From: Arcobacter sp. EP1
GTDB lineage: Bacteria; Campylobacterota; Campylobacteria; Campylobacterales; Arcobacteraceae
Assembly: GCA_001655195.1 (NCBI GenBank)
Contig: LPNY01000158.1
Span: 77,615-141,614, forward strand
Direction: 5' to 3'
DNA: 64,000 bases
How positions within the stretch are numbered: the first letter of the stretch is position 1; each line of letters begins with the position of its first letter. Both the position numbers and the translations under genes were made by a program. Of the stretch, positions 1-64,000 are shown in pieces. The notes under the pieces are model-generated. The model did no database searches. It was not told where the DNA came from and saw nothing but the letters and a program-made list of their open reading frames with translations.

Positions 1-312
1 ATAGACACGCAGTACTGTTTCATGTTCTTTATTAGTTTTGTCAATATTTTCAGAAGCAACTCTTTTTACATCTTTAAAATATTTTAAGGATAAAGAGATT
101 TTTAAATACTTAACAAGATATTCATCTTTTTGGCTTTTATTAAAAAGTTCTAAATAAAGCTTTCGCGCTTCATTGATATTCCCTTGTCGCTCATACTCTA
201 AGGCATATACAATATATAAGTCTTCTCGTGGAAAGACTTGTTTATCCATTTGTGCAAATAAAGATGTACTTACCAATAAAAAAATAGTTATAAATCGCGT
301 ATAGCTGGACAC
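1..312 (-). CDS. Secreted TPR-like protein, C-terminal part cut by window edge
   Basis: The reading frame runs off the left edge. It opens with a hydrophobic signal-like stretch (RFITIFLLVSTSLFA) ending in FAQ, then a helical segment (ALEYERQGNINEARKLYLELF) shaped like a tetratricopeptide repeat, so the product is probably a periplasmic or outer-membrane-associated TPR protein. No ATG precedes the signal; I chose GTG at 312-310, which overlaps the end of the upstream Cys-cluster gene by 25 bases. It is the last visible gene of a minus-strand run of three. Only about 104 residues are visible, so the family cannot be named. Confidence 0.65.
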   Translation of the reverse strand, partial: MSSYTRFITIFLLVSTSLFAQMDKQVFPREDLYIVYALEYERQGNINEARKLYLELFNKSQKDEYLVKYLKISLSLKYFKDVKRVASENIDKTNKEHETVLRVY

Positions 313-668
313 TCTTCTTTTACCTCATTTATATTTTCTTTAAAATAGTTCCAAAAAGGAAACGTTCGACACTGACTTGGTCGTGCTTCATAAATAGAAC
401 ACTGTTTTTTTTCTAAATCAAAAAAAACACATGCATAGTTGTTTTCATCAAGTACTCTCTCTTTTATGGAGTACTTATATCCTACCTTTTTTAAATATTG
501 TAGTCCAAGTTCATCTATAGAAAGATTTAAATGGGAAGCTAGTTTAGTAATTTCAGCTTTATTTATCCAAATATAACCTGACTCTCCAATACAGCAGTTT
601 CCTTCGCATGCATCACAGGCACTTGGCTCAAAAGCATAAGGAAAATCTTCTTGGGTTAACAGATTCAT
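288..668 (-). CDS. YkgJ-type cysteine cluster protein
   Basis: A 126-residue protein with the Cys pattern of the YkgJ/UPF0153 family (putative Zn- or Fe-binding CxxCxxxCC cluster). The N-terminal motif CDACEGNCC lies near residues 18-26, and further cysteines follow in CVFF, QCSIYEARPSQCRTFPFW, which is the family's C-terminal signature. The family's molecular role is not established. Its ATG overlaps the stop of the methyltransferase gene by four bases (ATGA), so the two are translationally coupled. Confidence 0.85.
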   Translation of the reverse strand: MNLLTQEDFPYAFEPSACDACEGNCCIGESGYIWINKAEITKLASHLNLSIDELGLQYLKKVGYKYSIKERVLDENNYACVFFDLEKKQCSIYEARPSQCRTFPFWNYFKENINEVKEECPAIRDL

Positions 669-1378
669 GATAATTCAACCTTTATACTGTGCGTCGCTGA
701 GTGTGAATAGATAGCTTCTACCTCTTTTGTAAATTCACCCTCATCAAAAACATATAAAGCGGGTAAAACTTTAGTTAATGATTTTGAATTTTTTCGAGCG
801 TAAACTAAAATCAATGTTGCATCTTTACTTTTATTAGGATGTACAAACTGTAAAGCTTCTACATTAAACTTATACTTATTTAATAAAATCATAATATCGT
901 TAATTTGCTTAACATCATAACAGAAAAAGAACTTGCCATCACTTTTTAAAACGCGTGCTGTTGTAGCGATAAACAGCTCCAAAGGAAGAGAGTCATTATA
1001 TCGTGCAATTTTAAGACTCTCGTTATCACTTTTAATAACATTACCATGATAAAAAGGAGGATTAGAGACACACATATCAAAAGACTTATCAAATTTGAGT
1101 TCTTGATATTTCCCTTTATATAAATGTGTATCTATCTTGTTATTCTTTGCGTTACGCGTTGAGAGTTCTTGAAAGGCCTCTTGAACCTCACACTGATGTA
1201 AGGCAAGTCTTGGGTTGTCCCTTGCAACCAGTAGTCCTAATATGCCACTACCACTTCCTATATCCAATAGGTCACCTCGTACATTTTTAAATATCTTTAA
1301 TGATTGTAAAATAAAATGGTGTAAAAAGTGGGTATCACTGTTATAGCAATACCCATTGGCAGGCTGGTATAAAAGCAC
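665..1378 (-). CDS. Class I SAM methyltransferase, TrmN6/YfiC-like
   Basis: The 237-residue protein has the SAM-binding glycine motif LLDIGSGSGILGLL and the adenine-N6 methyltransferase motif NPPFY (in SNPPFYHGN), as in TrmN6, which methylates A37 of tRNA1(Val). The opening QPANGYCYNSDTHFL also fits that family, which recognises a Q-x-x-x-GYR-like N-terminus. Start is GTG at 1378, preceded by GAGGAT at suitable spacing. It heads an operon with the YkgJ-like gene. Substrate assignment to tRNA rather than protein is inference; N6-adenine or glutamine methylation by related enzymes cannot be excluded. Confidence 0.75.
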   Translation of the reverse strand: MLLYQPANGYCYNSDTHFLHHFILQSLKIFKNVRGDLLDIGSGSGILGLLVARDNPRLALHQCEVQEAFQELSTRNAKNNKIDTHLYKGKYQELKFDKSFDMCVSNPPFYHGNVIKSDNESLKIARYNDSLPLELFIATTARVLKSDGKFFFCYDVKQINDIMILLNKYKFNVEALQFVHPNKSKDATLILVYARKNSKSLTKVLPALYVFDEGEFTKEVEAIYSHSATHSIKVELS

Positions 1379-1731
1379 TCATTATCCTCGTATATAAATT
1401 TTGAGATTATATCCAATACCAAATTAAATACTAACTTTATATATACGTGTATACCCAAAGCACCTTCCCTACTCCTTTAACGCCTACTATGAATAATCGT
1501 TACTTTAGAAAACATGAGCATATGCAAAATAGGTGTAAAATAGTCCTATTTTGCAATATTGAAACTCATTACTAGTTGAAATTTTCAGCTGTTGCAAAAT
1601 GTAACATGACTTAAATTCACATTAATATTTTAAGATATTAATTTTACTTTACTAATAATATAGGTTATCATCATATCAGTAATATTTGAGATGTGTCTCT
1701 AAGTATTTATATAAAAATTTAAGGGGAAAAA
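1379..1731. promoter_or_regulatory. Long divergent upstream region of oorDABC
   Basis: These 353 bases separate the minus-strand methyltransferase from oorD and hold no credible gene. They contain an 11-bp inverted repeat (1523-1533 and 1545-1555) and a third copy of its outer octamer TGCAAAAT at 1593-1600. The oorD ribosome binding site AAGGGG lies at about 1720-1726. I cannot place a confident -10/-35 pair. Confidence 0.6.
1523..1555. promoter_or_regulatory. Perfect inverted repeat upstream of oor operon, putative operator
   Basis: TGCAAAATAGG at 1523-1533 is repeated in inverse as CCTATTTTGCA at 1545-1555, with an 11-nt spacer. There is no T-run after either arm and no gene ends here in the + direction, so a regulator binding site is more likely than a terminator. 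The octamer TGCAAAAT recurs at 1593-1600. Confidence 0.45.
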
Positions 1732-2049
1732 ATGGCAATTATGGAAGCTCCAGCAAATACTCCAGTATGGATTGATACTGTAAGATGTAAAGCATGTGAT
1801 GTGTGTGTATCTGTATGTCCTGCAGGTGTTATCGCGATGGTACCAGAACCAACTTCAACACTTGGTGCAATGATTAGTGTACAAAATCCAGAGTCTTGTA
1901 TTGGATGTAACGACTGTGAATTACAATGTCCTGACTTTGCAATTTACGTTGCAGATAAAAAAGAATACAAGTTCGCAAAATTAACGGATGAAGCAAAAGA
2001 GAGATCAGAAGCTATCATAAAAAATAACTATAGAGCATTAGGCGTATAA
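1732..2049 (+). CDS. oorD: 2-oxoglutarate:acceptor oxidoreductase delta subunit (ferredoxin-like)
   Basis: A 105-residue 2[4Fe-4S] ferredoxin with two complete cluster motifs: C19, C22, C25, C29 and C56, C59, C62, C66. It carries electrons between the catalytic subunits and the acceptor in the OorDABC complex, which makes or consumes succinyl-CoA from 2-oxoglutarate and CoA with ferredoxin or flavodoxin as partner. The gene opens the oorDABC operon in the order usual for Campylobacterota, 9 bases before oorA. The ATG is preceded by AAGGGGAAAA. A second in-frame ATG at codon 4 is possible but lacks its own binding site. Confidence 0.93.
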   Translation: MAIMEAPANTPVWIDTVRCKACDVCVSVCPAGVIAMVPEPTSTLGAMISVQNPESCIGCNDCELQCPDFAIYVADKKEYKFAKLTDEAKERSEAIIKNNYRALGV

Positions 2050-2058
2050 GGAGAATTA

Positions 2059-3189
2059 ATGGCTAGAGAAATAATTTCAACTGGTAACGATTTAGCAGCA
2101 ATTGCATCTGTAGATGCAGGTTGTGAGTTTTTTGGTGGGTATCCGCTTACTCCTTCAAGTGAAGTAATGCATACAATTTCTGACCTATTACCAGCAGCTG
2201 GTGGAGCTGCTATTCAAATGGAAGATGAAATAGCAGGTATTTGTTGTGCAATTGGTGCAGCAATGACTGGTAAAAGATCATGTACTGCAACTTCAGGTCC
2301 TGGTATCTCTTTAAAATCAGAGAATATTGGTCTTGCGTTTATTGCAGAAGTACCTTTAGTAATTGTAAATGTAATGAGAGGTGGTCCATCAACTGGTCTT
2401 CCTACAAGAGTTTCACAAGGTGATATCCTTCAAGCAAAAACTCCTACACACGGTGATTACAAATCAATCACATTATGTGCAGGTACATTGTCTGAGTGTT
2501 ACACTGAAACTGTAAGAGCGTATAACTTAGCAGACAGATTTATGCAACCAGTATTCGTTCTTTTAGACGAAACAATTGGTCACATGAGTGGTAAAGCTGT
2601 GCTTCCAACATTAGAAGAAGTTAAAGCTGGAATTGTTCCAAGAAAAACTTTTGACGGTCCAGCATCTGACTATAGACCATACGATGTTCCAAATGACCAA
2701 CCAGCAGTACTTAACCCAATGTTTAAAGGGTACAAGTATCACTATACTGGATTACATCATGATGCACATGGACACCCAACTGAAGATGAGCAAAAATGTG
2801 ATGACTTAATCAAAAGATTATTCAGAAAAGTTGATAACTTTACAGATGAAATTGAATCAAATGAAGAGTATATGATGGACGATGCTGAAATCGTAATCAT
2901 TGCTTATGGTTCTATGGCTTTATCAGTTAAAGAAGCAGTAAATAGATTAAGAGACGAAGGACTTAAAGTTGGTATGTTTAGACCAATTACTTTATGGCCA
3001 AGTCCTGAAAAAAGAATCAAAGAAATTACAGATTCTGTACAAAAAGTTCTTGTAACTGAGTTAAACTTAGGTCAATACTTACAAGAGATTGAAAGAGTAA
3101 GTGGTAGAAGAGATTTTGATACACTGTTTAAAGCAAACGGTCGTCCAATTGCTCCAGTTGAAATAGTAGAAAAAGTGAGAGGAATGTAA
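2059..3189 (+). CDS. oorA: 2-oxoglutarate:acceptor oxidoreductase alpha subunit
   Basis: The 376-residue product has the N-terminal pyruvate:ferredoxin oxidoreductase-type domain I fold, with FFGGYPLTPSSEV and the TSGPGISLKSE motif that helps hold the thiamine diphosphate and substrate, and a C-terminal domain starting around residue 275 (DAEIVIIAYGSMALSVKEAV) that contacts CoA in this family. It pairs with OorB to form the catalytic unit that decarboxylates 2-oxoglutarate to succinyl-CoA or, in reductive TCA-cycle organisms, runs in reverse. The ATG follows AGGAG at good spacing. Length and gene order match other oorDABC operons. Confidence 0.95.
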   Translation: MAREIISTGNDLAAIASVDAGCEFFGGYPLTPSSEVMHTISDLLPAAGGAAIQMEDEIAGICCAIGAAMTGKRSCTATSGPGISLKSENIGLAFIAEVPLVIVNVMRGGPSTGLPTRVSQGDILQAKTPTHGDYKSITLCAGTLSECYTETVRAYNLADRFMQPVFVLLDETIGHMSGKAVLPTLEEVKAGIVPRKTFDGPASDYRPYDVPNDQPAVLNPMFKGYKYHYTGLHHDAHGHPTEDEQKCDDLIKRLFRKVDNFTDEIESNEEYMMDDAEIVIIAYGSMALSVKEAVNRLRDEGLKVGMFRPITLWPSPEKRIKEITDSVQKVLVTELNLGQYLQEIERVSGRRDFDTLFKANGRPIAPVEIVEKVRGM

Positions 3190-3190
3190 T

Positions 3191-4024
3191 ATGGCTTTTA
3201 ATTATGACGAATATCTAAGAACTAACAAAATGCCAACACTTTGGTGTTGGGGATGTGGTGATGGTGTAATTTTAAAAGCATTCATCAGAGCAATTGATAA
3301 ACTTGGTTGGAAGATGGATGATATCTGTGTTGTTTCAGGAATTGGTTGTTCAGGAAGATTTTCTTCTTATGTTAACTGTAACACAATTCACACTACTCAC
3401 GGTAGAACTATTGCTTATGCAACAGGTGTAAAATTAGCTAACCCAGATAAAAAAGTTTTCTGTATCACTGGTGATGGTGACGGACTTGCAATTGGTGGTA
3501 ACCATACAATTCACGGATGTAGAAGAAATATCGATATTAACCATATCGTTATTAACAACTTCATCTACGGTTTAACTAACTCACAAACTTCTCCAACTAC
3601 TCCTCAAGGTATGTGGACAGTAACAATGAAAAGAGGAAATATTGATCCTACTTTCAATGCGTGTGATTTAGCAATTGGAGCTGGAGCTTCATTTGTAGCA
3701 AGAGAAACTATGCTTGATCCTAAAAAACTTGAGAGAGTTTTTGTTAAAGGGTTTGAACATAACGGTTACTCTTTCTTTGATGTATTCTCTAACTGTCACG
3801 TAAACTTAGGTAGAAAAAACAAAATGAACTCAGCTATGGCTAACTTAGAGTGGATTGATAAAATTTCAATGGCTAAAACTAAGTTTGACAAGTTAAGTCC
3901 AGAAGAGCAAGAAGGGTTATTCCCTACTGGTATCTTAAAACAAGATACTGAAGCACTTGAATATACTGATTCGTATGCAAAATTAAAAGATGCATATGCT
4001 AATAAAACTACGGTTCAATTATAA
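3191..4024 (+). CDS. oorB: 2-oxoglutarate:acceptor oxidoreductase beta subunit
   Basis: This 277-residue subunit binds thiamine diphosphate and a [4Fe-4S] cluster. The cluster cysteines are visible in LWCWGCGDG (C19, C22) and GIGCSGR; the ThDP/Mg motif is GDGDGLAIGGNH followed by NNFIYGLTNSQTSPTT. It starts one base after the oorA stop, so translation is probably coupled. Together with OorA it performs oxidative decarboxylation of 2-oxoglutarate. The choice of 2-oxoglutarate over pyruvate or branched-chain 2-oxoacids rests on the DABC subunit order and overall resemblance to the Campylobacter/Helicobacter enzyme. Confidence 0.95.
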   Translation: MAFNYDEYLRTNKMPTLWCWGCGDGVILKAFIRAIDKLGWKMDDICVVSGIGCSGRFSSYVNCNTIHTTHGRTIAYATGVKLANPDKKVFCITGDGDGLAIGGNHTIHGCRRNIDINHIVINNFIYGLTNSQTSPTTPQGMWTVTMKRGNIDPTFNACDLAIGAGASFVARETMLDPKKLERVFVKGFEHNGYSFFDVFSNCHVNLGRKNKMNSAMANLEWIDKISMAKTKFDKLSPEEQEGLFPTGILKQDTEALEYTDSYAKLKDAYANKTTVQL

Positions 4025-4035
4025 GGAGAACACAG

Positions 4036-4593
4036 ATGGCTAGAACATTAATGAGATTTACTGGTGTTGGTGGACAAGGTGTTCTTCTTGCTGGTTCTAT
4101 TTTTGCAGCTGCAAAAATTAATGCTGGTGGAAATGGACTAAAAACTTCAACATATACTTCACAAGTAAGAGGTGGAGCAACAGTTGTTGATATTACTTTA
4201 GAAGATGAAGAGATTTTATATCCTTACGCAAATGATGGCGAAATTGATTTCATGTTATCAGTTGCACAAGTATCTTATGATCAATTCAAATACGGTGTAA
4301 AAGATGGTGGGGTTATCGTTGTTGAGCCTAACTTAGTACACCCAACTGAAGAAGATAAAAAAAGATGGAAGATCTATGAGATTCCTATTATTACAATTGC
4401 AAAAGAAGAAATCGGAAACGTGATTACTCAATCAGTTCTTGCTTTATCTATTGCAAACTTTATGACAGGTGAAACTGTTGATAATGATATTTTAAGAACT
4501 ACAATGCTTAGCAAAGTACCTAAAAAAGTTCATGATATCAATAATAAAGCGTTTGACTTAGGTCTTCAATACGCGAAAGAAGTTACTGCGTAG
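4036..4593 (+). CDS. oorC: 2-oxoglutarate:acceptor oxidoreductase gamma subunit
   Basis: A 185-residue gamma-domain protein with the family's opening FTGVGGQGVLLAGSI and the STYTSQVRGGATVVDI segment. It completes the four-subunit OorDABC complex. AAGGAG precedes the ATG and only 11 bases separate it from oorB. A long hairpin directly after the stop (4601-4634) probably ends the operon transcript. Confidence 0.95.
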   Translation: MARTLMRFTGVGGQGVLLAGSIFAAAKINAGGNGLKTSTYTSQVRGGATVVDITLEDEEILYPYANDGEIDFMLSVAQVSYDQFKYGVKDGGVIVVEPNLVHPTEEDKKRWKIYEIPIITIAKEEIGNVITQSVLALSIANFMTGETVDNDILRTTMLSKVPKKVHDINNKAFDLGLQYAKEVTA

Positions 4594-4600
4594 ACCTTTC

Positions 4601-4634
4601 TTATAAGCATTTTCCTATGGGAAAGTGCTTATAA
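4601..4634 (+). terminator. Stem-loop at end of oorDABC
   Basis: A 15-bp stem (TTATAAGCATTTTCC at 4601-4615 pairing with 4620-4634, one G-U pair) with a TATG loop follows the oorC stop by seven bases. No long T-run follows, so termination strength is uncertain, but no other explanation is apparent. Confidence 0.65.
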
Positions 4635-4656
4635 ACTACTAAATATATTTCCTTTC

Positions 4657-4992
4657 TTAAAGATTTCTATTTAATACTTCTTTATTCAAACCATCTAAAC
4701 ATGAAACTTCATTTAACGGTGCAAGTATCACTAAAAAATACTCAACTAATAGAATTACCATTATTGCTTCAAAAAATTGCAAAACTAAATTCTCAAAATA
4801 ATGAGGCATTAATAAAAATATAAAGATTACTGCAATAATAGGAATAGCAAATGAATAGTAATACTTAAAGAACACACTAAACCATTTATTTGCTTTATAG
4901 CACTTATCATTTATTTTAATTAGTTTTCCTGTTTTAATAGTAAAAATTTTCTCTAGCGAATTTATAAATTTGACTTTTTCTAAAAAATACAT
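4657..4992 (-). CDS. Small two-helix membrane protein of unknown function
   Basis: A 111-residue protein with two clear hydrophobic helices (about residues 45-63, SFAIPIIAVIFIFLLM, and 70-92, LQFFEAIMVILLVEYFLVILAP) and a basic, lysine-rich N-terminal cytoplasmic segment. I do not recognise a family. It stands alone between the oorC terminator and a structured repeat. The ATG has no strong ribosome binding site (upstream sequence is ATT-rich). Confidence 0.55.
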   Translation of the reverse strand: MYFLEKVKFINSLEKIFTIKTGKLIKINDKCYKANKWFSVFFKYYYSFAIPIIAVIFIFLLMPHYFENLVLQFFEAIMVILLVEYFLVILAPLNEVSCLDGLNKEVLNRNL

Positions 4993-5035
4993 ATGTCATA
5001 CTAACAAAAGAATAATAAAATTTATATTTTTTAAA

Positions 5036-5130
5036 AGGTCAAGGCTAAAGGAGAAATTGAAGTGGGAGCATACAAGTAGTATGTGACCATTTCAATTTAG
5101 ACGATAACGCAGAGATTTTGAAAAAGATAA
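5036..5130. repeat. Structured intergenic repeat, copy A
   Basis: Downstream of the SMR exporter gene on the minus strand. It contains an outer 12-bp stem (5054-5065 with 5087-5098, one G-U) and an inner hairpin CATAC/GTATG (5069-5073, 5079-5083), framed by TCAAGGC on the left and ACGCAGAGATT on the right. Copy B at 6077-6195 keeps the same skeleton: CAAGGC, then GGAGC-TAC, a loop, GTA-GTGAC, then AACG-AGA-ATT, with different stem sequences. Confidence 0.6.
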
Positions 5131-5135
5131 ATTTT

Positions 5136-5456
5136 CTAATTTGAAACTAACTTAAGACCTATAATTGATGCTATCAATGTAAAAAGAAAAAACAGTCTCA
5201 TCATACTTGCTGGTTCTTTATAAAAAAAGATTCCAATCAAAATAGTACCAACTGCTCCAATTCCTGTCCAAACTGCATAAGCTGTGCCAATTGGAATACT
5301 ATTAGTAGCTTTAGTTAAACAATAAAAACTACTAACCGCAAAAACTAAAAAAATAAGTGTTGGATAAAGTTTTGTAAAATTTTCTGTTAATTTTAACATA
5401 CTTGCAAATCCTACTTCAAGCACTCCTGCTAACAATAGATATGCCCATGCTGTCAT
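5136..5456 (-). CDS. sugE: Small multidrug resistance family exporter, SugE/Gdx type
   Basis: A 106-residue, four-helix protein of the SMR family. The essential proton/substrate-coupling glutamate is E14 in GVLEVGFA. The segment IPIGTAYAVWTGIGAVGT is characteristic of the SugE/Gdx subgroup, which exports guanidinium and some quaternary ammonium compounds, rather than of EmrE. No guanidine riboswitch is visible upstream; instead the gene is divergent from a MarR regulator and two dyad operators lie in between. AAGGAT precedes the ATG. Substrate remains inference. Confidence 0.87.
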   Translation of the reverse strand: MTAWAYLLLAGVLEVGFASMLKLTENFTKLYPTLIFLVFAVSSFYCLTKATNSIPIGTAYAVWTGIGAVGTILIGIFFYKEPASMMRLFFLFTLIASIIGLKLVSN

Positions 5457-5480
5457 AAATATCCTTTTAAATTATTTATT

Positions 5481-5497
5481 ATCTTTCCTAGAAAGAC
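5481..5497. promoter_or_regulatory. MarR-type operator 1 (sugE side)
   Basis: TCTTTC-cta-GAAAGA at 5482-5496, a dyad with 6-bp arms and a 3-nt centre. The same dyad recurs exactly 50 bp to the right (5531-5547). It lies just upstream of the sugE ribosome binding site, where bound protein would block sugE transcription. Confidence 0.7.
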
Positions 5498-5530
5498 ATA
5501 TAGAACTATAACACTTAAAAACTTATAACT

Positions 5531-5547
5531 ATCTTTCTCGGAAAGAT
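5531..5547. promoter_or_regulatory. MarR-type operator 2 (marR side)
   Basis: ATCTTTC-tcg-GAAAGAT is a perfect dyad with 7-bp arms. It ends 13 bases before the TATAAT of the marR gene, so it covers the -35 region and would give autorepression. Its start is exactly 50 bp from operator 1, about five helical turns, placing both on the same DNA face. Confidence 0.72.
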
Positions 5548-5560
5548 TAATTTTCTATGG

Positions 5561-5566
5561 TATAAT
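5561..5566 (+). promoter_or_regulatory. -10 box of the marR gene, predicted leaderless transcript
   Basis: A consensus TATAAT ends 6 nt before the ATG at 5573, and no ribosome binding site is present. Transcription would start at or next to the A of the start codon. Confidence 0.6.
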
Positions 5567-5572
5567 TATCAC

Positions 5573-6058
5573 ATGAATATAAAACAGTTTGAAACCAATC
5601 TAAGAAATGTTAAAAGCTTTAGTCCAGAAGTTTACAAAGAGACCATGAAACTCTCTATTCCTTTTTTTATATTGCACAAAAGTCTTTATGAACAAGGGAA
5701 TCAACTTTTAAAAGATGAGTTTGCTTTAAACCAAAGTGAACTTGATGTTCTCTCTGCACTTTATTATATGACAGACGGTACTTTTACCATGAGTCCAACC
5801 TCTCTTTATGATGTTATGTTATTTAGTTCAGGAGGAATGACCAAGGTACTAAAAAAGCTAGAAAGCAAAAGTTACATAAAACGTACAGATAATGCTCAAG
5901 ATAAACGAAGTAAATTAGTAGTGCTAACACAAAAAGGAAAAGAAGCCACTCAAAATGCACTAAAAGACGTTGTTAATCTTGAAGACAAGTATTTTAGTAA
6001 GTTAGACGTAAAAGAGCAGAAACTCTTTCGTGAGTTACTATTAAAAGTACTTTATTAG
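5573..6058 (+). CDS. MarR family transcriptional regulator
   Basis: A 161-residue winged-helix protein. The recognition-helix region is TMSPTSLYDVMLFSSGGMTKVLKKLESKSYIKR followed by the wing D-KRSKLVVLTQKGKE, the MarR hallmark. It is divergent from the SMR exporter gene and two near-identical dyads lie between them, so it most likely represses both genes and is released by an exporter substrate. There is no Shine-Dalgarno sequence before the ATG and a TATAAT sits 6 nt upstream, pointing to a leaderless message. Confidence 0.9.
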   Translation: MNIKQFETNLRNVKSFSPEVYKETMKLSIPFFILHKSLYEQGNQLLKDEFALNQSELDVLSALYYMTDGTFTMSPTSLYDVMLFSSGGMTKVLKKLESKSYIKRTDNAQDKRSKLVVLTQKGKEATQNALKDVVNLEDKYFSKLDVKEQKLFRELLLKVLY

Positions 6059-6076
6059 AATATACTCAAAATTCTA

Positions 6077-6195
6077 AAAACTCATCTTTTATTCAAGTTC
6101 AAGGCAGACAAAAACTTTTTAAAGGAGCTTACTGGAGTAAGTGACTGCAAAAAAGTTTGCAGTCGAACGTAGAAATTGGATAAAAGATGAGTTTT
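6077..6195. repeat. Structured intergenic repeat, copy B, between convergent genes
   Basis: Outer arms AAAACTCATCTTTTAT (6077-6092) and its perfect inverse (6180-6195) enclose a hairpin CTTAC-TGGA-GTAAG (6128-6141) and a second perfect 8-bp hairpin GACTGCAA/TTGCAGTC (6143-6150, 6157-6164). It fills the whole gap between the marR stop and the HD gene stop and overlaps the latter's stop codon. It may act as a two-way terminator. Its skeleton matches copy A at 5036-5130. Confidence 0.65.
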
Positions 6196-6733
6196 ATTTG
6201 ATGTAGACTCTATATTCTTGAATTTTCTGTTCTAATCTTTGGGATAAGTGCATATCACAATTCTTCAGACACGACAAAATAAACTTTGCCTCTTTTTGGT
6301 AGTTAAAAATCTTTTCACTATCCCAGTGTTGGGGTGGTTTTTGCATATTTGTGATTCTATCGGCTAATTTTACCATCTGTATCTCATAAGGTTGGGTTAA
6401 TAACTTATTAATGCTATCTGCCATCTGCTCTTTTCGTGGTAGTGTTTCATCTTTGGTTAGGGCATCCACTGCTTCTGCAATCTCAAGTCCAAACTCATCA
6501 AAGATATCATCATAGGTTACATCCGTATCTTCTATAGTGTCATGTAAAAGAGCAACAGTGATTGCTTTATTTGATTTTTCAATCTCAACGTTAGCCTCTT
6601 CACATGCATGCATAACTTCCATAGTAACAGAAACGAGATGGGTTAAATAAGGTAATCCATAAGGTGTTTTTTGCTCACCATGAGCATTGGCCGCAAAATT
6701 TAACGCTTTTAAATAGACTTCTTGTTTAAACAT
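6194..6733 (-). CDS. HD-domain hydrolase, RelA/SpoT-hydrolase (MESH1) type
   Basis: A 179-residue single-domain HD protein. Metal ligands are H18 and H32 region (AHGEQKTPYGLPYLTH) and the HD pair H64-D65 followed by E68-D69 (HDTIEDTD), the arrangement of ppGpp hydrolase domains and of small alarmone hydrolases such as MESH1. A later KLADRITNM supplies the distal Asp. No synthetase domain is present. It could hydrolyse (p)ppGpp or NADPH, or be a related phosphohydrolase; this is inference. Its start overlaps the end of the exonuclease gene by eight bases, so the two are co-translated. Confidence 0.75.
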   Translation of the reverse strand: MFKQEVYLKALNFAANAHGEQKTPYGLPYLTHLVSVTMEVMHACEEANVEIEKSNKAITVALLHDTIEDTDVTYDDIFDEFGLEIAEAVDALTKDETLPRKEQMADSINKLLTQPYEIQMVKLADRITNMQKPPQHWDSEKIFNYQKEAKFILSCLKNCDMHLSQRLEQKIQEYRVYIK

Positions 6734-7550
6734 GTTTTACCTTTTTATCTTTTGTACGATTTATAATATTATCTGATTTTGAAAATGTAATTAACTCTTC
6801 AGCAAGTTTTACGTCCGAAGGAAGAGCACTCATAGAGTGTTTTAAAATATAAGCGGTACTTAATGCATCGCTGTAGGCACGGTGGTGATTATCAATATCT
6901 ATTTTTAGTAAGGTTTTTAAAAAGTCCAAACCATAACGCTCCGCTTTTATAGTACGTTTTGCCAAATCAATGGTACATAGTTTTCTATTTTCGAGTTTTC
7001 CTAAATCATATTTATTGAAAGATTCTGAAATAAACTTATAGTCAAACTTAATATCGTGAGCAACAAAAACATCATCCTCTAAAAAAAGTTTAAACTCTTG
7101 TAAGACCTTTTCAATGGTTGGAGCATCTTGTAACATATCAGGGGTAATATTGGTCACCTCTTGAATATATTTAGGGATATCTTTTGCATAAACTAACGAA
7201 TCAAATTTATCAACAATTTCGCCATTTTTAAACTTCACAGCACCCAGTTCTATGATTTGACCTTTTTGCACATTACTTCCATTGGTTTCGATATCAACCA
7301 CACAAAATGTCTGTTCATGAATAGGTGTGATATTTGTCTTTAATACCACCTTATCATCGATGATTTCTAAAGGAAACCCATTGGATAAAAAAAGTTCAAA
7401 CTCCAACTCTGCGTTATCAAAAAATCGGTTTTTAAACTTTGAAATTTCTTCTAAAAGTGACTCTAAATTTAATGACTGTGATTTTAATAACCGTGCAAGT
7501 TTATCGCCATTACTAAGAGGTTGTTGAAGTTTTCTTTTTTTAGATTTCAT
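6726..7550 (-). CDS. DnaQ-like 3'-5' exonuclease (DEDDh)
   Basis: The roughly 274-residue protein has an N-terminal helical extension of about 85 residues and then a DEDDh exonuclease domain: VVDIETNG (first Asp and Glu), HDIKFDYKF (second Asp) and HRAYSDALSTAYI (His and Asp). It resembles Pol III epsilon-type proofreading proteins but sits outside a replication operon and may be a DNA or RNA trimming enzyme. I prefer the ATG at 7550 over the upstream TTG at 7565. It overlaps the trpF end by 11 bases. Confidence 0.82.
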   Translation of the reverse strand: MKSKKRKLQQPLSNGDKLARLLKSQSLNLESLLEEISKFKNRFFDNAELEFELFLSNGFPLEIIDDKVVLKTNITPIHEQTFCVVDIETNGSNVQKGQIIELGAVKFKNGEIVDKFDSLVYAKDIPKYIQEVTNITPDMLQDAPTIEKVLQEFKLFLEDDVFVAHDIKFDYKFISESFNKYDLGKLENRKLCTIDLAKRTIKAERYGLDFLKTLLKIDIDNHHRAYSDALSTAYILKHSMSALPSDVKLAEELITFSKSDNIINRTKDKKVKHV

Positions 7551-8130
7551 TGGCAGCTTGCACAAACTCCATCATTTTTGTTCTATCTTTTTTACCTTTT
7601 GATGCTTCTACACCACTACTTACATCTACACCAAAAAATTTATGCCCTTTGAGTTCTTGTAAGTTCGTAGAATTAAGTCCACCTGCAATAATCATACGAG
7701 AAACATCAAGTCCTTCAAACCAATCAATAGCAATACGTTTACCCTCTCCTCCAAAACCATCAACAAAGGCATCCACTAAGACATACTTACCATCTAAGTC
7801 TTGTAAGTCCTCTTTTGATTTTACCCGTGCTACTTCTACATATTTGATATCGATATTATCAAACTCTGTGTTATCTTCATCATCAATGATTTGTGCCAAT
7901 TGCATCTTTGCCACCTTGCATTTGTCATTGATATGTTTTGAACTTTCATTAACAAACAGACCTACTGTTTGTACGAATGGAGGTAGTTGTTCAACAATTT
8001 CACGTGCATCTACAGGGCGAATATATCGTGGACTTGGTTCATAAAAAACAAATCCTAGAGCATCTGCTCCTGCTTTGATTGCATCTTGGGCATCTTCAAG
8101 GTTTGTTATTCCACAAATCTTAACTCGCAT
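7540..8130 (-). CDS. trpF: Phosphoribosylanthranilate isomerase
   Basis: A 196-residue TIM barrel of normal length. The signature MRVKICGITNLEDAQDAI with catalytic Cys in KICGIT is present, as is the second catalytic region FVFYEPSPRYI and the phosphate-binding end GGLNSTNL and GVDVSSGVE. It converts phosphoribosylanthranilate to CdRP in tryptophan synthesis. It lies between rpe and a DnaQ-like gene, separate from any other trp gene in view. Confidence 0.95.
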   Translation of the reverse strand: MRVKICGITNLEDAQDAIKAGADALGFVFYEPSPRYIRPVDAREIVEQLPPFVQTVGLFVNESSKHINDKCKVAKMQLAQIIDDEDNTEFDNIDIKYVEVARVKSKEDLQDLDGKYVLVDAFVDGFGGEGKRIAIDWFEGLDVSRMIIAGGLNSTNLQELKGHKFFGVDVSSGVEASKGKKDRTKMMEFVQAANEI

Positions 8131-8143
8131 GGATAATTCCTAT

Positions 8144-8785
8144 TTAAACTTGTAAGCTTTTAATAGCTTGTCCATAGTCTTTAGCACCATAAACGTAAGA
8201 ACCTGCAACAACAACGTCAACACCAGCATCTTTAAGCTCATGGATATTTTTATCGTTTACACCGCCATCAACTTGAATCAGACAATTTGGGTTTCTTTTT
8301 TCAATCAATGTTTTTAATTGTTTTGCTTTTTCAACAACACTTGGAATAAACTTTTGTCCACCAAAACCAGGATTTACAGACATGAGTAAAACCATATCTA
8401 AATCTTCTAATAGATACTCAATTGAATCAGGATTAGAGTGTGGGTTTAATACGATTGCAGGCTTGATTCCAAGACCTCTTAGTTTTTGAATAAGTCGATG
8501 AGGGTGTTTTTCACTCTCAATATGAAATGAGATATACTCCGGCTCATATTTTGCAAACAGATCAACGAAAAAGTTGTTATCTTCAACCATCAAGTGAATA
8601 TCAAGAGGTTTTGTTGCCACTTTAGCAACAGGGCCTACAACAACTGGACCAATAGTCATATTAGGAACAAAATATCCATCCATAACATCAACATGGATTA
8701 AATCACATCCACCATCACAAATTGCAGTTATCTCTTCGTTTAGTTTTCCAAAATCAGCAGAAAGAATTGAGGGAGCTACAAGCAT
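8144..8785 (-). CDS. rpe: Ribulose-phosphate 3-epimerase
   Basis: A 213-residue TIM barrel with the family motifs LVAPSILSADFGKL, HVDVMDGYFVPN, HLMVE, MSVNPGFGGQKFI and VDGGVN. It interconverts ribulose 5-phosphate and xylulose 5-phosphate in the pentose phosphate pathway. AAAGGT precedes the ATG. It is the first gene of a run rpe-trpF-exonuclease-HD hydrolase with gaps of 13 bases or overlaps. Confidence 0.96.
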   Translation of the reverse strand: MLVAPSILSADFGKLNEEITAICDGGCDLIHVDVMDGYFVPNMTIGPVVVGPVAKVATKPLDIHLMVEDNNFFVDLFAKYEPEYISFHIESEKHPHRLIQKLRGLGIKPAIVLNPHSNPDSIEYLLEDLDMVLLMSVNPGFGGQKFIPSVVEKAKQLKTLIEKRNPNCLIQVDGGVNDKNIHELKDAGVDVVVAGSYVYGAKDYGQAIKSLQV

Positions 8786-8896
8786 TAATTACCTTTTATG
8801 TTACTCATTTGAGTATTTAATTTTCGCGATTATAGCATGTTTTTTATAAGGGATATTCTAAATTTGAAGCAAAAAGCTAGAAATCATCAATTTCTG

Positions 8897-9091
8897 TCAA
8901 TGTGAAACTTTTACTACAGAAGAAAGTTCGATATTTAAATTCTCATTTTCTATTTTTTGCTTCTTTACTTTTGCATACTGTTGCAGATGAGTTTCAAAAC
9001 GATTTTCTTCTTGCATCACAACTACATTTCCATGTGCAAAAGCAACTTTAAGAAAAAAGAAAAAAAGAATTAAAAAGGAAGTTGCTTTCAT
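8897..9091 (-). CDS. Small secreted protein of unknown function
   Basis: About 64 residues starting at the ATG at 9091: a short basic start, a strongly hydrophobic core (SFLILFFFFLKVAFA) with an AFA-H signal peptidase site, and a charged mature part of about 45 residues. An upstream in-frame ATG at 9103 overlaps the previous gene, but the inner one gives a normal signal peptide. No family recognised. It is coupled to the gene ending at 9094. Confidence 0.5.
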   Translation of the reverse strand: MKATSFLILFFFFLKVAFAHGNVVVMQEENRFETHLQQYAKVKKQKIENENLNIELSSVVKVSH

Positions 9092-9093
9092 AA

Positions 9094-9480
9094 TTATGCC
9101 CATACGCTTATAGTTCGTGTGTTATCTTGAGACTGGTTGCTTTTTTCTTCCATAACAACGTAACGATTAACCATTTGACTGATACTTCGTATATCTTCAT
9201 AACTAAGAGATTCATCATCTTCTGTTACTTCCATACTATCAAACAGTGTATCTATTCGACTCTTCATCGCTTGTGTTGCCTCATGGCTTACGTACAAAGC
9301 TAGAATTTCCTCTTTTGATGCATGTTGTTTTTCATTGATTTGGTCAATGTTTTCTTGTTCTTCTTTTTTTGTATTCGAAGAATCTGCTGATTGACTAGAT
9401 TGTTTTTTATTGCTATTCAACGTATCTTTATTGACTTTTTCTGAATAATCTAAATAAGTTTGTAATGCTACAATATCCAT
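9094..9480 (-). CDS. Hypothetical hydrophilic protein
   Basis: A 128-residue, charged and low-complexity protein (Ser/Gln/Lys-rich from residues 20-55) with a helical C-terminal half, preceded by a strong AAGGAG. Small soluble proteins with a disordered middle are often secretion or flagellum accessory factors, but no motif supports a call. It forms a two-gene unit with the small secreted protein. Confidence 0.55.
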   Translation of the reverse strand: MDIVALQTYLDYSEKVNKDTLNSNKKQSSQSADSSNTKKEEQENIDQINEKQHASKEEILALYVSHEATQAMKSRIDTLFDSMEVTEDDESLSYEDIRSISQMVNRYVVMEEKSNQSQDNTRTISVWA

Positions 9481-9574
9481 GATTAACTCCTTGTATTTAT
9501 AAAAAAAGTATAAAAAGAAAAAGTGTTGAATCGGTGTGAAGGGTTTTTTATGGATGACTTTATATATTCTAAGT

Positions 9575-9580
9575 TATACT
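9575..9580 (+). promoter_or_regulatory. -10 box of response regulator gene, predicted leaderless transcript
   Basis: TATACT ends 6 nt before the ATG at 9587 and there is no Shine-Dalgarno sequence. This favours the ATG at 9587 over an upstream in-frame ATG at 9536. Confidence 0.55.
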
Positions 9581-9586
9581 ATCTCC

Positions 9587-10273
9587 ATGGAAAAATTAAA
9601 AAATAGTTCAATTTTATACATCGAAGATGACCAAATAACACGTGAAAATATTGCTACATACTTAAAACGACAATGTAAAAACTTCTACGAAGCCAAAGAT
9701 GGAAAAGAAGGATTAGAACTATTTATACAACATGAACCTGATATTATTATTACCGATATTGAAATGCCACACCTCAATGGATTAGAGATGGCAAAAAAAA
9801 TTCGTAAACTATCTCAAAATACACAAATCATTATTACAACAGCCTATACCTCACAAGATTATTTAATGGAAGCTGTAAATTTACACCTCATCAAATATAT
9901 TACAAAACCCATTTCTCTGCCAAAACTAAGCAATGCACTCAACGAGTGTGAGAATTTTTTAGAAGAGAAAGTTAATACCAAAAAAGTGTTTTCTCAAACT
10001 ATTTTTTATGATATCTATACAAAAGAGCTCATCAATGGTAATAGTGTTACTCCTCTTTCAAAAAACGAAAGAGCATTGCTTGATTTACTAATTAAAAATC
10101 ACCCTGCTCCAACCTCCTATGAAGCAATTGAAGCAGAGGTTTATGAGTTTGCCACATCAAAAAATGCTATCAAACTTCTTATCAAAGCACTGCGTAACAA
10201 GATAACCAAAGAAGCCATTTGTAATGTTTCAGGATTGGGCTACAACATTACTATTTTAAAGAATCATGAATAA
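9587..10273 (+). CDS. Two-component response regulator with winged-helix output
   Basis: The protein begins MEKLKNSSILYIEDDQITREN, a receiver-domain start with the acidic pocket EDD; the phosphorylated Asp is in IIITDIEMP and the Lys in YITKP. After about 125 residues a short C-terminal domain (SKNERALLDLLIKN and LIKALRNKI-KEAICNVSGLGYNI) resembles the OmpR-type winged helix. Its gene overlaps the kinase gene by eight bases, so the two form a cognate pair. Start chosen at 9587 because the receiver begins there and a -10 box sits 6 nt before it. Confidence 0.87.
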   Translation: MEKLKNSSILYIEDDQITRENIATYLKRQCKNFYEAKDGKEGLELFIQHEPDIIITDIEMPHLNGLEMAKKIRKLSQNTQIIITTAYTSQDYLMEAVNLHLIKYITKPISLPKLSNALNECENFLEEKVNTKKVFSQTIFYDIYTKELINGNSVTPLSKNERALLDLLIKNHPAPTSYEAIEAEVYEFATSKNAIKLLIKALRNKITKEAICNVSGLGYNITILKNHE

Positions 10274-11552
10274 TCTATTTTTAGGATTTTATCTGGGTAT
10301 CTTCTTTATGATACTTCTTTCTAATATCTTAGTCTATTTTTATAATAAAGATAAAAGCTACCTTTATTACTTTTTTATGCATTTAAGCATCCTTTTACTC
10401 ACGTTAGACTCTTATGAAGTATTTGAGACCTCCGCAGTTCTAGCAGCTATTTCAACACTCTTTTTCTCATTTTTATTTGTCAAAGAGTTTTTAAATCTCA
10501 ATACATATTACCCCTCAATAAATAAACTATTTTTGATGTTTACACTAGCTTTTACAGGTTTTTTATTCATTCTTTATCTTACAGATTATGAACATCTTAT
10601 GAAAAGTATCCCCTACTCTTTTATCTTTTTAGCATTAGTACTTTTGGGCTACTTGGTTTATAAAAAAGGGTACAAATTAGCCATCTACTTTATCATAGCA
10701 TGGGGAGTTAACTATATCTTTATTTTATTGAGCGATTTACAAAGAATTTTTGGACTAAATGTAGAATTCATTCCCTACTTAGCCCAAATTGGAAATATCT
10801 TAGAAGCAGTAATTTTATCCTTTGCTCTCTTTGCTAAAACAAAAATACTCAATGAGGAAAAACAAGAGAGTGAAAAGATGCTTATACATCAATCAAGACT
10901 TGCTTCAATGGGAGAAATGTTAGCCAATATCTCTCATCAGTGGAGACAACCTCTTAATCGAATTGCTTCATTTGTAATGAATATGCAATTGCATATTATG
11001 GATAATTACAAAAATGATAAATTTCTTAATGAGAAACTAGAATCCACCCAAAAACAACTGGAGTACATGTCTGAAACCATTGATGATTTTACAAACTTTT
11101 ATCAAAAAGATAGAGAAAAAGAAGAGTTCTTCATATCAGAAGTGATTCACAACACGTTGAATATTGTTGACGCCTCTTTAAAAGTACATCATATTGAAGT
11201 CAATATTATCATACAAGAGGACTTTAAACATCTTTCTTATCCTAAAGAGTTAGCCCAAGTCATACTCAATCTCATCCATAATGCAAAAGACGCTTTATTA
11301 TCAAATAACATTCAAAAACCATTAATCACTATAACTATTAATAAAAATAAAATTATTGTCAAAGACAATGCAAACGGTATAGATGAATCAGTAAAAGATA
11401 AAATATTCGAACCCTATTTCACTACCAAAGGAAAATCGCAAAGCAGTGGTTTAGGACTCTATATGTCAAAAATGATTTTAGAACAACATTTAAGTGCATC
11501 TATTAACTTTGAAAATAGTACAAAGGGAGCTTCTTTTATCATCACCTTTTAA
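10266..11552 (+). CDS. Membrane sensor histidine kinase, HQWRQPL type
   Basis: A 428-residue kinase. The first 190 residues hold about six to seven hydrophobic helices with little periplasmic sequence, as in 7TM-type sensors that perceive small or membrane signals. The dimerisation/phosphorylation motif is MGEMLANISHQWRQPLNRI, and the catalytic domain has the N box (LNLIHNAKDALL), G1 (VKDNANGI) and G2 (SSGLGLYMSK). The partner is the response regulator encoded just upstream. This is one of six kinases in the window with the same H-box, but the only one with an adjacent regulator. Confidence 0.9.
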   Translation: MNNLFLGFYLGIFFMILLSNILVYFYNKDKSYLYYFFMHLSILLLTLDSYEVFETSAVLAAISTLFFSFLFVKEFLNLNTYYPSINKLFLMFTLAFTGFLFILYLTDYEHLMKSIPYSFIFLALVLLGYLVYKKGYKLAIYFIIAWGVNYIFILLSDLQRIFGLNVEFIPYLAQIGNILEAVILSFALFAKTKILNEEKQESEKMLIHQSRLASMGEMLANISHQWRQPLNRIASFVMNMQLHIMDNYKNDKFLNEKLESTQKQLEYMSETIDDFTNFYQKDREKEEFFISEVIHNTLNIVDASLKVHHIEVNIIIQEDFKHLSYPKELAQVILNLIHNAKDALLSNNIQKPLITITINKNKIIVKDNANGIDESVKDKIFEPYFTTKGKSQSSGLGLYMSKMILEQHLSASINFENSTKGASFIITF

Positions 11553-11641
11553 TTAAAATTCAATCTTCTAAAAAAATCCACACACAAAAACCAAACTTTT
11601 TCTTCCTATAGTTTCCTTATTATTAATACAAGGAACATAAA

Positions 11642-11794
11642 ATGAACCTAATTAGATTTGAAAACAGTAGACAAGCTAAAAGTTATATTGAACATAGAGT
11701 TGAAGACTCCTTAGGATTTCAAAATGGAAAAATATGTAATGAAATTATTGCACTTGCATCTTTTAAATCTTTTAGAGAGTTTGATGAAGAATAG
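11642..11794 (+). CDS. Small 50-residue protein, unknown
   Basis: ATG at 11642 preceded by AAGGAA gives MNLIRFENSRQAKSYIEHRV and a further 30 residues with a single cysteine, ending EFDEE. Composition is balanced and soluble. It has its own spacing and binding site and does not overlap other genes, so a real small protein is likely, but no homolog is recognised. Confidence 0.5.
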   Translation: MNLIRFENSRQAKSYIEHRVEDSLGFQNGKICNEIIALASFKSFREFDEE

Positions 11795-11828
11795 GTTGTT
11801 CCCTCTCTTGCGTTAAAAGTAATACCAC

Positions 11829-12090
11829 ATGTCTTTTGTATGCCCTCTTCATAGTAAAATATTTATTATACTTGATAAATCAAAGCGTATGAGACTTAGT
11901 GAACTTATCTTAAAAGGAGTAAATATCAAAAAGGAAAACATCAAATTCATTTAGAAATTGACCTACCAAGAAATAACGTTTTATCAGGAAAAGCGACTTT
12001 ACAATTTGAAATTTTGGCAAACTGTGATACCTAAGTTGGACTTAGAAATAATCTCTAATCCATTTACTTTAAGAAAACACCCATTTTGAT
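11829..12090 (+). pseudogene. Decayed gene remnant with frameshifts
   Basis: Three successive frames give protein-like text that appears to belong together: FIILDKSKRMRLSELILKGV (from about 11865), then after a shift QIHLEIDLPRNNVLSGKATL and FEILANCDT ending in TAA, then LDLEIISNPFTLRKHPF ending in TGA. None has a complete gene. The charged and hydrophobic alternation of the second segment suggests a beta-rich domain, possibly PilZ-like, but this is not secure. The rest of 11795-12130 shows no other feature. Confidence 0.35.
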
Positions 12091-12130
12091 ATAGTAATAT
12101 AAATAAATTGTATCCAATATAAGGAAGCAA

Positions 12131-12808
12131 ATGAAAATAAAACAGATAGTTACTTTTAGCCTATTAATCTTGTTGTTATTTATCTTTACAGGTTGCGTAC
12201 AAAAAAACGTTATTGAACCAAACTCTTTAATAACGGATGCTTCTTTATTAAAACCATCACCTCTTAATAAAAACAGTATGTATTACATGAAAAAAAATAC
12301 TGATTTTAACCGTTATAATAGTATTCGTGTTCCTCATATTGAAGTACTTACAAACAGCAAAAACCAAATGTTTTTAAATAAAAAGCTACTCAATGTTACA
12401 TCAATATATTTCACCAATAAACTGGATAAATCACTCAATAATATCCTTAAAAATAACGCAGGGAAAAATAAGCTACTACTTCAAGTCTCTATTGTCTCAT
12501 TAGATGTAAGTTTTGATGACCTTGCTTTCTATCAGTATCTGCCTTATGGTTTAGCATTTACAGCACTTAAAAGAGGGGTAGGAATAGAGACAAGAAAATT
12601 ACGTATTCATATGGCTTTAAAACTTTTAGATAATCAAACAAAAGAGACCTTAGCCATGGTTGTCACTAAAAACATTGATAAAGAGGTTGAAAGTATTGAG
12701 TCCCTTAAATTTTCACATATTAAACCAGTACTTGATGAATGGATTGCTCTATATACTTTGAGATTGCAAGAACTTAATGAAGGAAAATATAAAATAACTA
12801 AAGAATAG
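12131..12808 (+). CDS. Lipoprotein of unknown function
   Basis: A 225-residue protein with a lipoprotein signal: hydrophobic core LLILLLFIF and lipobox FTGC with the lipidated Cys at residue 22. The mature part has no motif I recognise; it is lysine/asparagine-rich with alternating beta strands. ATAAGGAAGC precedes the ATG. It stands alone, about 70 bases before the rhodanese-pldA pair. Cell location should be the inner leaflet of the outer membrane or the inner membrane. Confidence 0.75.
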   Translation: MKIKQIVTFSLLILLLFIFTGCVQKNVIEPNSLITDASLLKPSPLNKNSMYYMKKNTDFNRYNSIRVPHIEVLTNSKNQMFLNKKLLNVTSIYFTNKLDKSLNNILKNNAGKNKLLLQVSIVSLDVSFDDLAFYQYLPYGLAFTALKRGVGIETRKLRIHMALKLLDNQTKETLAMVVTKNIDKEVESIESLKFSHIKPVLDEWIALYTLRLQELNEGKYKITKE

Positions 12809-12877
12809 TAAAAATAACTTTTACTTTTAAAATTATTTTTGGTAGAATAATATAAAATTTACACAAAGGATGGATAG

Positions 12878-13303
12878 ATGAAGGGTTTAATAAAATTATT
12901 TTTTTCATTTTCTCTTTTAGCGATGCTTACATCTTTGCATGCAGGGACAAAAGCAGTGAGTTTATATGAACTTGATACACTTAAAAATGTTGGTATCAAA
13001 ATTATCGATATTCGCCTTCCTAATGAAATATCACAAACGGGAACCATTCCAGGAGCTTATAGACTTAACCTTTACAAAAAAGATGGTAGTATTAACCGAG
13101 CCAATTGGTTACGACGATTTACCACCCTAGTCAAAGATAGAAAAGTGAAATTTATCTTAGTAAGTAAGACAGGTGAAGAAGCGAAAATTGGTGCAGATTT
13201 ACTTTATGATCAAAAAGGGTATCGAAATCCTTTTTATTTAGAAGGTGGATTCAATCACTGGATAGAGCAAGATAGACCTATTCAATATATTAGGAAAAAA
13301 TGA
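12878..13303 (+). CDS. Secreted rhodanese-like protein lacking the catalytic cysteine
   Basis: A 141-residue protein with an N-terminal signal peptide ending near residue 22 (HAG) and one rhodanese domain: IIDIRLPNEISQTGTIPGA (the D-R-E and G-I-PGA motifs) and FYLEGGFNHW at the end. The active-site loop that normally starts with Cys reads FILVSKTGEEAKIG, with Ser at residue 96, so sulfurtransferase activity is not expected. It overlaps pldA by four bases (ATGA) and may assist or bind that outer-membrane enzyme. Confidence 0.82.
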   Translation: MKGLIKLFFSFSLLAMLTSLHAGTKAVSLYELDTLKNVGIKIIDIRLPNEISQTGTIPGAYRLNLYKKDGSINRANWLRRFTTLVKDRKVKFILVSKTGEEAKIGADLLYDQKGYRNPFYLEGGFNHWIEQDRPIQYIRKK

Positions 13304-14274
13304 GATATATTATACTTTTAATTTGCATTGTTACGATTTCCTTTGCTAACAATGATGTTTTAAAACAAGCACAAGCATTAGAAAAACAAGGGAAATATAA
13401 AGAGGCAATGCAACTATACAAACAAATTGCATTGAAAAATAGCAGTAAAACTTCAGTGGAAAAAACAGATCAAATCACGCAAAAACAAGTGAAGTTTATT
13501 CAAAAAAATTTAGACCCAATTGAAGATAAACAGACCCAATCAACAATAGAGCAAATGTTAAGCTCGTCATTTAATATTTATGCTTACAAAGAGAACTACT
13601 TTTTACCCATTAGCCATACCACTAAAAAAATTGCTGGGCGAGAGCAAAACGAAGCAAAATTTCAACTAAGTATTAAAAAACCCATCTCCTATAACCTATT
13701 AGGATTAAATGAAACCATCAATTTTGGATATACCCAAACATCATGGTGGCAAATCTACGCAGACTCGGCACCCTTTAGAGAGACAAACTATCAACCAGAA
13801 GTTTTTATGATGGTTCCCCATAAGTCTTTAGAAAAAACTGCACTTAAAGCATACAAAATTGGTTTTCTCCATGAATCAAATGGTCAAGGAGGAAATGAAT
13901 CACGCTCATGGAATCGAATATATTTAGAGAGTTATTTTCAACTGAGAAATCTTTTTATCACGCCTAAAATTTGGTACCGTATTCCAGAAAGTAAAAATGA
14001 AGATAATAATCCAAATATTGATGACTATTTAGGATATGGTGATTTAACACTACTTTATCCTTATAAAGAACACACCTTTAAAATGCTTTTACGGAACAAT
14101 TTAAAATTTAATGATGACAACAAAGGTTTTGCCCAATTTGATTGGACATTTCCTTTTCCAAACAGTAAAAATACCTTTGGTTTCTTTCAGCTTTCAAGTG
14201 GTTATGGAGATAGTTTAATCGATTATGATAAAGAGATTAACCGTGTAGGTTTTGGAATTAGTCTTTCACGCTAA
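13300..14274 (+). CDS. pldA: Outer membrane phospholipase A
   Basis: The 324-residue protein has a signal peptide, then a TPR-like helix pair (residues 21-47), then a 12-strand beta barrel typical of OMPLA. The catalytic motif is HESNGQGG (H191, S193) followed by SRSWNRIYLE with the expected Asn and Arg. OMPLA hydrolyses phospholipids in the outer leaflet under membrane stress; activity needs dimerisation and calcium. The N-terminal TPR-like extension is longer than in the E. coli enzyme. It is coupled to the rhodanese-like gene and ends in SLSR, lacking the usual C-terminal Phe. Confidence 0.88.
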   Translation: MRYIILLICIVTISFANNDVLKQAQALEKQGKYKEAMQLYKQIALKNSSKTSVEKTDQITQKQVKFIQKNLDPIEDKQTQSTIEQMLSSSFNIYAYKENYFLPISHTTKKIAGREQNEAKFQLSIKKPISYNLLGLNETINFGYTQTSWWQIYADSAPFRETNYQPEVFMMVPHKSLEKTALKAYKIGFLHESNGQGGNESRSWNRIYLESYFQLRNLFITPKIWYRIPESKNEDNNPNIDDYLGYGDLTLLYPYKEHTFKMLLRNNLKFNDDNKGFAQFDWTFPFPNSKNTFGFFQLSSGYGDSLIDYDKEINRVGFGISLSR

Positions 14275-14322
14275 GATTATGCAAATATAAGAAGAGTATA
14301 ATTTTTATATCAAGGATAAGTG

Positions 14323-15873
14323 ATGAAGTGGTTTAGAAATATAACACTTGTTATTGTTCTTTTAGTAGGAGTTATTTTTGCAAGTATTCCCCTGCTCGTC
14401 TCAAAAGGTGACATAGAGAAAAAACTCTCCATTGTTACCCAAAAAGAGATAACTTTTAAAAGTTACGGATTATCACTCTTTCCAATTCTTGGTTTAAAAG
14501 TTGAGAATCTCACACTAACCGATAGTAAAAAAACTGACATTCATATCAAAAAACTAGTAGCCAAAATAAACCCTTTGGAACTTTTAGATTTAAATGCATT
14601 AAAAATAAATACTATCTATCTTTTTAAACCCACTATAACGCTAAAAAGTTCACAAGATAAAAAAGTATCTAAAAAAATACCCAAAGATAACAGTAAAAAT
14701 ATTACCCTACTCGACATTGAAACCTTACATATTGAAAATGCAAGTATAACTTATGATGATATTGTTTTAAAAGACTTTAACGCCAAACTCTCAATTTTAG
14801 ATTCAGTTATTACTATAGATGATTTTAATCTCAAAGAGTTTAAAGGGATAAAAAAGCTTCAATTAAAAGGTAATTTAGACTTAAAAAAGAATAGTACTAA
14901 TCTCAAGCTATTTACAAAAGAACTAAACCTAAATACCTTCACAGCAACATCTAAAAATAAAACAACCAATACTCAAAAGAGTGACTATTCTAAACTTCTC
15001 AAAGGTTATAGCGCTTCAAGTCATATGAAGATTGATAAACTTCTCTTTTCCAATACAGAACTTAAAAATATTGATTTAAAAGTCTCATTAAAAAATAACC
15101 TCATAAATATCAAACCAGCCTATTTTGAACTTTATAACAACAAAGCTGAAGCTACGGCTTTAATTAATCTTCAAAAAAAAGAACCCAAAGTTTCATTGAA
15201 CCACCGTATAAAACAGTTTGATTTAACAACAGTTGATAATGAAAACAAAAACTTACAAGGAAAGATTGATATTGAGCTCAAACTCAATTTCAAAGGGGAT
15301 AACAAAAAAAGAGTTCTATCAACCCTAAATGGCTATAAAAAAGTCACGGGAAAAGGTATTCATTATAATCAATACAATATTGATGAAGTCCTTGATATGT
15401 ACGAAGAGACAAAAAAAGTCAATCTTTTAGATATCGGTGCAATGTTTGTAGCTGGTCCTTTTGCGGGACTGCTTACACAAAGTGGAAAATTTGCTATGAT
15501 AAAATCCAAACTGGATAAAAAGGGTAAAACCACTATTAAAAACTTCAACTCCCATTGGGTTTTTAAAAATGGAAAAGCTGTTACTAAAGATGTTGCAATT
15601 CGAACAACTAAAAACCTTGTAGCTGTAAAAGGAACCATCAATCTAAGCTCCTTAAAATACAAAGATATGAATATTGCGGTACTTAATAATCAACGATGTG
15701 TTAAATACAATCAACTCTTGACAGGTGATTTAAAAAAAGGAACCGTAGATATTAAAGAGAGCAAAGTAGAAACCTTTCTCTCCCCAGTAACTTCGCTCTT
15801 AAAAGGAGCCGTTTCACTTTTTGGAGGCAATAAAAAATGCAAACCTTTTTATGGGGGAAAAGTGAAATGGTAA
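14323..15873 (+). CDS. AsmA-like inner membrane-anchored protein
   Basis: About 516 residues with one N-terminal transmembrane helix (ITLVIVLLVGVIFASIPLLV) and a large, repetitive beta-rich periplasmic part (SLFPILGLKVENLTL, LLDIETLHIENASITYDDI) as in AsmA/TamB-type lipid-bridge proteins. A late segment LLDIGAMFVAGPFAGLLTQ and a C-terminal Cys-containing tail (CVKYNQLLTGDL) fit the AsmA C-terminal module. It likely takes part in lipid or outer-membrane homeostasis, consistent with the neighbouring pldA. I start at the ATG at 14323 (AAGGAT upstream) rather than the GTG one codon before. Confidence 0.8.
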   Translation: MKWFRNITLVIVLLVGVIFASIPLLVSKGDIEKKLSIVTQKEITFKSYGLSLFPILGLKVENLTLTDSKKTDIHIKKLVAKINPLELLDLNALKINTIYLFKPTITLKSSQDKKVSKKIPKDNSKNITLLDIETLHIENASITYDDIVLKDFNAKLSILDSVITIDDFNLKEFKGIKKLQLKGNLDLKKNSTNLKLFTKELNLNTFTATSKNKTTNTQKSDYSKLLKGYSASSHMKIDKLLFSNTELKNIDLKVSLKNNLINIKPAYFELYNNKAEATALINLQKKEPKVSLNHRIKQFDLTTVDNENKNLQGKIDIELKLNFKGDNKKRVLSTLNGYKKVTGKGIHYNQYNIDEVLDMYEETKKVNLLDIGAMFVAGPFAGLLTQSGKFAMIKSKLDKKGKTTIKNFNSHWVFKNGKAVTKDVAIRTTKNLVAVKGTINLSSLKYKDMNIAVLNNQRCVKYNQLLTGDLKKGTVDIKESKVETFLSPVTSLLKGAVSLFGGNKKCKPFYGGKVKW

Positions 15874-15874
15874 G

Positions 15875-16357
15875 TTAGATTCGCACTAACCCTTGCTCAC
15901 TATTTTTAAAAGTTGTTTGCAAAAAATCTTGATAAAACTCTTCTCCAAAACTTTGTGCTGCTTCATAACAAATAGATAAATAATCCTCATTAGGTGCAAT
16001 GTCATTATTGAGTTTTTCACTTCGTCCAATATAGACAAAACAATCCTTATAAAACTCCCCACCATAGGTTTTTACATCCACCTGAGTGCGTTCATAGCCA
16101 ATCTCACGCATGTCTAAAGCTTGTAAAAAAGCTTCATCTAAATCTTTTATGAGTATAGCATTAAACCACGCATCATCTTTTTTTTGAACCGATAATACAG
16201 CTCGTGCATTGGAATCAACTAAACGATATGAGGGCTCTTGGTTACAAACTCTTTTATAACCAAAAACTTTTATGGGTTCAATATTATGTCCCCAAAGTCC
16301 CTGGTCTTGAAGTTCATTTTCATTCATCAAACTTCCATAAACAACAAGTTTATGCAT
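15875..16357 (-). CDS. Gamma-glutamylcyclotransferase-like (AIG2/GGCT fold) protein
   Basis: A 160-residue protein opening MHKLVVYGSLMNENELQDQG; YGSL is the substrate loop of the GGCT/AIG2 fold. The catalytic Glu of the family is likely in the ALDMREIGYERTQVDV segment, where D-RE-GYxR matches the conserved pattern. Such enzymes act on gamma-glutamyl amines or peptides; the substrate here is unknown. It overlaps the Nudix gene by eight bases and its stop lies one base from the convergent AsmA-like stop. Confidence 0.78.
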   Translation of the reverse strand: MHKLVVYGSLMNENELQDQGLWGHNIEPIKVFGYKRVCNQEPSYRLVDSNARAVLSVQKKDDAWFNAILIKDLDEAFLQALDMREIGYERTQVDVKTYGGEFYKDCFVYIGRSEKLNNDIAPNEDYLSICYEAAQSFGEEFYQDFLQTTFKNSEQGLVRI

Positions 16358-16922
16358 ATTTATTCTCCATAAACCAGAAAAATGAAAACATTAATCCAGG
16401 TGTTTTAGCTTTACTCTCATCATAAATAAATTCACGGAACTCTTCAACAGGCAATAACATGGTTTCAATCTGTTCATCATGAATACCACCACCCTCATGT
16501 ACTTTTTGTGATTCATTGATAGTTGCAAAATAAAGACTCTGTTTCCCTCCGCTTACGCCAACATTAGTATAAAATGAAGTGATTTTTTCAATATTCTCTA
16601 AAGGAACTGCATAACCACACTCTTCATCTATCTCTTCTTGAGCAATGACTTCTAAAGGTTTTTCTTTATCAACGATACCTGCACAAAGTTCGTAGGTACA
16701 CAGTTTACTTGTATCATTTAAAAAAACAGGTGGACGAAATTGTTTGACTAATAAAAAAGCATTTTTTTCTTCATGGTAGAGCAACACGGCAACAGAATCG
16801 AAACTTTTAACGGCTTCCCAAACTTTATCAACACCATTTTGATTGTAAGTAATTCTTACAGGGTGTACAAACTTAGTATCTGTTAATTGTGAGGTTTTAA
16901 AATTTGTTATAATATTTTTCAT
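16350..16922 (-). CDS. Nudix hydrolase, ADP/UDP-sugar pyrophosphatase type
   Basis: A 190-residue Nudix protein. The box reads ELCAGIVDKEKPLEV then EEIDEECGY; the metal-binding EExxEE core is intact, while the upstream Glu and the Arg differ from the strict consensus in the same way as in NUDT14-like sugar-nucleotide pyrophosphatases. N-terminal VLLYHEEKNAFLLVKQFRPPVF also fits that group. It probably cleaves ADP-ribose or UDP-glucose-type molecules. AAAGGT precedes the ATG. Confidence 0.83.
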   Translation of the reverse strand: MKNIITNFKTSQLTDTKFVHPVRITYNQNGVDKVWEAVKSFDSVAVLLYHEEKNAFLLVKQFRPPVFLNDTSKLCTYELCAGIVDKEKPLEVIAQEEIDEECGYAVPLENIEKITSFYTNVGVSGGKQSLYFATINESQKVHEGGGIHDEQIETMLLPVEEFREFIYDESKAKTPGLMFSFFWFMENKYA

Positions 16923-16995
16923 GAGTAACCTTTCAAAAAAGATTATAACGAAGATTTTCTATAGCAAAGGTGACAAAAGCAGTTTTTTAACTATT

Positions 16996-18084
16996 TTAAA
17001 CAATTTCCATTTGAATATTATTTCGTCCTGATTCTTTTGCTTTGTAAAGAAGTTTGTCTGTTAGTTGATGGATTTTCTCAGTATCATAACGCTCATCAAA
17101 AACAGTATGGGTGATATTTTTAAAATCAACAACAACCAATCCAAAAGAAGCTGTTACATAATCAGATGCATCATTTTTTTCATGTTCAATATGGGCATTT
17201 ACAATACTTTTACGAATTACGTCAAAGAACGTATGAGCATCTTCTTGTGACATATCACTTGTTATTAAACAAAACTCTTCTCCCCCAATACGAAAGGCAA
17301 AGTCATTAGCCCGTTGTGAGTAGCTTTTTAAGATATCTGCTAACTTAATGAGTACTTCATCACCTTTTAAATGACCATAGTTATCATTGTATTGTTTAAA
17401 CATATCCACATCAAAAATAGAAAAAATAAAATTAGTTTTTGCTCTACGGCAACGTTTAAACTCATCACTGAGTACTTTTTCAAAATAACGTCTGTTATAA
17501 AGTCCTGTTAATGAGTCAGTAATAGAAAGCTCTTCTAATTCACGGGTTCGCTCTTTTACTTTAAGTTCTAGAGTTTTTGTCATCTCTTCGAGCTCTTTTT
17601 TAGCGGTAATATCATGGCGAATTGAACTATAACCTATTTTTTCTCCCTCTTTATTAAACTCGGGAGTAATAATCGTTTCAACCCAATACCCTTTTCCTGT
17701 TTTAGTAAGATTGTGCATCTCACCTCGCCAGGTTTTATTGGCATATAAATCTCGCCATAACTGCACAAAAGTACCTCGTGTAACACTTGGATGTTTTACA
17801 ATATTGTGGGGTTTTCCTAAAAGTTCATCTTGAGAGTATTCACTTTTACGACAAAAAGCGCGGCTAGCATAAGTAATACGCCCTTTTAAATCCGTTTTAG
17901 AGGCAATAACATTATCATCATAGATTTCAAGTAAAGAGTTGATTTTTTCATCTTGTTTAACAATTGTTTCTTCTAGTTCTTCAATAGAGGCATTGAGATT
18001 TTTATTTTGCGTAGTGGTTTTTCTATTTTTAAGTAGTAAAAAAATAATAACATTAATCAAAAAAATAGTTATAACTTCAAACAT
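16996..18084 (-). CDS. PAS-containing membrane diguanylate cyclase
   Basis: A 362-residue protein: one N-terminal membrane helix (residues 4-18), a short coiled coil, an Aer-like PAS domain (about 57-160, with KTDLKGRITYASRAFCRKS) and a GGDEF domain. The active site is GGEEF (267-271), and an RxxD inhibition site, RAND (258-261), lies five residues before it, so the enzyme should make c-di-GMP and be feedback-inhibited. The PAS resembles those that bind FAD for redox sensing, which is inference. Transcribed alone. Confidence 0.92.
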   Translation of the reverse strand: MFEVITIFLINVIIFLLLKNRKTTTQNKNLNASIEELEETIVKQDEKINSLLEIYDDNVIASKTDLKGRITYASRAFCRKSEYSQDELLGKPHNIVKHPSVTRGTFVQLWRDLYANKTWRGEMHNLTKTGKGYWVETIITPEFNKEGEKIGYSSIRHDITAKKELEEMTKTLELKVKERTRELEELSITDSLTGLYNRRYFEKVLSDEFKRCRRAKTNFIFSIFDVDMFKQYNDNYGHLKGDEVLIKLADILKSYSQRANDFAFRIGGEEFCLITSDMSQEDAHTFFDVIRKSIVNAHIEHEKNDASDYVTASFGLVVVDFKNITHTVFDERYDTEKIHQLTDKLLYKAKESGRNNIQMEIV

Positions 18085-18250
18085 TTAAACACGTAATCCT
18101 AAAAGAGTATCATAGGATGAAAGGGTATCATAAACAAGGTAAACCTTGCATAAAAGTAAAGAGTTAAGACAAAATCAACAGGAATAATATTATAATTTTA
18201 AACACTTAATTAATAATTTAAAATAGTAGTACCGTCGAAAAAGGATTTCT

Positions 18251-18850
18251 ATGAAACTTGAATATATTGGGCCAAAAGCGATGATCTCACCTCAGGGCAT
18301 CTCTTTTAAAACAGGTAAAGATGACAAATATGTTTACCTAAGCCACGCAATGCAAATCTTTACCGCTATCAATCATGATTACAAAAATAATATTATTTAT
18401 CATCACAATATTGAGAGTCGAACTTTTACACCTGACGAGATTTTAAGCACCTTAGATAAAGCAATTAAACAGTTAGATGAAACTTTAGAAAAACAACTTC
18501 AAGAGTATTTAGATTTATTAGACACTGAAATTAAAAATGTTCAAAACGATGCAACACTTAACGATGAAGAAAAGAACTCTTTAAAAAATAATCTAATTAT
18601 TATGAAACCTTATAGAATTCAGCGTTTTAAAAATAAATTAGCTTATGAACATCTGGTTGAAATTATTGCTAACGAAATCTATGTACATAAACTACAAGAA
18701 ATAAGCGCACCTTTTAATGAACGATTTTGGCATATTATGCAAACCATTCAAGGCTACCTATCAACACTTCATAAAGTGAATTCAACAGTAGATACTATAA
18801 CTAATGAGGATAGTATCACAATTGTTTTAAAGATGAGTAAGATTTTTTAA
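18251..18850 (+). CDS. Conserved-looking soluble protein of unknown function
   Basis: A 199-residue protein, mostly helical and charged with a central coiled-coil-like segment (DETLEKQLQEYLDLLDTEIKN) and two histidine-rich patches (NHDYKNNIIYHHNIES). No signal peptide or membrane helix. AAAGGA precedes the ATG. Its stop lies one base from the stop of the convergent kinase gene. I do not recognise a family. Confidence 0.65.
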   Translation: MKLEYIGPKAMISPQGISFKTGKDDKYVYLSHAMQIFTAINHDYKNNIIYHHNIESRTFTPDEILSTLDKAIKQLDETLEKQLQEYLDLLDTEIKNVQNDATLNDEEKNSLKNNLIIMKPYRIQRFKNKLAYEHLVEIIANEIYVHKLQEISAPFNERFWHIMQTIQGYLSTLHKVNSTVDTITNEDSITIVLKMSKIF

Positions 18851-18851
18851 T

Positions 18852-20018
18852 CTACTGTTTAATGGGGTTGAAGTTAATACTAAATGTTGACCCCTCTTTG
18901 CGTTTTGATTTTAGGTGCATGGATAAACCATACTCATGAATAATACGTGTCACAATATCTAGTCCTATACCAAAACCACCTTCATTGTTATCTTTTCCTC
19001 TTTTGTATCGTTTAAAAATATTTTTCTGCTCTTCTTCTGAGATACCAATACCATGGTCTTGTACACTAAAACATCCGTCATTAATAGATACAATAATTTT
19101 TGTATTTCGATTACTATATTTCACTGCATTTGAAAGCAGATTATTAATAATCTTTTGAGTTTTTGTTTTATCCATCAAAATAGTTAATGGCTCTAAAGAT
19201 GTCTCAATCTGAATACTTTTTGCATTAGCAATATCAAAAAAGAAATCCACACTCTCTTGCACTAACACACACAATTCAAAAGATTCATCCATGGATTCAT
19301 CTATATCATTAAATGCTGAGTAATGAATGTCATTATAGACTTGTGAAATCTGTTTCGTACTTCCTAGAATATATTTCATCATCTTTTCAGGGTTTCGTCC
19401 CTGTTTCAAGGTGGAAACAGAAGTTAATAAAACTGAAACAGGAGTATTTAGTTCATGAGCACTATCTTTAATAAACTGATCCATGTGTTCAATCTTTTCC
19501 CTAACCGGTTTTAACAGTAATTTTGCCAATAAATAAGCGATAAAAGTGACAAAAATACCACTAAGAATTAAAATACCTATGATTAAATACTTTAAGCTTT
19601 GTTTATCTTCAATTCCTTGGCAGGTTTCAATAACAATATATTTAATAGGAACCTTTTCGTCTTTAATGGTTGCAATATGATATGAATAGTGTTCTGTGTC
19701 AAACTCAGTTTGTGAGAAATCACTAATGCTCTCTTCTAAATTTGAATAAATTAAATTTTTATCCCTATCATAAAGGGCATATTGTAAACCCTCTGTTTTT
19801 AGTGGTGTAGGCACAAACTTTTGGTGGTTCATATAAGCATTTAAAATATTCTCTTTAATTTCATAAGCACTGTTACTCATCTCCATTGAACAGTGATCTT
19901 CTAACATTTTTTTTTCATTAATATAATAGAAATATAACATCGCTCCAATAAGAGCAACTGCTGATCCTACATAAATAGAGAGAAAACTAAAAAGTGCTTT
20001 TTTTTCATTACTGTACAA
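18852..20018 (-). CDS. Two-component sensor histidine kinase
   Basis: A 388-residue classical kinase: membrane helices at about 12-31 and 145-168 flank a 110-residue periplasmic sensor domain; H-box IKDSAHELNTPVSVLL, N box NNLLSNAVKYS, G1 VQDHGIGI, G2 GGFGIGLDIV. The sensor carries two cysteines, C43 and C133, near the two membrane borders, which could respond to thiol-reactive ligands; that is inference. It starts with TTG at 20018 behind AGGAT and overlaps its response regulator. It is the last gene of the run that starts with the fused ArsS-ArsM gene. Confidence 0.88.
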   Translation of the reverse strand: MYSNEKKALFSFLSIYVGSAVALIGAMLYFYYINEKKMLEDHCSMEMSNSAYEIKENILNAYMNHQKFVPTPLKTEGLQYALYDRDKNLIYSNLEESISDFSQTEFDTEHYSYHIATIKDEKVPIKYIVIETCQGIEDKQSLKYLIIGILILSGIFVTFIAYLLAKLLLKPVREKIEHMDQFIKDSAHELNTPVSVLLTSVSTLKQGRNPEKMMKYILGSTKQISQVYNDIHYSAFNDIDESMDESFELCVLVQESVDFFFDIANAKSIQIETSLEPLTILMDKTKTQKIINNLLSNAVKYSNRNTKIIVSINDGCFSVQDHGIGISEEEQKNIFKRYKRGKDNNEGGFGIGLDIVTRIIHEYGLSMHLKSKRKEGSTFSINFNPIKQ

Positions 20019-20670
20019 ATTTATATCCTATTCCACGTATGGTTATAATGCGCTCCTTACCTAAAAGCTCACGCAAATTTTTTATGTAAACACGTATGGT
20101 TGCATCTGTCGGCATTTCATCATATTCCCAAATATTTTGTAATAATTCATCAGAAGAGATAACTCTATTTTTATGGGTCACAAAATACTTTAAGATATCT
20201 CGCTCTTTTTGAGCAATAGAAATAGAACGACCCTCTTTTTTAACTTCACAGCTAGTTGGAATAAAAGTAATAGAGTCATCAATTGCAATTTCTTCTTCTT
20301 GGTTTATAGAAAAATGCCGACACAACTTTAAAATGCGTTGATCCAACTCCTCAAGGTCAAAAGGTTTTTTAATATAATCATCCACACCACTTTCAAAAGA
20401 CATTTTCAGATGTCGTGTATCTTGATATGCCGTTAAAACAATAGCAGGTGTTTGATCTTTATATTCATCTCGTATAGTTTTTAAAACCTCTATACCACTC
20501 ATAATTGGCGTATTTATATCTAGTAAGGCTAAATCATATTTGTTATCAATTAAATACTCTAAGGCATCTTGGCCGTTTGTAGCTAAGGTAACATCATAAC
20601 CTTCGTGCGTTAAGTGATCTTCAATAATATCACTTAGTGCTAAATCATCTTCTAATAATAAAATTTTCAT
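20008..20670 (-). CDS. OmpR-family response regulator
   Basis: A 220-residue regulator: receiver with EDD, phosphorylated Asp in LALLDINTP and Lys in YIKKP; C-terminal winged helix with QKERDILKYFVTHKNRVIS and ATIRVYIKNLRELLG and the final IRGIGYKF. AAGGAG precedes the ATG. It lies 46 bases after the TVP38 gene on the same strand and so may be co-transcribed with the arsenosugar genes and control them. The binding site is not evident. Confidence 0.92.
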   Translation of the reverse strand: MKILLLEDDLALSDIIEDHLTHEGYDVTLATNGQDALEYLIDNKYDLALLDINTPIMSGIEVLKTIRDEYKDQTPAIVLTAYQDTRHLKMSFESGVDDYIKKPFDLEELDQRILKLCRHFSINQEEEIAIDDSITFIPTSCEVKKEGRSISIAQKERDILKYFVTHKNRVISSDELLQNIWEYDEMPTDATIRVYIKNLRELLGKERIITIRGIGYKFVQ

Positions 20671-20716
20671 TATGACTCCTTATTTGATTTGATTATAGTA
20701 AAACTTTGTGTATATT

Positions 20717-21406
20717 TTATTTAGTTGATTCTTTTTGCTTATACGCTTTGTATTTTTTATAAGCAACAGGTATCAACATAAGTAATGCCAAAAGAACAAA
20801 AGCAAACAACATCTCTTTTGTAAAAATATCCTCAATAGCATTGATTGTTGCTAGTTGGCTGCCTGCATAGGTATAAACTAAAGAGCCTGGAATAATCCCC
20901 AATGATGTTGTAATAAAAAATGTTCGTAAGTCAACGTGAGTTACCCCACAAAAAAAGTTAACTAAAAAGAATGGAAAGATTGGTAAAAATCGCAATGAAA
21001 AAAGATACTGAAACTTGTTCTCTTCTAACTCTTTATTAAACTTTTCTAACTTTGAAGCATATTTTTCTTGTACTTTATTTCCTACAATGTAACGTGCAAA
21101 TAAAAATGCTAAAACCGCACCTAAGGTTGCTCCAATATTAACAAACACTGCACCAAATAATGTACCAAATAAAAAACCACCTGATAGGGTAAGTACTGTT
21201 GCAATAGGGATTAAAAATGCAACAGAAACAATATAAATAAGTATAAATCCTATCACCGTAACAAGATAATTATTTTCTACAAAATCAGCTAATATACTCT
21301 GCTGTGATTTTAAATTTTCAAAAGTAAAATAACTATCTATCTCAAAAAACTTTGCAATAATAATCAAAAGAACAAAGAGTAAAAGTATTATAATTTTTTT
21401 ATTCAT
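20717..21406 (-). CDS. TVP38/TMEM64 family (VTT domain) membrane protein
   Basis: A 229-residue membrane protein with five or six helices. The VTT/SNARE-associated domain is seen in LIPIATVLTLSGGFLFGTLFG, FARYIVG and the paired LRFLPIFPFFLVNFFCGV and GIIPGSLVYTYAGSQLA. Members are often coupled to a flavin oxidoreductase of the neighbouring type; they scramble or move lipids, or transport small molecules, with the exact role not fixed. It overlaps the oxidoreductase gene by four bases (ATGA). In this locus it could serve export or membrane placement of an arsenolipid or arsenosugar. Confidence 0.88.
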   Translation of the reverse strand: MNKKIIILLLFVLLIIIAKFFEIDSYFTFENLKSQQSILADFVENNYLVTVIGFILIYIVSVAFLIPIATVLTLSGGFLFGTLFGAVFVNIGATLGAVLAFLFARYIVGNKVQEKYASKLEKFNKELEENKFQYLFSLRFLPIFPFFLVNFFCGVTHVDLRTFFITTSLGIIPGSLVYTYAGSQLATINAIEDIFTKEMLFAFVLLALLMLIPVAYKKYKAYKQKESTK

Positions 21407-22830
21407 GACTTTTTTCCTTTAAATAAAGAAGCAAGAGATTTTAATGCTTTTAAAATAGGATTATTTAACAGTCTACTAATATAATATTTTTTTGAAGTCT
21501 GCTTAATAATATCTGCAAAGGTAGGATAGATATAGACCATTTTAGACAGCTTATCAAAAGAGAGTCCAAAGGTTTTAGCCAATTGTAATTGATGAATCAA
21601 CTCCCCCGCTCGCTCCCCTAAAATAGAAGCACCAAGAATTTTTCCACTCTTTGATACAACCACTTTTATTACCCCTGTTCGTTTAACATCTGTATAACCT
21701 CTGTCACTGTTTTTATACTCAAAAGAGATTAACTCAACATCACTGAATTTTTCTTTAGCCTCATCGTAAGTTAACCCAATATGAGCATACTCTGGGTCGC
21801 TGTAAACACACCAACCAATATGGTCATAATTGATTGTTTTTTTAATAGGCAAACCAATATTACTTCCTGCTACAATTGCTTCTTGTTCTGCAATATGGGT
21901 GAACTTATGAGGTGTTGAAACATCTCCTATAGCATAGATATTAGGATTAGACGTTTGTAAATAGGTATTAACTTTTATACCTTTCTCATCAAAATTCACA
22001 TTAGCATGATGTAGATTCAAGTTAGTATTAGGTTTTCTCCCAGTGGCAAAAAGTATCTCTTGGGCAGATAACGATTGCTCTTGGTTATCTTTTTGTATAA
22101 CAAGTTCAACCTCATCATTTTGTGAAATACTTTTTAATTGTAAGTTTTGAACAAAATCAATACCCTCTTGTTTTAAAGAGTCTAATAAAATGTCACTTAT
22201 CTCTTTATCCCCATTTTTTAAAATACCACTACTTCTACTCACTACTGTGACCTTTGAGCCTAAACGGTTAAATGCCGTTGCCATTTCAATAGCAATGACT
22301 CCATTTCCTACAATCAACAAAGATTTTGGAATTTTAGGCAAAGAAAAAATTGTTTCATTGGTTAAATAAGAGACCGTTTCAATTCCTAAAAGGTTTGGAA
22401 TCAAAGGAGAACTCCCTGTTGCAATCAAAAATTTCTTTGCTTCATAAAGATTTTCTTCAACACTTATTTGAGAAGCATTCACAAATTTTGCAAAACCTTC
22501 AATAATAGCAATACCTTCTTTTTCAAAGATATCAGGAGTTTCATGGGAATAGATTTCATCAACAATAGATTTTACGTGAGAGAGCACATTTGAGGTGTCA
22601 ATATCTAAAGCATTAACGGAAACACCATATTTTTCTAAATGTTGCGCTTCATACACTGCACTAGCAGCTTTTAATAAAGTTTTAGAAGGAACACATCCCG
22701 TATGGGTACAATCTCCACCTAGTTTATTAGCTTCTACTATAGCAACACTTTTTCCAAAGGCTTTCACTAATTTAGAAGCAACCAATCCAGCTGGACCACC
22801 TCCAATAATTATTACATCAAACTTTTCCAT
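21403..22830 (-). CDS. FAD-dependent disulfide-type oxidoreductase (mercuric-reductase-like)
   Basis: A 475-residue flavoprotein with the FAD motif IIIGGGPAGLVASK, a redox disulfide GGDCTHTGCVPSK (C41, C46), a NAD(P) motif GNGVIAIEMA, ATGRKPNT and AIGDV. The C-terminal His-Glu pair of glutathione reductase and lipoamide dehydrogenase is replaced (IYPTFADI), and the MerA C-terminal cysteine pair is missing, so neither activity should be assumed. This subtype is typically next to a TVP38 gene, as here. It overlaps the preceding glycosyltransferase gene by 14 bases. It may reduce a thiol, quinone or arsenical in the arsenosugar pathway; inference. Confidence 0.87.
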   Translation of the reverse strand: MEKFDVIIIGGGPAGLVASKLVKAFGKSVAIVEANKLGGDCTHTGCVPSKTLLKAASAVYEAQHLEKYGVSVNALDIDTSNVLSHVKSIVDEIYSHETPDIFEKEGIAIIEGFAKFVNASQISVEENLYEAKKFLIATGSSPLIPNLLGIETVSYLTNETIFSLPKIPKSLLIVGNGVIAIEMATAFNRLGSKVTVVSRSSGILKNGDKEISDILLDSLKQEGIDFVQNLQLKSISQNDEVELVIQKDNQEQSLSAQEILFATGRKPNTNLNLHHANVNFDEKGIKVNTYLQTSNPNIYAIGDVSTPHKFTHIAEQEAIVAGSNIGLPIKKTINYDHIGWCVYSDPEYAHIGLTYDEAKEKFSDVELISFEYKNSDRGYTDVKRTGVIKVVVSKSGKILGASILGERAGELIHQLQLAKTFGLSFDKLSKMVYIYPTFADIIKQTSKKYYISRLLNNPILKALKSLASLFKGKKS

Positions 22831-23464
22831 AATCTTTTGCCTTTAAAAACTGTATTGTATGTGAATTTTTCCATTGATTTTTATACGATACGTAAAATTG
22901 ATCTAAATCCTCTTTGGTATCAATATCATTCATATACATTAACAAATATAACGCTTTTTTGTTTACTGTTTGTAAAGTCTGTTCCAAGACAACTTCACTG
23001 CTCCAAGTTATGTTTTCAAAAACTGTTTCATTAAACCCTTTTTTTGTAAAACCTATGAGATAATAACCCCCATCAAGACTTGGACCTAAAACCATTTCAT
23101 GAGTACTCAATGATTCAAAACTCTTATTCAATAAATCAGTACTAAGATGAGGCGTATCACTTCCAATAAGTACAATTTTTTCATACCCTTTTGCAAACTC
23201 TTCTTTAAAAGCATTTGACATTTTTGCTCCTAAATCATCTCCTTTTTGAAGAAAAGTAGCATCAAAAGAAAAAGCATTCTTATTAGGATGGACATATAAT
23301 GCACAATCAAACCCTTCAACTGTTTGCATTAAATCTTTGATAAAGTTTTCATATAAAGCCAATGCAAACTCATCACTGGTTTGTTTAGCTAATCGTGTTT
23401 TTACAAAACCTAATTTGGGCTCTTTAACAAACATAATAAGACGGTTTTTAATTTTAGGTATCAC
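22817..23464 (-). CDS. TIGR04282-type arsenosugar biosynthesis glycosyltransferase (DUF2064)
   Basis: A 215-residue nucleotide-sugar-transferase-fold protein with the family pattern: FVKEPKLGFVKTRLAKQ at the start, IGSDTPHLS and LGPSLDGGYYLIGF. The family is found with ArsM and ArsS in arsenosugar clusters. It starts with GTG at 23464, directly after the TAG of the arsS-arsM fusion (TAGGTG), so it is certainly co-transcribed and coupled. The precise reaction is not established for the family. Confidence 0.88.
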   Translation of the reverse strand: MIPKIKNRLIMFVKEPKLGFVKTRLAKQTSDEFALALYENFIKDLMQTVEGFDCALYVHPNKNAFSFDATFLQKGDDLGAKMSNAFKEEFAKGYEKIVLIGSDTPHLSTDLLNKSFESLSTHEMVLGPSLDGGYYLIGFTKKGFNETVFENITWSSEVVLEQTLQTVNKKALYLLMYMNDIDTKEDLDQFYVSYKNQWKNSHTIQFLKAKDYGKV

Positions 23465-25468
23465 CTAACAGCATCCACTACTTGTTATATTTGTTTCACT
23501 TTCAATTTTTTGTCGCTCTTGGGTTGCTAACGTTGCACACCCTAAGAACTCTCCAAAGTGTTGTTTTGTGTCGCCTATTACCTCAAAATAGTTTTTATAA
23601 CGAGTTTCACTTAACATTTTAGCAGTATTTTTACACACATGTTCAGCACGGTTCAATTCAAAGAGATGATTACTATCAAGCTCAAACTCTCGTTCACACT
23701 CCTCAATACCTCCCTTGTAAATAGCAAATTGACCATAATCCTCACACTTTTCATCTAAATCATCAAGTTTCCATAAACGGTATGTTAGGGAATAAAACTG
23801 GGTATTACCTACTAAATTTTTTACTTCATCATCAGTAATATCAATAGGCTTTGAGCTAACCAGACGAGGTTCTTTAAAACCTGCTTCTTTTGCAAAAGTT
23901 AAAAAGTCATTCACGTACAATGCCCCACCTAAACACTCACCATGTAAGATTTTATCTTGACGCACTGTTGAACTAAGACGTCTAGATGCGTATACATCAC
24001 TAAAATAAAACTCGCCCCCATTTTTAAGCAATGTAAAAATCTTTTTTAAAATTGCACGTTTATCTTCAAGTAAATTAATCACACAATTTGACGTAACAAT
24101 ATCTAATGAGTCAGGAAGAAAGTGTTGATCAATATTTTCAATAGTATCATGGATGAAATTCGTATTGATTTTATTATGTTCGAAACGTTTTTGTTGACTT
24201 TTTTGGTGTTTAATTGCCACATCAATTTGATTTTTGGTCATATCAATACCGTTAACTTTTCCATTTTCTCCCACAAGTTTTGACAGAATATAAACATCAC
24301 GCCCACTGCCACATCCTAAATCTAAAACTATTTGGTTCTCTAAAACATGGGGTATTGGTGAACCACATCCATAGTATTTATCTTGTATCTCTTCTGCAAC
24401 ATAAGGCAACACATCTCTAACGCGTTTTGGAATCATATCCAAGGTACAACATGCTGTCGTTTTTAAATCCTCACTACTGTTTAAGACTTCGCCATAATAC
24501 TCTTTTGCATTCTCTTTTGCATCAAAACTTTCAACAGTTTCAACAACTTCTCCATGGCACGAACTACCACTATTAACGGTACAACCATAACAGTGTTCAT
24601 CAAAACTGATTTCAGGGGCAAAACTATCAAAATCAATCTCCCAAAAAGGAGTTGTTTCATAACCAATAATTGGCTTATCTAATGCCATGTTAAAATCACA
24701 ATCAAAAACTTTTCCCTCATAATTGATACTCAATACTCGTTTACACATCACTTTATCTAGAGTTTTCACATTGTATTGGCTCTTTAATTTATCCATATAT
24801 TCATCATAAAGCCCATGATTTTTCAAATCAGTTTTAAACCGTTTAATTGGCATATTAACAATCGTTGCAAGAGAGTTAAACTCAATATTATATTTCTCTT
24901 TTAAAATCTTTTTATATTCCAGTTGCAATTCATTTTGAGGCTTGGGTAAATAAGTACCCACTGGGTTATAGACTAAATCCAGTTGTAAGTCACCTTTGGC
25001 AAATCCTAAAGCATTTAGTTTTTGCAATACAGTAATAGATTCATCAAAGACACCAAAACCTCTTTGTTTTGTTGTTAAATCTTCAAAAACACTAGGAAGT
25101 GATGCAATTACTTTGACATTAAAAAGTTTATATAGTTCTAAAAAATGTGCATATTTGGGATCTTCTAAAACAGTGAGAGAGGTTCGTACTACGATATTTC
25201 GTCCCGCATCAGAAAGTTTAGTTAAAAAAGTGGTAAAACTATCATTCATCTCTGGGGTTCCACCAGTAAACTCAATAGTTTTAATATCTAAGGTTAAAAG
25301 TTTATCTAAAATTTTATTTGCGGTTAAAAGAGTCATGTTATTTTGCCCCTTTGGGCTTGCTGCCACATGACAGTGAGTACAGGTTTGATTACACAAATCT
25401 CCTAGGTTTATTTGAATCAAATCAAACTTATCTTTTAATATTTTTTTTACTTTCCAAAAATCACCCAT
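23465..25468 (-). CDS. Fused ArsS (radical SAM) - ArsM (arsenite methyltransferase)
   Basis: A 667-residue two-domain enzyme. Residues 1-310 match ArsS: radical SAM cluster C26-x3-C30-x2-C33, IEFTGGTPE, and Cys-rich end with C242, C257, C293, C296, C304 (HCYGCTVNSGSSCHG; some relatives carry selenocysteine near this motif). Residues 335-667 match ArsM: ACCTLD (C340, C341), YYGCGSPIP, SAM motif LDLGCGSGR (382-390), C462 in SNCVIN and C512 in HGECLGGAL, covering the known arsenic-binding cysteines, and a CC terminus. ArsM methylates arsenite; ArsS joins dimethylarsinous acid to a SAM-derived adenosyl unit. The two are usually separate genes. AAGGAA precedes the ATG. First gene of the operon. 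Confidence 0.92.
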   Translation of the reverse strand: MGDFWKVKKILKDKFDLIQINLGDLCNQTCTHCHVAASPKGQNNMTLLTANKILDKLLTLDIKTIEFTGGTPEMNDSFTTFLTKLSDAGRNIVVRTSLTVLEDPKYAHFLELYKLFNVKVIASLPSVFEDLTTKQRGFGVFDESITVLQKLNALGFAKGDLQLDLVYNPVGTYLPKPQNELQLEYKKILKEKYNIEFNSLATIVNMPIKRFKTDLKNHGLYDEYMDKLKSQYNVKTLDKVMCKRVLSINYEGKVFDCDFNMALDKPIIGYETTPFWEIDFDSFAPEISFDEHCYGCTVNSGSSCHGEVVETVESFDAKENAKEYYGEVLNSSEDLKTTACCTLDMIPKRVRDVLPYVAEEIQDKYYGCGSPIPHVLENQIVLDLGCGSGRDVYILSKLVGENGKVNGIDMTKNQIDVAIKHQKSQQKRFEHNKINTNFIHDTIENIDQHFLPDSLDIVTSNCVINLLEDKRAILKKIFTLLKNGGEFYFSDVYASRRLSSTVRQDKILHGECLGGALYVNDFLTFAKEAGFKEPRLVSSKPIDITDDEVKNLVGNTQFYSLTYRLWKLDDLDEKCEDYGQFAIYKGGIEECEREFELDSNHLFELNRAEHVCKNTAKMLSETRYKNYFEVIGDTKQHFGEFLGCATLATQERQKIESETNITSSGCC

Positions 25469-25533
25469 AAGTTTCCTTAAAAAATTTATAAATAATACAC
25501 TATAATTGTTTACTCTGTGTAAAGGTGTTAAAT

Positions 25534-26217
25534 ATGCAAGTCTCTATTATCATTCCTGTTTACCATGAAAACAATATCAATAAAATTATTGATTCAATTA
25601 TATCCAATGAAACATCTATTGATTATGAAATTATTGTTGTGGATATTGAAGATCAATCAACAATTAAACTCATTGAGAATGAAGAGGTAATTACAACCAC
25701 AGCGCCACAAGGAAGAGCTTTTCAAATGAACAAGGGCTTTAAACTCGCAGGTGGTGACTATTTACTTTTTTTACATGCAGATACACTCTTACCTAACAAT
25801 GCCTTGGAATGTATTGTTAAAACCTTAGATGCTCCTAGTCCATATAGTGCAGGTGCTTTTGATATTAGTATTGATACTGATGATAAAATTTTAACAAAAA
25901 TATCAAAAATGGCATCATGGCGATCAAAGTTTTTCAAACTTCCATATGGAGACCAAGCTATTTTTGTTAAAAAAGAGGTTTTTGAAAATATTGGAGGATA
26001 CAGAGAAATTTCACTCATGGAAGATGTGAACTTTATGCAAAAACTCAAACGTAAAAAACAAAAAATTCAAATTCTTGAAGAACAAATTATTACAAGTGCT
26101 AGACGTTGGGAAAAGAATGGAGTTATTAAAACAACATTAACGAATATCGCTTTACAGCTACTCTATTTTGCAGGTGTTCACCCCAATACTCTCGCCAAAT
26201 ACTATTATAAAAAATAA
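25534..26217 (+). CDS. TIGR04283-type arsenosugar biosynthesis glycosyltransferase (GT2)
   Basis: A 227-residue family-2 glycosyltransferase: SIIIPVYHENN at the start, PQGRAFQMNKGFKLAGGDY and LLFLHADTLLP (the DxD-like metal site), and GGYREISLMEDVNFM. The GRAxQMNxG and LHADT pattern is the signature of the TIGR04283 group, found with ArsM/ArsS. It diverges from the fused arsS-arsM gene across a short promoter region. I start at ATG 25534 (AAAGG upstream) rather than the GTG at 25525. A TATAAT lies at 25501-25506. Confidence 0.88.
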   Translation: MQVSIIIPVYHENNINKIIDSIISNETSIDYEIIVVDIEDQSTIKLIENEEVITTTAPQGRAFQMNKGFKLAGGDYLLFLHADTLLPNNALECIVKTLDAPSPYSAGAFDISIDTDDKILTKISKMASWRSKFFKLPYGDQAIFVKKEVFENIGGYREISLMEDVNFMQKLKRKKQKIQILEEQIITSARRWEKNGVIKTTLTNIALQLLYFAGVHPNTLAKYYYKK

Positions 26218-26223
26218 GAAACG

Positions 26224-26868
26224 TTAGTTTTTCCATCCATCATAATGCACCAACTCTTCTAAAGGCATTCTATCTTGCCACCCTGCTTTTTCTAACTCAG
26301 GTTTTTCATGAAAGTGAGAGACTTTTCCAATACATAAATAAGCAACAGGAACAATATGTTCAGGGATATTCAAGGCTTCTTTTAAAGCTTCATGATGAAT
26401 AATACTTACCCAACCAACACCTAAATTTTCTGCACGTGCAGCTAGCCATAACGTCTGAACAGCACACACGCTAGAGTATAAATCCATCTCTAAATTGGCA
26501 GTTCTTCCAATAACCACATCACCTGTACGGCTTCTATCGCAAGTAATACAAATACCAATTGGAGCTTCAGTAATTCCTTCTAGTTTTAATGTTTTATAAA
26601 CTTCTTGACGATCACCTTCGAACATCTCTTTTGCTTCATTGTGAGCAACTTCAAACCCATCTTTGATTTGTTGTTTAACCTTGTTATTTTTAACAACAAT
26701 AAAATCCCACGGCTGCATAAAACCAACACTAGGAGCATGGTGTGCAGCATCAAGTAGTCGTGCTATTACTTCATCATCAATAGAGTCACTTAAAAACTCC
26801 CCTCTTGTATCACGTCTGTTATAGATTGTTTTATAAACAGCATCACGTTCTTCTTTAGTAATATTCAT
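26224..26868 (-). CDS. bluB: 5,6-dimethylbenzimidazole synthase
   Basis: A 214-residue nitroreductase-fold flavoprotein. The FMN-binding start YNRRDTRGEFLSDSIDDEVIA and AAHHAPSVGFMQPWDFIVV, then GITEAPIGICITCD and LAARAENLGVGWVS, are the BluB pattern. BluB splits FMNH2 with O2 to make 5,6-dimethylbenzimidazole, the lower ligand of vitamin B12. No other cobalamin gene is in view. AAGGT precedes the ATG. Convergent with the glycosyltransferase (6-base gap). Confidence 0.9.
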   Translation of the reverse strand: MNITKEERDAVYKTIYNRRDTRGEFLSDSIDDEVIARLLDAAHHAPSVGFMQPWDFIVVKNNKVKQQIKDGFEVAHNEAKEMFEGDRQEVYKTLKLEGITEAPIGICITCDRSRTGDVVIGRTANLEMDLYSSVCAVQTLWLAARAENLGVGWVSIIHHEALKEALNIPEHIVPVAYLCIGKVSHFHEKPELEKAGWQDRMPLEELVHYDGWKN

Positions 26869-26902
26869 GCCAGACCTTAAAATTTTTTCGAAATTGTAAC
26901 CA

Positions 26903-26945
26903 ACTCTTCTTCATAAACATATTAGTGACTTCGTCACAGAAGAGT
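26903..26945 (-). terminator. Two-tier hairpin between aldolase and bluB
   Basis: Outer arms ACTCTTCT (26903-26910) and AGAAGAGT (26938-26945) enclose an inner GTGAC-TTC-GTCAC hairpin (26925-26937). It starts three bases after the aldolase stop on the minus strand. No T-run follows, so it may be a weak terminator or an mRNA-end stabiliser. Confidence 0.45.
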
Positions 26946-26948
26946 CAT

Positions 26949-27557
26949 CTAGTTTAAAAGTTCTTGTACTATAGTATAGAGTGCTTTTTCTGCTTGTTTG
27001 AGACTTTTACCAAAAACAACTACCCCTTCAAAGTGCCCTTTCATAACAAAGGCATTATTGAGCATTGGGTTAATATCTTTGTAAATATCACGTACATCTT
27101 CAACCATTTCTGGCGTACCATAAGGGGTATCATTGGTACTTAAATAATCATTTTCTAACATAAAACGCCACAACTTTTCATTGTGCACATGAATAACTGC
27201 ATTAATTCTTGCATCTAACTCATAAATACATGCGTGAGTTATGGCTTCACTACTTGGCTTTGAAACACCAATAGCTGTTGTAGTAAAAGTCTTAAAGTCA
27301 ACATTTTTCACTAAAGAGTAATATTTTGGGGAGAGTTTAGGTAATTCACCTGTTTGAGTTGCCGTAATGACAAAAGCATTTTTCTTTGTGTAACGAAGAG
27401 ATATATTCCCATATCCTATTCCGTTATCATATGCACCTATTAAGCCAAGAGAAAAAAGACGCTCTCTTGTTTTTTCTATTTTTTGACACTCTTTTTTTGC
27501 AACTTCATCTGTTTGAGTAAATTGCAAAGAGTATTTAACAACACCATCATCAATCAT
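26949..27557 (-). CDS. Class II aldolase/adducin family protein, candidate methylthioribulose-phosphate aldolase
   Basis: A 202-residue zinc aldolase. The motifs are YGNISLRY (phosphate loop), SSEAITH (catalytic Glu), VIHVHNEKL (two Zn His) and MKGHFEGVV (third Zn His). Members split sugar phosphates into DHAP or, in MtnB, dehydrate methylthioribulose 1-phosphate. Here the gene follows mtnK and mtnA on the same strand with the HD-GYP gene between, so the substrate is plausibly 5-methylthioribulose 1-phosphate. Whether it acts as aldolase (DHAP shunt) or dehydratase cannot be told by eye. It begins five bases after the phosphodiesterase stop. Confidence 0.82.
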   Translation of the reverse strand: MIDDGVVKYSLQFTQTDEVAKKECQKIEKTRERLFSLGLIGAYDNGIGYGNISLRYTKKNAFVITATQTGELPKLSPKYYSLVKNVDFKTFTTTAIGVSKPSSEAITHACIYELDARINAVIHVHNEKLWRFMLENDYLSTNDTPYGTPEMVEDVRDIYKDINPMLNNAFVMKGHFEGVVVFGKSLKQAEKALYTIVQELLN

Positions 27558-27562
27558 AAATT

Positions 27563-29368
27563 TTAATCCACATATTTATCTCGTATTTTCAAAAACTTAT
27601 CTAAATTTTCAAAAAATAGGTCAACCAATTTAGGTTCAAAGTGTTTTCCCCTTTGGTTTCTAAAAAGCTCTAAGATTTTCTCTAACTCCCACGACTTCTT
27701 ATAACACCTATCACTTCCCAAAGCATCAAAAACATCTGCAATAGCAGTAATTCGTCCAAAGATATGAATCTCTTCTTCTTTTAAACCTTTAGGATAACCT
27801 GTTCCATTCCACTTTTCATGATGTTCTAAAGAGATAATTGCAGCGGCTTGTAAGATTTCACGGTTTGAAGTTTTTAAGATATTATAGCCAATTTCACTAT
27901 GCTCACGCATTATATCCCACTCTTCAGAAGTAAGTTTGCCAGGTTTATTTAAAACAGAATCAGGAATACCAACTTTTCCAATATCATGCATAGGAGAAGC
28001 CATAAAAAGATGACTAATTTGTTCTTTATCTAATCCATACAAAGTAGCAAGAAGTTTCGAGTACTCTGCAACTCTCTTAACATGATTTCCAGTCTCTTTA
28101 CTTCGTGTTTCTCCTATCTCCCCCATACGGTAGATAATTTCACGTTGGGTATCTTCTAACTCTTGATGTAAAGAGATAACCGAAGTAATATCATGCCTAA
28201 TAGAAAGAAACTCAGAAATATTATTCTCTTTATCAAAAATAGGAGCAATCACCGTATCAACATAGTAGGATTTTCCACTTTTATTTTTATTTTTTAGTGT
28301 TCCAGACCAAACCTTCCCTGCAAGAATTGTTTGCCACATATTTTGATACACTTCATCAGCAGTATCTTCATGACGAACAATACTATGAGGGCTTCCAATG
28401 AGTTCCTCTTTAGAGTATTGACTTATTTTTAAAAACTTTTCATTTACATACGTTATTATTCCAAAAGGGTTTGTTCGTGAAACAATATTGTTTTCATTAA
28501 CAATACTTTCATACTGAGAAAAGTTTTTCAAAGCATCTTTTAAAGAAGCATTCTTTTTAACGTTTTGTTTTTGTAAAAAGCGCTTGGTATTTTCTAATGC
28601 TGTTATATCATTTCGAATGGCAATAAACTCAATAATGTTTCCATCTAAATCCAAAATAGGCTTAATCAAACTATCTACATAATAAGACTCACCTTTTTTA
28701 CTTCGATTTTTAATATTACCTCGCCAAATTTGTTTTTTGACTTTTATGGTTCTCCAAATATCCTCAAAAACTGCTCTTGGCGTATCAGGATGACGTATTA
28801 GGTTATGGTTGTTTCCAATTAATTCTTCTTTTTTATACCCTGAAATTGTCATAAAAGGTTCATTGACATACGTGATAATACCATTTGAATCAGTTTTTGA
28901 AACAATCGATTTTTCATCTACAATATTTTTATACTGCTCAAGAATATTTTTTAAATTCTCTTTCTCTTTTAAAGTAGCAATATTTTTTGCATAACGTAAC
29001 AGTGTTGTAAAAAGTTTTTCAATATCAATAGGTTTTAAAATAAATTTTGAAATACCCACTTCAATAGCTTGTATAAAATAGTCACTACTGTTATGGGCAC
29101 TGGTAATAAAAATAGGAAGATTCTCATTATCTAGACGAATATTTTTTGCTAATTCTATTCCATTCATTTTTGGCATGGTAATATCAGTAATCACCATATC
29201 CATCTCATGCTGTTTGTATAATTCTAAGGCTTCTTCTCCATTAGAGGCTAAATAGAGTTTTCCGACAATATCTTTTAAAAAGGATGCTATTTGTTCTTGA
29301 AGTTGTGGTTCATCCTCAACATATAAAAGGGTTATCTCTTTTAAATATTTCAAATCATCACTATTCAT
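27563..29368 (-). CDS. Receiver-PAS-PAS-HD-GYP c-di-GMP phosphodiesterase
   Basis: About 601 residues: an N-terminal receiver (VEDEPQLQEQ, phospho-Asp in VITDITMPKMN, Lys in FILKPIDI), two Aer-like PAS domains with near-identical sequences (SKTDSNGIITYVNEPFM and SRTNPFGIITYVNEKFL, each followed by RH-D-TP/A), and an HD-GYP domain (MHDIGKVGIPD, HHEKWNGTGYPKGL). It hydrolyses c-di-GMP, with its activity probably set by phosphorylation and PAS ligands. Start at ATG 29368 behind GGAG; a GTG lies one codon earlier. It sits between mtnA and the aldolase gene with short gaps. Confidence 0.92.
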   Translation of the reverse strand: MNSDDLKYLKEITLLYVEDEPQLQEQIASFLKDIVGKLYLASNGEEALELYKQHEMDMVITDITMPKMNGIELAKNIRLDNENLPIFITSAHNSSDYFIQAIEVGISKFILKPIDIEKLFTTLLRYAKNIATLKEKENLKNILEQYKNIVDEKSIVSKTDSNGIITYVNEPFMTISGYKKEELIGNNHNLIRHPDTPRAVFEDIWRTIKVKKQIWRGNIKNRSKKGESYYVDSLIKPILDLDGNIIEFIAIRNDITALENTKRFLQKQNVKKNASLKDALKNFSQYESIVNENNIVSRTNPFGIITYVNEKFLKISQYSKEELIGSPHSIVRHEDTADEVYQNMWQTILAGKVWSGTLKNKNKSGKSYYVDTVIAPIFDKENNISEFLSIRHDITSVISLHQELEDTQREIIYRMGEIGETRSKETGNHVKRVAEYSKLLATLYGLDKEQISHLFMASPMHDIGKVGIPDSVLNKPGKLTSEEWDIMREHSEIGYNILKTSNREILQAAAIISLEHHEKWNGTGYPKGLKEEEIHIFGRITAIADVFDALGSDRCYKKSWELEKILELFRNQRGKHFEPKLVDLFFENLDKFLKIRDKYVD

Positions 29369-29411
29369 CACTACACTCCACTTTCTCTTTTAATAATTAT
29401 ACAAACTCTAA

Positions 29412-30488
29412 TTATACATTTAGTTTAAACATATTATTAATTGCTTCTTCATTCGTAGCACAAACACCTTTTTCCGTTATTAATCCCGTGACTAATCGAG
29501 CAGGTGTGATATCAAAACCATAATTAACTGCCTTTGATGTTTTTGGCGTAATTAACAACTCTTCAACAACACCCTCTTTATTTAACCCACGAATATATTT
29601 CACCTCATCTTCACTTCGCATCTCAATAGGAATATCTTTGACTCCATCTCTAATATCAAAATCCAATGTTCCTTCTGGAATTGCCACATAAAAAGGAATA
29701 TTGTTATCGTTTGCAGCAAGAGCTTTTAAATAGGTTCCTATTTTATTTGCTACATCTCCATTGGCACTAACTCTATCCGCACCAACAATACAAACATCCA
29801 CCATTCCTTGTTGCATCAAATATCCACCGGTGTTATCAGGAATAATCGTATGCTCAACTCCATCTTGTGTTAACTCCCATGCAGTTAAATTTGCCCCTTG
29901 GTTTCGAGGTCGTGTTTCATCAACCCATACATGAACATCAATACCTCTTCGTTTTAATTCATAAATAGGTGCTAACGCTGAACCATCATCAACAATTGCT
30001 AACCACCCTGCATTACAATGGGTTAATACATTAATAGAAGTTTTTCCTTTTTCTTGCATAATCTTTTCAAAAATATCAGCACCATAAGAAGCAATTTTTG
30101 AACTTCGTTCACTATCTTCATCACAAATTTGAATAGCTGTTTTTCGTGCAACTTCTAACAAATCATCTTGGGCATTTAAAAGTGCTTCTAACATAATATC
30201 TACTGCCCACATTAGATTCACTGCCGTTGGTCGTGATTCTCGAATTGCTTTTGATTTTGTAACAACTGCTTTAATATCTGCCTCTTCTTTAACGGCTAAA
30301 TAAACCCCTAACGCCCCGATATTTCCGATAACTCCAGCCCCTCGTACAATCATATCTTTAATTGCTACAATAGCATCATCAGCTGTTTTTAAAACAATTG
30401 TCTCTTCTATAAATGGAAGTTTTGTTTGATCAATAACTTCCACATAACCTTCCTCATTTACCCAAAACGCTCTATACTCTCCATTCAT
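29412..30488 (-). CDS. mtnA: S-methyl-5-thioribose-1-phosphate isomerase
   Basis: About 358 residues with the eIF2B-like fold. Family motifs: VRGAGVIGNIGALG, TVNLMWAVD, LTHCNAGWLA (catalytic Cys), VWVDETRPRNQGA, IVGADRVSANGDVANKIGTY (catalytic Asp). It converts methylthioribose 1-phosphate to methylthioribulose 1-phosphate. The ATG at 30488 overlaps the mtnK stop by four bases with AAGGA upstream; a GTG two codons earlier is an alternative. It works directly after MtnK. Confidence 0.94.
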   Translation of the reverse strand: MNGEYRAFWVNEEGYVEVIDQTKLPFIEETIVLKTADDAIVAIKDMIVRGAGVIGNIGALGVYLAVKEEADIKAVVTKSKAIRESRPTAVNLMWAVDIMLEALLNAQDDLLEVARKTAIQICDEDSERSSKIASYGADIFEKIMQEKGKTSINVLTHCNAGWLAIVDDGSALAPIYELKRRGIDVHVWVDETRPRNQGANLTAWELTQDGVEHTIIPDNTGGYLMQQGMVDVCIVGADRVSANGDVANKIGTYLKALAANDNNIPFYVAIPEGTLDFDIRDGVKDIPIEMRSEDEVKYIRGLNKEGVVEELLITPKTSKAVNYGFDITPARLVTGLITEKGVCATNEEAINNMFKLNV

Positions 30489-31711
30489 TGACACTCTTCC
30501 TTAATAATTGTAATTACTTCTTCTATATTTTGTATTTTTTTATTATTTTTCACAAATCGTTTTGCAATCTCTAATGTTATAGTAATCGCTTTATCTTTAA
30601 TCGCTTTATCTTCAATTTCACGAATATCGGCAACTCCTGCAATACCAAACATGCGTCGTGCCATTTTACACCCTGCAAAACCAACACTATCTCTTAGTAT
30701 TTGTACCATAAACTCTGATTTATACTCTTGAAGGCTTACTTCACTAATAAACCCATCAGTGATTAAGGATGACTCTTCTTGTGCATTCCAAAGTGCTAAA
30801 AACTTTGTTTCAAATTCAACTAAAATTGTCTCAATAGTATTGATAATCCACTCAGGGTATTCTGCTTTTGACCCCAGTGCAATGTGAGAAACATATGACA
30901 TGGTTAAATTTCCTAACAGTGCTCCAATATCAAAACCAAAAGGTCCTACAAAAGCAAACTCAGGGTCAATTACAAAAGTCTCTTTTTCATTTAACATAAT
31001 TGAACCTGTATGTAAATCACCATGAATCAAAGCATCATTTTGTGTCATAAATTTATACTTTAATGCTAAAACCTCTTTTTTAAACTGCATATCGCTAAAA
31101 AGTTCTTGTGCAATCTCATGGCCATGAGAATATTCATCATTTGTTTCATGTTCCATAAAAGCAAAAGTAAATACAAAGTCTTCCGTTAATTTACATAACT
31201 CTGTATTTGAATTAAAACTATCAATCAAGGCTCTTTTTTGTGTCGAATCTAAATGTAATGAAGATGTTTTAAATAGATTTTGAGCTAAATAAGTTGAGAT
31301 ATGCTCTGCAAATTTTGGATAGACTGTTTGCTCAATCATTCCTTGTCGCATAATAATGTGTTCACCTAAAAACTGCATTATAACGGCGCTCATCTGCTCG
31401 TTAGTATCATAGAGTTTTGGTACATACTCACTGGTAATTTGTGCAAAGCTACTAAGCGCTCTTATCTCATAAGTCATTCGCTCTTTACTTAAAGGATACT
31501 CCTCTCCAACACATCTAAGATATGGCACTGCTTGCTTTAAAATCAGTGCTTTTTTAGGATCACTTTGTGATTTTATAATAAAAACATAGTTTAAATTTCC
31601 ATCCCCTATTTCAGCCACTTCTAGTGAATCATTTGAAAAGTACGCTTTAATTGAATCAATACTATACAAGTATTCAACAATATTATCTTTATCTAAAATT
31701 TTATATTCCAT
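30485..31711 (-). CDS. mtnK: S-methyl-5-thioribose kinase
   Basis: About 408 residues of the APH-like kinase fold: ALILKQAVPYLRCVGEEYPLSKERM (family-specific), catalytic HGDLHTGSIM and IDPEFAFVGPFGFDIGALLGNL (metal-binding Asp). MtnK phosphorylates 5-methylthioribose, the product of MTA/SAH nucleosidase action on methylthioadenosine. I start at the ATG at 31711, which has AAAGGT at correct spacing, not at the ATG nine codons upstream. First gene of mtnK-mtnA-HD-GYP-aldolase. Confidence 0.92.
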   Translation of the reverse strand: MEYKILDKDNIVEYLYSIDSIKAYFSNDSLEVAEIGDGNLNYVFIIKSQSDPKKALILKQAVPYLRCVGEEYPLSKERMTYEIRALSSFAQITSEYVPKLYDTNEQMSAVIMQFLGEHIIMRQGMIEQTVYPKFAEHISTYLAQNLFKTSSLHLDSTQKRALIDSFNSNTELCKLTEDFVFTFAFMEHETNDEYSHGHEIAQELFSDMQFKKEVLALKYKFMTQNDALIHGDLHTGSIMLNEKETFVIDPEFAFVGPFGFDIGALLGNLTMSYVSHIALGSKAEYPEWIINTIETILVEFETKFLALWNAQEESSLITDGFISEVSLQEYKSEFMVQILRDSVGFAGCKMARRMFGIAGVADIREIEDKAIKDKAITITLEIAKRFVKNNKKIQNIEEVITIIKEECQ

Positions 31712-31846
31712 ACATTGACCTTTTTCAAAGTTTTTCATTGAGATAACTTCATATTATTTTTTAATGAAGTAATAAAACTAGATTGTAACAAAATTTAAAT
31801 TTAAACCTTTAATCGATATAGTTATCCAATATACAGGAGTGTTTTT

Positions 31847-33424
31847 ATGACTCAAAGTACATATGAATACGATGTTATTATTATTGGTGGTGGTGCTACG
31901 GGTAGTGGTATTGCACTTGATGCAAGTTTGCGGGGATATAGCGTCCTTTTGCTTGAAAAAAATGACTTTGCATCAGGTACAAGTTCTAAAAGTACTAAAC
32001 TCATCCATGGTGGTGTTCGTTATTTAGAAAAAGCAATTCTAACACTCAATAAAGCGCAACTTAATCTTGTCATAGAGGGATTAAAGGAGCGCTACTATTT
32101 TTTAAATAATGCTTCTCATTTAAGTCATAAACTTACCCTTCTAACGCCCCTTTACAGTTTTTTCCAAGCTATCTATTTTCGCATGGGTTTATTGACCTAC
32201 GATTTTTTATCTTTTATACGAAGTTTAGGGAAAAGTCATTTTATCTCACGTAAATCACTGATAAAAAAACAACCCTATATTAAAACAAAACATCTTGTAG
32301 GCGCAGTAAGTTATAAAGATGGTTCATTTAACGATAGTCGTATGGTCATAGCCCTACTTCAGACAGCACAAGCTAATGGAGCAACTGTTAAAAACTATAT
32401 AGAAGTTAAAGATTTTTTATACAAAAATGGCAAAGTATCTGGAGTCAAAACATACAATAATATTAATAAAAATCATAAAGAGTACCATGCAAAAGTTATC
32501 ATTAATGCTAGCGGTTATGCCGTCGATAAAATACGAAAACTTGATGAAGCAAATGCCACTGAACTTTTACAACTAAGCTCTGGTATCCATATTGTTCTTG
32601 ATAAAAAATATCTTCCAACAAGCAGTGGTATTTTAATACCAAAAACAAAAGACAATCGACTTATTTTTATATTGCCGTGGCAAAACAGTTGTTTAGTTGG
32701 AACAACAGATAATGAAGCAACATTTACACACAAACCAAAAGTATCACAAGATGAGATAAACTATCTCTTAACCCATCTTAATGAGAATTTTCAATTACAC
32801 TTAACCCCAAAAGATATACTCAGTTCATTTAGTGGACTAAGACCACTGCTCAAAGCTACGAGTTCAAGTTCTAATTTAGTACGTGAACATAAAGTATTTT
32901 GTTCAAAAAACAATCTAGTTACTATTGCAGGTGGAAAATGGACAACCTACCGTAAGATGGCAGAAGAGACCTTGGATTTTATTATACATAAGCAACTACT
33001 TCCTCGTAAAAAACCGTGCCAAACCAAAAACTATCAAGTAATGGGTAGTCAAACTAAAAGCGGTTTAAAAAATTTAGAACAGTTTAAACTCTCACTAACC
33101 ATAAAAGAATCCCTTTTAGAACGTTATGGAGATCAAGCAATCAAAATTGCAATGCTGGCACAAAAAAAGGGTTTAAAAAAAGAACTTCATAAAATATTTC
33201 CTTTCATTGAAGCAGAAGTTTATTATGCAGTACAATACGAATATGCTAAAAAACCCATGGACATTATTTTTCGTCGCATTTCAATTGGATTTGTCAACAA
33301 ACAAATAGCCAAAGAGATTTTATCTCACGTGACTAAAATCATGTCTACGATACTTTCTTGGGATAATGAAACAACACTCAAAGAGTATCAAGAAGCATTA
33401 AAGGAACTCAATGAAATTCTTTAG
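31847..33424 (+). CDS. glpD: Glycerol-3-phosphate dehydrogenase (FAD)
   Basis: A 525-residue flavoenzyme with YDVIIIGGGATGSGIALDAS at the FAD site, SKSTKLIHGGVRYLE, the substrate region FILPWQNSCLVGTTD and SGLRPLL, and GGKWTTYRKMAEE near the C-terminal domain. It oxidises glycerol 3-phosphate to DHAP at the membrane and passes electrons to quinone. AGGAG precedes the ATG. It overlaps glpQ by 14 bases, so glycerophosphodiester breakdown and glycerol-phosphate oxidation are co-expressed. Confidence 0.95.
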   Translation: MTQSTYEYDVIIIGGGATGSGIALDASLRGYSVLLLEKNDFASGTSSKSTKLIHGGVRYLEKAILTLNKAQLNLVIEGLKERYYFLNNASHLSHKLTLLTPLYSFFQAIYFRMGLLTYDFLSFIRSLGKSHFISRKSLIKKQPYIKTKHLVGAVSYKDGSFNDSRMVIALLQTAQANGATVKNYIEVKDFLYKNGKVSGVKTYNNINKNHKEYHAKVIINASGYAVDKIRKLDEANATELLQLSSGIHIVLDKKYLPTSSGILIPKTKDNRLIFILPWQNSCLVGTTDNEATFTHKPKVSQDEINYLLTHLNENFQLHLTPKDILSSFSGLRPLLKATSSSSNLVREHKVFCSKNNLVTIAGGKWTTYRKMAEETLDFIIHKQLLPRKKPCQTKNYQVMGSQTKSGLKNLEQFKLSLTIKESLLERYGDQAIKIAMLAQKKGLKKELHKIFPFIEAEVYYAVQYEYAKKPMDIIFRRISIGFVNKQIAKEILSHVTKIMSTILSWDNETTLKEYQEALKELNEIL

Positions 33425-34199
33425 CCATTTTAAAAACAGTCATCTCTTAGCAGCCCATCGAGGTTATCGGGCACTCTATCCAGAAAACTCCATGTTAGCC
33501 ATAAAAAAATCTATTGGAAAATGTGACTTTATCGAATTTGATATTCAATTTACAAAAGATAATGTTCCCATTGTATTTCATGATGATAAACTCTTAAGAA
33601 CGTCCAATGCCAAAGAGATAAAAGGCTTTAAAAAACCTTATAATCTTTGTGATTACACCTATAAACAACTGAAAAAACTTGATATCTCAAGTTGGTTTTA
33701 CAAAAAAGATCCGTTCTTTCAAGAAGAGCGACTAAAACAGCCAAAAAAAATTGAAAGAATAGTTACCCTAGAAGAGGTTTTAAAACTAGCCTCTAACGAA
33801 GATCTGTTACTAAATATTGAAATCAAATATAACTCATGCCATATTCTCTCACAAAAGCAATTTGAAATTATTGTTAATTTGATACATCACTACACGCGTG
33901 AAAATCATGTGATAATTTCATCCTTTGAACACAGTTATGTAAGTGCAATTAAAAACCTATCACCAAAACTATCTACTGCTGCACTGGCACATGAGAAATA
34001 CCCTAAAGACCTTATTGGATATTTAAAAAATCTCAAAGTTGATGCCTATCATATTAATCAACGACTTGCTACAAAAAAGTTAATAAAACTACTAAAAAAG
34101 GAAGGTTTTGTGGTTAACGTATACACTGTAAATGATAAAAACAAACAAGAAAAACTCTTTAGTTATGGAGTTACTGCTGTCTTTACTGATTTTTTATAA
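33411..34199 (+). CDS. glpQ: Glycerophosphodiester phosphodiesterase
   Basis: A 262-residue GDPD enzyme: AAHRGYRALYPENSMLA (catalytic His and Glu), FIEFDIQFTKDNVPIVFHDDKLLR (metal site and second His), and LLNIEIKY (metal Glu). No signal peptide, so it acts in the cytoplasm and is closer to UgpQ than to periplasmic GlpQ; the symbol is by function. It releases glycerol 3-phosphate for the adjacent GlpD. A palindromic terminator follows. Confidence 0.88.
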   Translation: MKFFSHFKNSHLLAAHRGYRALYPENSMLAIKKSIGKCDFIEFDIQFTKDNVPIVFHDDKLLRTSNAKEIKGFKKPYNLCDYTYKQLKKLDISSWFYKKDPFFQEERLKQPKKIERIVTLEEVLKLASNEDLLLNIEIKYNSCHILSQKQFEIIVNLIHHYTRENHVIISSFEHSYVSAIKNLSPKLSTAALAHEKYPKDLIGYLKNLKVDAYHINQRLATKKLIKLLKKEGFVVNVYTVNDKNKQEKLFSYGVTAVFTDFL

Positions 34200-34236
34200 G
34201 AAAAATTCCGAGTTAAAATATCAAAATATATGAACT

Positions 34237-34262
34237 AAAACTTAGGGAATTCCCTAAGTTTT
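34237..34262. terminator. Bidirectional palindromic terminator
   Basis: A perfect 26-base palindrome with half AAAACTTAGGGAA lies between the convergent glpQ and yajQ stops. The flanking A/T runs give a U-tract in both directions. Its core TTAGG-AATT-CCTAA recurs in the palindrome at 39387-39416. Confidence 0.8.
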
Positions 34263-34271
34263 TAAATGCTA

Positions 34272-34769
34272 TTATCTAAAGTTATCAAACACTAATGGTG
34301 ATTTAAAATCAAGTGATTTTAAATGTCGCATAATTGTTTGTAAATCATCAATATTTTTTCCTGTAACTCTAATCTCGTCACCTTGATTTACTGCTTTTAC
34401 TTTTAGTTTTAACTTTTTAATTTCTGTTTGAATCATTTTCGCTTCATCTTGTTTAATGGAGTCTACGATTGCATAAACATACTTTCTGTTTCCACCTGAA
34501 CTGTCCTCTTTTTTTGCTTCATCTAAAGAGTTAATTGAAACGCCTCTTTTATTCATCTGTCCAATCATAATGTCATAGATTGCATCCACTTTATTATCAC
34601 TTGAAGAGACAATTGTTAAGGTTTTAGCCCCTTGGTTAAAATCAATCTCTTTTTTTATACCTTTGAAATCATACCGATTATCAACCTCTTTTTGTGCTTG
34701 TACCACTGCATTTTTCATCTCTTGCATATCAAGTTTTGCCGAAATATCAAACTGATGTTCTTTTGCCAT
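34272..34769 (-). CDS. yajQ: YajQ family nucleotide-binding protein
   Basis: A 165-residue protein with the YajQ pattern throughout: FDISAKLDMQEMKNAV, NRYDFKGIKKEIDF and the end IMRHLKSLDFKSPLVFDNFR. Members bind c-di-GMP or other nucleotides and RNA; their role varies. AGGAAT precedes the ATG. Single-gene unit ended by the palindromic terminator. Confidence 0.94.
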   Translation of the reverse strand: MAKEHQFDISAKLDMQEMKNAVVQAQKEVDNRYDFKGIKKEIDFNQGAKTLTIVSSSDNKVDAIYDIMIGQMNKRGVSINSLDEAKKEDSSGGNRKYVYAIVDSIKQDEAKMIQTEIKKLKLKVKAVNQGDEIRVTGKNIDDLQTIMRHLKSLDFKSPLVFDNFR

Positions 34770-34876
34770 AATTCATTCCTAGATTTTTTTATTTTATTAT
34801 AGAAAAGTTAAGATGTTATCATTATTAAAATTGTAGAAATTAAAGAAAAAAGAAGGGTGAAGTTAAGTCAAAAGAC

Positions 34877-36112
34877 TTAACTTCGAGGTTGTGGTAAAAT
34901 AAGATTTAAAACGATACCAATAATTGCACCAAGACCAATACCACTAAAAGCAACACCACCAAAATTAAATGTCATTCCCCCAATAGAGAAAACTAAAATC
35001 ATAGAGACGATAATCATATTTCGTGGACATTGTAAATCAACTTTTTCTTTAATAAGTGTTCCAATACCAATAGACGCAATAATACCAAATAAAAGTACCA
35101 TAATTCCACCCATTACAGGAGTTGGTATAGTAGAAAGAAGACCACCGATTTTTCCAACAAATGCTAAAACAATAGCACAAAGTGCTGCCCATGTCATAAT
35201 CGCGGGATTAAAGGCTTTCGTAATTGTAACTGCACCCGTTACTTCAGAATACGTAGTATTTGGAGGACCACCTAACATAGATGCAGCTGATGTCGCAATA
35301 CCATCACCTAAAAGTGTATTTTTTAAACCTGGTTTTTTTAAGTAATCCTCTTTGGTTACATTTGAGATAGCTAACATATCACCAATATGTTCAACAGCTG
35401 GTGCAATTGCAATTGGTAAAATATAGATAATCGCTTCCCAATTTAGCTCTGGTGTTGTAAAGTTTGGCATTGCAAACCATGCTGCTTTTTCCACTGCTGA
35501 AAAATCAACAATGCCTAAAACAAGTGCCGCTATGTATCCAATCAAAATTCCACCTAAAATTGGTAAAAGCTTAAAAATACCCTTTCCAAGTAATGAAATT
35601 AAAAGTGTCGAGAAGAGTGCTATCATTGAAACTATCAACGCAGTCTCTAATGGCACTAATTCAACTGCTCCATCACCTGTTTTTCCCATTGCTAAATTAA
35701 CTGCAACGGGAGAGAGAATAAGTCCAATTGACATAATAACTGGACCCACAACAACTGCAGGTAATAGACGATGTAAAAACTCACTTCCCTTAACACGAAT
35801 AATAAGACTTAGTATCATATACATCAAACCAGCTGCTACTAAACCTGACATAGTTGCTGCGATCCCCCAAGTTGCTACACCATATGAAATTGGTGCAATA
35901 AACGCAAAAGACGACGCTAAGAAAATAGGAGGAATATTTTCTCTATTTACAAATTGGAATAGTAGTGTTCCAAAGCCAGCTGTAAAAAGTGCAACGTTAG
36001 GATCAAGTCCAGTTAATATAGGAACAAGAACCAATGCCCCAAAGGCAACAAACAGAAACTGTAATCCAACAACAGAATCTTTTAACCGAAAATTATAGGT
36101 TGTAGGTTTCAT
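34877..36112 (-). CDS. uraA: Uracil/xanthine permease (NCS2), probably UraA
   Basis: A 411-residue carrier with 13-14 hydrophobic segments and NCS2 motifs: QFLFVAFGALVLVPILTGL, PAVEHIGDMLAIS (the Glu-containing substrate site), GDGIATSAASMLGGPPNTTYSEVTGA. The PNTTYSE motif and the divergent upp gene favour uracil. AAAGAGG precedes the ATG. A 20-bp motif shared with the purine permease gene lies 31-50 bases upstream of the start. Confidence 0.92.
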   Translation of the reverse strand: MKPTTYNFRLKDSVVGLQFLFVAFGALVLVPILTGLDPNVALFTAGFGTLLFQFVNRENIPPIFLASSFAFIAPISYGVATWGIAATMSGLVAAGLMYMILSLIIRVKGSEFLHRLLPAVVVGPVIMSIGLILSPVAVNLAMGKTGDGAVELVPLETALIVSMIALFSTLLISLLGKGIFKLLPILGGILIGYIAALVLGIVDFSAVEKAAWFAMPNFTTPELNWEAIIYILPIAIAPAVEHIGDMLAISNVTKEDYLKKPGLKNTLLGDGIATSAASMLGGPPNTTYSEVTGAVTITKAFNPAIMTWAALCAIVLAFVGKIGGLLSTIPTPVMGGIMVLLFGIIASIGIGTLIKEKVDLQCPRNMIIVSMILVFSIGGMTFNFGGVAFSGIGLGAIIGIVLNLILPQPRS

Positions 36113-36142
36113 TTGACCTCTTTTTTTTAAATTTTTTTATTG

Positions 36143-36162
36143 TAACATATGCCCATTAATTT
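36143..36162 (+). promoter_or_regulatory. 20-bp motif shared with NCS2 purine permease gene
   Basis: TAACATATGCCCATTAATTT, found again inverted at 41198-41217. It lies between uraA and upp. Within it ATGCCCATT (36149-36157) forms a 9-bp inverted repeat with AATGGGCAT at 36217-36225, 59 nt apart, so two half-sites for one regulator are possible. Could control both divergent genes. Confidence 0.55.
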
Positions 36163-36216
36163 TTTATGCAAAAAAGTATAAAATCTATAAGAAATTTGTA
36201 AATTTAAGCCCCAAAA

Positions 36217-36225
36217 AATGGGCAT
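36217..36225. promoter_or_regulatory. Second half-site AATGGGCAT in uraA-upp region
   Basis: Exact inverse of ATGCCCATT at 36149-36157 within the same 210-base intergenic region. A candidate distal half of a looped operator. Confidence 0.4.
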
Positions 36226-36322
36226 TTTGTAAATATAAAAATTTAAAAATAAAAAGAGTAAAAAGTCATATTTATTTCATTAAAAACAGATATATTATAT
36301 ACTTTTACTAAAAGGATATTGT

Positions 36323-36943
36323 ATGTATAAAGAGAGTACTAACGTTGTTGTTAAACACCTTGTTAATCGTTTACGAGATACAAGAACAGCTTCTAACGAA
36401 TTTAGATTAACTATTGAAGAGATTGCTCGAATTGTAGCAGCAGAAGCACTTCATGATTTTCCAACAGTTTCACAAAATATTAACACATGGCAAGGACATT
36501 TAGATGTTCAAATGATTGAAGTTCAAAAAGTTGTACTTGTTCCAATTTTAAGAGCTGGAGAGCCTATGTTAACAGGTATTTTAAAAACACTTCCTTATGC
36601 AAAAAGTGGTTTCTTAGCCATGAAAAGAGATGAAGAAACAGCAGAGAGTAAGCTCTTTTATGAAAACATTCCACCATTGAAAGATAAAACTGTTTTATTA
36701 CTCGATCCAATGATTGCAACAGGTGGTTCGTTAATTGATGGTATTGATTATTTAAAAAGCAAAGGGGCTCAAAAGATTATTTCACTAAACGTTTTAGGGG
36801 CACCTGAAGGTATCAAAAACGTTCAAGATGCGCACCCTGATGTAGATATTTATATTGCACAAATTGATGAGCGTTTAGATGAGAACTCTTACATTCGACC
36901 AGGTCTTGGTGATGCAGGAGATAGAGCGTTTAATACAAACTAA
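36323..36943 (+). CDS. upp: Uracil phosphoribosyltransferase
   Basis: A 206-residue PRTase: VPILRAGEPMLTG near residue 75, PRPP loop VLLLDPMIATGGSLIDGIDYL and the uracil-binding C-terminus YIRPGLGDAGDRAFNT. It makes UMP from uracil taken up by the divergent permease. AAAGGAT precedes the ATG. Its stop overlaps the convergent gene by four bases. Confidence 0.96.
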   Translation: MYKESTNVVVKHLVNRLRDTRTASNEFRLTIEEIARIVAAEALHDFPTVSQNINTWQGHLDVQMIEVQKVVLVPILRAGEPMLTGILKTLPYAKSGFLAMKRDEETAESKLFYENIPPLKDKTVLLLDPMIATGGSLIDGIDYLKSKGAQKIISLNVLGAPEGIKNVQDAHPDVDIYIAQIDERLDENSYIRPGLGDAGDRAFNTN

Positions 36944-37698
36944 AACTCTAATGGATTTGGATATGTATATTCAAATCCATACTCTTCAATCTTTGAAGCC
37001 TCAATAATACGCTCATAATTTTTATCATCCATAAAAACAGGTGATTCAAACCCATATTTTAAAGCATTTTTTGAATAAACCTCTTTTTTAGAAGGGTGCA
37101 AAGGCGCACATAAATTAAATACCCCTTTGAGTTTTTTCTCATAACAAAAAACAATCGCTTCAAACACATCACTTTGATGCACATAATTAACACCACTTAG
37201 CGTATTTGTAACTTCTTTAGCCGCAAAATAACTACCAGCAATTCTATTTTCACCCATTAAGCCAGCACAACGAAAAATCGTCGAAGTTTGATTTTTCACA
37301 TAGTTTTCTGCTTCATAAACCAGTTTTGAAGAAGGCGTTTTTATATCACTTGATTCTGTATAAACTCCCTCTTTTTTATCGTAAATTGAGGTACTTGAAA
37401 TAAAAATCGAATGTTTAATAGTGTTAAATTTTTCATGAGTATAAATTGAGTTTAAAAACCCTAGATAGTTTTGAAATTTAGAGGGAGGAAAAGCCATCAA
37501 TAAATAGTCACAATCCAATAAATCACTAAGAGATTCAAGGCAATTCTCATCTAAGATAAATGAATTATAACCTAAACGTTTAAAGGCTTCATCTTTTTTT
37601 AGAGTAGTCGTTGTCACTTTAAGATGAAACCTATTTGAAAGTTTTTTAGCTACGACTGAACCTAGCCAACCACAGCCTAATATTGTTACTGTTTTCAT
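36940..37698 (-). CDS. NAD(P)-binding Rossmann protein, epimerase/YeeZ-like
   Basis: A 252-residue extended SDR-like protein with the dinucleotide motif VTILGCGWLGSVVA and a YTESSD segment, then TIFRCAGLMGENR. The GCGWLG opening is the pattern of the YeeZ/SDR_a5-like group with unknown substrate. Not a sugar-nucleotide epimerase in context. The neighbour upstream is an ion channel gene 31 bases away on the same strand. Confidence 0.7.
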   Translation of the reverse strand: MKTVTILGCGWLGSVVAKKLSNRFHLKVTTTTLKKDEAFKRLGYNSFILDENCLESLSDLLDCDYLLMAFPPSKFQNYLGFLNSIYTHEKFNTIKHSIFISSTSIYDKKEGVYTESSDIKTPSSKLVYEAENYVKNQTSTIFRCAGLMGENRIAGSYFAAKEVTNTLSGVNYVHQSDVFEAIVFCYEKKLKGVFNLCAPLHPSKKEVYSKNALKYGFESPVFMDDKNYERIIEASKIEEYGFEYTYPNPLEF

Positions 37699-37729
37699 AC
37701 TATTTTTGTAAGATTTTTTGAGCCATTAT

Positions 37730-38536
37730 TTAGCTTTCTTTTTTATTTTTTAATGCTTTAACTTCAGCACGTAAACCTTGTATCTCTTCAAGAAGAACAT
37801 CTAACTTTTTACTATCTTCATGAATTTCATCTTTCATATCTTTCTCTTGAATCTTTTGCATCTCCCCAATAATAACTGCCACGAAAAGGTTGAAGAAAAC
37901 AAAAGCTGCAATAATAACAAAGGTAACAAAATAGATCCAAGCCCACGGATAAACTTCCATTGCTTCATACATAACATCAGTCCAATCTTCAAAGGTCAAT
38001 ACCCTAAAGAGTGTCAACATTGAGACTAAGAAATCTTTCCATAACCCCGATGGCAATTCTGCAAAATAGAAGTTACCAATAATGGCATAGATATAAAAGA
38101 TAATAAACATCAATATAACAATATCAATAATAGAAGGGATTGCTTTAATTAACATATCAATGATTGCTTTAAGTTCAGGTCGTGCCGTAAATAGACGCAA
38201 GAGTCTAAAGACACGTAAAAGTCTGGCAATTGCTGCAAAACCTGAAGACTCTAAAGGCAGTAAGGTCACTGCAACAATAGCAAAATCAAAAACATTCCAT
38301 CCATTTTTGAAAAAGTTCACAAACTTTTTCTCTGCAACCATTTTAATAGCAATTTCAAACACAAAATAGATTGTCACAAAGTAATCTGCAAACTGTAAAA
38401 ACAGTGAATAGTGAGTCTCTACTTCACCTATAGTTTTAAAGCCCAAAATTGAAGCATAAGCAATAATAATTGCAGTGGTTAGATTTGAGAACCACTTAGC
38501 ATCACGGACCTCTTCTATTTTTTCAATGACAGTCAT
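37730..38536 (-). CDS. Bacterial voltage-gated cation channel (NavBac superfamily)
   Basis: A 268-residue six-helix channel subunit. S4 carries four arginines at three-residue spacing (R105, R108, R111, R114 in ARLLRVFRLLRL). The pore helix and filter read TLFRVLTFEDWTD, with filter T181-F182-E183-D184-W185-T186-D187. S6 is followed by a C-terminal coiled coil (about 240-262). NavAb from Arcobacter butzleri has TLESWSM at this place; the extra aspartates here match the pattern that makes engineered CavAb (TLDDWSD) calcium-selective. AGGAAAATAGT precedes the ATG. Confidence 0.92.
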   Translation of the reverse strand: MTVIEKIEEVRDAKWFSNLTTAIIIAYASILGFKTIGEVETHYSLFLQFADYFVTIYFVFEIAIKMVAEKKFVNFFKNGWNVFDFAIVAVTLLPLESSGFAAIARLLRVFRLLRLFTARPELKAIIDMLIKAIPSIIDIVILMFIIFYIYAIIGNFYFAELPSGLWKDFLVSMLTLFRVLTFEDWTDVMYEAMEVYPWAWIYFVTFVIIAAFVFFNLFVAVIIGEMQKIQEKDMKDEIHEDSKKLDVLLEEIQGLRAEVKALKNKKES

Positions 38537-38537
38537 A

Positions 38538-38939
38538 CTATTTTCCTACCTTCAACTCTTTAATTAGTGCAAAAAAGGCTAAAAGCCATGCTATTATCAT
38601 CAAAGTTCCACCAATAGGTGTCACTGCTCCTAACCACGATGCTTTTAATAAAACCAGCAGATATAAAGAACATGAAAATATTAATGTACCCACAAAAAGC
38701 ATATAACCCGCAAATACAATGCGTTTTGAAAAAGGTAGTAAAAATGTCATAAAAGCAATAGCAAAAAGCCCTAGGCTGTTATAAAAGTGGTATTGAACAC
38801 CTGTGTGATAGATTTTCATTAATGATTCGTCAATCATCGCTTTTAATCCATGAGCGCCAAAAGCACCAATAGCAATAGCTAACGCCATCATCAAGGTCGC
38901 AAGTAATAAAAAATTTTTAGTGTGTTGTGTTGGTTTCAC
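38538..38939 (-). CDS. DUF423 family membrane protein (YgdD-like)
   Basis: A 133-residue protein with four hydrophobic helices; AIGAFGAHGLK and YHTGVQYHFYNSLGLFAIAF are the DUF423 signature. Function unknown. GTG start with GGGAG upstream. It precedes the channel gene by one base, so the two are co-transcribed. Confidence 0.87.
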   Translation of the reverse strand: MKPTQHTKNFLLLATLMMALAIAIGAFGAHGLKAMIDESLMKIYHTGVQYHFYNSLGLFAIAFMTFLLPFSKRIVFAGYMLFVGTLIFSCSLYLLVLLKASWLGAVTPIGGTLMIIAWLLAFFALIKELKVGK

Positions 38940-39005
38940 AATATACTCCCAATAGATTTTCGGAAGTATATCAAAAAAAAATTAATTGTTATTTAACAAA
39001 TAATT

Positions 39006-39293
39006 CTACTCTGGCTTTTCAATTTTTTCTTTTTTCTCTTTCTTTTTAGCGGAAAAACCTGAACCTTTTTTCTCTTTTTTTGTTAATTCTAAATCAGTGA
39101 TTAAGGTTTTATAATCTACCCCATCTTGGTTCATTTTTGCAAAACATGCAGCAACTACTGCAATCGCATTTGGAACCTCTTTTTTCTTCTTATAAGACTG
39201 GATATTTTTTTCGCTCACTTTGATTAGAGCAGTGAATTTTGGAATAGTTAACTCAGCATCTAGTAGTAGTTTTTTAAACTCGATGAATGTCAT
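39006..39293 (-). CDS. Small HTH-like protein with lysine-rich tail
   Basis: A 95-residue protein. Residues 10-50 (LDAELTIPKFTALIKVSEKNIQSYKKKKEVPNA) have the layout of an XRE-like helix-turn-helix, and the last 25 residues are highly basic (KKKEKKEKIEKPE), as in DNA- or RNA-binding proteins. I do not recognise a family. AAGGT precedes the ATG. Confidence 0.6.
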   Translation of the reverse strand: MTFIEFKKLLLDAELTIPKFTALIKVSEKNIQSYKKKKEVPNAIAVVAACFAKMNQDGVDYKTLITDLELTKKEKKGSGFSAKKKEKKEKIEKPE

Positions 39294-39386
39294 TGAATTA
39301 CCTTAGATAAATAATTTTGAATTATTATACTCACAAAGAAATAAAAAGTTACTAAAAATATTAGAATATCGAGATTAGTTATAAAA

Positions 39387-39416
39387 TATAGAGATTAGGA
39401 ATTCCTAATCTCTATA
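39387..39416. terminator. Perfect 30-base palindrome over phosphoribosyltransferase stop codon
   Basis: The half TATAGAGATTAGGAA is repeated in inverse, giving a 15-bp stem with no unpaired loop beyond the AATT centre. It overlaps the stop codon (39412-39414) of the minus-strand gene. Its core TTAGGAATTCCTAA is shared with 34237-34262. A partial direct copy GAGATTAG lies at 39371-39378. Confidence 0.7.
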
Positions 39417-39861
39417 CTACGTCAACTTCCCAGAAGAAGTCAATCCATTTGTCTGCTTCTTTTACTGTGTAGTCAGGTTGTAAAAGAGCTGTTGGTTTAT
39501 AAAAAAGAGTTGCTAGTTTGAACTCTGTATTTGGAAATTTTTCATGTAATACTTTAAAAATTTCTTGCATACTTTCACCACTATCAACAATATCGTCAAT
39601 AATCAGTACTCTTTTTGCATGAGACATATCAGGAATGTTAAAAATATTAAAACTATCTAATTTTAACTCCCCTTCATAGTGAATAGAATTTAATGTATAT
39701 AAATTCCGCATGTTCATCGCTTGTGCCATTAAATGGGAAAGGGTTAAACCACCTCGTGCAATTCCTAAAAGAATGTCGGGATTATAATCTCGACATTTGT
39801 CAACTAATATTTGAGTATCTTCTTTAAACTCATCGTAACCGTAATAATATTTCTGCGCCAA
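39412..39861 (-). CDS. Purine phosphoribosyltransferase (xanthine/guanine type)
   Basis: A 149-residue type I PRTase: LLGIARGGLTLSHLMAQ and the PRPP loop VLIIDDIVDSGESM. The short length and HYEGELKLD segment fit Gpt/xanthine PRTases. It starts with TTG at 39861; the binding site AAGGAT overlaps the last codons of the permease gene. Together they import and phosphoribosylate purines. Confidence 0.88.
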   Translation of the reverse strand: MAQKYYYGYDEFKEDTQILVDKCRDYNPDILLGIARGGLTLSHLMAQAMNMRNLYTLNSIHYEGELKLDSFNIFNIPDMSHAKRVLIIDDIVDSGESMQEIFKVLHEKFPNTEFKLATLFYKPTALLQPDYTVKEADKWIDFFWEVDVV

Positions 39862-39864
39862 TAA

Positions 39865-41163
39865 CTATCCTTGTAAAACAAAAACTAATAATGAAATAAG
39901 TGTTAGCAGTATAACACCAAGATTTAAATCTTCTCTTTCATTTTTTGCTAATTTAATAATTGTGTAAGTCACAAACCCAGCAGCAATTCCATTGGTAATA
40001 GAAAAAGTAAGTGGCATCAATAAAACAATAAAGAATGCCCCAGCTGAAGTTGCTAAATCAGCTTTTTCAAAGTTGATTTTTCCTAACTCACTAAACATCA
40101 ATACACCAACTACAACTAATACAGGATAAATTGCATTGGATGGAATTGATTTAAATAAGGGTAACATAAAAAGAGTTAAGATAAAAAATGCTGCAGTAAA
40201 AACTGCTGTTAATCCTGTACGACCACCTTGTTCAACCCCACTTGCACTTTCAATAAATGATGTTGTAGTTGAAACACCTAACAGGCTTCCACCAACAGTT
40301 GCAACTGCATCAGCTTCAAGGGTTTTTTGTAAACTTTTGTCATCTTTGTTATTTTCTTGAAAAAGGTTTGCTCGTGTCCCAACACCTGTTAATGTTCCAA
40401 GAGTATCGAACATATCAGTGATTAAGAAAGTAATAACAACAGGGAATAGTGAAAGTGTCAAGGCACTTGCTATATCAAGTTGCATTAAGATTGGTTCAAT
40501 AGAAGCAGGCGCTGAAAAGAACTCTTTTGGTGCTTCGCCAATTCCAAAAATCCAACCAATAATTGAAGTAATTGCAATGGAGAAAATGAAAGCCCCTTTA
40601 AGTTTATAAGCATAAAAAACAAACGCTAAAACAAGTCCAATTGCTCCTAAAAACACATTCGTATTTGAAAAGTCACCTAATCCAACTAGAGTTGCATCAC
40701 TGTTAACAATCATTCCCATCTGTTTTAAACCAATAAAAGCAATAAAAGTACCAATACCTGCACTAATTGCTCGTCGTAAAGCCATAGGAATTGAAGTCAT
40801 AATCCAAACCCTAAAATTAGTAAAGGAGAGCAGTACAAACAAGATACCTGATAAGAATACAATTCCTAAAGCAGTTTGCCAAGGTATTTTCATTCCTAAT
40901 ACTAATCCGTATGAGAAGTAAGCATTAAGCCCCATACCCACACTCATAGCGATTGGTGTATTTGACCACATTCCTGACAGAAGTGTTGCTAAAATTGTAA
41001 TAATAGCTGTAGCAGTGACCACTGCATCCATTGGTAATCCAGCGTCGGCTAAAATAAACCCATTTACAGGAACAATATACATCATGGTTAAAAATGTTGT
41101 AAATCCTGCTGTAAGTTCTGTTTTAACACTGGTATTATGTTCTTTAAGTTTAAAATAACCCAT
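39865..41163 (-). CDS. NCS2-family purine (guanine/hypoxanthine) permease
   Basis: About 432 residues, 12-14 membrane helices, PbuG/GhxP/AzgA type: FKLKEHNTSVKTELTAGFTTFLTMMYIV at the N-terminus, MSVGMGLNAYFSY, TLTGVGTRANLF and TTTSFIESASGVEQGGRTGLTAV (substrate-site Glu). I start at the ATG at 41163 (AAAGGAAAATT upstream) rather than the ATG at 41211, which lies inside the shared 20-bp motif. The operon partner is a purine PRTase. Confidence 0.92.
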   Translation of the reverse strand: MGYFKLKEHNTSVKTELTAGFTTFLTMMYIVPVNGFILADAGLPMDAVVTATAIITILATLLSGMWSNTPIAMSVGMGLNAYFSYGLVLGMKIPWQTALGIVFLSGILFVLLSFTNFRVWIMTSIPMALRRAISAGIGTFIAFIGLKQMGMIVNSDATLVGLGDFSNTNVFLGAIGLVLAFVFYAYKLKGAFIFSIAITSIIGWIFGIGEAPKEFFSAPASIEPILMQLDIASALTLSLFPVVITFLITDMFDTLGTLTGVGTRANLFQENNKDDKSLQKTLEADAVATVGGSLLGVSTTTSFIESASGVEQGGRTGLTAVFTAAFFILTLFMLPLFKSIPSNAIYPVLVVVGVLMFSELGKINFEKADLATSAGAFFIVLLMPLTFSITNGIAAGFVTYTIIKLAKNEREDLNLGVILLTLISLLVFVLQG

Positions 41164-41197
41164 AATTTTCCTTTGTGTAATTGACATCGTAAGCGAT

Positions 41198-41217
41198 AAA
41201 TTAATGGGCATATGTTA
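41198..41217 (-). promoter_or_regulatory. Second copy of 20-bp purine/uracil motif
   Basis: On the minus strand this reads TAACATATGCCCATTAATTT, identical at all 20 positions to 36143-36162, and lies 35-54 bases before the permease ATG. It is the probable binding site of a shared regulator of nucleobase uptake. Confidence 0.55.
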
Positions 41218-41360
41218 CTCAAAAAAGCGTTAAAAAGCCTTTAGAATGGCAGACATAAGTGAGACATAACTTTAAAAAAAATTAAAATTTTCTCAAATAC
41301 AAGTCCTGTTAAATTTTTTTTAGCTAAGATAGTTGTTGAAATTAACCATGGGAAGAAAAA

Positions 41361-42218
41361 ATGACAATTACTAATGATTGTGTTGCTTGTATTGTAGGAC
41401 AAATTGATAAAGCAATTTCAGTTCTAAATATTGAGGAAAAACTTGCGAACGAAATCAAAGCAGAAGTACTCAAAAGATCAGCTACCTTTGACTTTAAACA
41501 AACACCGCCAAGTGTTGCAAGAGATGTTTATGAATATCTCGCAAAAAGGACAGGTTTATGTGATCCTTTAGAGCATATTAAACAAAACTCTATTGAAAAA
41601 GCATTGGAGTTTGTTCCTTTAATTGAGAAAAAAATACGTCAAAATGATGATAAACTTTTTACGGCTATTAAAGCAGCCGTTGCGGGAAATGTCATTGACT
41701 TTGGAGCAAAAGAACAATTTTGTTTAGAAGAAGAGATAAATAAAGTCTTTGACACACAATTTGCCATTGATGATTTCAATCTCTTTTTAAAAGAGCTGGA
41801 AAAACATGAAAAACTTCTTATTTTAGCTGATAATGCTGGAGAAAATGTATTTGATAAAATTTTAATTAAAATCATTACCCGTCTTTACCCACAAAAAAGT
41901 GTTATCTATGCAACACGGGGTAAACCCATAATCAACGATATTACAACAAAAGAGGCCTTACAAATTGGTATTGATAAATTTGCAACGGTTATTAGCACTG
42001 GTGTGGATACTCCTGGATTAGAGCTAACTCGAAGTTCTAAAGAGTTCAATGATATTTTTGAAACCTCACCTCTAATTTTAGCAAAAGGTATGGGAAACTA
42101 CGAATGCTTAGAGAGTTTAAATGATAAAAGAATCTACTTTTTATTTAAGGTAAAATGTAATGTAGTATCCCAAAGTATTCATCGCGATGTGGGAGATATT
42201 ATTCTCAAGCGGGGATAA
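41361..42218 (+). CDS. DUF89 (damage-control phosphatase) family protein
   Basis: A 285-residue protein with the DUF89 pattern: DCVACIVGQIDKAI near the start, ILADNAGENVFD with the catalytic Asp, VIYATRGKPIINDIT, and LAKGMGNYE. Bacterial DUF89 proteins are metal-dependent phosphatases thought to remove damaged sugar phosphates or nucleotides. GGGAAG precedes the ATG. Followed by a WYL regulator gene on the same strand 150 bases away. Confidence 0.87.
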   Translation: MTITNDCVACIVGQIDKAISVLNIEEKLANEIKAEVLKRSATFDFKQTPPSVARDVYEYLAKRTGLCDPLEHIKQNSIEKALEFVPLIEKKIRQNDDKLFTAIKAAVAGNVIDFGAKEQFCLEEEINKVFDTQFAIDDFNLFLKELEKHEKLLILADNAGENVFDKILIKIITRLYPQKSVIYATRGKPIINDITTKEALQIGIDKFATVISTGVDTPGLELTRSSKEFNDIFETSPLILAKGMGNYECLESLNDKRIYFLFKVKCNVVSQSIHRDVGDIILKRG

Positions 42219-42229
42219 AATAATCCCCA
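42212..42229 (+). terminator. Short hairpin at end of DUF89 gene
   Basis: GGGGAT (42212-42217) pairs with ATCCCC (42224-42229) across a six-base A-rich loop overlapping the stop codon. No T-run follows, so terminator function is doubtful. Confidence 0.3.
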
Positions 42230-42371
42230 TCAAATACTCAAAAACCTTAAAGCGTCACAAGATAAGTTATATTTTTATTTGATTTTGAAATTTAATAATT
42301 TAATTTAAATCACTTTCCTTTAAACTTTTTTTCACTATAATGTTGTTTAATACTAAGCTGGAGAAATTCTA

Positions 42372-43034
42372 ATGAAAGATAATGATAAAATACTAGTTCG
42401 ACTCAATGCTATTCTAGAAAAACTTTGTGAAAATAGTCTACCAAGAATTAAAGATTTAGCAAAAGAGTTCAATGTTACTGAACGAACGATTCAACGTGAT
42501 ATTTATCAAAGACTTCACTACTTTCCTATTGAAAAAAACAACCTCTCTCAATTGCAGTTTACAAAAGGTTTTGTTTTTGACAAAAGTATTTTAGACAGTG
42601 GTGAAATAATGTTTATCTACTTAGCACTATCTCAAATTAAAGAAAATCACCCTGATTTCAACTCCAAAATTGATACGATTGTACATAAGCTTTTAAATCC
42701 GCATATGGAACATAATCAAAAAACTAAAGAAGAAGTGAATCAAAAGGTTATTAAGAGCATAGAGAGTGCTATGTTACGTAATAATATTATTACCCTTCAT
42801 ATTAAGAAAAAACATCTAGAAGTAAAACCATTCAAAATCATTAATAGCGATGCAAATCACATGTTATTAGCAGAAGATTGCAAAGATGGTATTGTAAAAA
42901 CCATTCCTCTTAAAATGGTTAGTGATATTTCAAAACAGACTACGAAGTTTAAAATTAAACGCTCTCAAGAAGAAGCGCTTAACAATGTTCATACTGCATG
43001 GTTTGATGCACCAGATTTTGATTTAGAATTTTAA
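42372..43034 (+). CDS. HTH/WYL-domain transcriptional regulator
   Basis: A 220-residue protein with an N-terminal helix-turn-helix (LPRIKDLAKEFNVTERTIQRDIYQRL) and a C-terminal WYL-like domain (IITLHIKKKHLEVKPFKI and HMLLAEDCKDGIVKTIPLKMV) that senses ligands such as nucleotides. The target is unknown; the preceding DUF89 gene is a candidate. TGGAGAAA precedes the ATG, with TATAAT at 42338-42343. Confidence 0.85.
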   Translation: MKDNDKILVRLNAILEKLCENSLPRIKDLAKEFNVTERTIQRDIYQRLHYFPIEKNNLSQLQFTKGFVFDKSILDSGEIMFIYLALSQIKENHPDFNSKIDTIVHKLLNPHMEHNQKTKEEVNQKVIKSIESAMLRNNIITLHIKKKHLEVKPFKIINSDANHMLLAEDCKDGIVKTIPLKMVSDISKQTTKFKIKRSQEEALNNVHTAWFDAPDFDLEF

Positions 43035-43363
43035 AACTTCATATCATAAATAAAACCAGCAATCTCTTCAAGGGTTTTTTTATCATAAGCTAAATGTGGC
43101 ATGAGTTCATATTTTTCAATGGCACCTTGCATTAAAGATGTCTCTTTTTTAGGGGAATACACCCATTCAGACATATATTTAACAAACTTATCTCTGTTTG
43201 GAAAAGCATTCATATAATGCTTACGTACAAGCTTTATACTAGGTGCAGAAACTGATTTAGTCTCAAAGTGGCAGGTACTGCAATTACCATGGTAAAGCAG
43301 ACTTGGGTATGTTCCTCCTAAAAGAACTGAAAAAGAGATACCTAAAAGTACAATTGTTTTCAT
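43031..43363 (-). CDS. Periplasmic monohaem cytochrome c
   Basis: A 110-residue protein with a signal peptide (residues 1-17) and a single haem motif CSTCH (C28, C31, H32). A likely axial Met is in YELMPHLAYDKKTLEEI. It probably carries electrons in the periplasm. No Shine-Dalgarno sequence is visible; a TATACT lies 6 nt before the ATG. Its stop overlaps the stop of the convergent WYL gene. Confidence 0.85.
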   Translation of the reverse strand: MKTIVLLGISFSVLLGGTYPSLLYHGNCSTCHFETKSVSAPSIKLVRKHYMNAFPNRDKFVKYMSEWVYSPKKETSLMQGAIEKYELMPHLAYDKKTLEEIAGFIYDMKF

Positions 43364-43369
43364 AATAGA

Positions 43370-43375
43370 AGTATA
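43370..43375 (-). promoter_or_regulatory. -10 box of cytochrome c gene, predicted leaderless transcript
   Basis: On the minus strand TATACT (43375-43370) is followed by TCTATT and then the ATG at 43363, giving the same 6-nt spacing as three other genes in the window, and no ribosome binding site. Confidence 0.5.
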
Positions 43376-43621
43376 ACTATTTCTAATACAAATTACTGTG
43401 ATTTAAATCAATAAATTTATTTCTCATATATCTTGAAAAAAGTCTATGCTATCCCTTAATAAGTATGTATTCGAAGAATAAATAAGTTTACAAATTATAA
43501 ATAATATTAAAGTTAGTATAAAAAACCATTCTATATTTTTAATTAATTAAAGAAGCACTTATTTTATATTAAGATTAATTAGTAACTTTTTTATTAATGT
43601 AAAATATTAAAGGAGTCTTGC

Positions 43622-44056
43622 ATGAAATGGGATGGCAAAAATGAACGTTTAGAGTGGACAGAAGAATATAACATTGATAATCAAAAAATGGACGAAGAGC
43701 ATAAAAAACTCTTTGAAATCGCCAGCAAAGCCAATAACGTTAATAAAATTTCAAATCCAAAAGAAAAAGAAGAGTATTTAAGAACTGTTTGTATGGAACT
43801 ATATCGGGAAATTAGGAAACACTTTAATAATGAAGAAGAATACATGAAATTTCATCATTATCCTAATACTCAGGCACATCAAGTATTCCATGAAACTCTT
43901 TTAGATAAAATCAATTTTATTATGGTTAATATTAACATAACTGGAACAAGTACTGCTCATCATAAACTTTATTACTTTATGCAAAAAATCTATCTTGAGC
44001 ATGTCCTTAAAGAAGATATTAAAATCTCTCAGTTTATTTCAAATAAGAGGGAATAA
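43622..44056 (+). CDS. Bacteriohemerythrin
   Basis: A 144-residue O2-binding di-iron protein. All seven ligands are present at the standard spacing: H27, H67, E71, H86, H90, H127, D132. No sensor domain is attached, so it likely stores or delivers oxygen, or scavenges it. Microaerophiles such as Campylobacterota commonly have several. AAAGGAGTC precedes the ATG. A monohaem cytochrome gene lies just upstream on the opposite strand, its start divergent from this one. Confidence 0.95.
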   Translation: MKWDGKNERLEWTEEYNIDNQKMDEEHKKLFEIASKANNVNKISNPKEKEEYLRTVCMELYREIRKHFNNEEEYMKFHHYPNTQAHQVFHETLLDKINFIMVNINITGTSTAHHKLYYFMQKIYLEHVLKEDIKISQFISNKRE

Positions 44057-44058
44057 AA

Positions 44059-44373
44059 CTACGCGAGTGTTTCATCTTCTTCTGTATTATTTTTAACTTC
44101 TTTATACCCTTTTGTTGCAAGAATTTCCATATAAAAACTCTCACACTTTTCAGAATAAGCCTCATCAATACACTTTGTGATATCCAAAAAATCAATCACA
44201 GCAGGAGTTTCTTTTTCTTTGGCAAACTTACATTCAAATTTCCAGAAATCCACCCCTTCAGGTAATGTTTTTCTTTTTTCTCGTTTAATATATTTTCTAA
44301 TTTCATATTTAATACCTTCAACAACTCTATCAGGATGTTTATTAGGTACTTGAAATGTAAATGTTTTTTTCAT
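44059..44373 (-). CDS. DUF6172-like protein
   Basis: A 104-residue soluble protein with KKTFTFQVPNKHPDRVVEGIKYEIRKY at the start and GVDFWKFECKF in the middle, a pattern I associate with DUF6172; function unknown. AAGGAAA precedes the ATG. Convergent with the hemerythrin gene (2-base gap). Confidence 0.6.
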   Translation of the reverse strand: MKKTFTFQVPNKHPDRVVEGIKYEIRKYIKREKRKTLPEGVDFWKFECKFAKEKETPAVIDFLDITKCIDEAYSEKCESFYMEILATKGYKEVKNNTEEDETLA

Positions 44374-44455
44374 ACTTTTCCTTTGAAGCGAAGTATAACA
44401 AAACTTTCTTTGGATTAGTTATTCTTTTAGTAAAAATGAGATAATATGGCATCCC

Positions 44456-45118
44456 ATGGAACTATTGGACGAAGAACACAAAATTTACCTTCTTGATTGG
44501 GATAACTTTACTTTCCCTAGTTTAGCTATGATGAAAGATGATTTAGTAGCAGTTGGGGGTGATTTTCATCCACAACGACTAATCAATGCTTATAAAAATG
44601 GCATCTTTCCATGGTTTATTGACGAATACAATCATATCCATTGGTACAGTCCAAAAAAAAGAATGGTTCTCTATCCTGAAGAATTTAAAGTATCTAAAAG
44701 TCTACGGCGCACAATCAATAATAAAAACTTTGTGATTAAATCCAATGAAAACTTTAAAGCAGTTATGCAAAACTGTGCAACAATAAAACGTAAAAATGAA
44801 GATGAAACTTGGATTGATGATAACTTTATACAAGCCTACAATAATTTACATGAGCTAGGTTTTGCTTTCTCCATTGAGTGTTACTTAGATGGAAAACTTG
44901 TGGGTGGTTTATATGGTCTTTTAATCAATGATATTTTTTGTGGTGAAAGTATGTTTGCACTAGAATCAAATGCATCAAAAGTTGCATTTTATTATCTTTG
45001 CGAGCAAGCACAAAAAAACGGTATCAAACTTATTGATTGCCAAGTTCATAACAATCATTTAGAGAGTCTAGGTGCAAAAGAGATTAGTCGAGAAGAGTAT
45101 TTTAAATTTCTTAAATAA
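44456..45118 (+). CDS. aat: Leucyl/phenylalanyl-tRNA-protein transferase
   Basis: A 220-residue enzyme: FPSLAMMKDDLVAVGGDFHPQRLINAYKNGIFPWF, then HWYSPKKRMVLYPEEF, then GLYGLLINDIFCGESMFALESNASKVAFYYL are the Aat family pattern. It adds Leu or Phe to proteins with basic N-termini, marking them for ClpAP by the N-end rule. There is no Shine-Dalgarno; GATAAT lies at 44440-44445, so the leader is very short or absent. Confidence 0.95.
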   Translation: MELLDEEHKIYLLDWDNFTFPSLAMMKDDLVAVGGDFHPQRLINAYKNGIFPWFIDEYNHIHWYSPKKRMVLYPEEFKVSKSLRRTINNKNFVIKSNENFKAVMQNCATIKRKNEDETWIDDNFIQAYNNLHELGFAFSIECYLDGKLVGGLYGLLINDIFCGESMFALESNASKVAFYYLCEQAQKNGIKLIDCQVHNNHLESLGAKEISREEYFKFLK

Positions 45119-45154
45119 AATCTCTTAATAGATATTAATAAAAGAGGAGAATCT

Positions 45155-45850
45155 ATGTTTCAAGGGTTTAAACAAGAGGCTTTAGATTTTTTAGACGAAA
45201 TAGCAGTAAACAATACTAAGATTTGGTTTGAAGATAACCGTCATCGTTGGGAAAAACTTATTTTGGAACCTAACAAAGCCTACGTTCAAGAGATGGGTGA
45301 ACACCTTATTGCATTAGCTCCTTTTATCAAAGCAGAGCCAAAATCAGCAGGTTCTCTGTTTCGCATCTATCGAGATACCCGTTTTAGTAAAGATAAAACA
45401 CCTATTAAAACTAAAATTGGAATCATCTTTTGGCAAGGGACAGGTCATCGTATGCAGTCTCCTTGTTTTTATATGCAATATAAATCCCATGAAGTCTATA
45501 TTGCTACAGGTATTCGCACCCTTAAGACACCCTTACTTAAAAAATACCGTGAATATATTAAAATTGAGCGCCACGCAAAAGCCTTGCATGAAATCCTTGA
45601 AAACCTAAAAGAGAAGGGAATAACAATCAATGAAGCTCACTATAAAAGAGTTCCCTCAGGTTTTGATAAAGAGAATACGTACGCCTATTTAAGCCAATAT
45701 AACGGTCTATTTGTACATAAAATATTTAAACCCAATAAAACTTTTTTTAGTAAAAAAATCATCAACTATAATTTCAAGTTTTATGATCAAACATTAGATT
45801 TATTTAATTGGATTGATGGTTTTGTAAAATCAAGTGAAGAGAGTTTTTAA
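45155..45850 (+). CDS. DUF2461 family protein
   Basis: A 231-residue protein with FQGFKQEALDFLDEIAVNNTKIWFEDNR, LFRIYRDTRFSKDKTPIKT, GIIFWQGTGHRMQSPCFYMQYKSHEVYIATGI, the DUF2461 (TIGR02453) pattern. Function unknown. GAGGAGA precedes the ATG. It follows aat by 37 bases and probably shares its transcript. Confidence 0.87.
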   Translation: MFQGFKQEALDFLDEIAVNNTKIWFEDNRHRWEKLILEPNKAYVQEMGEHLIALAPFIKAEPKSAGSLFRIYRDTRFSKDKTPIKTKIGIIFWQGTGHRMQSPCFYMQYKSHEVYIATGIRTLKTPLLKKYREYIKIERHAKALHEILENLKEKGITINEAHYKRVPSGFDKENTYAYLSQYNGLFVHKIFKPNKTFFSKKIINYNFKFYDQTLDLFNWIDGFVKSSEESF

Positions 45851-47560
45851 TTACCCATTAACACAAGGCAACGTACATAAAAATGAAGCGCCAAAATGGG
45901 TTGTACCATTGACAGTAAAGGATTTATTTTCAATCTCTAGCATTCCATTAAAATGCTGCACAATAATCTGTTTACTCATGAACAGACCAATACCTGTTCC
46001 TTGAAGTTGGTGTTTGGTTGTAAAATAAGGATCAAAAATCTTATCCATAATCTCAACAGGAACACCTTTTCCATTATCTTGAATCTCAATTAAAATACAT
46101 TTGTTATGTTTTTCCATACGGATTTGCACAACTTTATCTTGAATATTCTTCTCATTTAAAACATCTTTTGCATTTTGTAAAATATTCATAATAACTTGAG
46201 CTAACTCATTTTTCTTTCCATTGAAAAAGAGCTCTTCATTATGTTCTTTAAAATCCAATTTGATGTTATTATTCTTAAAAAGTGCACTAGTTAAAGAGAT
46301 TGATTCTTTAATAACTTTATTCACACTAAAGTTCTCTTTTTTATTATCAGTTTTAAAGAAATTTCTAAAATCATCAATTGTTTGAGATAGATACTGCGTA
46401 TGTCGAGTAATATCCTCAAAAGACTTATAAACATCTTCATCATCAATCATACCTGCTTGTTTTTGTAATTTTGTACCAGAAGAGAGAGTACAAATCATAC
46501 TAAGCGGTTGTCTCCATTGGTGAGCGATATTTCCTATCATTTCTCCCATAGCAGCACTTCTTGATTGTTGGATGAGTTGATTTTCTTGAAATTTTTCTTT
46601 GTTGATATCTTGAATGCTTAAAATGAGTAAAAATCTTCCCGCTTCTTTATTAACACCAAAAGAGCATCGAATATGAAACAGTTCACCAGTGTTTTTCTTT
46701 CCTTGTAATTCATAGGATCGGTTGGAGTTTCTTAAGTACCCTGTTTTTAAAAAACGTTTGATTAGTCGGTTATAACGTTTTGTATATTTATAAGGAATAA
46801 TTTTTCTCAAAGAGTTCTTACCAATCATTTCATCTTTATTAAATCCAAAAATATCTTCTGCACTTTTATTAAAAGTTGTAACTATTAAATTTTTATTCAC
46901 AACAATAATTGCATTGGTATTAGACTCTATAATTGTGTTGGTATATTCATTCTCATCATTAAGTTCTCGCGTTTTTTTTGTGATTGCTTTAACAGCAGGT
47001 CTAAAGATAAAAACAGCTTCTAATATAAGCACTAAAATCGTAATAAGCAGAATATATAGCTCATTTGTTTTTAACTGTGAAGTTCGCATCTCTGCTTCAT
47101 ATTGGTATTGATTTACGGCAATATCCAAATGCCTGAGCATGATTTCGGAGTTTTGCAACAAATAAGTCAAACTATTACCACTACGGGTTTTTGCAAATAC
47201 ATTTGCATTTTTCAGATATAAATCAATCTCACGATCTAGATAATAAGGAGCCCCAAAATAGATATTATGAATAGATTCTGACATCTCTTGAGAAAGCAAA
47301 AATTCATGGGATTCTTCCATCATATCGGTGTGTGCTTTTAACTTGTTTGTTTTGTAATAAATAGCATAAAGTGCAATTTTTTGCGATAACATTCTTTGTT
47401 TACCACTAATATTGATAATCGCACTATCGTTTTTTTGTTTATTTAAAAGAGTGGTTAAGTTGTTGTATGCCAAATAAGATAATATAGCAATTAATGATAA
47501 AGCAAAAATATATTTTTTAGTAAAACTGAGGGATAGTTTATCATCATATTTTAAGTTCAT
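45851..47560 (-). CDS. PilJ/NIT-type sensor histidine kinase with PAS
   Basis: A 569-residue kinase: N-terminal helix, periplasmic four-helix domain of the PilJ/type-IV pili N-terminal kind (NISGKQRMLSQKIALYAIYYK), second helix (LLITILVLILEAVFIF), a PAS domain (FNKSAEDIFGFNKDEMIGKN), then the H-box GEMIGNIAHQWRQPLSM and catalytic motifs NILQNAKDVL, IQDNGKGV and GTGIGLFMSK. The GKQRMLSQ motif is that of nitrate-sensing domains such as NarX, so anion sensing is possible. No adjacent regulator. TAAAAT lies seven bases before the ATG and no ribosome binding site is seen. Confidence 0.9.
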   Translation of the reverse strand: MNLKYDDKLSLSFTKKYIFALSLIAILSYLAYNNLTTLLNKQKNDSAIINISGKQRMLSQKIALYAIYYKTNKLKAHTDMMEESHEFLLSQEMSESIHNIYFGAPYYLDREIDLYLKNANVFAKTRSGNSLTYLLQNSEIMLRHLDIAVNQYQYEAEMRTSQLKTNELYILLITILVLILEAVFIFRPAVKAITKKTRELNDENEYTNTIIESNTNAIIVVNKNLIVTTFNKSAEDIFGFNKDEMIGKNSLRKIIPYKYTKRYNRLIKRFLKTGYLRNSNRSYELQGKKNTGELFHIRCSFGVNKEAGRFLLILSIQDINKEKFQENQLIQQSRSAAMGEMIGNIAHQWRQPLSMICTLSSGTKLQKQAGMIDDEDVYKSFEDITRHTQYLSQTIDDFRNFFKTDNKKENFSVNKVIKESISLTSALFKNNNIKLDFKEHNEELFFNGKKNELAQVIMNILQNAKDVLNEKNIQDKVVQIRMEKHNKCILIEIQDNGKGVPVEIMDKIFDPYFTTKHQLQGTGIGLFMSKQIIVQHFNGMLEIENKSFTVNGTTHFGASFLCTLPCVNG

Positions 47561-47700
47561 AGGGTTGATTTTACTAAAATTTTACTTAATTTTAATTTTT
47601 AATTTTCATTATAAGATATAAATAAGATATATATGTCAATTTTGACTTAATTGTTTTACAATTTTAGCAATATAATACTACTAAAAGGGTTGTTTACATT

Positions 47701-47841
47701 TTATTTAAACTGTTGTGCATAAATTGCACTGAAAATAAAACTATCCACCGATTGAGATAGATAGTGATTTGAGGTATTATTACTGAATTTAACTATACTG
47801 ATTATTGTAAACAGACAAAATACGAGGGTAAAAGTTTTCAT
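47701..47841 (-). CDS. Small 46-residue secreted or membrane peptide
   Basis: Starts with MKTFTLVFCLFTIISIVKFS, a signal-like hydrophobic segment, then a short polar tail (NNTSNHYLSQSVDSF) and a second mildly hydrophobic stretch. GGAG lies five bases before the ATG. It occupies the 450-base gap between the kinase and SBP genes; the remainder of that gap shows no other gene. Family unknown. Confidence 0.55.
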   Translation of the reverse strand: MKTFTLVFCLFTIISIVKFSNNTSNHYLSQSVDSFIFSAIYAQQFK

Positions 47842-48010
47842 TTTAACTCCTTTTTTATTCTAAAAGAAGTCTATTACAATAATAAAATAGAGTATAGAAT
47901 AAAATTGCTAATTACAAACAATTAGTTAAAATAACTAGAATTAAGTATTAATATTGAATTAACTTTTTTTCGTATAAGATACCCTATAGAGCGTCTTATA
48001 AGGATAAACC

Positions 48011-48751
48011 ATGGTCTATTTTGGATATTTTATTTTAACGATAATTCTTTTATTACTTCCCTTAAATGCTCAAGAAGTGAAAATGTCCTTTGGAGGTAAG
48101 ATTCCTCCATTTACTTTTCCCGAAACAAATTCTGGTATTGAACTTGAAGTTATCGGTGCAGCATTAGAGTATAAAGGGCACACCCTAAGTCCAAACTATT
48201 ATCCATTAGAAGAAGTTCCTAGGGCCTTTAAAGAAAAAAAAGTTGATGCAGCTATGACAGACTTAGGTGAAGATTTAAGACCCTATGGTGGATACTATGC
48301 TAACCCCGCTGTATGGTACGATAATGTACTCATTACATTAAAAGAGAGTGCCTTTATTATCAAAAAACCAGAAGATTTAGAAGGTCTATTGGTCACATCG
48401 TTTCAAGGGGCAATTAATCGTTATCCCAAGTGGTTAAAAAAAGTTCAAGCAGACTACAACTATTTTGAGCACAATAATCAAGCGCTTCAAGTACTTCTTC
48501 TTCAAAAAAAGCGTGTTGATGTTATTCTAAGTGATATTAATATTTTTAAGTATTACACAGCAAAACTTATTAAAGAGAATGGAGTCAAACATAAACCCGT
48601 AGAAATTCATAACTTTGTTAAATTAAATTTAAAAGATTACAGACCCATATTTAGAACAAAAAAAATACGTGATGACTTTAATGAAGGATTAGAATATATA
48701 AAAAAGACAGGGAAGTATAAAGCAATTTATGATAAATATATAAAACCTTAA
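48011..48751 (+). CDS. Periplasmic solute-binding protein, SBP family 3
   Basis: A 246-residue protein with a signal peptide (residues 1-19, LLLLPLNAQE) and the type 3 amino-acid-binding fold: MSFGGKIPPFTFPETNSGIELEVIGAAL, VDAAMTDLGED and KKTGKYKAIYDKYIKP at the end. There are no transporter genes alongside, so it may serve a sensor, or a transporter elsewhere. AAGGATAAACC precedes the ATG. A hairpin follows. Confidence 0.85.
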   Translation: MVYFGYFILTIILLLLPLNAQEVKMSFGGKIPPFTFPETNSGIELEVIGAALEYKGHTLSPNYYPLEEVPRAFKEKKVDAAMTDLGEDLRPYGGYYANPAVWYDNVLITLKESAFIIKKPEDLEGLLVTSFQGAINRYPKWLKKVQADYNYFEHNNQALQVLLLQKKRVDVILSDINIFKYYTAKLIKENGVKHKPVEIHNFVKLNLKDYRPIFRTKKIRDDFNEGLEYIKKTGKYKAIYDKYIKP

Positions 48752-48753
48752 AT

Positions 48754-48781
48754 AAAATACGTACATCATTTGTCGTATTTT
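48754..48781 (+). terminator. Hairpin terminator after SBP gene
   Basis: AAAATACG (48754-48761) pairs with CGTATTTT (48774-48781) across a 12-base loop. It starts three bases after the stop at 48751 and is followed by AAGTTCTATTTTGC, T-rich. It separates the SBP gene from the next operon. Confidence 0.6.
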
Positions 48782-48850
48782 AAGTTCTATTTTGCTTTAA
48801 TATAATTAAATAGATAATAGATAGTATTAATCTCTTGAGAAAGGAATACT

Positions 48851-50278
48851 ATGAAAATACTCTACTATAAATTCATTCTAATTAATCTCTTTTTACTTTT
48901 TTCAACTGCTAGTTTTGCTGTGGATATTGTTATTCCACAACTTAACAACAAACAAAGTATCACTGTTGTTGTTGAAAAAGGCCACTGGACAAAATACCTC
49001 AAAGAAAAAGTTGCTCCCCATTTTACAAAAAAAACAGGTGTTCCTGTAAATATTGTTGAAGTCTCTTTGGGAGAAATGTTTAAACTACAAGATGAGAGTT
49101 TAATCAATGCCAATGGAAAGTATGATGTTTTAAGTTTAGAAGCTGGCTGGGCAAAAGAGTGGGCTGCAAAAGGTTATACGGTCTCATTAAATGAGTTAGC
49201 AAAACAGTTTGACCGAAGAAAAGAAGGGTGGAGACAATATCTAGACTCTTTTTACCCCTCTTTATTTGAGATACTTAGTTACCACAACCAACTACACAGT
49301 ATTCCATATAATACCTACGTCATGGCAAATCACTATCGTTTGGACCTTTTTGAAAATGAAATAGAACAAAAAGCTTTTTTCAAACAGTATGGATACAAAC
49401 TTACATCACCCAAAACACTATCACAATTAAAAGACACAGCAGAGTTCTTTACCCGAAAAAAAGGCGACTTACTTAAAGGGAAAAAACTCACAAAAGATTT
49501 TTATGGGATTGCGTTAATGTCAGGGAATAAACCACATATTAATGATGAGTGGTCGGCGATTCTTTGGGCATTAGGAGGAGTATGGTTTCATCCAAACTAT
49601 CATAATGGTAAGTTAAAAAATTTTACACTACCTCAAGATTTATCATTTTTAAATCAAACAGCTAACTACTACATAGATTTAATGAATTATGCCTATCCAG
49701 CCAATAAAAATTTTGCTTATCTTGAATCTGCAAATGCATTAGCCTCAGGTAATGTGGCCATGTGGCCATTTGCATATAATAATTTATGGGCAGTGTCATC
49801 AAAACAAAACAGTGGAGACAAAGAACATAAGTTTGCAATTGCGGCAACACCCGGTAAAAAACCCTACCATGGTGCTTATGCTTTTGCAGTGGCTTATGAT
49901 AGTAACAATCCTGAAGCGGCCTTTTGGTTTTTACGTTTCATGACCTCAAAAAAAGGTCAAGAAGAGTATGCACTAGGGGGAGGAAACCCTACACGAAAAG
50001 ATGTCAATCTCTATTTATCTTCGAAATTAAAAGAGAATTCACCTCAATACTACTCATTAAAAACAACCTTTGAAGCAGATGTTGCATGGGGAAAACAGAT
50101 TAAAAATTATGGGCACTATACCAGTACTGCCATGGGGACGATTTATCCTCTTTTAGCGCGGTATGCTTATTTGATTTCTAATAAAGATATAAAAGTTTCT
50201 ATCGGAATTAAACAACTTATGGATGAAATTAGAGAAGCTCAAAATAGATATGGTGAAAAGGCAATGTTTGGACAATAA
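48851..50278 (+). CDS. Extracellular solute-binding protein, SBP family 1
   Basis: A 475-residue protein with a signal peptide (residues 1-23, ending SFAVD) and a type 1 sugar-binding fold: WTKYLKEKVAPHFTKKTGVPVNIVEV, KYDVLSLEAGWAKEW, LNELAKQF, and GAYAFAVAYDSNNPEAAFWFLRFMTSKKGQEEYALGGGNP at the end. No permease genes are adjacent; three bases after its stop a membrane diguanylate cyclase starts, suggesting it reports ligand to that enzyme rather than to an ABC transporter. GAAAGGAA precedes the ATG. Confidence 0.88.
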   Translation: MKILYYKFILINLFLLFSTASFAVDIVIPQLNNKQSITVVVEKGHWTKYLKEKVAPHFTKKTGVPVNIVEVSLGEMFKLQDESLINANGKYDVLSLEAGWAKEWAAKGYTVSLNELAKQFDRRKEGWRQYLDSFYPSLFEILSYHNQLHSIPYNTYVMANHYRLDLFENEIEQKAFFKQYGYKLTSPKTLSQLKDTAEFFTRKKGDLLKGKKLTKDFYGIALMSGNKPHINDEWSAILWALGGVWFHPNYHNGKLKNFTLPQDLSFLNQTANYYIDLMNYAYPANKNFAYLESANALASGNVAMWPFAYNNLWAVSSKQNSGDKEHKFAIAATPGKKPYHGAYAFAVAYDSNNPEAAFWFLRFMTSKKGQEEYALGGGNPTRKDVNLYLSSKLKENSPQYYSLKTTFEADVAWGKQIKNYGHYTSTAMGTIYPLLARYAYLISNKDIKVSIGIKQLMDEIREAQNRYGEKAMFGQ

Positions 50279-50280
50279 AA

Positions 50281-51981
50281 ATGCATATATTAAAAATAAA
50301 AAACCAATTTAATACTATATTTATCTTTATCATGCTTTTGGCGTTAATTAGTTTTTTTACCACCAACTATTTTGTCAATAAAGCGAGTACCTCTTATGAA
50401 GCTATTATTGATAACTCACTGCCTATTATGAATCAAACTGCCAATGTGGCGCAATTAACAGCTCAAATAGAAGCACATCTTATTCAGCTTCACTTTGATG
50501 CCGTTAACTACTTGGATAAACCAGAAATTACCGCCTCAAAAGTAAAGGAACTCGTTACCCTTTGGCATAGAGTCAAAGAACTGCTAGAGGAGTTTCATAG
50601 TCTAAAAGATATTGACCATACTCAATTAGCAAAAGCCAATCAGACTATCCAAGACTATTTAGAAAATACGCCTCAACTTATTATGCAAATCAACCGTTTT
50701 TCCCAAGCAAAAAAAGTTGAGCAAGAGTATAATGTAGAGATTGAAACTATCATTAACTATAACAATAAAATACTCTTAGTTGAAATGGAATCATTTTGGC
50801 AACAAATTATCAATATAACACCAACAAAAAAGCAGTTAGCACAACTAGAGTATGCCAATGAATTTTATAAAAATAGTGCTCAACTGCTCAGTTATTTTAG
50901 GCAGACACTCTTAACCAGTGATATTCACACCCTAAATACCTTAAAACGAAGCTCTGTGAAACTTTATGTTCAAATGAAACAGCTAGGTTCTCCCCAGTTT
51001 GAGTTTAAACTCTTTGCTAACACCCTACTTTCGAAAGTTCGACACCTTTATGCGGGAGAAAACTCACTTTTTAAAATCCGTTATGATGTTTTACGACTAG
51101 AAAATGTAACTAACTCTTTAATCCAACAACAAATCAAGATGGCAAAAAACATTGAAAAAATATCCAATAAAATACTACTCCAAGAGCAAAATGCACTTGC
51201 CTTGAAAAAACAAAAAATCGGTGAAGACTTATATCAAGTTAATCAATACCTTATTCTTTTAATTATTATTAGTTTTATTATCTCTTTCTTCTCCGTATGG
51301 TTTTTAGTTAATAAAAATCTTATTCGGCGTATTACAACTATTCGGTCTAAAATACTAGAACTCTCTCAAGGAAATACGAAGATTGAGATAAAAACCTACA
51401 AAGACGATGAAATTGGGGATATGGAAGATGCACTAACTCAGCTAAAGGGCTATGTTGTTAAAGCAAAACTTCTCTCAACCACAGACTCTTTAACAGGACT
51501 ACTTAACCATACTCAATTTAAAGAGAATCTAAAAATTGAAATTAAAAGAAATACGCGACAAAACCAAACACTGAGTTTAGCAATTCTTGATATTGATTAT
51601 TTCAAAAACTACAATGATTGTTATGGACACCCTATGGGAGATGAGTGTTTAAAAAGAATAAGCCATTTAATAAAACGATCATGTAAACGTGCAGGAGACA
51701 GCGCTTATCGCATTGGAGGAGAAGAGTTTGCTATCCTCATGCCAAACACAACAGCAAAACAACAGTACATTAAACTAGAAGCTCTACAAGAGGAATTACT
51801 CAATAGCAAAATTGAACACAAATGTTCAGATATTGCCACCTTTATTACTATATCAATTGGTATCTATGCTTCAAAACAAGGTGTTCCAATCAAGGCAGAT
51901 GAATATTATAAAAAAGCAGATAAAGCGTTGTATGAAGCGAAAAAAAATAGAAATAGTATTATTATTAATCAAGATGATTAA
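50281..51981 (+). CDS. Membrane diguanylate cyclase with periplasmic sensor and HAMP
   Basis: A 566-residue protein: helix at 11-30, a long helical periplasmic domain (about 31-320), second helix at 323-344, HAMP (345-395) and GGDEF domain with GGEEF at 479-483. An RxxD inhibition site, RAGD (470-473), is present. It should make c-di-GMP. Encoded directly after a sugar-type solute-binding protein, which likely docks on its periplasmic domain. It begins at an ATG at 50281 with no strong binding site, consistent with coupling to the upstream gene. Confidence 0.92.
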   Translation: MHILKIKNQFNTIFIFIMLLALISFFTTNYFVNKASTSYEAIIDNSLPIMNQTANVAQLTAQIEAHLIQLHFDAVNYLDKPEITASKVKELVTLWHRVKELLEEFHSLKDIDHTQLAKANQTIQDYLENTPQLIMQINRFSQAKKVEQEYNVEIETIINYNNKILLVEMESFWQQIINITPTKKQLAQLEYANEFYKNSAQLLSYFRQTLLTSDIHTLNTLKRSSVKLYVQMKQLGSPQFEFKLFANTLLSKVRHLYAGENSLFKIRYDVLRLENVTNSLIQQQIKMAKNIEKISNKILLQEQNALALKKQKIGEDLYQVNQYLILLIIISFIISFFSVWFLVNKNLIRRITTIRSKILELSQGNTKIEIKTYKDDEIGDMEDALTQLKGYVVKAKLLSTTDSLTGLLNHTQFKENLKIEIKRNTRQNQTLSLAILDIDYFKNYNDCYGHPMGDECLKRISHLIKRSCKRAGDSAYRIGGEEFAILMPNTTAKQQYIKLEALQEELLNSKIEHKCSDIATFITISIGIYASKQGVPIKADEYYKKADKALYEAKKNRNSIIINQDD

Positions 51982-52023
51982 ATAAAAAACAGTTTAATAA
52001 GAGCAATAGTTACTGCAAAAGTC

Positions 52024-52263
52024 TTAGCTAAGCGCTACTCTTTTGAGTTTTGAAAAAAAGCTCTCTTTTTCACCTACTAAAATTGATTTGTTACCTAACA
52101 CATCAAAAACAATATTTTTGCTTACAAGGTAATAGGTTATTTTGGTGAGTTCTCTTTGTAAATATGATTTAGGAGAGTTATTTTTAGCTTTTATAATATG
52201 GTTAGTTGAATCGTACTCATAGTAGACTAAATTTAATGAGTCCAATATTGGTTTAATATTCAA
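52024..52263 (-). CDS. Small hypothetical protein
   Basis: A 79-residue soluble protein (KPILDSLNLVYYEYDSTNHI, LQRELTKITYYLVSK) starting with TTG at 52263 behind AAGGAT five bases away. Alternation of charged and hydrophobic residues fits a small alpha/beta fold. Unrecognised. Confidence 0.5.
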   Translation of the reverse strand: MNIKPILDSLNLVYYEYDSTNHIIKAKNNSPKSYLQRELTKITYYLVSKNIVFDVLGNKSILVGEKESFFSKLKRVALS

Positions 52264-52400
52264 TTTATATCCTTATTCATTCTCTATTAAAAATATTACA
52301 TGAGAAAAGTTAATGAAAAGTTTATAGATAGGTTATTTTTAGTCAAAAAGTGAGCATTTTGTGAGGATTTAAGTAAAATGGTGCAAAAATATTATTTTTT

Positions 52401-53906
52401 CTAAGACTCTAGGGGAATACGTAAACTAAAAAGTGCCCCTTTAAAAGTATCTTGATTATGAGTAAACGTAACATTTTCAACGTTTACTTCAGCTCTTAAA
52501 TGTTTACTTGCAATTTGATATGTCATGTATAACCCTATTCCGGTTCCTTGACTTTGATGTTTTGTTGTAAAGTAAGGTTCAAAAATCTTATCAATATTCT
52601 CTTTGGAAATGCCCAGTGCATTATCTTGGATTTGTATAACAGTGTGCTCTGATTCTTTAAAGAGATTCACAAAAACATAACGATCTTTAGTATTGTCTAG
52701 CTGAGACAAGGCATCTTTAGCATTATTTAGAATATTAATTAAAGCTTGTATAAATAGATTCTCATTACACTCACAGTAGAGCTTCTCTTCACAGGTGGTA
52801 ACTAAATGAATATTTGCACTTTTAAATGCATCTTTAACTAACGAGAGTGCTTTAGTTAAAACTTCTGATATATTAATCTCTTTTGAGGTGTGTGTATCGG
52901 ATAAAAAAAAGTTTCTAAAATCATCAATTGTGGTTGAAAGATATTGCGCATATTTATTAATATTATCTAAATTTAATAAAAGCTCTTGATCCCCTAGAGT
53001 TTCCATCTCTTTACTTAATTTCGTTCCCGTTGCTAAGCTTGAAATCACAGAAAGTGGTTGTCGCCACTGATGTGCAATATTCTCTATCATTTCACCCATT
53101 GTACTAATTTTTGATTGTTGATAGAGTAACTTATCTTTTTCGATGAGTTCTTTGTCTTTTTCTTTAAGTTGTGTAATGTCAGTTGAAAATCCAATAACAG
53201 CGGGAGTATTGTCATCTAACGTATAAGGCAACTTTATACTCCAATAGTAGTGTTCCCCTTTTTCATCACTAAAACTCTCTTCAATGGATATTTTCTCTAA
53301 GCTTTGTAATACTTGGCAATCACTTTCCCAAAAAGAATCTGCTGTTTCTTGAGGAATAACTTCACTATCTAATTTACCAATAATCTCTTCAGCAGGTTGT
53401 TGAAATAGTGATGCTACTTTTGAATTAACGTACCTAAAATGTCTGTTTTTATCCTTCATATAAATGTAGGCATCAACATTGTCTAAAATAATATCTAGAA
53501 AGTGTTTTTGAGATAATATCTCTTGTTCTAAAAGTTTTTGGGCGGTAATATCAGTAGAAATCCCAAACATACCTGAAACATTGCCATCTTTATCAAATAG
53601 AGGTTTTTTTACAGCGATAAAATATCGCATTTCTCCCGTACGTTTAACAATGAGTCTCTCTTCAGATTCAATAACCTCACCATTAAATACTTTCCTATCA
53701 TTTTCCAATAGACCTTGAATTTTGGTTTCATCAAAAAATGCATAATCATCTTTACCAATGAGTTCATCTAAACTAATTCCAAATAGTTCTAGCACAAGCG
53801 TGTTTGCATAGGTATATTTTCCATTTAAATCTTTGATATAAATATAAGCACCCACTTCATTTAATACGGTAACAAGTGTATCAAGATGTAGAGACTTATC
53901 TAACAT
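52401..53906 (-). CDS. PAS-PAS sensor histidine kinase, HQWRQPL type
   Basis: A cytoplasmic kinase of about 501 residues with no membrane helix: two PAS domains (YIYIKDLNGKYTYANTLV and YIYMKDKNRHFRYVNSKV openings, each ending in a D-I-T-Q/A coil), then the H-box MGEMIENIAHQWRQPLSVI and the catalytic domain with NILNNAKDALS, IQDNALGI and GTGIGLYMT. Signal is therefore internal. I start at ATG 53906, behind AAAGG. Orphan kinase with no regulator nearby. Confidence 0.9.
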   Translation of the reverse strand: MLDKSLHLDTLVTVLNEVGAYIYIKDLNGKYTYANTLVLELFGISLDELIGKDDYAFFDETKIQGLLENDRKVFNGEVIESEERLIVKRTGEMRYFIAVKKPLFDKDGNVSGMFGISTDITAQKLLEQEILSQKHFLDIILDNVDAYIYMKDKNRHFRYVNSKVASLFQQPAEEIIGKLDSEVIPQETADSFWESDCQVLQSLEKISIEESFSDEKGEHYYWSIKLPYTLDDNTPAVIGFSTDITQLKEKDKELIEKDKLLYQQSKISTMGEMIENIAHQWRQPLSVISSLATGTKLSKEMETLGDQELLLNLDNINKYAQYLSTTIDDFRNFFLSDTHTSKEINISEVLTKALSLVKDAFKSANIHLVTTCEEKLYCECNENLFIQALINILNNAKDALSQLDNTKDRYVFVNLFKESEHTVIQIQDNALGISKENIDKIFEPYFTTKHQSQGTGIGLYMTYQIASKHLRAEVNVENVTFTHNQDTFKGALFSLRIPLES

Positions 53907-54099
53907 ATAACTCACCTTTTATTACTTTATCTATAGCCATTTTAGCATACAAAAATTAAGCAAAGATAAGTATTTATAATTATTTTTATTATAAAAACTA
54001 ATATATAGTATTTTAAAAATTTCACTCATCACAATTCATAAGATAAACAAAAAAAACAGTGTAGAATACAAGTAGATATTATAAAAACAAGGAGTTAGC

Positions 54100-54870
54100 A
54101 TGTTAACTAAAAATAAATTCCTACGACTAGTATTGCTTTGTACCCTTCCTTTTCTTTTAACTTCTCTTCATGCCAAAAAAGGATTTGGAAATAAAGCTGA
54201 AGATAGAAAAATGAAAATGGAAAAAGCAAGTGGGTTAACACCTGTCTTTTATAACAACGCTTCATGTAATGATATTGATTCAGAATATGGATCAAAAACG
54301 CGTTATGATGGTAGCCAAAGACCTAAAAACCGCAATAAAGGTCACCATGGTGGAACAGATTGGACAATAACTATTGGAGAACCTCTTTTAGCCATTGCTG
54401 ATGGAAAGGTGATTCATAAAGGTAAAGGTGGAAGAATGGAAGGAAAATATATTTGGTTACTGCACTCTCCAAAACAAACAGGAATGCCCCACTGGACATA
54501 CTCAAAATATCAACACTTAGATAAGATACCAGATATAGAAGTAGGAACTAACGTCAAAGTTGGTGAAGTTATCGCAATAGGAGGAGACACAGGAACAAAA
54601 GGTGGGCACTATGGAAACCATGGATATCCACATCTTCACTTAAGTATCAAAAAAACACGCGAGCCAAACTATGAAATAAGCTGGGGAAAACTGCGGGCTA
54701 AAAAAGCTAAAGGAACTGATGTTCTTTATTTATACAACAATACCATACACACTCCTAAATTATTTGAAAATATTAAAACGCAACCCAATGAGGTTCTTGT
54801 TGGTTATGTTAAAAATGGTAAAATAACACCTCAAGATGCAAAGTTAATTTGGCCAATAGCATGCCAATAA
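54100..54870 (+). CDS. Periplasmic M23-type peptidase
   Basis: A 256-residue protein with a signal peptide (to about residue 24) and a LytM/M23 domain: HHGGTDWTITIGEPLLAIADGKV (first His and the Asp) and GYPHLHLSIKK (HxH). The metal-binding triad is intact, so cell-wall peptide cleavage is likely. ACAAGGAG precedes the ATG. A methyltransferase gene follows 27 bases later. Confidence 0.85.
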   Translation: MLTKNKFLRLVLLCTLPFLLTSLHAKKGFGNKAEDRKMKMEKASGLTPVFYNNASCNDIDSEYGSKTRYDGSQRPKNRNKGHHGGTDWTITIGEPLLAIADGKVIHKGKGGRMEGKYIWLLHSPKQTGMPHWTYSKYQHLDKIPDIEVGTNVKVGEVIAIGGDTGTKGGHYGNHGYPHLHLSIKKTREPNYEISWGKLRAKKAKGTDVLYLYNNTIHTPKLFENIKTQPNEVLVGYVKNGKITPQDAKLIWPIACQ

Positions 54871-54897
54871 ACCATCACAAAAAAAGGAAACCTATTT

Positions 54898-55473
54898 ATG
54901 GCACAAAAAGACAAAGTTAAATGGGATAAAAAATATGAACAGACCCCTACTCTTTTAGAACAAAGAGATCCCAGTAAAAAGCTTGTAGAAGTATTGGCTC
55001 ATGTACAAGGGAATAATGCCTTAGATGTTGCGTGTGGGTCAGGTAAACATGCTATTTATTTAGCTAAAAATAGTTTTAATGTAGAAGCAATGGATATATC
55101 TAGTGTTGCTTTAAAAGTTCTTGATAAAAAAGGATTTACCAATATCTCAACGAAACTTGCTGATTTAGAAGGCTTTACTCCTGCACAAAACAGTTATGAT
55201 TTAATTGTGAAAACTAACTATTTAGATAGAGTTCTTATCCCAAAACTTGCCAACGCTCTAAGAATAGGTGGTGTATTATTTATTGAAACCTATATGAACC
55301 ATGAAAGTAACGAAAAACCAAACTCCAATCCCAATTATCTACTAGCAAAAGAGGAACTCAAAACTTTTTTTGATAATCATTTTGAAATATTACTATATGA
55401 AGAGTTTGATAATGAAAGTTATGAAATTTATCGCATGAAAAAACAAGCTATTGCAGTGAAACGTTCTCATTAA
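54898..55473 (+). CDS. SAM-dependent methyltransferase, TehB-like
   Basis: A 191-residue class I methyltransferase: KVKWDKKYEQTPTLLEQRDPSKKLVEV, the SAM motif ALDVACGSGKHAIYLAK and VEAMDIS. TehB-like enzymes methylate tellurite or thiopurines; substrate unknown here. AAAGGAAACCTATTT precedes the ATG. Confidence 0.82.
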   Translation: MAQKDKVKWDKKYEQTPTLLEQRDPSKKLVEVLAHVQGNNALDVACGSGKHAIYLAKNSFNVEAMDISSVALKVLDKKGFTNISTKLADLEGFTPAQNSYDLIVKTNYLDRVLIPKLANALRIGGVLFIETYMNHESNEKPNSNPNYLLAKEELKTFFDNHFEILLYEEFDNESYEIYRMKKQAIAVKRSH

Positions 55474-55483
55474 AATAACGCAA

Positions 55484-57157
55484 TCATGTTAAGTCTAAAG
55501 AGATTTCAAAGCAGGCACCACTGTAAGATTTACTATTATAAGTAAACTCTTTATTGCTTACTTCAATTTTTCCATTGTGCCATTTAGTAATAATTTGATG
55601 AACCATTGAAAGTCCTATACCTGTGCCCATAAACTTATGTTTTGTTGTAAAGTAAGGCTCAAAAACTCTTGTTATAATCTCTTCGTTAATTCCTCTTGCA
55701 TTATCTTTAATTTCTATAATTATCATACCATTTAGTTCATGTAGATCAATAAAAATATAACGATTCTCTTCATCAATTTTATTTAACACAAAAGCATCTT
55801 TTGCATTGGTTATAATATTTAAAAAAGCTTGAATAAGTTTATTTTTTAAACCTGAAATAGTACTGTTACTATTAAAGTTTTTTATTACCTTAACCTGATT
55901 AGTTTTTAATGTAGCATCAAGTATATTTAAAGCACTATTAATAATATCAGTAACTATCAAATTCTCTTGATGTTCTGACTTTTGAATAAACAACATAAAG
56001 TCATTAATAGTCTGAGATAAGTAATTAGCCTGTTTTAAAATCTCTTCTAAATTATTAGCCAAATTCTTAGGATTTGAAATACCATATTCATCTTCCAGTT
56101 TAAGTCCACTAGCAGCTGTTGTGATGATACTTAAAGGTTGTCTCCATTGATGGGCAACATTTCCTATCATTTCCCCCATAGATGCTAATTTACTTTGTTC
56201 AGATATAAATTTCTCATTACGACTGAGAAGTTTATGGGAATGGTCTCTTTCCATAACAATACTAGCTAATCGTGCAGCAGAAATCAGATCTTCTAACTCC
56301 TCGTTATTAGGTAAAGCTGGATAGTCATAATACATACCAAAAGCCCCTAATACATTCCCTTTTGAATCAATTATTGGTTCAGACCAACAACAACGCATTC
56401 CGTGTGGTAAAGCAAACTTTTTTATATCTTTCCATTTGACATCGGTCTCTATATTTTCAACAAGAACACGTTTACCAGTAAAGGTTGAAGTACCACAGGA
56501 ACCTATATTTGGTCCGATTTTCAAACCATGAACAGCGTCACAATACTCTTGTGGCATACTAGGAGCACCACCATGTAAAAGTTTGCCATTCTCTAATTCA
56601 AGCAAAGAACACCTCATACCAGGGTGTCTTTTCTCATACATAAGTGCAATAGCATCATAAACTTCAGAAGCATTTTTACCTATTGCTATCATCTTTAAAA
56701 TTGTATTGGTTTCTTTGATAAGGTTTTCAGCTTTTTTGCTTTTGGTAATATCCACATGAGTGCCAATAAACCGGATAGGTTTTCCATCTGATTCACGTTT
56801 TATCAATACCCCACGAGATAAAACAATAACCTCTGAACCATTTTTGTGATTCATCCTCATCTCTGAGCTAAACTCATTTTCACTATTTTTGATATATTCT
56901 TGAACAAGATTAAGAATCCTTTGTCTATCCAATGCATGAACTAACTTTTCCCATGTATTGAAATGGTTTTCCAATTCATGTTCTTCATAGCCAAGCATAT
57001 TTTTCCATCGCGGAGAATAATAAACTTCATTTGTTAGTAAATTCCAATCCCAAAGTCCATCAGTTGAACCTTGCATGGCTAATATAATACGATTTTTATC
57101 TTCTTCAGTAGAAAGTGAAATGGTGAAATCAGACTTGTTATTAATGAGATCTTTCAT
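55484..57157 (-). CDS. PAS-GAF sensor histidine kinase, HQWRQPL type
   Basis: A 557-residue cytoplasmic kinase: a PAS domain (DGLWDWNLLTNEVYYSPRWK, about residues 25-145), a GAF domain (about 155-310, with GPNIGSCGTSTFTGKRVLV and FGMYYDYP; several Cys in GMRCCWSE and SCGTS), then H-box MGEMIGNVAHQWRQPLSI and the catalytic motifs. No membrane helix. GAF domains of this type may bind haem, nucleotides or other ligands. The start has GGAT upstream. Orphan kinase. Confidence 0.9.
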   Translation of the reverse strand: MKDLINNKSDFTISLSTEEDKNRIILAMQGSTDGLWDWNLLTNEVYYSPRWKNMLGYEEHELENHFNTWEKLVHALDRQRILNLVQEYIKNSENEFSSEMRMNHKNGSEVIVLSRGVLIKRESDGKPIRFIGTHVDITKSKKAENLIKETNTILKMIAIGKNASEVYDAIALMYEKRHPGMRCSLLELENGKLLHGGAPSMPQEYCDAVHGLKIGPNIGSCGTSTFTGKRVLVENIETDVKWKDIKKFALPHGMRCCWSEPIIDSKGNVLGAFGMYYDYPALPNNEELEDLISAARLASIVMERDHSHKLLSRNEKFISEQSKLASMGEMIGNVAHQWRQPLSIITTAASGLKLEDEYGISNPKNLANNLEEILKQANYLSQTINDFMLFIQKSEHQENLIVTDIINSALNILDATLKTNQVKVIKNFNSNSTISGLKNKLIQAFLNIITNAKDAFVLNKIDEENRYIFIDLHELNGMIIIEIKDNARGINEEIITRVFEPYFTTKHKFMGTGIGLSMVHQIITKWHNGKIEVSNKEFTYNSKSYSGACFEISLDLT

Positions 57158-57250
57158 CTTAAATCCAAAATATAATTTTTATTATTACTATAATAGCACT
57201 TTAAAATAAATTTTTCTATAAAAAGTTATATTACTTAAGTATCTAAGCTA

Positions 57251-57499
57251 TCAGCTTGATTTTACAAATAGGATAGCAGCTATTAAAAGAAAAAAACCTG
57301 CAGCAATAAGTAGATTTCTAGCCTTCTCTTTTCGTAAAGATTCTTCATCCACATCAAATACAGCAACTGATTTTAAGGCACCTTTATCAATATAATCAAG
57401 AAACCGATACCCTTTTTTGTCATATTTCAATTTAATTTTTTCTAACTCTTTTTCCCGTTGTTCTTTTGTAAATCCACCAACAACAATCTCTTTTTGCAT
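57251..57499 (-). CDS. Small tail-anchored protein, unknown
   Basis: An 82-residue protein with a soluble N-terminal part (EIVVGGFTKEQREKELEKIK) and a C-terminal helix (LLIAAGFFLLIAAILFV) that would anchor it in the membrane. AAAGGAG precedes the ATG. Function unknown. Confidence 0.55.
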   Translation of the reverse strand: MQKEIVVGGFTKEQREKELEKIKLKYDKKGYRFLDYIDKGALKSVAVFDVDEESLRKEKARNLLIAAGFFLLIAAILFVKSS

Positions 57500-57536
57500 A
57501 ATACTCCTTTAAAAAGGTATTATAACAAAACAGGAC

Positions 57537-58031
57537 TTATTGGACTAATTTCATACGAGAATAAAGACCTGCTGTAGTAGTATATCCCACTTCACTAAAC
57601 TTTTGATTTAGTTTTTTATCATAAATAATTGTAGTAGGAAAAGCTTTTATATTAAACTTTCTTGAAAAATATCCATCGTGATCATTAACAACGTTAAAAG
57701 AGAGGTTATGTTCTTTTAAATAGCTTTGAATATCTTCTTGACTACCTGATTGAACTGCAATAGTTATCACCTCATAATCTTTTGATACTGCTTCAATATT
57801 TGAAGCTTCAAATTTACATGTGGGACACCATGTTGCCCAAAAATGGACGAGCAATGGTTTATTTTTTGGTACAGTATAGATTTTATTATTCAAAAGAATG
57901 AAACGATTGATATCAAATTTGTTTTTATTCAAATCAAGGGAACGATAATAACTAATTGCATTGGAAGCAACAGCTAGAATAACAAAAAACAAGAGGGTTT
58001 CTTTTAAATATTTTTTTATTTTTTCTTTCAT
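57537..58031 (-). CDS. Membrane-anchored thioredoxin-like protein (TlpA/ScsD type)
   Basis: A 164-residue protein with one N-terminal membrane helix (LLFFVILAVASNAISYY) and a periplasmic thioredoxin fold with the active site HFWATWCPTCKFEASN and the cis-Pro at AFPTT. It likely reduces or oxidises disulfides in the periplasm, perhaps in cytochrome c maturation. Standalone gene. Confidence 0.85.
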   Translation of the reverse strand: MKEKIKKYLKETLLFFVILAVASNAISYYRSLDLNKNKFDINRFILLNNKIYTVPKNKPLLVHFWATWCPTCKFEASNIEAVSKDYEVITIAVQSGSQEDIQSYLKEHNLSFNVVNDHDGYFSRKFNIKAFPTTIIYDKKLNQKFSEVGYTTTAGLYSRMKLVQ

Positions 58032-58178
58032 CTTTTTCTTTCAATAAAAATCATGAAAGAGTATACAAAAGTTTTGTGTATTAACTATTTAAAAACTCTT
58101 TGTATAAACATATAGAAGTATGATAAGATATAACTTAGCAAAAGGTTGCTAAGTTATATTCTAAATACGAAGAAAATA

Positions 58179-58427
58179 CTAATAGTGATTTAAGTACTTT
58201 GTATCTTCACCATTAAAGGTTATTATCTTATCAAGTCTAACTTTAAGCCCACTTGCCATGTTCATATATTCACTTCCATCAACACTTAGCAAGTCTAAAA
58301 TTTTAGAGCTCATACTCACTTTTTGGTTACTCTTATCTAAATAGACCACCTGACACTCTTTTTCTTTTTTAAAAGCTTTTTCAAACTCTCTATACAATTC
58401 ATTTGAGATTCTAATGTAACTGTTCAT
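58179..58427 (-). CDS. Small ROF-like (Rho-binding antiterminator) candidate
   Basis: An 82-residue protein; NSYIRISNELYREFEKAFKK at the start and KILDLLSVDGSEYMNMASGL then RLDKI at the end resemble the ROF pattern (a D in the middle, then EYxxM and the RLD element). If right, it would bind Rho and block termination. AAGGAAAAGTT precedes the ATG at 58427. It lies behind a MarR gene and is preceded by a MarR-type palindrome, so it is probably regulated by that protein. Confidence 0.5.
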   Translation of the reverse strand: MNSYIRISNELYREFEKAFKKEKECQVVYLDKSNQKVSMSSKILDLLSVDGSEYMNMASGLKVRLDKIITFNGEDTKYLNHY

Positions 58428-58451
58428 AACTTTTCCTTCTATTTTAAATAG

Positions 58452-58463
58452 TTGCATATGCAA
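58452..58463. promoter_or_regulatory. MarR operator TTGCATATGCAA between marR and ROF-like gene
   Basis: A perfect palindrome (TTGCATATGCAA) inside a 24-base dyad at 58446-58469, lying between the MarR stop and the ROF-like start on the minus strand. Two more copies lie upstream of the marR gene. Confidence 0.7.
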
Positions 58464-58482
58464 CTATTTGGGGTTTTAAAAA

Positions 58483-58899
58483 TTACAACTCTAGTTTATC
58501 AATAATTTTAAAAAACATTTCAATCTCTTCTTGCGTTAGTTTCTCGTTGAGTGATTCTCGGTAAGAAGTGATTTCACTGATGGTCTCTTCGAGTATTGAT
58601 TCACCCTCTTTTGTCAATTCCACTTTATTGCTTCGTTTATCCCCTGAAATACCTGATTTTTTAACTAATCTTTTTTTCTCAAGAGAGTTCAATGAACGAC
58701 TAATGGTTGTTTTGTCTTTACCTAAAAGATTGGCAATTGTTGTTTGATTGGCATGGGGTTCAAATTTGATGATTTCTAAAGTTGCTCGTTGTTCTATGGC
58801 AATATCATAAGGGCTTAGCTTATTATTCAATGTTTTGTTAACATTATTTGCTGCTCGTATCAGTCGATATGCAATAGAATTTTTCAAAGCATAATTCAT
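58483..58899 (-). CDS. MarR family transcriptional regulator
   Basis: A 138-residue winged helix: HANQTTIANLLGKDKTTISRSLNSLEKKRLVKK (recognition helix) and SGDKRSNKVELTKEG (wing). Cognate site is probably TTGCATATGCAA, seen twice before its start and once before the ROF-like gene, so it should repress itself and that gene. AAAGGAAAATTG precedes the ATG at 58899. Confidence 0.9.
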   Translation of the reverse strand: MNYALKNSIAYRLIRAANNVNKTLNNKLSPYDIAIEQRATLEIIKFEPHANQTTIANLLGKDKTTISRSLNSLEKKRLVKKSGISGDKRSNKVELTKEGESILEETISEITSYRESLNEKLTQEEIEMFFKIIDKLEL

Positions 58900-58913
58900 C
58901 AATTTTCCTTTAG

Positions 58914-58940
58914 TTGCATATGCAATTATTGCATATGCAA
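58914..58940. promoter_or_regulatory. Tandem MarR operators TTGCATATGCAA x2
   Basis: Two identical 12-bp palindromes TTGCATATGCAA at 58914-58925 and 58929-58940, 15 bp apart start to start, directly upstream of the marR ribosome binding site. A third is at 58452-58463. Confidence 0.75.
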
Positions 58941-58992
58941 CCTTTGATTTTTCTTATTTTAAATGTAATTTATTAATCGCCTAAAAGAATGC

Positions 58993-59330
58993 TTAATATG
59001 AACTCATTTTTAATTCAGACTTTAGCCCACGATAAAGGCTAAAACATATCATTAAAAGAATAAATGTAAACGGTAAAGCTGTAGCAATGGAACCAGCTTG
59101 AAGTGCACTCAAGGCATCTGCAGCACCTACATATAAAAGAGCAATAGTAAGAAAACCTTCAGCAAGTGCCCAAAATACTCTTTGTACTACAGGAGCAGTC
59201 AGGCCAAAAGTACTCATCCAAACTGCTGTTACAAGAGTAGGTATTAATAAAACGTCAATGATAAACTCTCTGACTGTTCGTCCTTTTGAAATTTGAGCAA
59301 TAAACATACCAACAAATGGAGAGTGTAAAC
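58993..59330 (-). pseudogene. BCCT transporter remnant
   Basis: A 113-residue reading segment that is a truncated BCCT (betaine/choline/carnitine) transporter. It begins at [16 protein letters not shown], where an intact protein would have about 380 residues before it, continues [13 protein letters not shown], then skips the roughly 80-100 residues normally between the FG-T helix and the late VFWALAEG region, and ends with [19 protein letters not shown]. The missing 5' part and the in-frame internal deletion show decay. It abuts the stop of the SiaB-like gene, so that breakpoint lies within 15 bases. Confidence 0.75.
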
Positions 59331-59867
59331 TTATTGACTTATAATCGTTGACTTAAAACAGAAGAAATATTTATCTTCATTTATTTGCTTAAAACTATAA
59401 TCAATACTGTTACTTAATTTTTCAATTTCGTAAAACCCAATACCCGCACCTTTTTCATGACTATGAGTACCACTACGTCGCAGTTCTCGATATTTTTTAT
59501 TGAGTTCATCAGGATTTAACGTTATGATTTCACTTAATTTAGGCTCTAATTTCTCTTTATCTTCAAGTGAGATAATATTTTTACTTGTGATGCAATAGGT
59601 ATTATGAATATCTTTTGTGACTTCAATAAAGCCCATAGAGAGTATCTCTCTACACTGAGTGTCTTCAGATTTTGAATAATTCATCATATTTTGTGTTAAC
59701 TCAATAACTGCTGTAGATATTTTACTTAAAAGGTTTACATTTCGTATCTTACACTCAAGAATTTCCACATTGCGGGAAATAATATTTTGAGTTAATATTC
59801 CTTCATACTCTAAAATCGTAGTAATACGTTTACTTTCACGTAAAATTGAGCTGTTATTACTTTGCAT
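59331..59867 (-). CDS. SiaB-like (DUF6272) ATPase-fold protein
   Basis: A 178-residue GHKL-like protein with [17 protein letters not shown] (N box) and [17 protein letters not shown] (G2 box) matching the SiaB/slr1658-type family, which phosphorylates STAS-domain partners. No SiaC or SiaA partner is visible. GAGGTG precedes the ATG at 59867. It is divergent from a Cache sensor kinase. Confidence 0.7.
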
Positions 59868-60010
59868 CTTCACCTCAATATATAATTTAGTAACTATTCA
59901 AGTTATTAACGGTATCACATTTAGAATTAATACTACATAATAGACAAAGTTATTTTGCTTTATGATAAAAAGTATACATTTACTCAACCTACCCTTTTAT
60001 ACTCTTTCGC

Positions 60011-60016
60011 TATAAT
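60011..60016 (+). promoter_or_regulatory. -10 box of Cache kinase gene, predicted leaderless transcript
   Basis: TATAAT ends 6 nt before the ATG at 60023; there is no Shine-Dalgarno. Same arrangement as at 5561-5566, 9575-9580 and 43375-43370. Confidence 0.6.
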
Positions 60017-60022
60017 AATTTC

Positions 60023-61996
60023 ATGATAAAAAGATTAAACAGCGAAAAGAAAATTATTCAGTGGATTATATTACTGCCAATTTTTGGGATAATTCTCACT
60101 TCTTTTATATTAACGAATATCTTAATTAACTCAAAATACGAATCTCATAAATTAGAAATTGAAGTTTTAAAACAAAATCATATAACATCTTTAAAAGGAA
60201 AAATAAAAGAAAGAATTGAACATATCTATTTGCTTTTGGACAACTCCTATAACAAAGATCTTGAAAAATCAAAAAAGTCTGTCAAAGATATCGTAGATGT
60301 AGGACACGAAACCCTATCAAACATCTACCAAGAAAACAAAACACTTTCTAAAAAGCAACTTTATAAAATCATCGATGAACGAATGCGAAGTTTACGCTTT
60401 TTTGAAAATAAAAGCGGGTACTACTTTATTTATGACTTAAAAGATGGAATCTCAATCTCTTTACCTTCTGCACCCTTTTTAGTTGGAAAATCACTTAAAA
60501 AACTCGTAGATAAAAATGGCAAGAACCTTTTTGATAGTTATGGAAAAATTCTTGATGAAAAGGGTGAAGGTTATGATACTTGGTTTTGGAATAAACCCAA
60601 CTCAAAAGAAAAACTGGAAAAAATTGGTTATATCAAAAAATTTGAGCCCTTAAATATCGGTATTGGAACAGCCGTTTATGTGGATGATTTAAAACAAGAA
60701 ATATCCAAAAATGCAATTAATTTCATCAACCAATTACACTATGATGATGATGGATACATCTTTGTTATTGATAAAAAAGGAAAACCATTAGTACATATTA
60801 ATAAAGAGATTGTCAATATACCGCTAAATCAGTTAAGTAAAAAAACTCAAGAGAATGTCTCAAATATCATAACAAAAGCAAAAAGATCCAATGGAAGTTT
60901 TATTGAATACACTCAAGCAAAAAAAATCTTTACAAAAAAGTTAAATTCATTTAAAAAAATATCCTACGTAAAACATAATAAACTTCTTGATTGGGTTATT
61001 GGAACAGGACTTTATACAGACAAACTTAATGAACAGATATCAAAAAAACGAGTACAACTAAAAGAGAAACTCCAAGATGATATTTTAAGCATTGTTTTAT
61101 TGTCATTAACAGTAACAGCTGTTGTCATATTTTTGGTTATTCTACTATCAAAAAAAGTCAAAAAAGTTTTCCGTTTTTATTCAGACAGTTTAGAGCACAA
61201 TAACAAAGAACTGCATCGATTAAACAAAGAGCTTTCAAGAAAGGTTGATGTACAAGTTACAAAACTACGTGACAAGGATATCGTACTCAACCAACAAGCA
61301 AAACTAGCTGCTCTTGGAGAGATGCTAGGAAATATTGCCCACCAATGGCGACAACCTCTTTCAGCCATATCAACCCTAGCAAGTGGTACTCGTATTCAAA
61401 AAGACATGAACATGTTAAACGACAAACAGCTCGATGCTAACCTAGAAAGCATTGTTGAGAGTACAAAAATTCTCTCAAATACCATTGATGATTTTAAAAA
61501 CTTCTATTCAAAAGATAAAGATAAACATGTATTTACTGTTGAACATGCTATTTCAAAAGTTCTTAGTCTCATTTCTGCAAATATTAAACATAGTGAGATT
61601 GAATTAATTCTTGATATAAAAGATATTTCCATTGTAAACTATGAAAACGAGCTTATTCAGGCGCTTCTGAATCTTGTTAACAATGCAAAAGATGCATTAG
61701 AAGATAAAACCTATCAAAAGTTTATCTTTATTAGTAGTTATGCCAAAAAGAAGAATCTAGTCATTGAAGTGTATGATAATGCAGGCGGTATTGAGCAGAG
61801 CATCATTGATAGAATCTTTGAGCCGTACTTTACCACAAAACATCAAAGTAGAGGAACTGGTATTGGTCTGTATATGACAAAAAATATTATTGAATCCAGT
61901 CTAAAAGGTCATATCAACGTACAAAATAGAACCTTTACCTTCAAAGAAAAAGAGCACGTTGGTGCCTTATTTACTATTGAGATACCTTTAAAATAA
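60023..61996 (+). CDS. Double-Cache sensor histidine kinase, HQWRQPL type
   Basis: A 657-residue kinase: N-terminal helix (ILLPIFGIILTSFILTNIL), two tandem Cache sensor domains (FFENKSGYYFIYDLKDGIS and YDDDGYIFVIDKKGKPLV, about residues 45-350), second helix (IVLLSLTVTAVVIFLVILL), coiled coil, H-box LGEMLGNIAHQWRQPLSAI and catalytic motifs LLNLVNNAKDALE, VYDNAGGI and GTGIGLYMT. Cache domains bind small organic acids or amines; ligand unknown. Convergent with the next gene. Confidence 0.92.
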   Translation: MIKRLNSEKKIIQWIILLPIFGIILTSFILTNILINSKYESHKLEIEVLKQNHITSLKGKIKERIEHIYLLLDNSYNKDLEKSKKSVKDIVDVGHETLSNIYQENKTLSKKQLYKIIDERMRSLRFFENKSGYYFIYDLKDGISISLPSAPFLVGKSLKKLVDKNGKNLFDSYGKILDEKGEGYDTWFWNKPNSKEKLEKIGYIKKFEPLNIGIGTAVYVDDLKQEISKNAINFINQLHYDDDGYIFVIDKKGKPLVHINKEIVNIPLNQLSKKTQENVSNIITKAKRSNGSFIEYTQAKKIFTKKLNSFKKISYVKHNKLLDWVIGTGLYTDKLNEQISKKRVQLKEKLQDDILSIVLLSLTVTAVVIFLVILLSKKVKKVFRFYSDSLEHNNKELHRLNKELSRKVDVQVTKLRDKDIVLNQQAKLAALGEMLGNIAHQWRQPLSAISTLASGTRIQKDMNMLNDKQLDANLESIVESTKILSNTIDDFKNFYSKDKDKHVFTVEHAISKVLSLISANIKHSEIELILDIKDISIVNYENELIQALLNLVNNAKDALEDKTYQKFIFISSYAKKKNLVIEVYDNAGGIEQSIIDRIFEPYFTTKHQSRGTGIGLYMTKNIIESSLKGHINVQNRTFTFKEKEHVGALFTIEIPLK

Positions 61997-62010
61997 CCGT
62001 TTAACGCCAA

Positions 62011-63948
62011 TTATTTTTTAATAGGTATGGTGATTTTAAAACACGCTCCTTTATAACTATTGTTATTATACTCATACACTTTATTATAAACACTAATTTC
62101 ACCTTTAAAATGTTTAGAAATAATCTCTTCTGCCATATACAGACCAATACCAGTTCCTCTACTTTGATGTTTTGTGGTAAAGTACGGCTCAAAGATACGA
62201 TGCATAATCTCTTTATCTATTCCTTGAGCATTATCATAAATCTCAATACAAGCAGTGGTCTCACTTTTTCTAATATCAACAAAAATTAGTCTTTCACCTT
62301 CTACTTTTTCAAAAGCATCTTTAGCATTATTTAGAATATTAACAAGAACTTGAGTCAGTTCATTTTTCACAATCAAGAGTTCAAAGTCCTCACGATTTTT
62401 AATTATATCAATATCCTTTGAGTTAAACTGAGCTTCAACTATTTTCAAAGTAGAGTCCATAATTTCACCAATGGATACTAACTCAACCTCTTTTTTTTCA
62501 GGGTTAAAAAAATTCCTAAAATCATCAATTGTTTTGGATAAATACTGCGTTTGCCCAAAAATATTATCTAACATCTTTTTGATATTTTTTTCATCTAATA
62601 CACCCAATTCAATATCAGCAAATATATTATTTGCACTCATAGAAATAGCCGCTATTGGTTGTCGCCATTGATGGGCAATATTATTCATCATTTCACCCAT
62701 TGCCGCCATTTTTGTTTGCTGATGTAAAAGAGTCTCTCTTTGTTTCGTTTCTGTTAAATCAACAAAAGAGGAAATTCTAACTTTCTGTCCAGAAACAATT
62801 ATATTCGTTCCTTTGATGAGCATAGGAATTGTTTTCCCTTCAGAGTTAAAAACCTTTGCTTCGTAGGGTTCACACTCATCTTGAAGTAAAGCTTCTTCTA
62901 CTTTTTCATGATATTCAGGAACAATAATTTCTAGAATATTTTTGCCAATAAACTCTTTCTCCGTGTAATTTAACATTTTGAGAATTGGTTTATTTGCTTT
63001 AATACAAACCCTATTATGACTAATCATAATACCATCCAATGTCGTATTTAAAATATTAGTTAAGTCTTGATGGGAACGTTTTATTAATCTATGGCGATAA
63101 ACTAAAAAAGCAATAATTAAAAGAAAAAACAGTGCAAGAAAAAATATCACCGTGTAATTGATTTTCTCTTCTACAATAGAAGGTTGTATCCATTTTGAGT
63201 AGATTGCACTTCGCTCTTCATGACTGATAGAATCAAATACTTTGTTAATAATCGATAACAAAATGGGATTATCTCTTTGAACCAAACAATGGTGTTCAAA
63301 TCGAAAAGAAGTGGCACCCGTTACTTTTAGATTGCTTAAGTAGTTTTCTGCAATATAGTATAAAGCAGGAGCAATATGTCCTACAAAAGCTTCTGCTTCT
63401 CCTTTTTCTACTAAAAGAAGTGCCTCTGTAATACTCTTTGTAGCAAGAATCTTTATCTCGGGATAATTATTTTTTACTTCATTGTAACTAGTATAATACT
63501 TAGGTATGGCAACAACTTTTCTATCAAGGTTTTTTAAATCATCTAAATACTTATATTTATCTTTTGTAACTATTACCATAGGGTATGTTGCATATTTTTT
63601 ACTCACTAAACCTAGTTTTACCTCTTGAGGACTTGAACTAATTCCAGGCACCAAATCAATTTTTTTCTGAGAAAATTGTTCTAAAACATCACGCCACGAA
63701 GTTGCAGGAAGAAATTTAAACTCCAAACCTGTTTTTGTAGTGATCATTTTCAGATAATCACCCATGATACCTTTCATAGTATTATCTTCAATAATTGATA
63801 AAGGTTTCCAATTTACTTCACTATAAGTAACCACAGGATTATTATTAATCCACGCTTGTTCTTCCGGTGAGAGATTGATTTTTTCATTGGAAAATAAAGG
63901 ATTAACTAAAAAAATTACAAAAAGCAATATCAATCTATATGCCTTCAT
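62011..63948 (-). CDS. SBP-PAS sensor histidine kinase (BvgS-like N-terminus), HQWRQPL type
   Basis: A 645-residue kinase with signal peptide and an N-terminal periplasmic SBP family 3 domain (INNNPVVTYSEVNWKPLSIIEDN and NYLSNLKVTGATSFRFEHHCLVQRDNP), a helix (YTVIFFLALFFLLIIAFLVY), a PAS domain (DGIMISHNRVCIKANKPIL), then H-box MGEMMNNIAHQWRQPIAAI and the catalytic domain with ILNNAKDAFEK, IYDNAQGI and GTGIGLYMAEE. The substrate-binding-type sensor should detect a small periplasmic solute. AAAGGGAATAAT precedes the ATG, with TATAAT further upstream. Confidence 0.92.
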   Translation of the reverse strand: MKAYRLILLFVIFLVNPLFSNEKINLSPEEQAWINNNPVVTYSEVNWKPLSIIEDNTMKGIMGDYLKMITTKTGLEFKFLPATSWRDVLEQFSQKKIDLVPGISSSPQEVKLGLVSKKYATYPMVIVTKDKYKYLDDLKNLDRKVVAIPKYYTSYNEVKNNYPEIKILATKSITEALLLVEKGEAEAFVGHIAPALYYIAENYLSNLKVTGATSFRFEHHCLVQRDNPILLSIINKVFDSISHEERSAIYSKWIQPSIVEEKINYTVIFFLALFFLLIIAFLVYRHRLIKRSHQDLTNILNTTLDGIMISHNRVCIKANKPILKMLNYTEKEFIGKNILEIIVPEYHEKVEEALLQDECEPYEAKVFNSEGKTIPMLIKGTNIIVSGQKVRISSFVDLTETKQRETLLHQQTKMAAMGEMMNNIAHQWRQPIAAISMSANNIFADIELGVLDEKNIKKMLDNIFGQTQYLSKTIDDFRNFFNPEKKEVELVSIGEIMDSTLKIVEAQFNSKDIDIIKNREDFELLIVKNELTQVLVNILNNAKDAFEKVEGERLIFVDIRKSETTACIEIYDNAQGIDKEIMHRIFEPYFTTKHQSRGTGIGLYMAEEIISKHFKGEISVYNKVYEYNNNSYKGACFKITIPIKK

Positions 63949-64000
63949 ATTATTCCCTTTTGATTTGCTATTACAATTATATCATTCTAACATTAGTTGC

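Follow-up and report, generated by a model that had tools for sequence, protein, structure and literature searches.

The window, a 64,000-nucleotide stretch of DNA from Arcobacter sp. EP1, contains a gene cluster whose products probably attach arsenic to a sugar. Its features, each with the evidence for its assignment, are as follows.

20717-21406, minus strand: TVP38/TMEM64 (DedA superfamily) membrane protein (PF09335)
21403-22830, minus strand: FAD pyridine-nucleotide disulfide-type oxidoreductase with redox motif GGDCTHTGCVPSK and a basic C-terminal tail (Pyr_redox_2)
22817-23464, minus strand: CofC/DUF2064-like TIGR04282 protein and probable nucleotidyltransferase for arsenosugar (TIGR04282, DUF2064 and CofC Pfam matches)
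23465-25468, minus strand: fused ArsS-ArsM gene, 667 aa (TIGR04167 and ArsM structure match)
24533-25468, minus strand: ArsS (radical SAM) part of the fusion, residues about 1-312 (TIGR04167)
about 23537-24517, minus strand: ArsM (methyltransferase) part of the fusion, residues 318-644 (5evj match)
25469-25524, no strand: 56-bp divergent intergenic region between the fusion and TIGR04283 genes, a candidate shared promoter
25525-26217, plus strand: TIGR04283 family GT2-type glycosyltransferase, divergent (TIGR04283, Glycos_transf_2)

The minus-strand genes are transcribed in the order ArsS-ArsM, TIGR04282, FAD enzyme, and TVP38, with a 0-bp gap between the first two, a 14-bp overlap between the TIGR04282 and FAD genes, and a 4-bp overlap between the FAD and TVP38 genes. 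The TIGR04283 gene diverges from the fusion gene, with 56 bp between them. A preliminary description of this DNA had claimed such a compact layout, and its strand, gaps and overlaps, and divergent TIGR04283 glycosyltransferase hold, but what it gave as arsS-arsM is one open reading frame of 667 aa. Scans for promoters and terminators gave match counts at or below those in shuffled sequence. A sigma-70-like match in the intergenic region (10/12, plus strand, 25477-25506) is a candidate promoter at a level no higher than chance (region total of 25 matches versus 30.3 in shuffles).

The fused protein scored 343.1 bits against the ArsS model TIGR04167 over residues 12-307 (curated cut-off 300) and carries the radical SAM CxxxCxxC motif of ArsS, with C26, C30, and C33 invariant in an alignment of 11 rows. 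The best solved match to the ArsM half was 5evj (E 8e-91), and four cysteines of this half align with the solved arsenite methyltransferases 5evj and 4kw7. Since the half scored under the curated NCBIfam cut-offs (147.1 bits of 263 for NF008823, 91.2 of 400 for NF038099, and 119.2 of 500 for NF040538), we term it the ArsM-like half of the fusion and not a member of those models. The same fused open reading frame was found in G195, L031, and L033 and is thus no local frame artefact. An AF2 model of the fusion had a pLDDT of 88.2 and a pTM of 0.59, with linker residues 306-313 below 50, so the domain arrangement gives no basis for channeling. We also observed that the L033 fusion is followed by the selenium protein YedF, and that one open reading frame of L024 joins a metallophosphoesterase to ArsS. 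The fused ArsS-ArsM may offer a ready one-protein tool for the key C-As bonds.

The protein that the preliminary description labelled a DUF2064-type glycosyltransferase is instead CofC/nucleotidyltransferase-like by family and solved-structure matches. It scored 176 bits against TIGR04282 (cut-off 134), and its sole solved match was 3cgx, a putative nucleotide-diphospho-sugar transferase (E 5e-32). Ten of 12 loci in the window's phylum encode TIGR04282 fused with an APH-kinase-like part, which fits a kinase plus nucleotidyltransferase. The product of the divergent gene scored 227.5 bits against TIGR04283 (cut-off 182).

The FAD protein scored 218 bits against Pyr_redox_2 (cut-off 26.1) and fell under the curated cut-off of every model among the 25 listed; it had 370.7 bits for the MerA model TIGR02053 (cut-off 454.45) and 385.1 bits for the dihydrolipoyl dehydrogenase model TIGR01350 (cut-off 408.8). 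Tyrosine (residue 435, in YPT) replaces the Lpd catalytic histidine (HPT) in this enzyme, and tyrosine also stands there in every aligned row spanning the region; the TVP38-FAD fusion L071 is above the TIGR01350 cut-off (413.7), yet has YPT. In a tree from which fam_L170 was left out as too short, the FAD clade had 100/100 support, with one generic long-branch row (L151) also inside, and was sister to MerA-type rows. MerA (5x1y and relatives) was likewise the best PDB sequence match (E 8e-79) and has tyrosine at the same Lpd position. Unlike MerA, the window enzyme stays under the TIGR02053 cut-off and has a basic tail in place of the C-terminal cysteine pair; its C-terminus is free of cysteine, whereas the MerA-type rows L113 and L154 finish with SCC followed by two further residues. 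Given the missing pair, we treat metal(loid) reduction as a suggestion.

The TVP38 protein contains the VTT domain PF09335 (97.5 bits, cut-off 33.9) and scored 33.1 bits against NF052604, the undecaprenyl-phosphate transporter UptA, short of its cut-off of 250. Its top BLAST relatives among the fetched loci were TVP38 sequences from further ArsS loci, some of them the TVP38 portions of TVP38-FAD fusions. With a FAD enzyme of the clade adjoining it through the 4-bp overlap, it makes up a TVP38-oxidoreductase module, by which we mean such an enzyme adjoining or fused to TVP38. The predicted structure of the L071 fusion had a pLDDT of 91.3 and a pTM of 0.77, and the 50 matches listed for it held no whole-fusion counterpart, only oxidoreductase chains covering one part.

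The FAD and TVP38 genes recur physically linked to ArsS in eight phyla, in varied gene orders and as separate or fused genes; Methylotetracoccus oryzae (L072) is one species in which the module is linked. Among 80 named ArsS loci, which are the best 80 of at least 585 and were labelled with profiles trained on those same loci, 16 contained the window-type FAD gene; all 16 had TVP38, eight of them as one fused protein. In 49 ArsS genomes (from the 50 longest of the named loci, L047 left out), FAD-family genes were found in 11 ArsS loci versus 0.19 expected by random placement, and VTT genes in 12 versus 0.80, an expectation that is slightly low with at least 150 VTT rows. A VTT partner lay beside the FAD family in 30 of 37 cases and beside generic relatives in 0 of 61. 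In the class of genome G325, the FAD gene was at most 10 kb from ArsS in 33 of 105 genomes, versus 2 of 95 for a glutathione reductase control among the 150 matches listed. The preliminary description had named as contrary evidence that the two genes be found equally often away from ars genes with no conserved linkage, and this is not the pattern seen.

In the ArsS-positive genomes of this class, TVP38-FAD fusions mostly sit on contigs other than that of ArsS, and ArsS, ArsM, TIGR04282, and TIGR04283 were all absent around 20 such unlinked fusions. The same four were absent around 14 of 16 fusions from genomes without an ArsS match, and the remaining two (L123 and L124) adjoin an ArsS relative. 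As for other recurrent partners of unlinked fusions, no gene was present in more than five of the neighbourhoods.

Co-occurrence across genomes showed a similar association. Of 274 genomes in the class of G325, 105 had both FAD and ArsS, 30 FAD only, 33 ArsS only, and 106 neither (OR 11.2 from raw counts, kinship ignored). The glutathione reductase control, from the same superfamily, was itself associated with ArsS (OR 2.4); the FAD-ArsS OR was 10.8 in genomes having glutathione reductase and 9.5 in those without. In a second class, the FAD family was present in 12 of 18 ArsS genomes versus 32 of 125 without an ArsS match (OR 5.8, P 0.0009, kinship ignored). The module is neither necessary for nor exclusive to ArsS genomes: the FAD family was missing from 33 of 138 and 6 of 18 ArsS genomes in the two classes and present despite no ArsS match in 30 of 136 and 32 of 125. 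In the window's phylum, the window FAD was found in 4 of 298 genomes, the two strong matches being the two ArsS-ArsM fusion genomes; TVP38 was near ArsS in 11 of 12 loci, and ArsM was missing from 10 of 13 ArsS genomes. Membership of the FAD enzyme and TVP38 in the pathway, as first proposed, is therefore supported by recurrent linkage and by co-occurrence beyond the control but not proven, and it is neither obligate nor exclusive.

Several neighbouring genes were considered and set aside. Two-component genes (20008-20670 and 18852-20018) lie on the same strand 46 bp below TVP38, and similar genes occur near the G195 locus. As a pathway regulator they were rejected, since the G195 regulator matches best elsewhere in the window's genome (50%; the window copy is third at 43%) and the window copy is thus not orthologous. 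The upstream genes for MtnK (30485-31738), MtnA (29412-30494), and a class II aldolase (26949-27557), the first two of which are real family matches, were considered as a sugar kinase supply, but had 0, 1, and 0 matches, respectively, among 128 loci, so their linkage is not conserved. BluB (26224-26868) had one weak match among the 128 loci and was rejected as part of the locus.

On balance, we lean towards reading the locus as one for arsenosugar biosynthesis with an FAD-TVP38 accessory membrane module for methylated arsenicals or arsenosugar lipid. The chemistry of ArsM and ArsS is already established. The families, the fusion, the recurrent linkage, the FAD/TVP38 pair, and the tyrosine substitution are read from sequence; the order and activity of the TIGR steps, the FAD substrate, and the TVP38 cargo we infer. 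The fused enzyme would methylate arsenite to dimethylarsenite and then add the 5'-deoxyadenosyl group of SAM. Once adenine is lost, the TIGR04282 protein would convert the arsenoribose into an activated nucleotide sugar, from which the TIGR04283 protein would pass it on to glycerol or a lipid as acceptor. The FAD enzyme would be anchored at the membrane through TVP38 and its own basic tail, where it may use NAD(P)H to maintain methylated arsenicals in the trivalent form for use by the fused enzyme. TVP38 is related to lipid scramblases and may carry the arsenical, or an arsenosugar lipid, through the membrane or from place to place within it. As the FAD and TVP38 genes accompany this gene set across many bacteria of unrelated lineages, their products probably help make or move the arsenic compound.

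The FAD-TVP38 pair could instead be a membrane module with a general redox or lipid-homeostasis role in aerobic bacteria, one that often travels with arsenosugar genes and does not act on arsenicals. Fusions of COG0398 DedA (TVP38) with PF07992/PF02852 oxidoreductases are already published and are read as aerobic metabolism in the available portion of Todor et al. (2023, PMC10127716). They combine the two families encoded by overlapping neighbour genes in the window; unlike the window, they are linked there to aerobic metabolism, and "arsen" is absent from the main text. Occurrence of the module in genomes without an ArsS match and the control's own co-occurrence with ArsS also fit a general role. 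We nevertheless consider it unlikely, given ArsS linkage far above the control (among the matches listed), its recurrence in different orders, fused or separate, the ArsS relative adjoining L123 and L124, and no strong recurrent partner around unlinked fusions. Efflux or detoxification only, in which the FAD enzyme reduces thiol-bound methylarsenicals, TVP38 exports them or water-soluble arsenosugar, and no lipid is made, is possible, if on the less likely side. It agrees with the sister position to MerA-type rows, the tyrosine at the MerA position, and reference titles in PMC10127716 that propose DedA proteins as transporters. However, the available part of that paper describes the DedA relatives whose function has been tested as flippases or scramblases of lipids, and Synechocystis, which has arsM slr0303 and the Tvp38 protein Slr0305, is reported to make arsenosugar phospholipids (PMC11009773, in the part available). 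It is highly improbable that the arsenosugar names mislead and that the ribosylated product of the locus contains an element other than arsenic; ArsS genomes of the window's phylum without ArsM and YedF after the L033 fusion would suit that account, but ArsM and ArsS form one continuous reading frame in the window, and its ArsM retains the four cysteines of solved arsenite methyltransferases.

The FAD-TVP38 pair might even supply the membrane step that is missing from the synthesis of arsenosugar lipids in bacteria, a proposal we regard as distinctly doubtful. An NAD(P)H-driven reductase resembling MerA, either fused to a TVP38 scramblase or docked on it, would reduce dimethylarsenicals at the membrane and deliver or flip arsenosugar phospholipid; arsenolipids would then gain a genetic basis, and a substrate would be assigned to TVP38 proteins. 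The portions of the literature searched yielded no genes named for arsenosugar steps beyond ArsS or for arsenolipids, and no paper joining TVP38 to arsenosugars or joining TVP38, arsenic, and an oxidoreductase; the available portion of PMC10127716 gives no substrate for TVP38-type DedA proteins or their oxidoreductase fusions. The recurrent physical link of TVP38-FAD with ArsS opens both questions, the later arsenosugar or arsenolipid genes and the substrate of TVP38 and its fusions, to gene deletion with arsenic speciation.

Known systems share parts of this locus. The arsinothricin cluster arsQML likewise has ArsM together with a radical SAM enzyme that takes As(III) as substrate, but its ArsL transfers an aminocarboxypropyl group, and TIGR04282/04283, FAD, and TVP38 were not found there (PMC8552651, available portion). 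Campylobacter-type ArsS loci (L019-L023, L025, L027-L030) also cluster ArsS, TIGR04282, TIGR04283, and TVP38. In contrast to the window, their ArsS is of another lineage, TIGR04282 is joined to a kinase-like part, TVP38 is present as two genes, an Fe-S CCG protein takes the place of FAD, and ArsM is mostly absent. The SsArsM/SsArsS pathway of Synechocystis (Xue et al. 2019, as cited in the available part of PMC8552651) resembles the window in combining ArsM with a radical SAM ArsS. By the numbers of the tags slr0303 and Slr0305, the cyanobacterial side being known from locus-tag numbers in papers, arsM and the Tvp38 gene would be close neighbours. We take slr0304 to be the ArsS of Synechocystis. 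Compared with this arrangement, as the tag numbers give it, the window has ArsS and ArsM fused as one polypeptide and an additional FAD gene.

The genes lie in the window as the preliminary description had them, in a one-strand run with zero gap or overlaps and with a divergent glycosyltransferase gene. The genome comprises 3.0 Mb in 229 contigs, and the locus contains the following features:

25468-23465, minus strand: ArsS-ArsM (radical SAM protein and methyltransferase), 667-aa ORF
23464-22817, minus strand: TIGR04282 (CofC/DUF2064-like), 215-aa ORF
22830-21403, minus strand: FAD pyridine-nucleotide disulfide-type oxidoreductase, 475-aa ORF
21406-20717, minus strand: TVP38 (VTT-domain membrane protein), 229-aa ORF
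25525-26217, plus strand: TIGR04283 (GT2-type glycosyltransferase), 230-aa ORF

ArsS-ArsM and TIGR04282 are separated by 0 bp, TIGR04282 and FAD overlap by 14 bp, FAD and TVP38 overlap by 4 bp, and the TIGR04283 gene diverges from ArsS-ArsM across 56 bp. This is an arsenosugar locus, in a variant with a fused ArsS-ArsM and a FAD-TVP38 module. At window positions 26949-31738, genes for MtnK (TIGR01767), MtnA, and a class II aldolase share one strand and have an HD-GYP-like regulator gene among them. They may serve to salvage methylthioadenosine or 5'-deoxyadenosine; their linkage to ArsS was not conserved in other loci.

The ArsS part of the fusion scored 343.1 bits, above the cut-off of 300. 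ArsM proteins of solved structure match the C-terminal half (5evj, E 8e-91), in which four cysteines that align with 5evj and 4kw7 are conserved, although its scores fall below the curated ArsM cut-offs. In the phylum, taken here as Campylobacterota, ArsS was found in only 13 of 298 genomes (TIGR04167, E 1e-60), and only this genome and G195 carry ArsS-ArsM as one ORF. The fusion also occurs in L031 (Thermodesulfovibrionales) and L033 (uncultured); in the latter, YedF, of selenium metabolism, lies directly downstream (L033:2135-2749). In the ArsS tree the window and G195 group with L031, L032, and L033 (support 99/94), and the 11 remaining rows of their phylum fall elsewhere, which suggests that this ArsS passed between phyla. 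The long ORF in G167 is a different fusion, with a metallophosphoesterase-like domain joined to the ArsS N-terminus (L024:9605-11494). In the Campylobacter-type loci (L019-L023, L025, L027-L030) these are separate neighboring genes.

Across 12 other ArsS loci of the phylum we found TVP38 in 11, TIGR04282 in 10, TIGR04283 in 10, ArsM in two, and the FAD type only in G195. In 10 of the 12, TIGR04282 also carries a fused kinase-like part, which suggests that a sugar 1-phosphate would be made first, with nucleotidyl transfer next. ArsM was not found (NF008823, E 1e-20) in 10 of the phylum's 13 ArsS genomes (loci L019-L021, L023-L025, L027-L030); in nine of these, all except G167, ArsS still has a TIGR04282-kinase fusion, TIGR04283, and two TVP38 genes as neighbors. 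Such loci may be misnamed as arsenosugar loci, or methylated arsenic may be imported. Two CCG-type Fe-S proteins encoded next to or between TVP38 genes (L026:5110-6204, L019:8528-9505) are similar to a portion of the disulfide oxidoreductase/dicluster protein NF045663 and are possible stand-ins for the FAD enzyme.

In the 80 top-scoring named ArsS loci, out of at least 585, TIGR04282 and TIGR04283 each occurred in 37, TVP38 in 20, ArsM in 18, and the FAD type in 16. All 16 FAD-type loci had TVP38, eight as a single TVP38-FAD protein. By record titles and tree labels they belong to Omnitrophota, Myxococcota, Poribacteria, Latescibacterota, Bdellovibrionota, Planctomycetota, and Pseudomonadota, making eight phyla with the window's own. 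An Omnitrophota locus (L042) reads, on one strand, TIGR04283, a 151-aa protein of no assigned family, FAD, TVP38, ArsS, TIGR04282. Many of the loci are truncated by short contigs, so gene absences are unreliable.

Linkage exceeded random placement. Across 49 named genomes with ArsS, a score gap separated the FAD family from generic relatives (E ≤1e-98 versus ≥1e-84), except for one broken copy in G318. FAD genes occurred in 11 ArsS loci versus 0.19 genes expected, and VTT genes, among the matches listed, in 12 loci versus 0.80. Among the rows used, a VTT gene lay within 2.5 kb of 30 of 37 FAD-family genes versus 0 of 61 generic relatives. In the class of genome G325 (274 genomes; ArsS E 1e-60, FAD family E 1e-90), ArsS occurred in 138 genomes and the FAD family in 135 (both 105, FAD only 30, ArsS only 33, neither 106; odds ratio 11.2, kinship and completeness ignored). 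Glutathione reductase, a same-superfamily control, gave 100 both, 71 control only, 38 ArsS only, and 65 neither; its odds ratio of 2.4 indicates some background association with ArsS. The FAD-ArsS odds ratio was 10.8 in genomes with glutathione reductase and 9.5 in those without, and in 33 of 105 genomes FAD and ArsS lay no more than 10 kb apart, versus 2 of 95 for the control among its matches listed. The class of genome G320 (143 genomes; ArsS E 1e-40, FAD E 1e-85) gave both 12, FAD only 32, ArsS only 6, and neither 93 (odds ratio 5.8, P 0.0009). Like all the counts above, these ignore kinship and completeness.

The module also occurs elsewhere. For 14 of 16 TVP38-FAD fusions from genomes without an ArsS hit, and for 20 on other contigs of ArsS-positive genomes, the stretch examined held no ArsS, ArsM, TIGR04282, or TIGR04283; the remaining two (L123, L124) adjoin a sub-threshold ArsS relative and ArsM. 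No other gene was a neighbor of these fusions at more than five loci. Their occurrence without nearby ArsS genes means that the module may have a broader function than arsenosugars. In three genomes (G579:C21, G464:C5, G441:C75), FAD-family genes unlinked to ArsS have a glutathione reductase gene at a distance of about 1 kb or less. On the FAD tree the ArsS-linked label changed at least nine times, so linkage was gained or lost repeatedly. The earlier proposal that FAD and TVP38 belong to the pathway is partly supported: recurrent, controlled linkage favors the view that both may serve arsenosugar synthesis.

Every FAD row reaching the region has YPT in place of the HPT of lipoamide dehydrogenase, its Tyr corresponding to that of mercuric reductase (alignment to 5x1y). 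A basic C-terminal tail was present in all rows reaching that region, and a C-terminal Cys pair in none. The rows form a clade (100/100) adjoining two rows of the mercuric reductase (MerA) type and apart from other generic rows, with one long-branch generic row (L151) inside. These features would suit an enzyme reducing metal(loid)-thiol species. The window FAD as query (E 1e-70) matched four of the phylum's 298 genomes: its own, G195 (58%), and two at 34-36%, one of which (L113) has a MerA-like end, SCC plus two residues. A TVP38-FAD fusion at L071:6682-8832 passes the dihydrolipoyl dehydrogenase cut-off (413.7 versus 408.8) though it lacks the catalytic His, so such genes are prone to misnaming.

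Fusions of COG0398 DedA to pyridine-nucleotide disulfide oxidoreductases have been interpreted in terms of aerobic metabolism (Todor et al. 2023, PMC10127716), in a main text where the string "arsen" was not found. The literature searched, with few subscription papers among it, yielded no paper joining TVP38 with arsenosugars. A role of the FAD-TVP38 module in arsenolipid synthesis or export, as first proposed, is a reasonable guess. In Synechocystis, slr0304 is presumably ArsS. Its arsM is slr0303 (PMC4010505) and its Tvp38 protein Slr0305 (PMC3836016); from the locus tags we infer that the three genes are adjacent, in an organism that makes arsenosugar phospholipids (PMC11009773).

Follow-up and report, generated by a model that had tools for sequence, protein, structure and literature searches.

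The fused gene

The 64,000-nucleotide stretch of Arcobacter sp. EP1 DNA analysed here (the window) contains one gene that, as judged from its sequence, encodes two known consecutive enzymes, ArsS and ArsM, in a single chain, and this new arrangement is widespread but sparse. The gene (23465..25468, minus strand) has an ATG start, 667 codons and no internal stop codon in the window, and its single frame recurs in 24 further genomes. The original prediction described this ORF, without giving its strand, as one 667 amino acid polypeptide made of ArsS and ArsM; profile searches and structure-sequence searches of each half bear this out, as each half matches its own family. The protein is most probably a bifunctional arsenosugar biosynthesis enzyme that would convert arsenite to DMAs(III) and then adenosylate it. 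The two proteins are usually encoded by separate genes, as had been stated, and no description of an ArsS-ArsM fusion was found in the literature searched, from which subscription journals are mostly missing; the prediction likewise knew of no study. Every sequence and fold feature tested places the two halves in their respective families, the ArsM half lying outside the NF038099 subfamily.

The ArsS half

Residues 1–310 (24539..25468, minus strand) comprise a radical SAM core and a DUF3641/Cys-rich C-terminal part. Residues 12–307 match positions 4–302 of the 303-position ArsS model TIGR04167 with 343 bits (E 1e-102), above its curated cut-off of 300 bits; PF04055 is matched at residues 20–157 and PF12345 at residues 174–306 (148 bits). 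The CxxxCxxC motif predicted at residues 26–33 is present (C26, C30 and C33; 25370..25393, minus strand), and its cysteines, predicted ligands of the SAM-binding [4Fe-4S] cluster, are invariant in all 22 aligned fused proteins. The Cys-rich end that had also been predicted coincides with the PF12345 match; there C242, C257, C293, C296 and C304 are again invariant in 22 of 22, the last three within the segment CYGCTVNSGSSC (24557..24592, minus strand), and these five are probable ligands of an auxiliary Fe-S cluster. The AlphaFold model of this half resembles the radical SAM maturases SkfB (Z 19.6) and EpeE (Z 17.8), and no solved structure matches it by sequence at E < 0.01. It shares with the ArsS family (TIGR04167; Synechocystis SsArsS) the above-cut-off score, the CxxxCxxC motif, DUF3641 and the Cys-rich end, but ArsS is normally a separate protein of about 300–350 amino acids and here it is joined to ArsM.

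The ArsM half

Residues 318–667 (23468..24517, minus strand) are 45% identical to the CmArsM and CrArsM crystal structures; residues 318–644 match solved CrArsM and CmArsM at E ~1e-90 (8e-91), and the AlphaFold model of this half superimposes on them with VIA Z 37–38 and an rmsd of 1.3–2.1 Å over ~300 residues (VIA Z 33 for AS3MT). This match, together with the TIGR04167 score of the other half, excludes a chance resemblance. All four catalytic cysteines are present: by alignment C340 (with the neighbouring C341; 24446..24451), C368 (24365..24367), C462 (24083..24085) and C512 (23933..23935, all minus strand) correspond to CmArsM C44, C72, C174 and C224, and all are invariant in the 22 aligned fused proteins. 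C462 and C512, the predicted As(III) ligands, are where the original prediction placed them, and the YYGCGSPIP signature that it named is at residues 366–374; a failure of this half to align with the ArsM cysteines, which it had named as counting against itself, is not seen, and it had overlooked C340 and C368, which complete the set of four. Relative to ArsM/AS3MT proteins (CmArsM 4FR0, CrArsM 5EVJ and human AS3MT 8XT7) the half has the same fold, the four catalytic cysteines and ~45% identity; it differs in being joined behind ArsS and in passing no NCBIfam ArsM cut-off. Its score against NF038099 (AsSugarArsM) is 91 bits, below the 400-bit cut-off, and its ArsM subfamily therefore differs from the arsenosugar-linked one of NCBI; it also falls under the cut-off of every other NCBIfam ArsM model listed. 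Since ArsS is the only NCBIfam cut-off passed, automatic annotation would probably name ArsS alone and hide the methyltransferase.

The chain ends in a vicinal pair, C666-C667 (23468..23473, minus strand), on a tail of low pLDDT. CC or CGC ends nearly all ArsM proteins compared, fused or separate. Such a tail might possibly serve as a carrier arm; it is not special to the fusion, because separate ArsM proteins carry it as commonly.

Gene neighbourhood

The fused gene is flanked on both sides by genes of the kind that define an arsenosugar biosynthesis cluster when they adjoin ArsS, both scoring over their cut-offs. A TIGR04282 glycosyltransferase/CofC-like gene lies directly downstream (22817..23464, minus strand; 176 bits, cut-off 134), and a TIGR04283 glycosyltransferase gene (25525..26217, plus strand; 227 bits, cut-off 182) diverges from it 56 bp away. 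The same operon includes a pyridine nucleotide-disulfide oxidoreductase gene (MerA/dihydrolipoyl dehydrogenase-like; 21403..22830, minus strand), which is adjacent in most Campylobacterota fused loci, and a gene for a VTT (DedA/TVP38-type) membrane protein (PF09335; 20717..21406, minus strand), which adjoins the fusion in many fused loci. Beyond these are genes for an OmpR-type response regulator and a histidine kinase (18852..20670, minus strand), possible regulators of the cluster, which are 57–77% conserved beside it in four other Campylobacterota (G370, G376, G391 and G392); the closest matches of the window's histidine kinase are plasmid genes from Sulfurospirillum, Arcobacter and Sulfurovum. 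The neighbour set is retained in other Campylobacterota with a slightly changed order. Among the fetched flanks of the 25 fused loci, at least one of TIGR04282 and TIGR04283 is near the fusion in 18 and both in 11; neither is found in 7, where some flanks are short.

We note several other genes near these clusters. At G370 a DUF3047 gene that is absent from the window (L072:10689-11366) stands between the fusion and the TIGR04282 gene. In the window, genes for a class II aldolase (26949-27557), MtnA (29412-30494) and MtnK (30485-31738) lie 1–6 kb from the cluster, a set that resembles a 5-deoxyribose/methylthioribose salvage shunt. No Rfam family was found in the window.

Distribution and history of the fusion

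The original prediction had proposed listing fused cases by genome as a check; reading of the DNA gave an ArsS-then-ArsM frame without a stop codon in 25 genomes, the window's included, which represent five phyla. They are nine Campylobacterota (the window, G195, G302, G320, G350, G370, G376, G391 and G392), eleven members of the Nitrospirota group (G410, whose frame includes a gap of N, G698, G699, G711, G768, G787, G799, G803, G811, G817 and G889), three Spirochaetota (G409, G543 and G545), one member of the Calditrichota (G408, truncated by the contig end) and one genome of a fifth phylum (G1035); G303 has a fragment of a fused gene. Within the family to which the window belongs the fusion is rare, being carried by 6 of 104 genomes. 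None was found in 398 sampled Pseudomonadota genomes at E 1e-75 or among the best plasmid matches, and with the fusion as query the genome of the window itself yielded no further ArsS or ArsM. The recurrence of the joined protein across these phyla argues for a real, inherited two-step enzyme.

In IQ-TREE trees of each half all fused proteins fall in one clade (support 100/100), within which are nested separate ArsS proteins (G771 and G672) and separate ArsM proteins (L040, L041, L096, L097 and L131, of which L097 lies at the edge of a contig); FastTree with more rows gave the same clade and nesting. These trees are most simply read as a single fusion event, after which the gene was transferred and the halves came apart several times. 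The Leptospiraceae locus L040 is syntenic with the fused L038 yet has only ArsM, and because several nested lineages have separated the halves or lost one, the link between them is evidently not essential. The spirochaetes G409 and G545 are placed differently in the ArsS-half and ArsM-half trees, which may reflect exchanged halves or weak signal. In L038 (7938-10013) the CxxxCxxC motif is encoded ahead of the first ATG, GTG or TTG, which casts doubt on its start codon or on the MAG sequence.

Frames of ~600–726 amino acids in G694 and G728 (Nitrospirota group) and in the Pseudomonadota G1235, G1367, G1263 and G1448 were rejected as fusions, as reading of the DNA gave separate, close-set genes. 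The genes of G728 are arranged arsM-TAG-ATG-arsS, and in Pseudomonadota separate genes in the order arsS-arsM are likewise only a few bases from each other. With the two genes this close in either order, loss of one stop codon would suffice to fuse them.

Other joined architectures

A 699 amino acid frame of the Nitrospirota group genome G851 (L155:6732-8828, plus strand), the only genome of this kind so far, has ArsM first and ArsS second, and is flanked by TIGR04283-like, VTT and TIGR04282-like genes. Both its halves fall outside the main fused clade, so it is an independent fusion. The f10 proteins (L020:238-3222, L021-L030 and L053-L055), of about 995 amino acids, combine a radical SAM part, an ArsM-like methyltransferase and DUF5714; they were rejected as ArsS-ArsM fusions, the architecture being different and the radical SAM part not being ArsS. 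A 653 amino acid frame (L078:10108-12066, minus strand, the same as L015) has a C-terminal ArsS behind ~350 residues that give a sub-threshold Metallophos match. Two further joined genes link a TIGR04282-type domain to an APH-family kinase domain (L074:14656-16182, minus strand) and TIGR04282 to TIGR04283 (L080:5310-6632, minus strand); they hint that arsenoribose may be phosphorylated and nucleotide-activated before transfer.

Fusions of arsenic methyltransferases to other partners have been described. ArsR-M of Brevundimonas sp. M20 (PMC10190100) resembles the present protein in joining an arsenic methyltransferase to an arsenic-related domain, but its partner is a repressor and here the partner is the next pathway enzyme. 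The Naegleria gruberi ArsM-SelD, mentioned in PMC5552862, is also a two-domain ArsM fusion; it is eukaryotic and its partner is a selenophosphate synthetase. Arsinothricin biosynthesis (PMC8552651) likewise pairs a methyltransferase, ArsM, with a radical SAM enzyme, ArsL, and each of them forms C-As bonds, but the genes are separate, and the group transferred by the radical SAM enzyme of arsinothricin synthesis is 3-amino-3-carboxypropyl rather than adenosyl (PMC12159101).

Putative function

The original prediction held that ArsM and ArsS act in series in arsenosugar formation. This is supported by work on SsArsM and SsArsS of Synechocystis as consecutive steps of the arsenosugar pathway (cited in PMC8552651) and by the adenosylation of arsenic by ArsS (cited in PMC12159101). 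From the families and the conserved cysteines we infer both catalytic activities of the fusion and its product. The C-terminal ArsM domain would capture As(III) on C462 and C512, with C368 and C340 as relay thiols, and with SAM would convert it through MMAs(III) to DMAs(III). In the predicted radical SAM reaction of the N-terminal half, ArsS, which would hold a SAM-binding Fe-S cluster and probably an auxiliary one, the arsenic of DMAs(III) would receive a 5'-deoxyadenosyl group. The product would be of the 5'-deoxy-5'-dimethylarsinoyl-adenosine type, and the TIGR04282 and TIGR04283 products would go on to process the sugar. As one chain the halves would be present at a 1:1 ratio, and the trivalent intermediate, which is toxic, would stay close to the enzyme that uses it. 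The family scores, the catalytic cysteines and their conservation, the wide occurrence of the fusion, the single clade, the low dN/dS values, the lack of further ArsS or ArsM matches in the window's genome and the arsenosugar gene neighbours support this reading, as do the independent reverse-order fusion in a similar cluster and the fused-only structure model (below). Counting against it are the nested fissions, the lower pTM with mixed rows, the fourfold linker variation, the seven loci without either TIGR gene in the flank and the 91-bit NF038099 score.

That a sequencing or assembly error joined two genes is conceivable in principle, separate arsS and arsM often being in frame with each other and only a few bases distant, but the chance of it is negligible. 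The same open frame in 24 other genomes, forming one clade, and dN/dS values of 0.03–0.17 in both halves (in pairs that permit the computation) exclude the frameshift that the original prediction had named as its possible refutation. The checked frames are also free of N, except for five N in L145, which together with the recurrence and dN/dS rules out a chimera as well, and the junction (residues 291–342) has no in-frame start codon ahead of C340. The dN/dS values show purifying selection on both halves, and this bears too on the idea that the protein only detoxifies arsenite by methylation, its ArsS half being vestigial or serving another substrate. The clade relatives L040, L096 and L131, which retain ArsM alone, would fit such a role; every invariant cysteine is nonetheless kept in the ArsS half, whose dN/dS is ~0.10–0.17, and arsenosugar glycosyltransferase genes adjoin the fusion, and we consider pure detoxification quite improbable.

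Within the bifunctional reading, the way DMAs(III) passes from one half to the other may be viewed in two ways that leave the chemistry the same. The chances are about even that the halves work as independent enzymes between which DMAs(III) diffuses freely, the joining merely ensuring co-expression. The linker (residues 305–323; 24500..24556, minus strand), with low pLDDT at 306–312 or 299–315, ranges from 14 to 58 residues, a roughly fourfold spread, in 22 fused proteins; one AlphaFold run with 56 fused and separate rows gave a pTM of only 0.59 (pLDDT 91.8); several secondary fissions have occurred; and elsewhere tight operons of separate arsS and arsM manage without fusion. On the other side, all five phyla have kept the fusion, a second one evolved with the halves reversed, and one run with 22 fused-only rows gave a pTM of 0.79 (pLDDT 82.5). 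A rise in pTM with a fall in pLDDT suggests that paired rows inform the packing of the halves, hinting at a defined arrangement, in two alignments that differ in more than pairing. The original prediction proposed direct transfer between active sites, which is speculative: an arsenosugar synthase of fixed assembly and interface, with the vicinal-Cys tail as carrier arm and DMAs(III) never released, is a tentative and rather less likely model. Besides the higher pTM, it could draw on the CC/CGC tail, which nearly all ArsM proteins have and which the ArsM-ArsS fusion retains in its linker, and perhaps on the Cys-rich linkers of G376 (L071:8125-10209, two cysteines) and G370 (L072:8563-10701, seven) as the route. 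Separate ArsM proteins have the tail just as often, however, and 19 of the 22 linkers have no cysteine after C304, the remaining one being that of G545 with a single cysteine. We note that the L072 linker has repeated SSCC...SC motifs, and that the pathway's first enzyme, ArsM, is the C-terminal domain, with ArsS N-terminal. If channelling were true, the reverse-order fusion, whose linker keeps the Cys pair, would mean that such a mechanism had evolved twice.

In marine food webs organic arsenic occurs mainly as arsenosugars, and DMAs(III), the intermediate that ArsM supplies to ArsS, exceeds arsenite in toxicity. As a natural fusion that arose twice independently, the protein would offer a ready-made test of whether DMAs(III) is handed over or released, and a single-gene tool with which to make an adenosylated arsenical. 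As a marker, the fusion would widen the potential for arsenosugar synthesis to Campylobacterota, Nitrospirota, Spirochaetota and Calditrichota.
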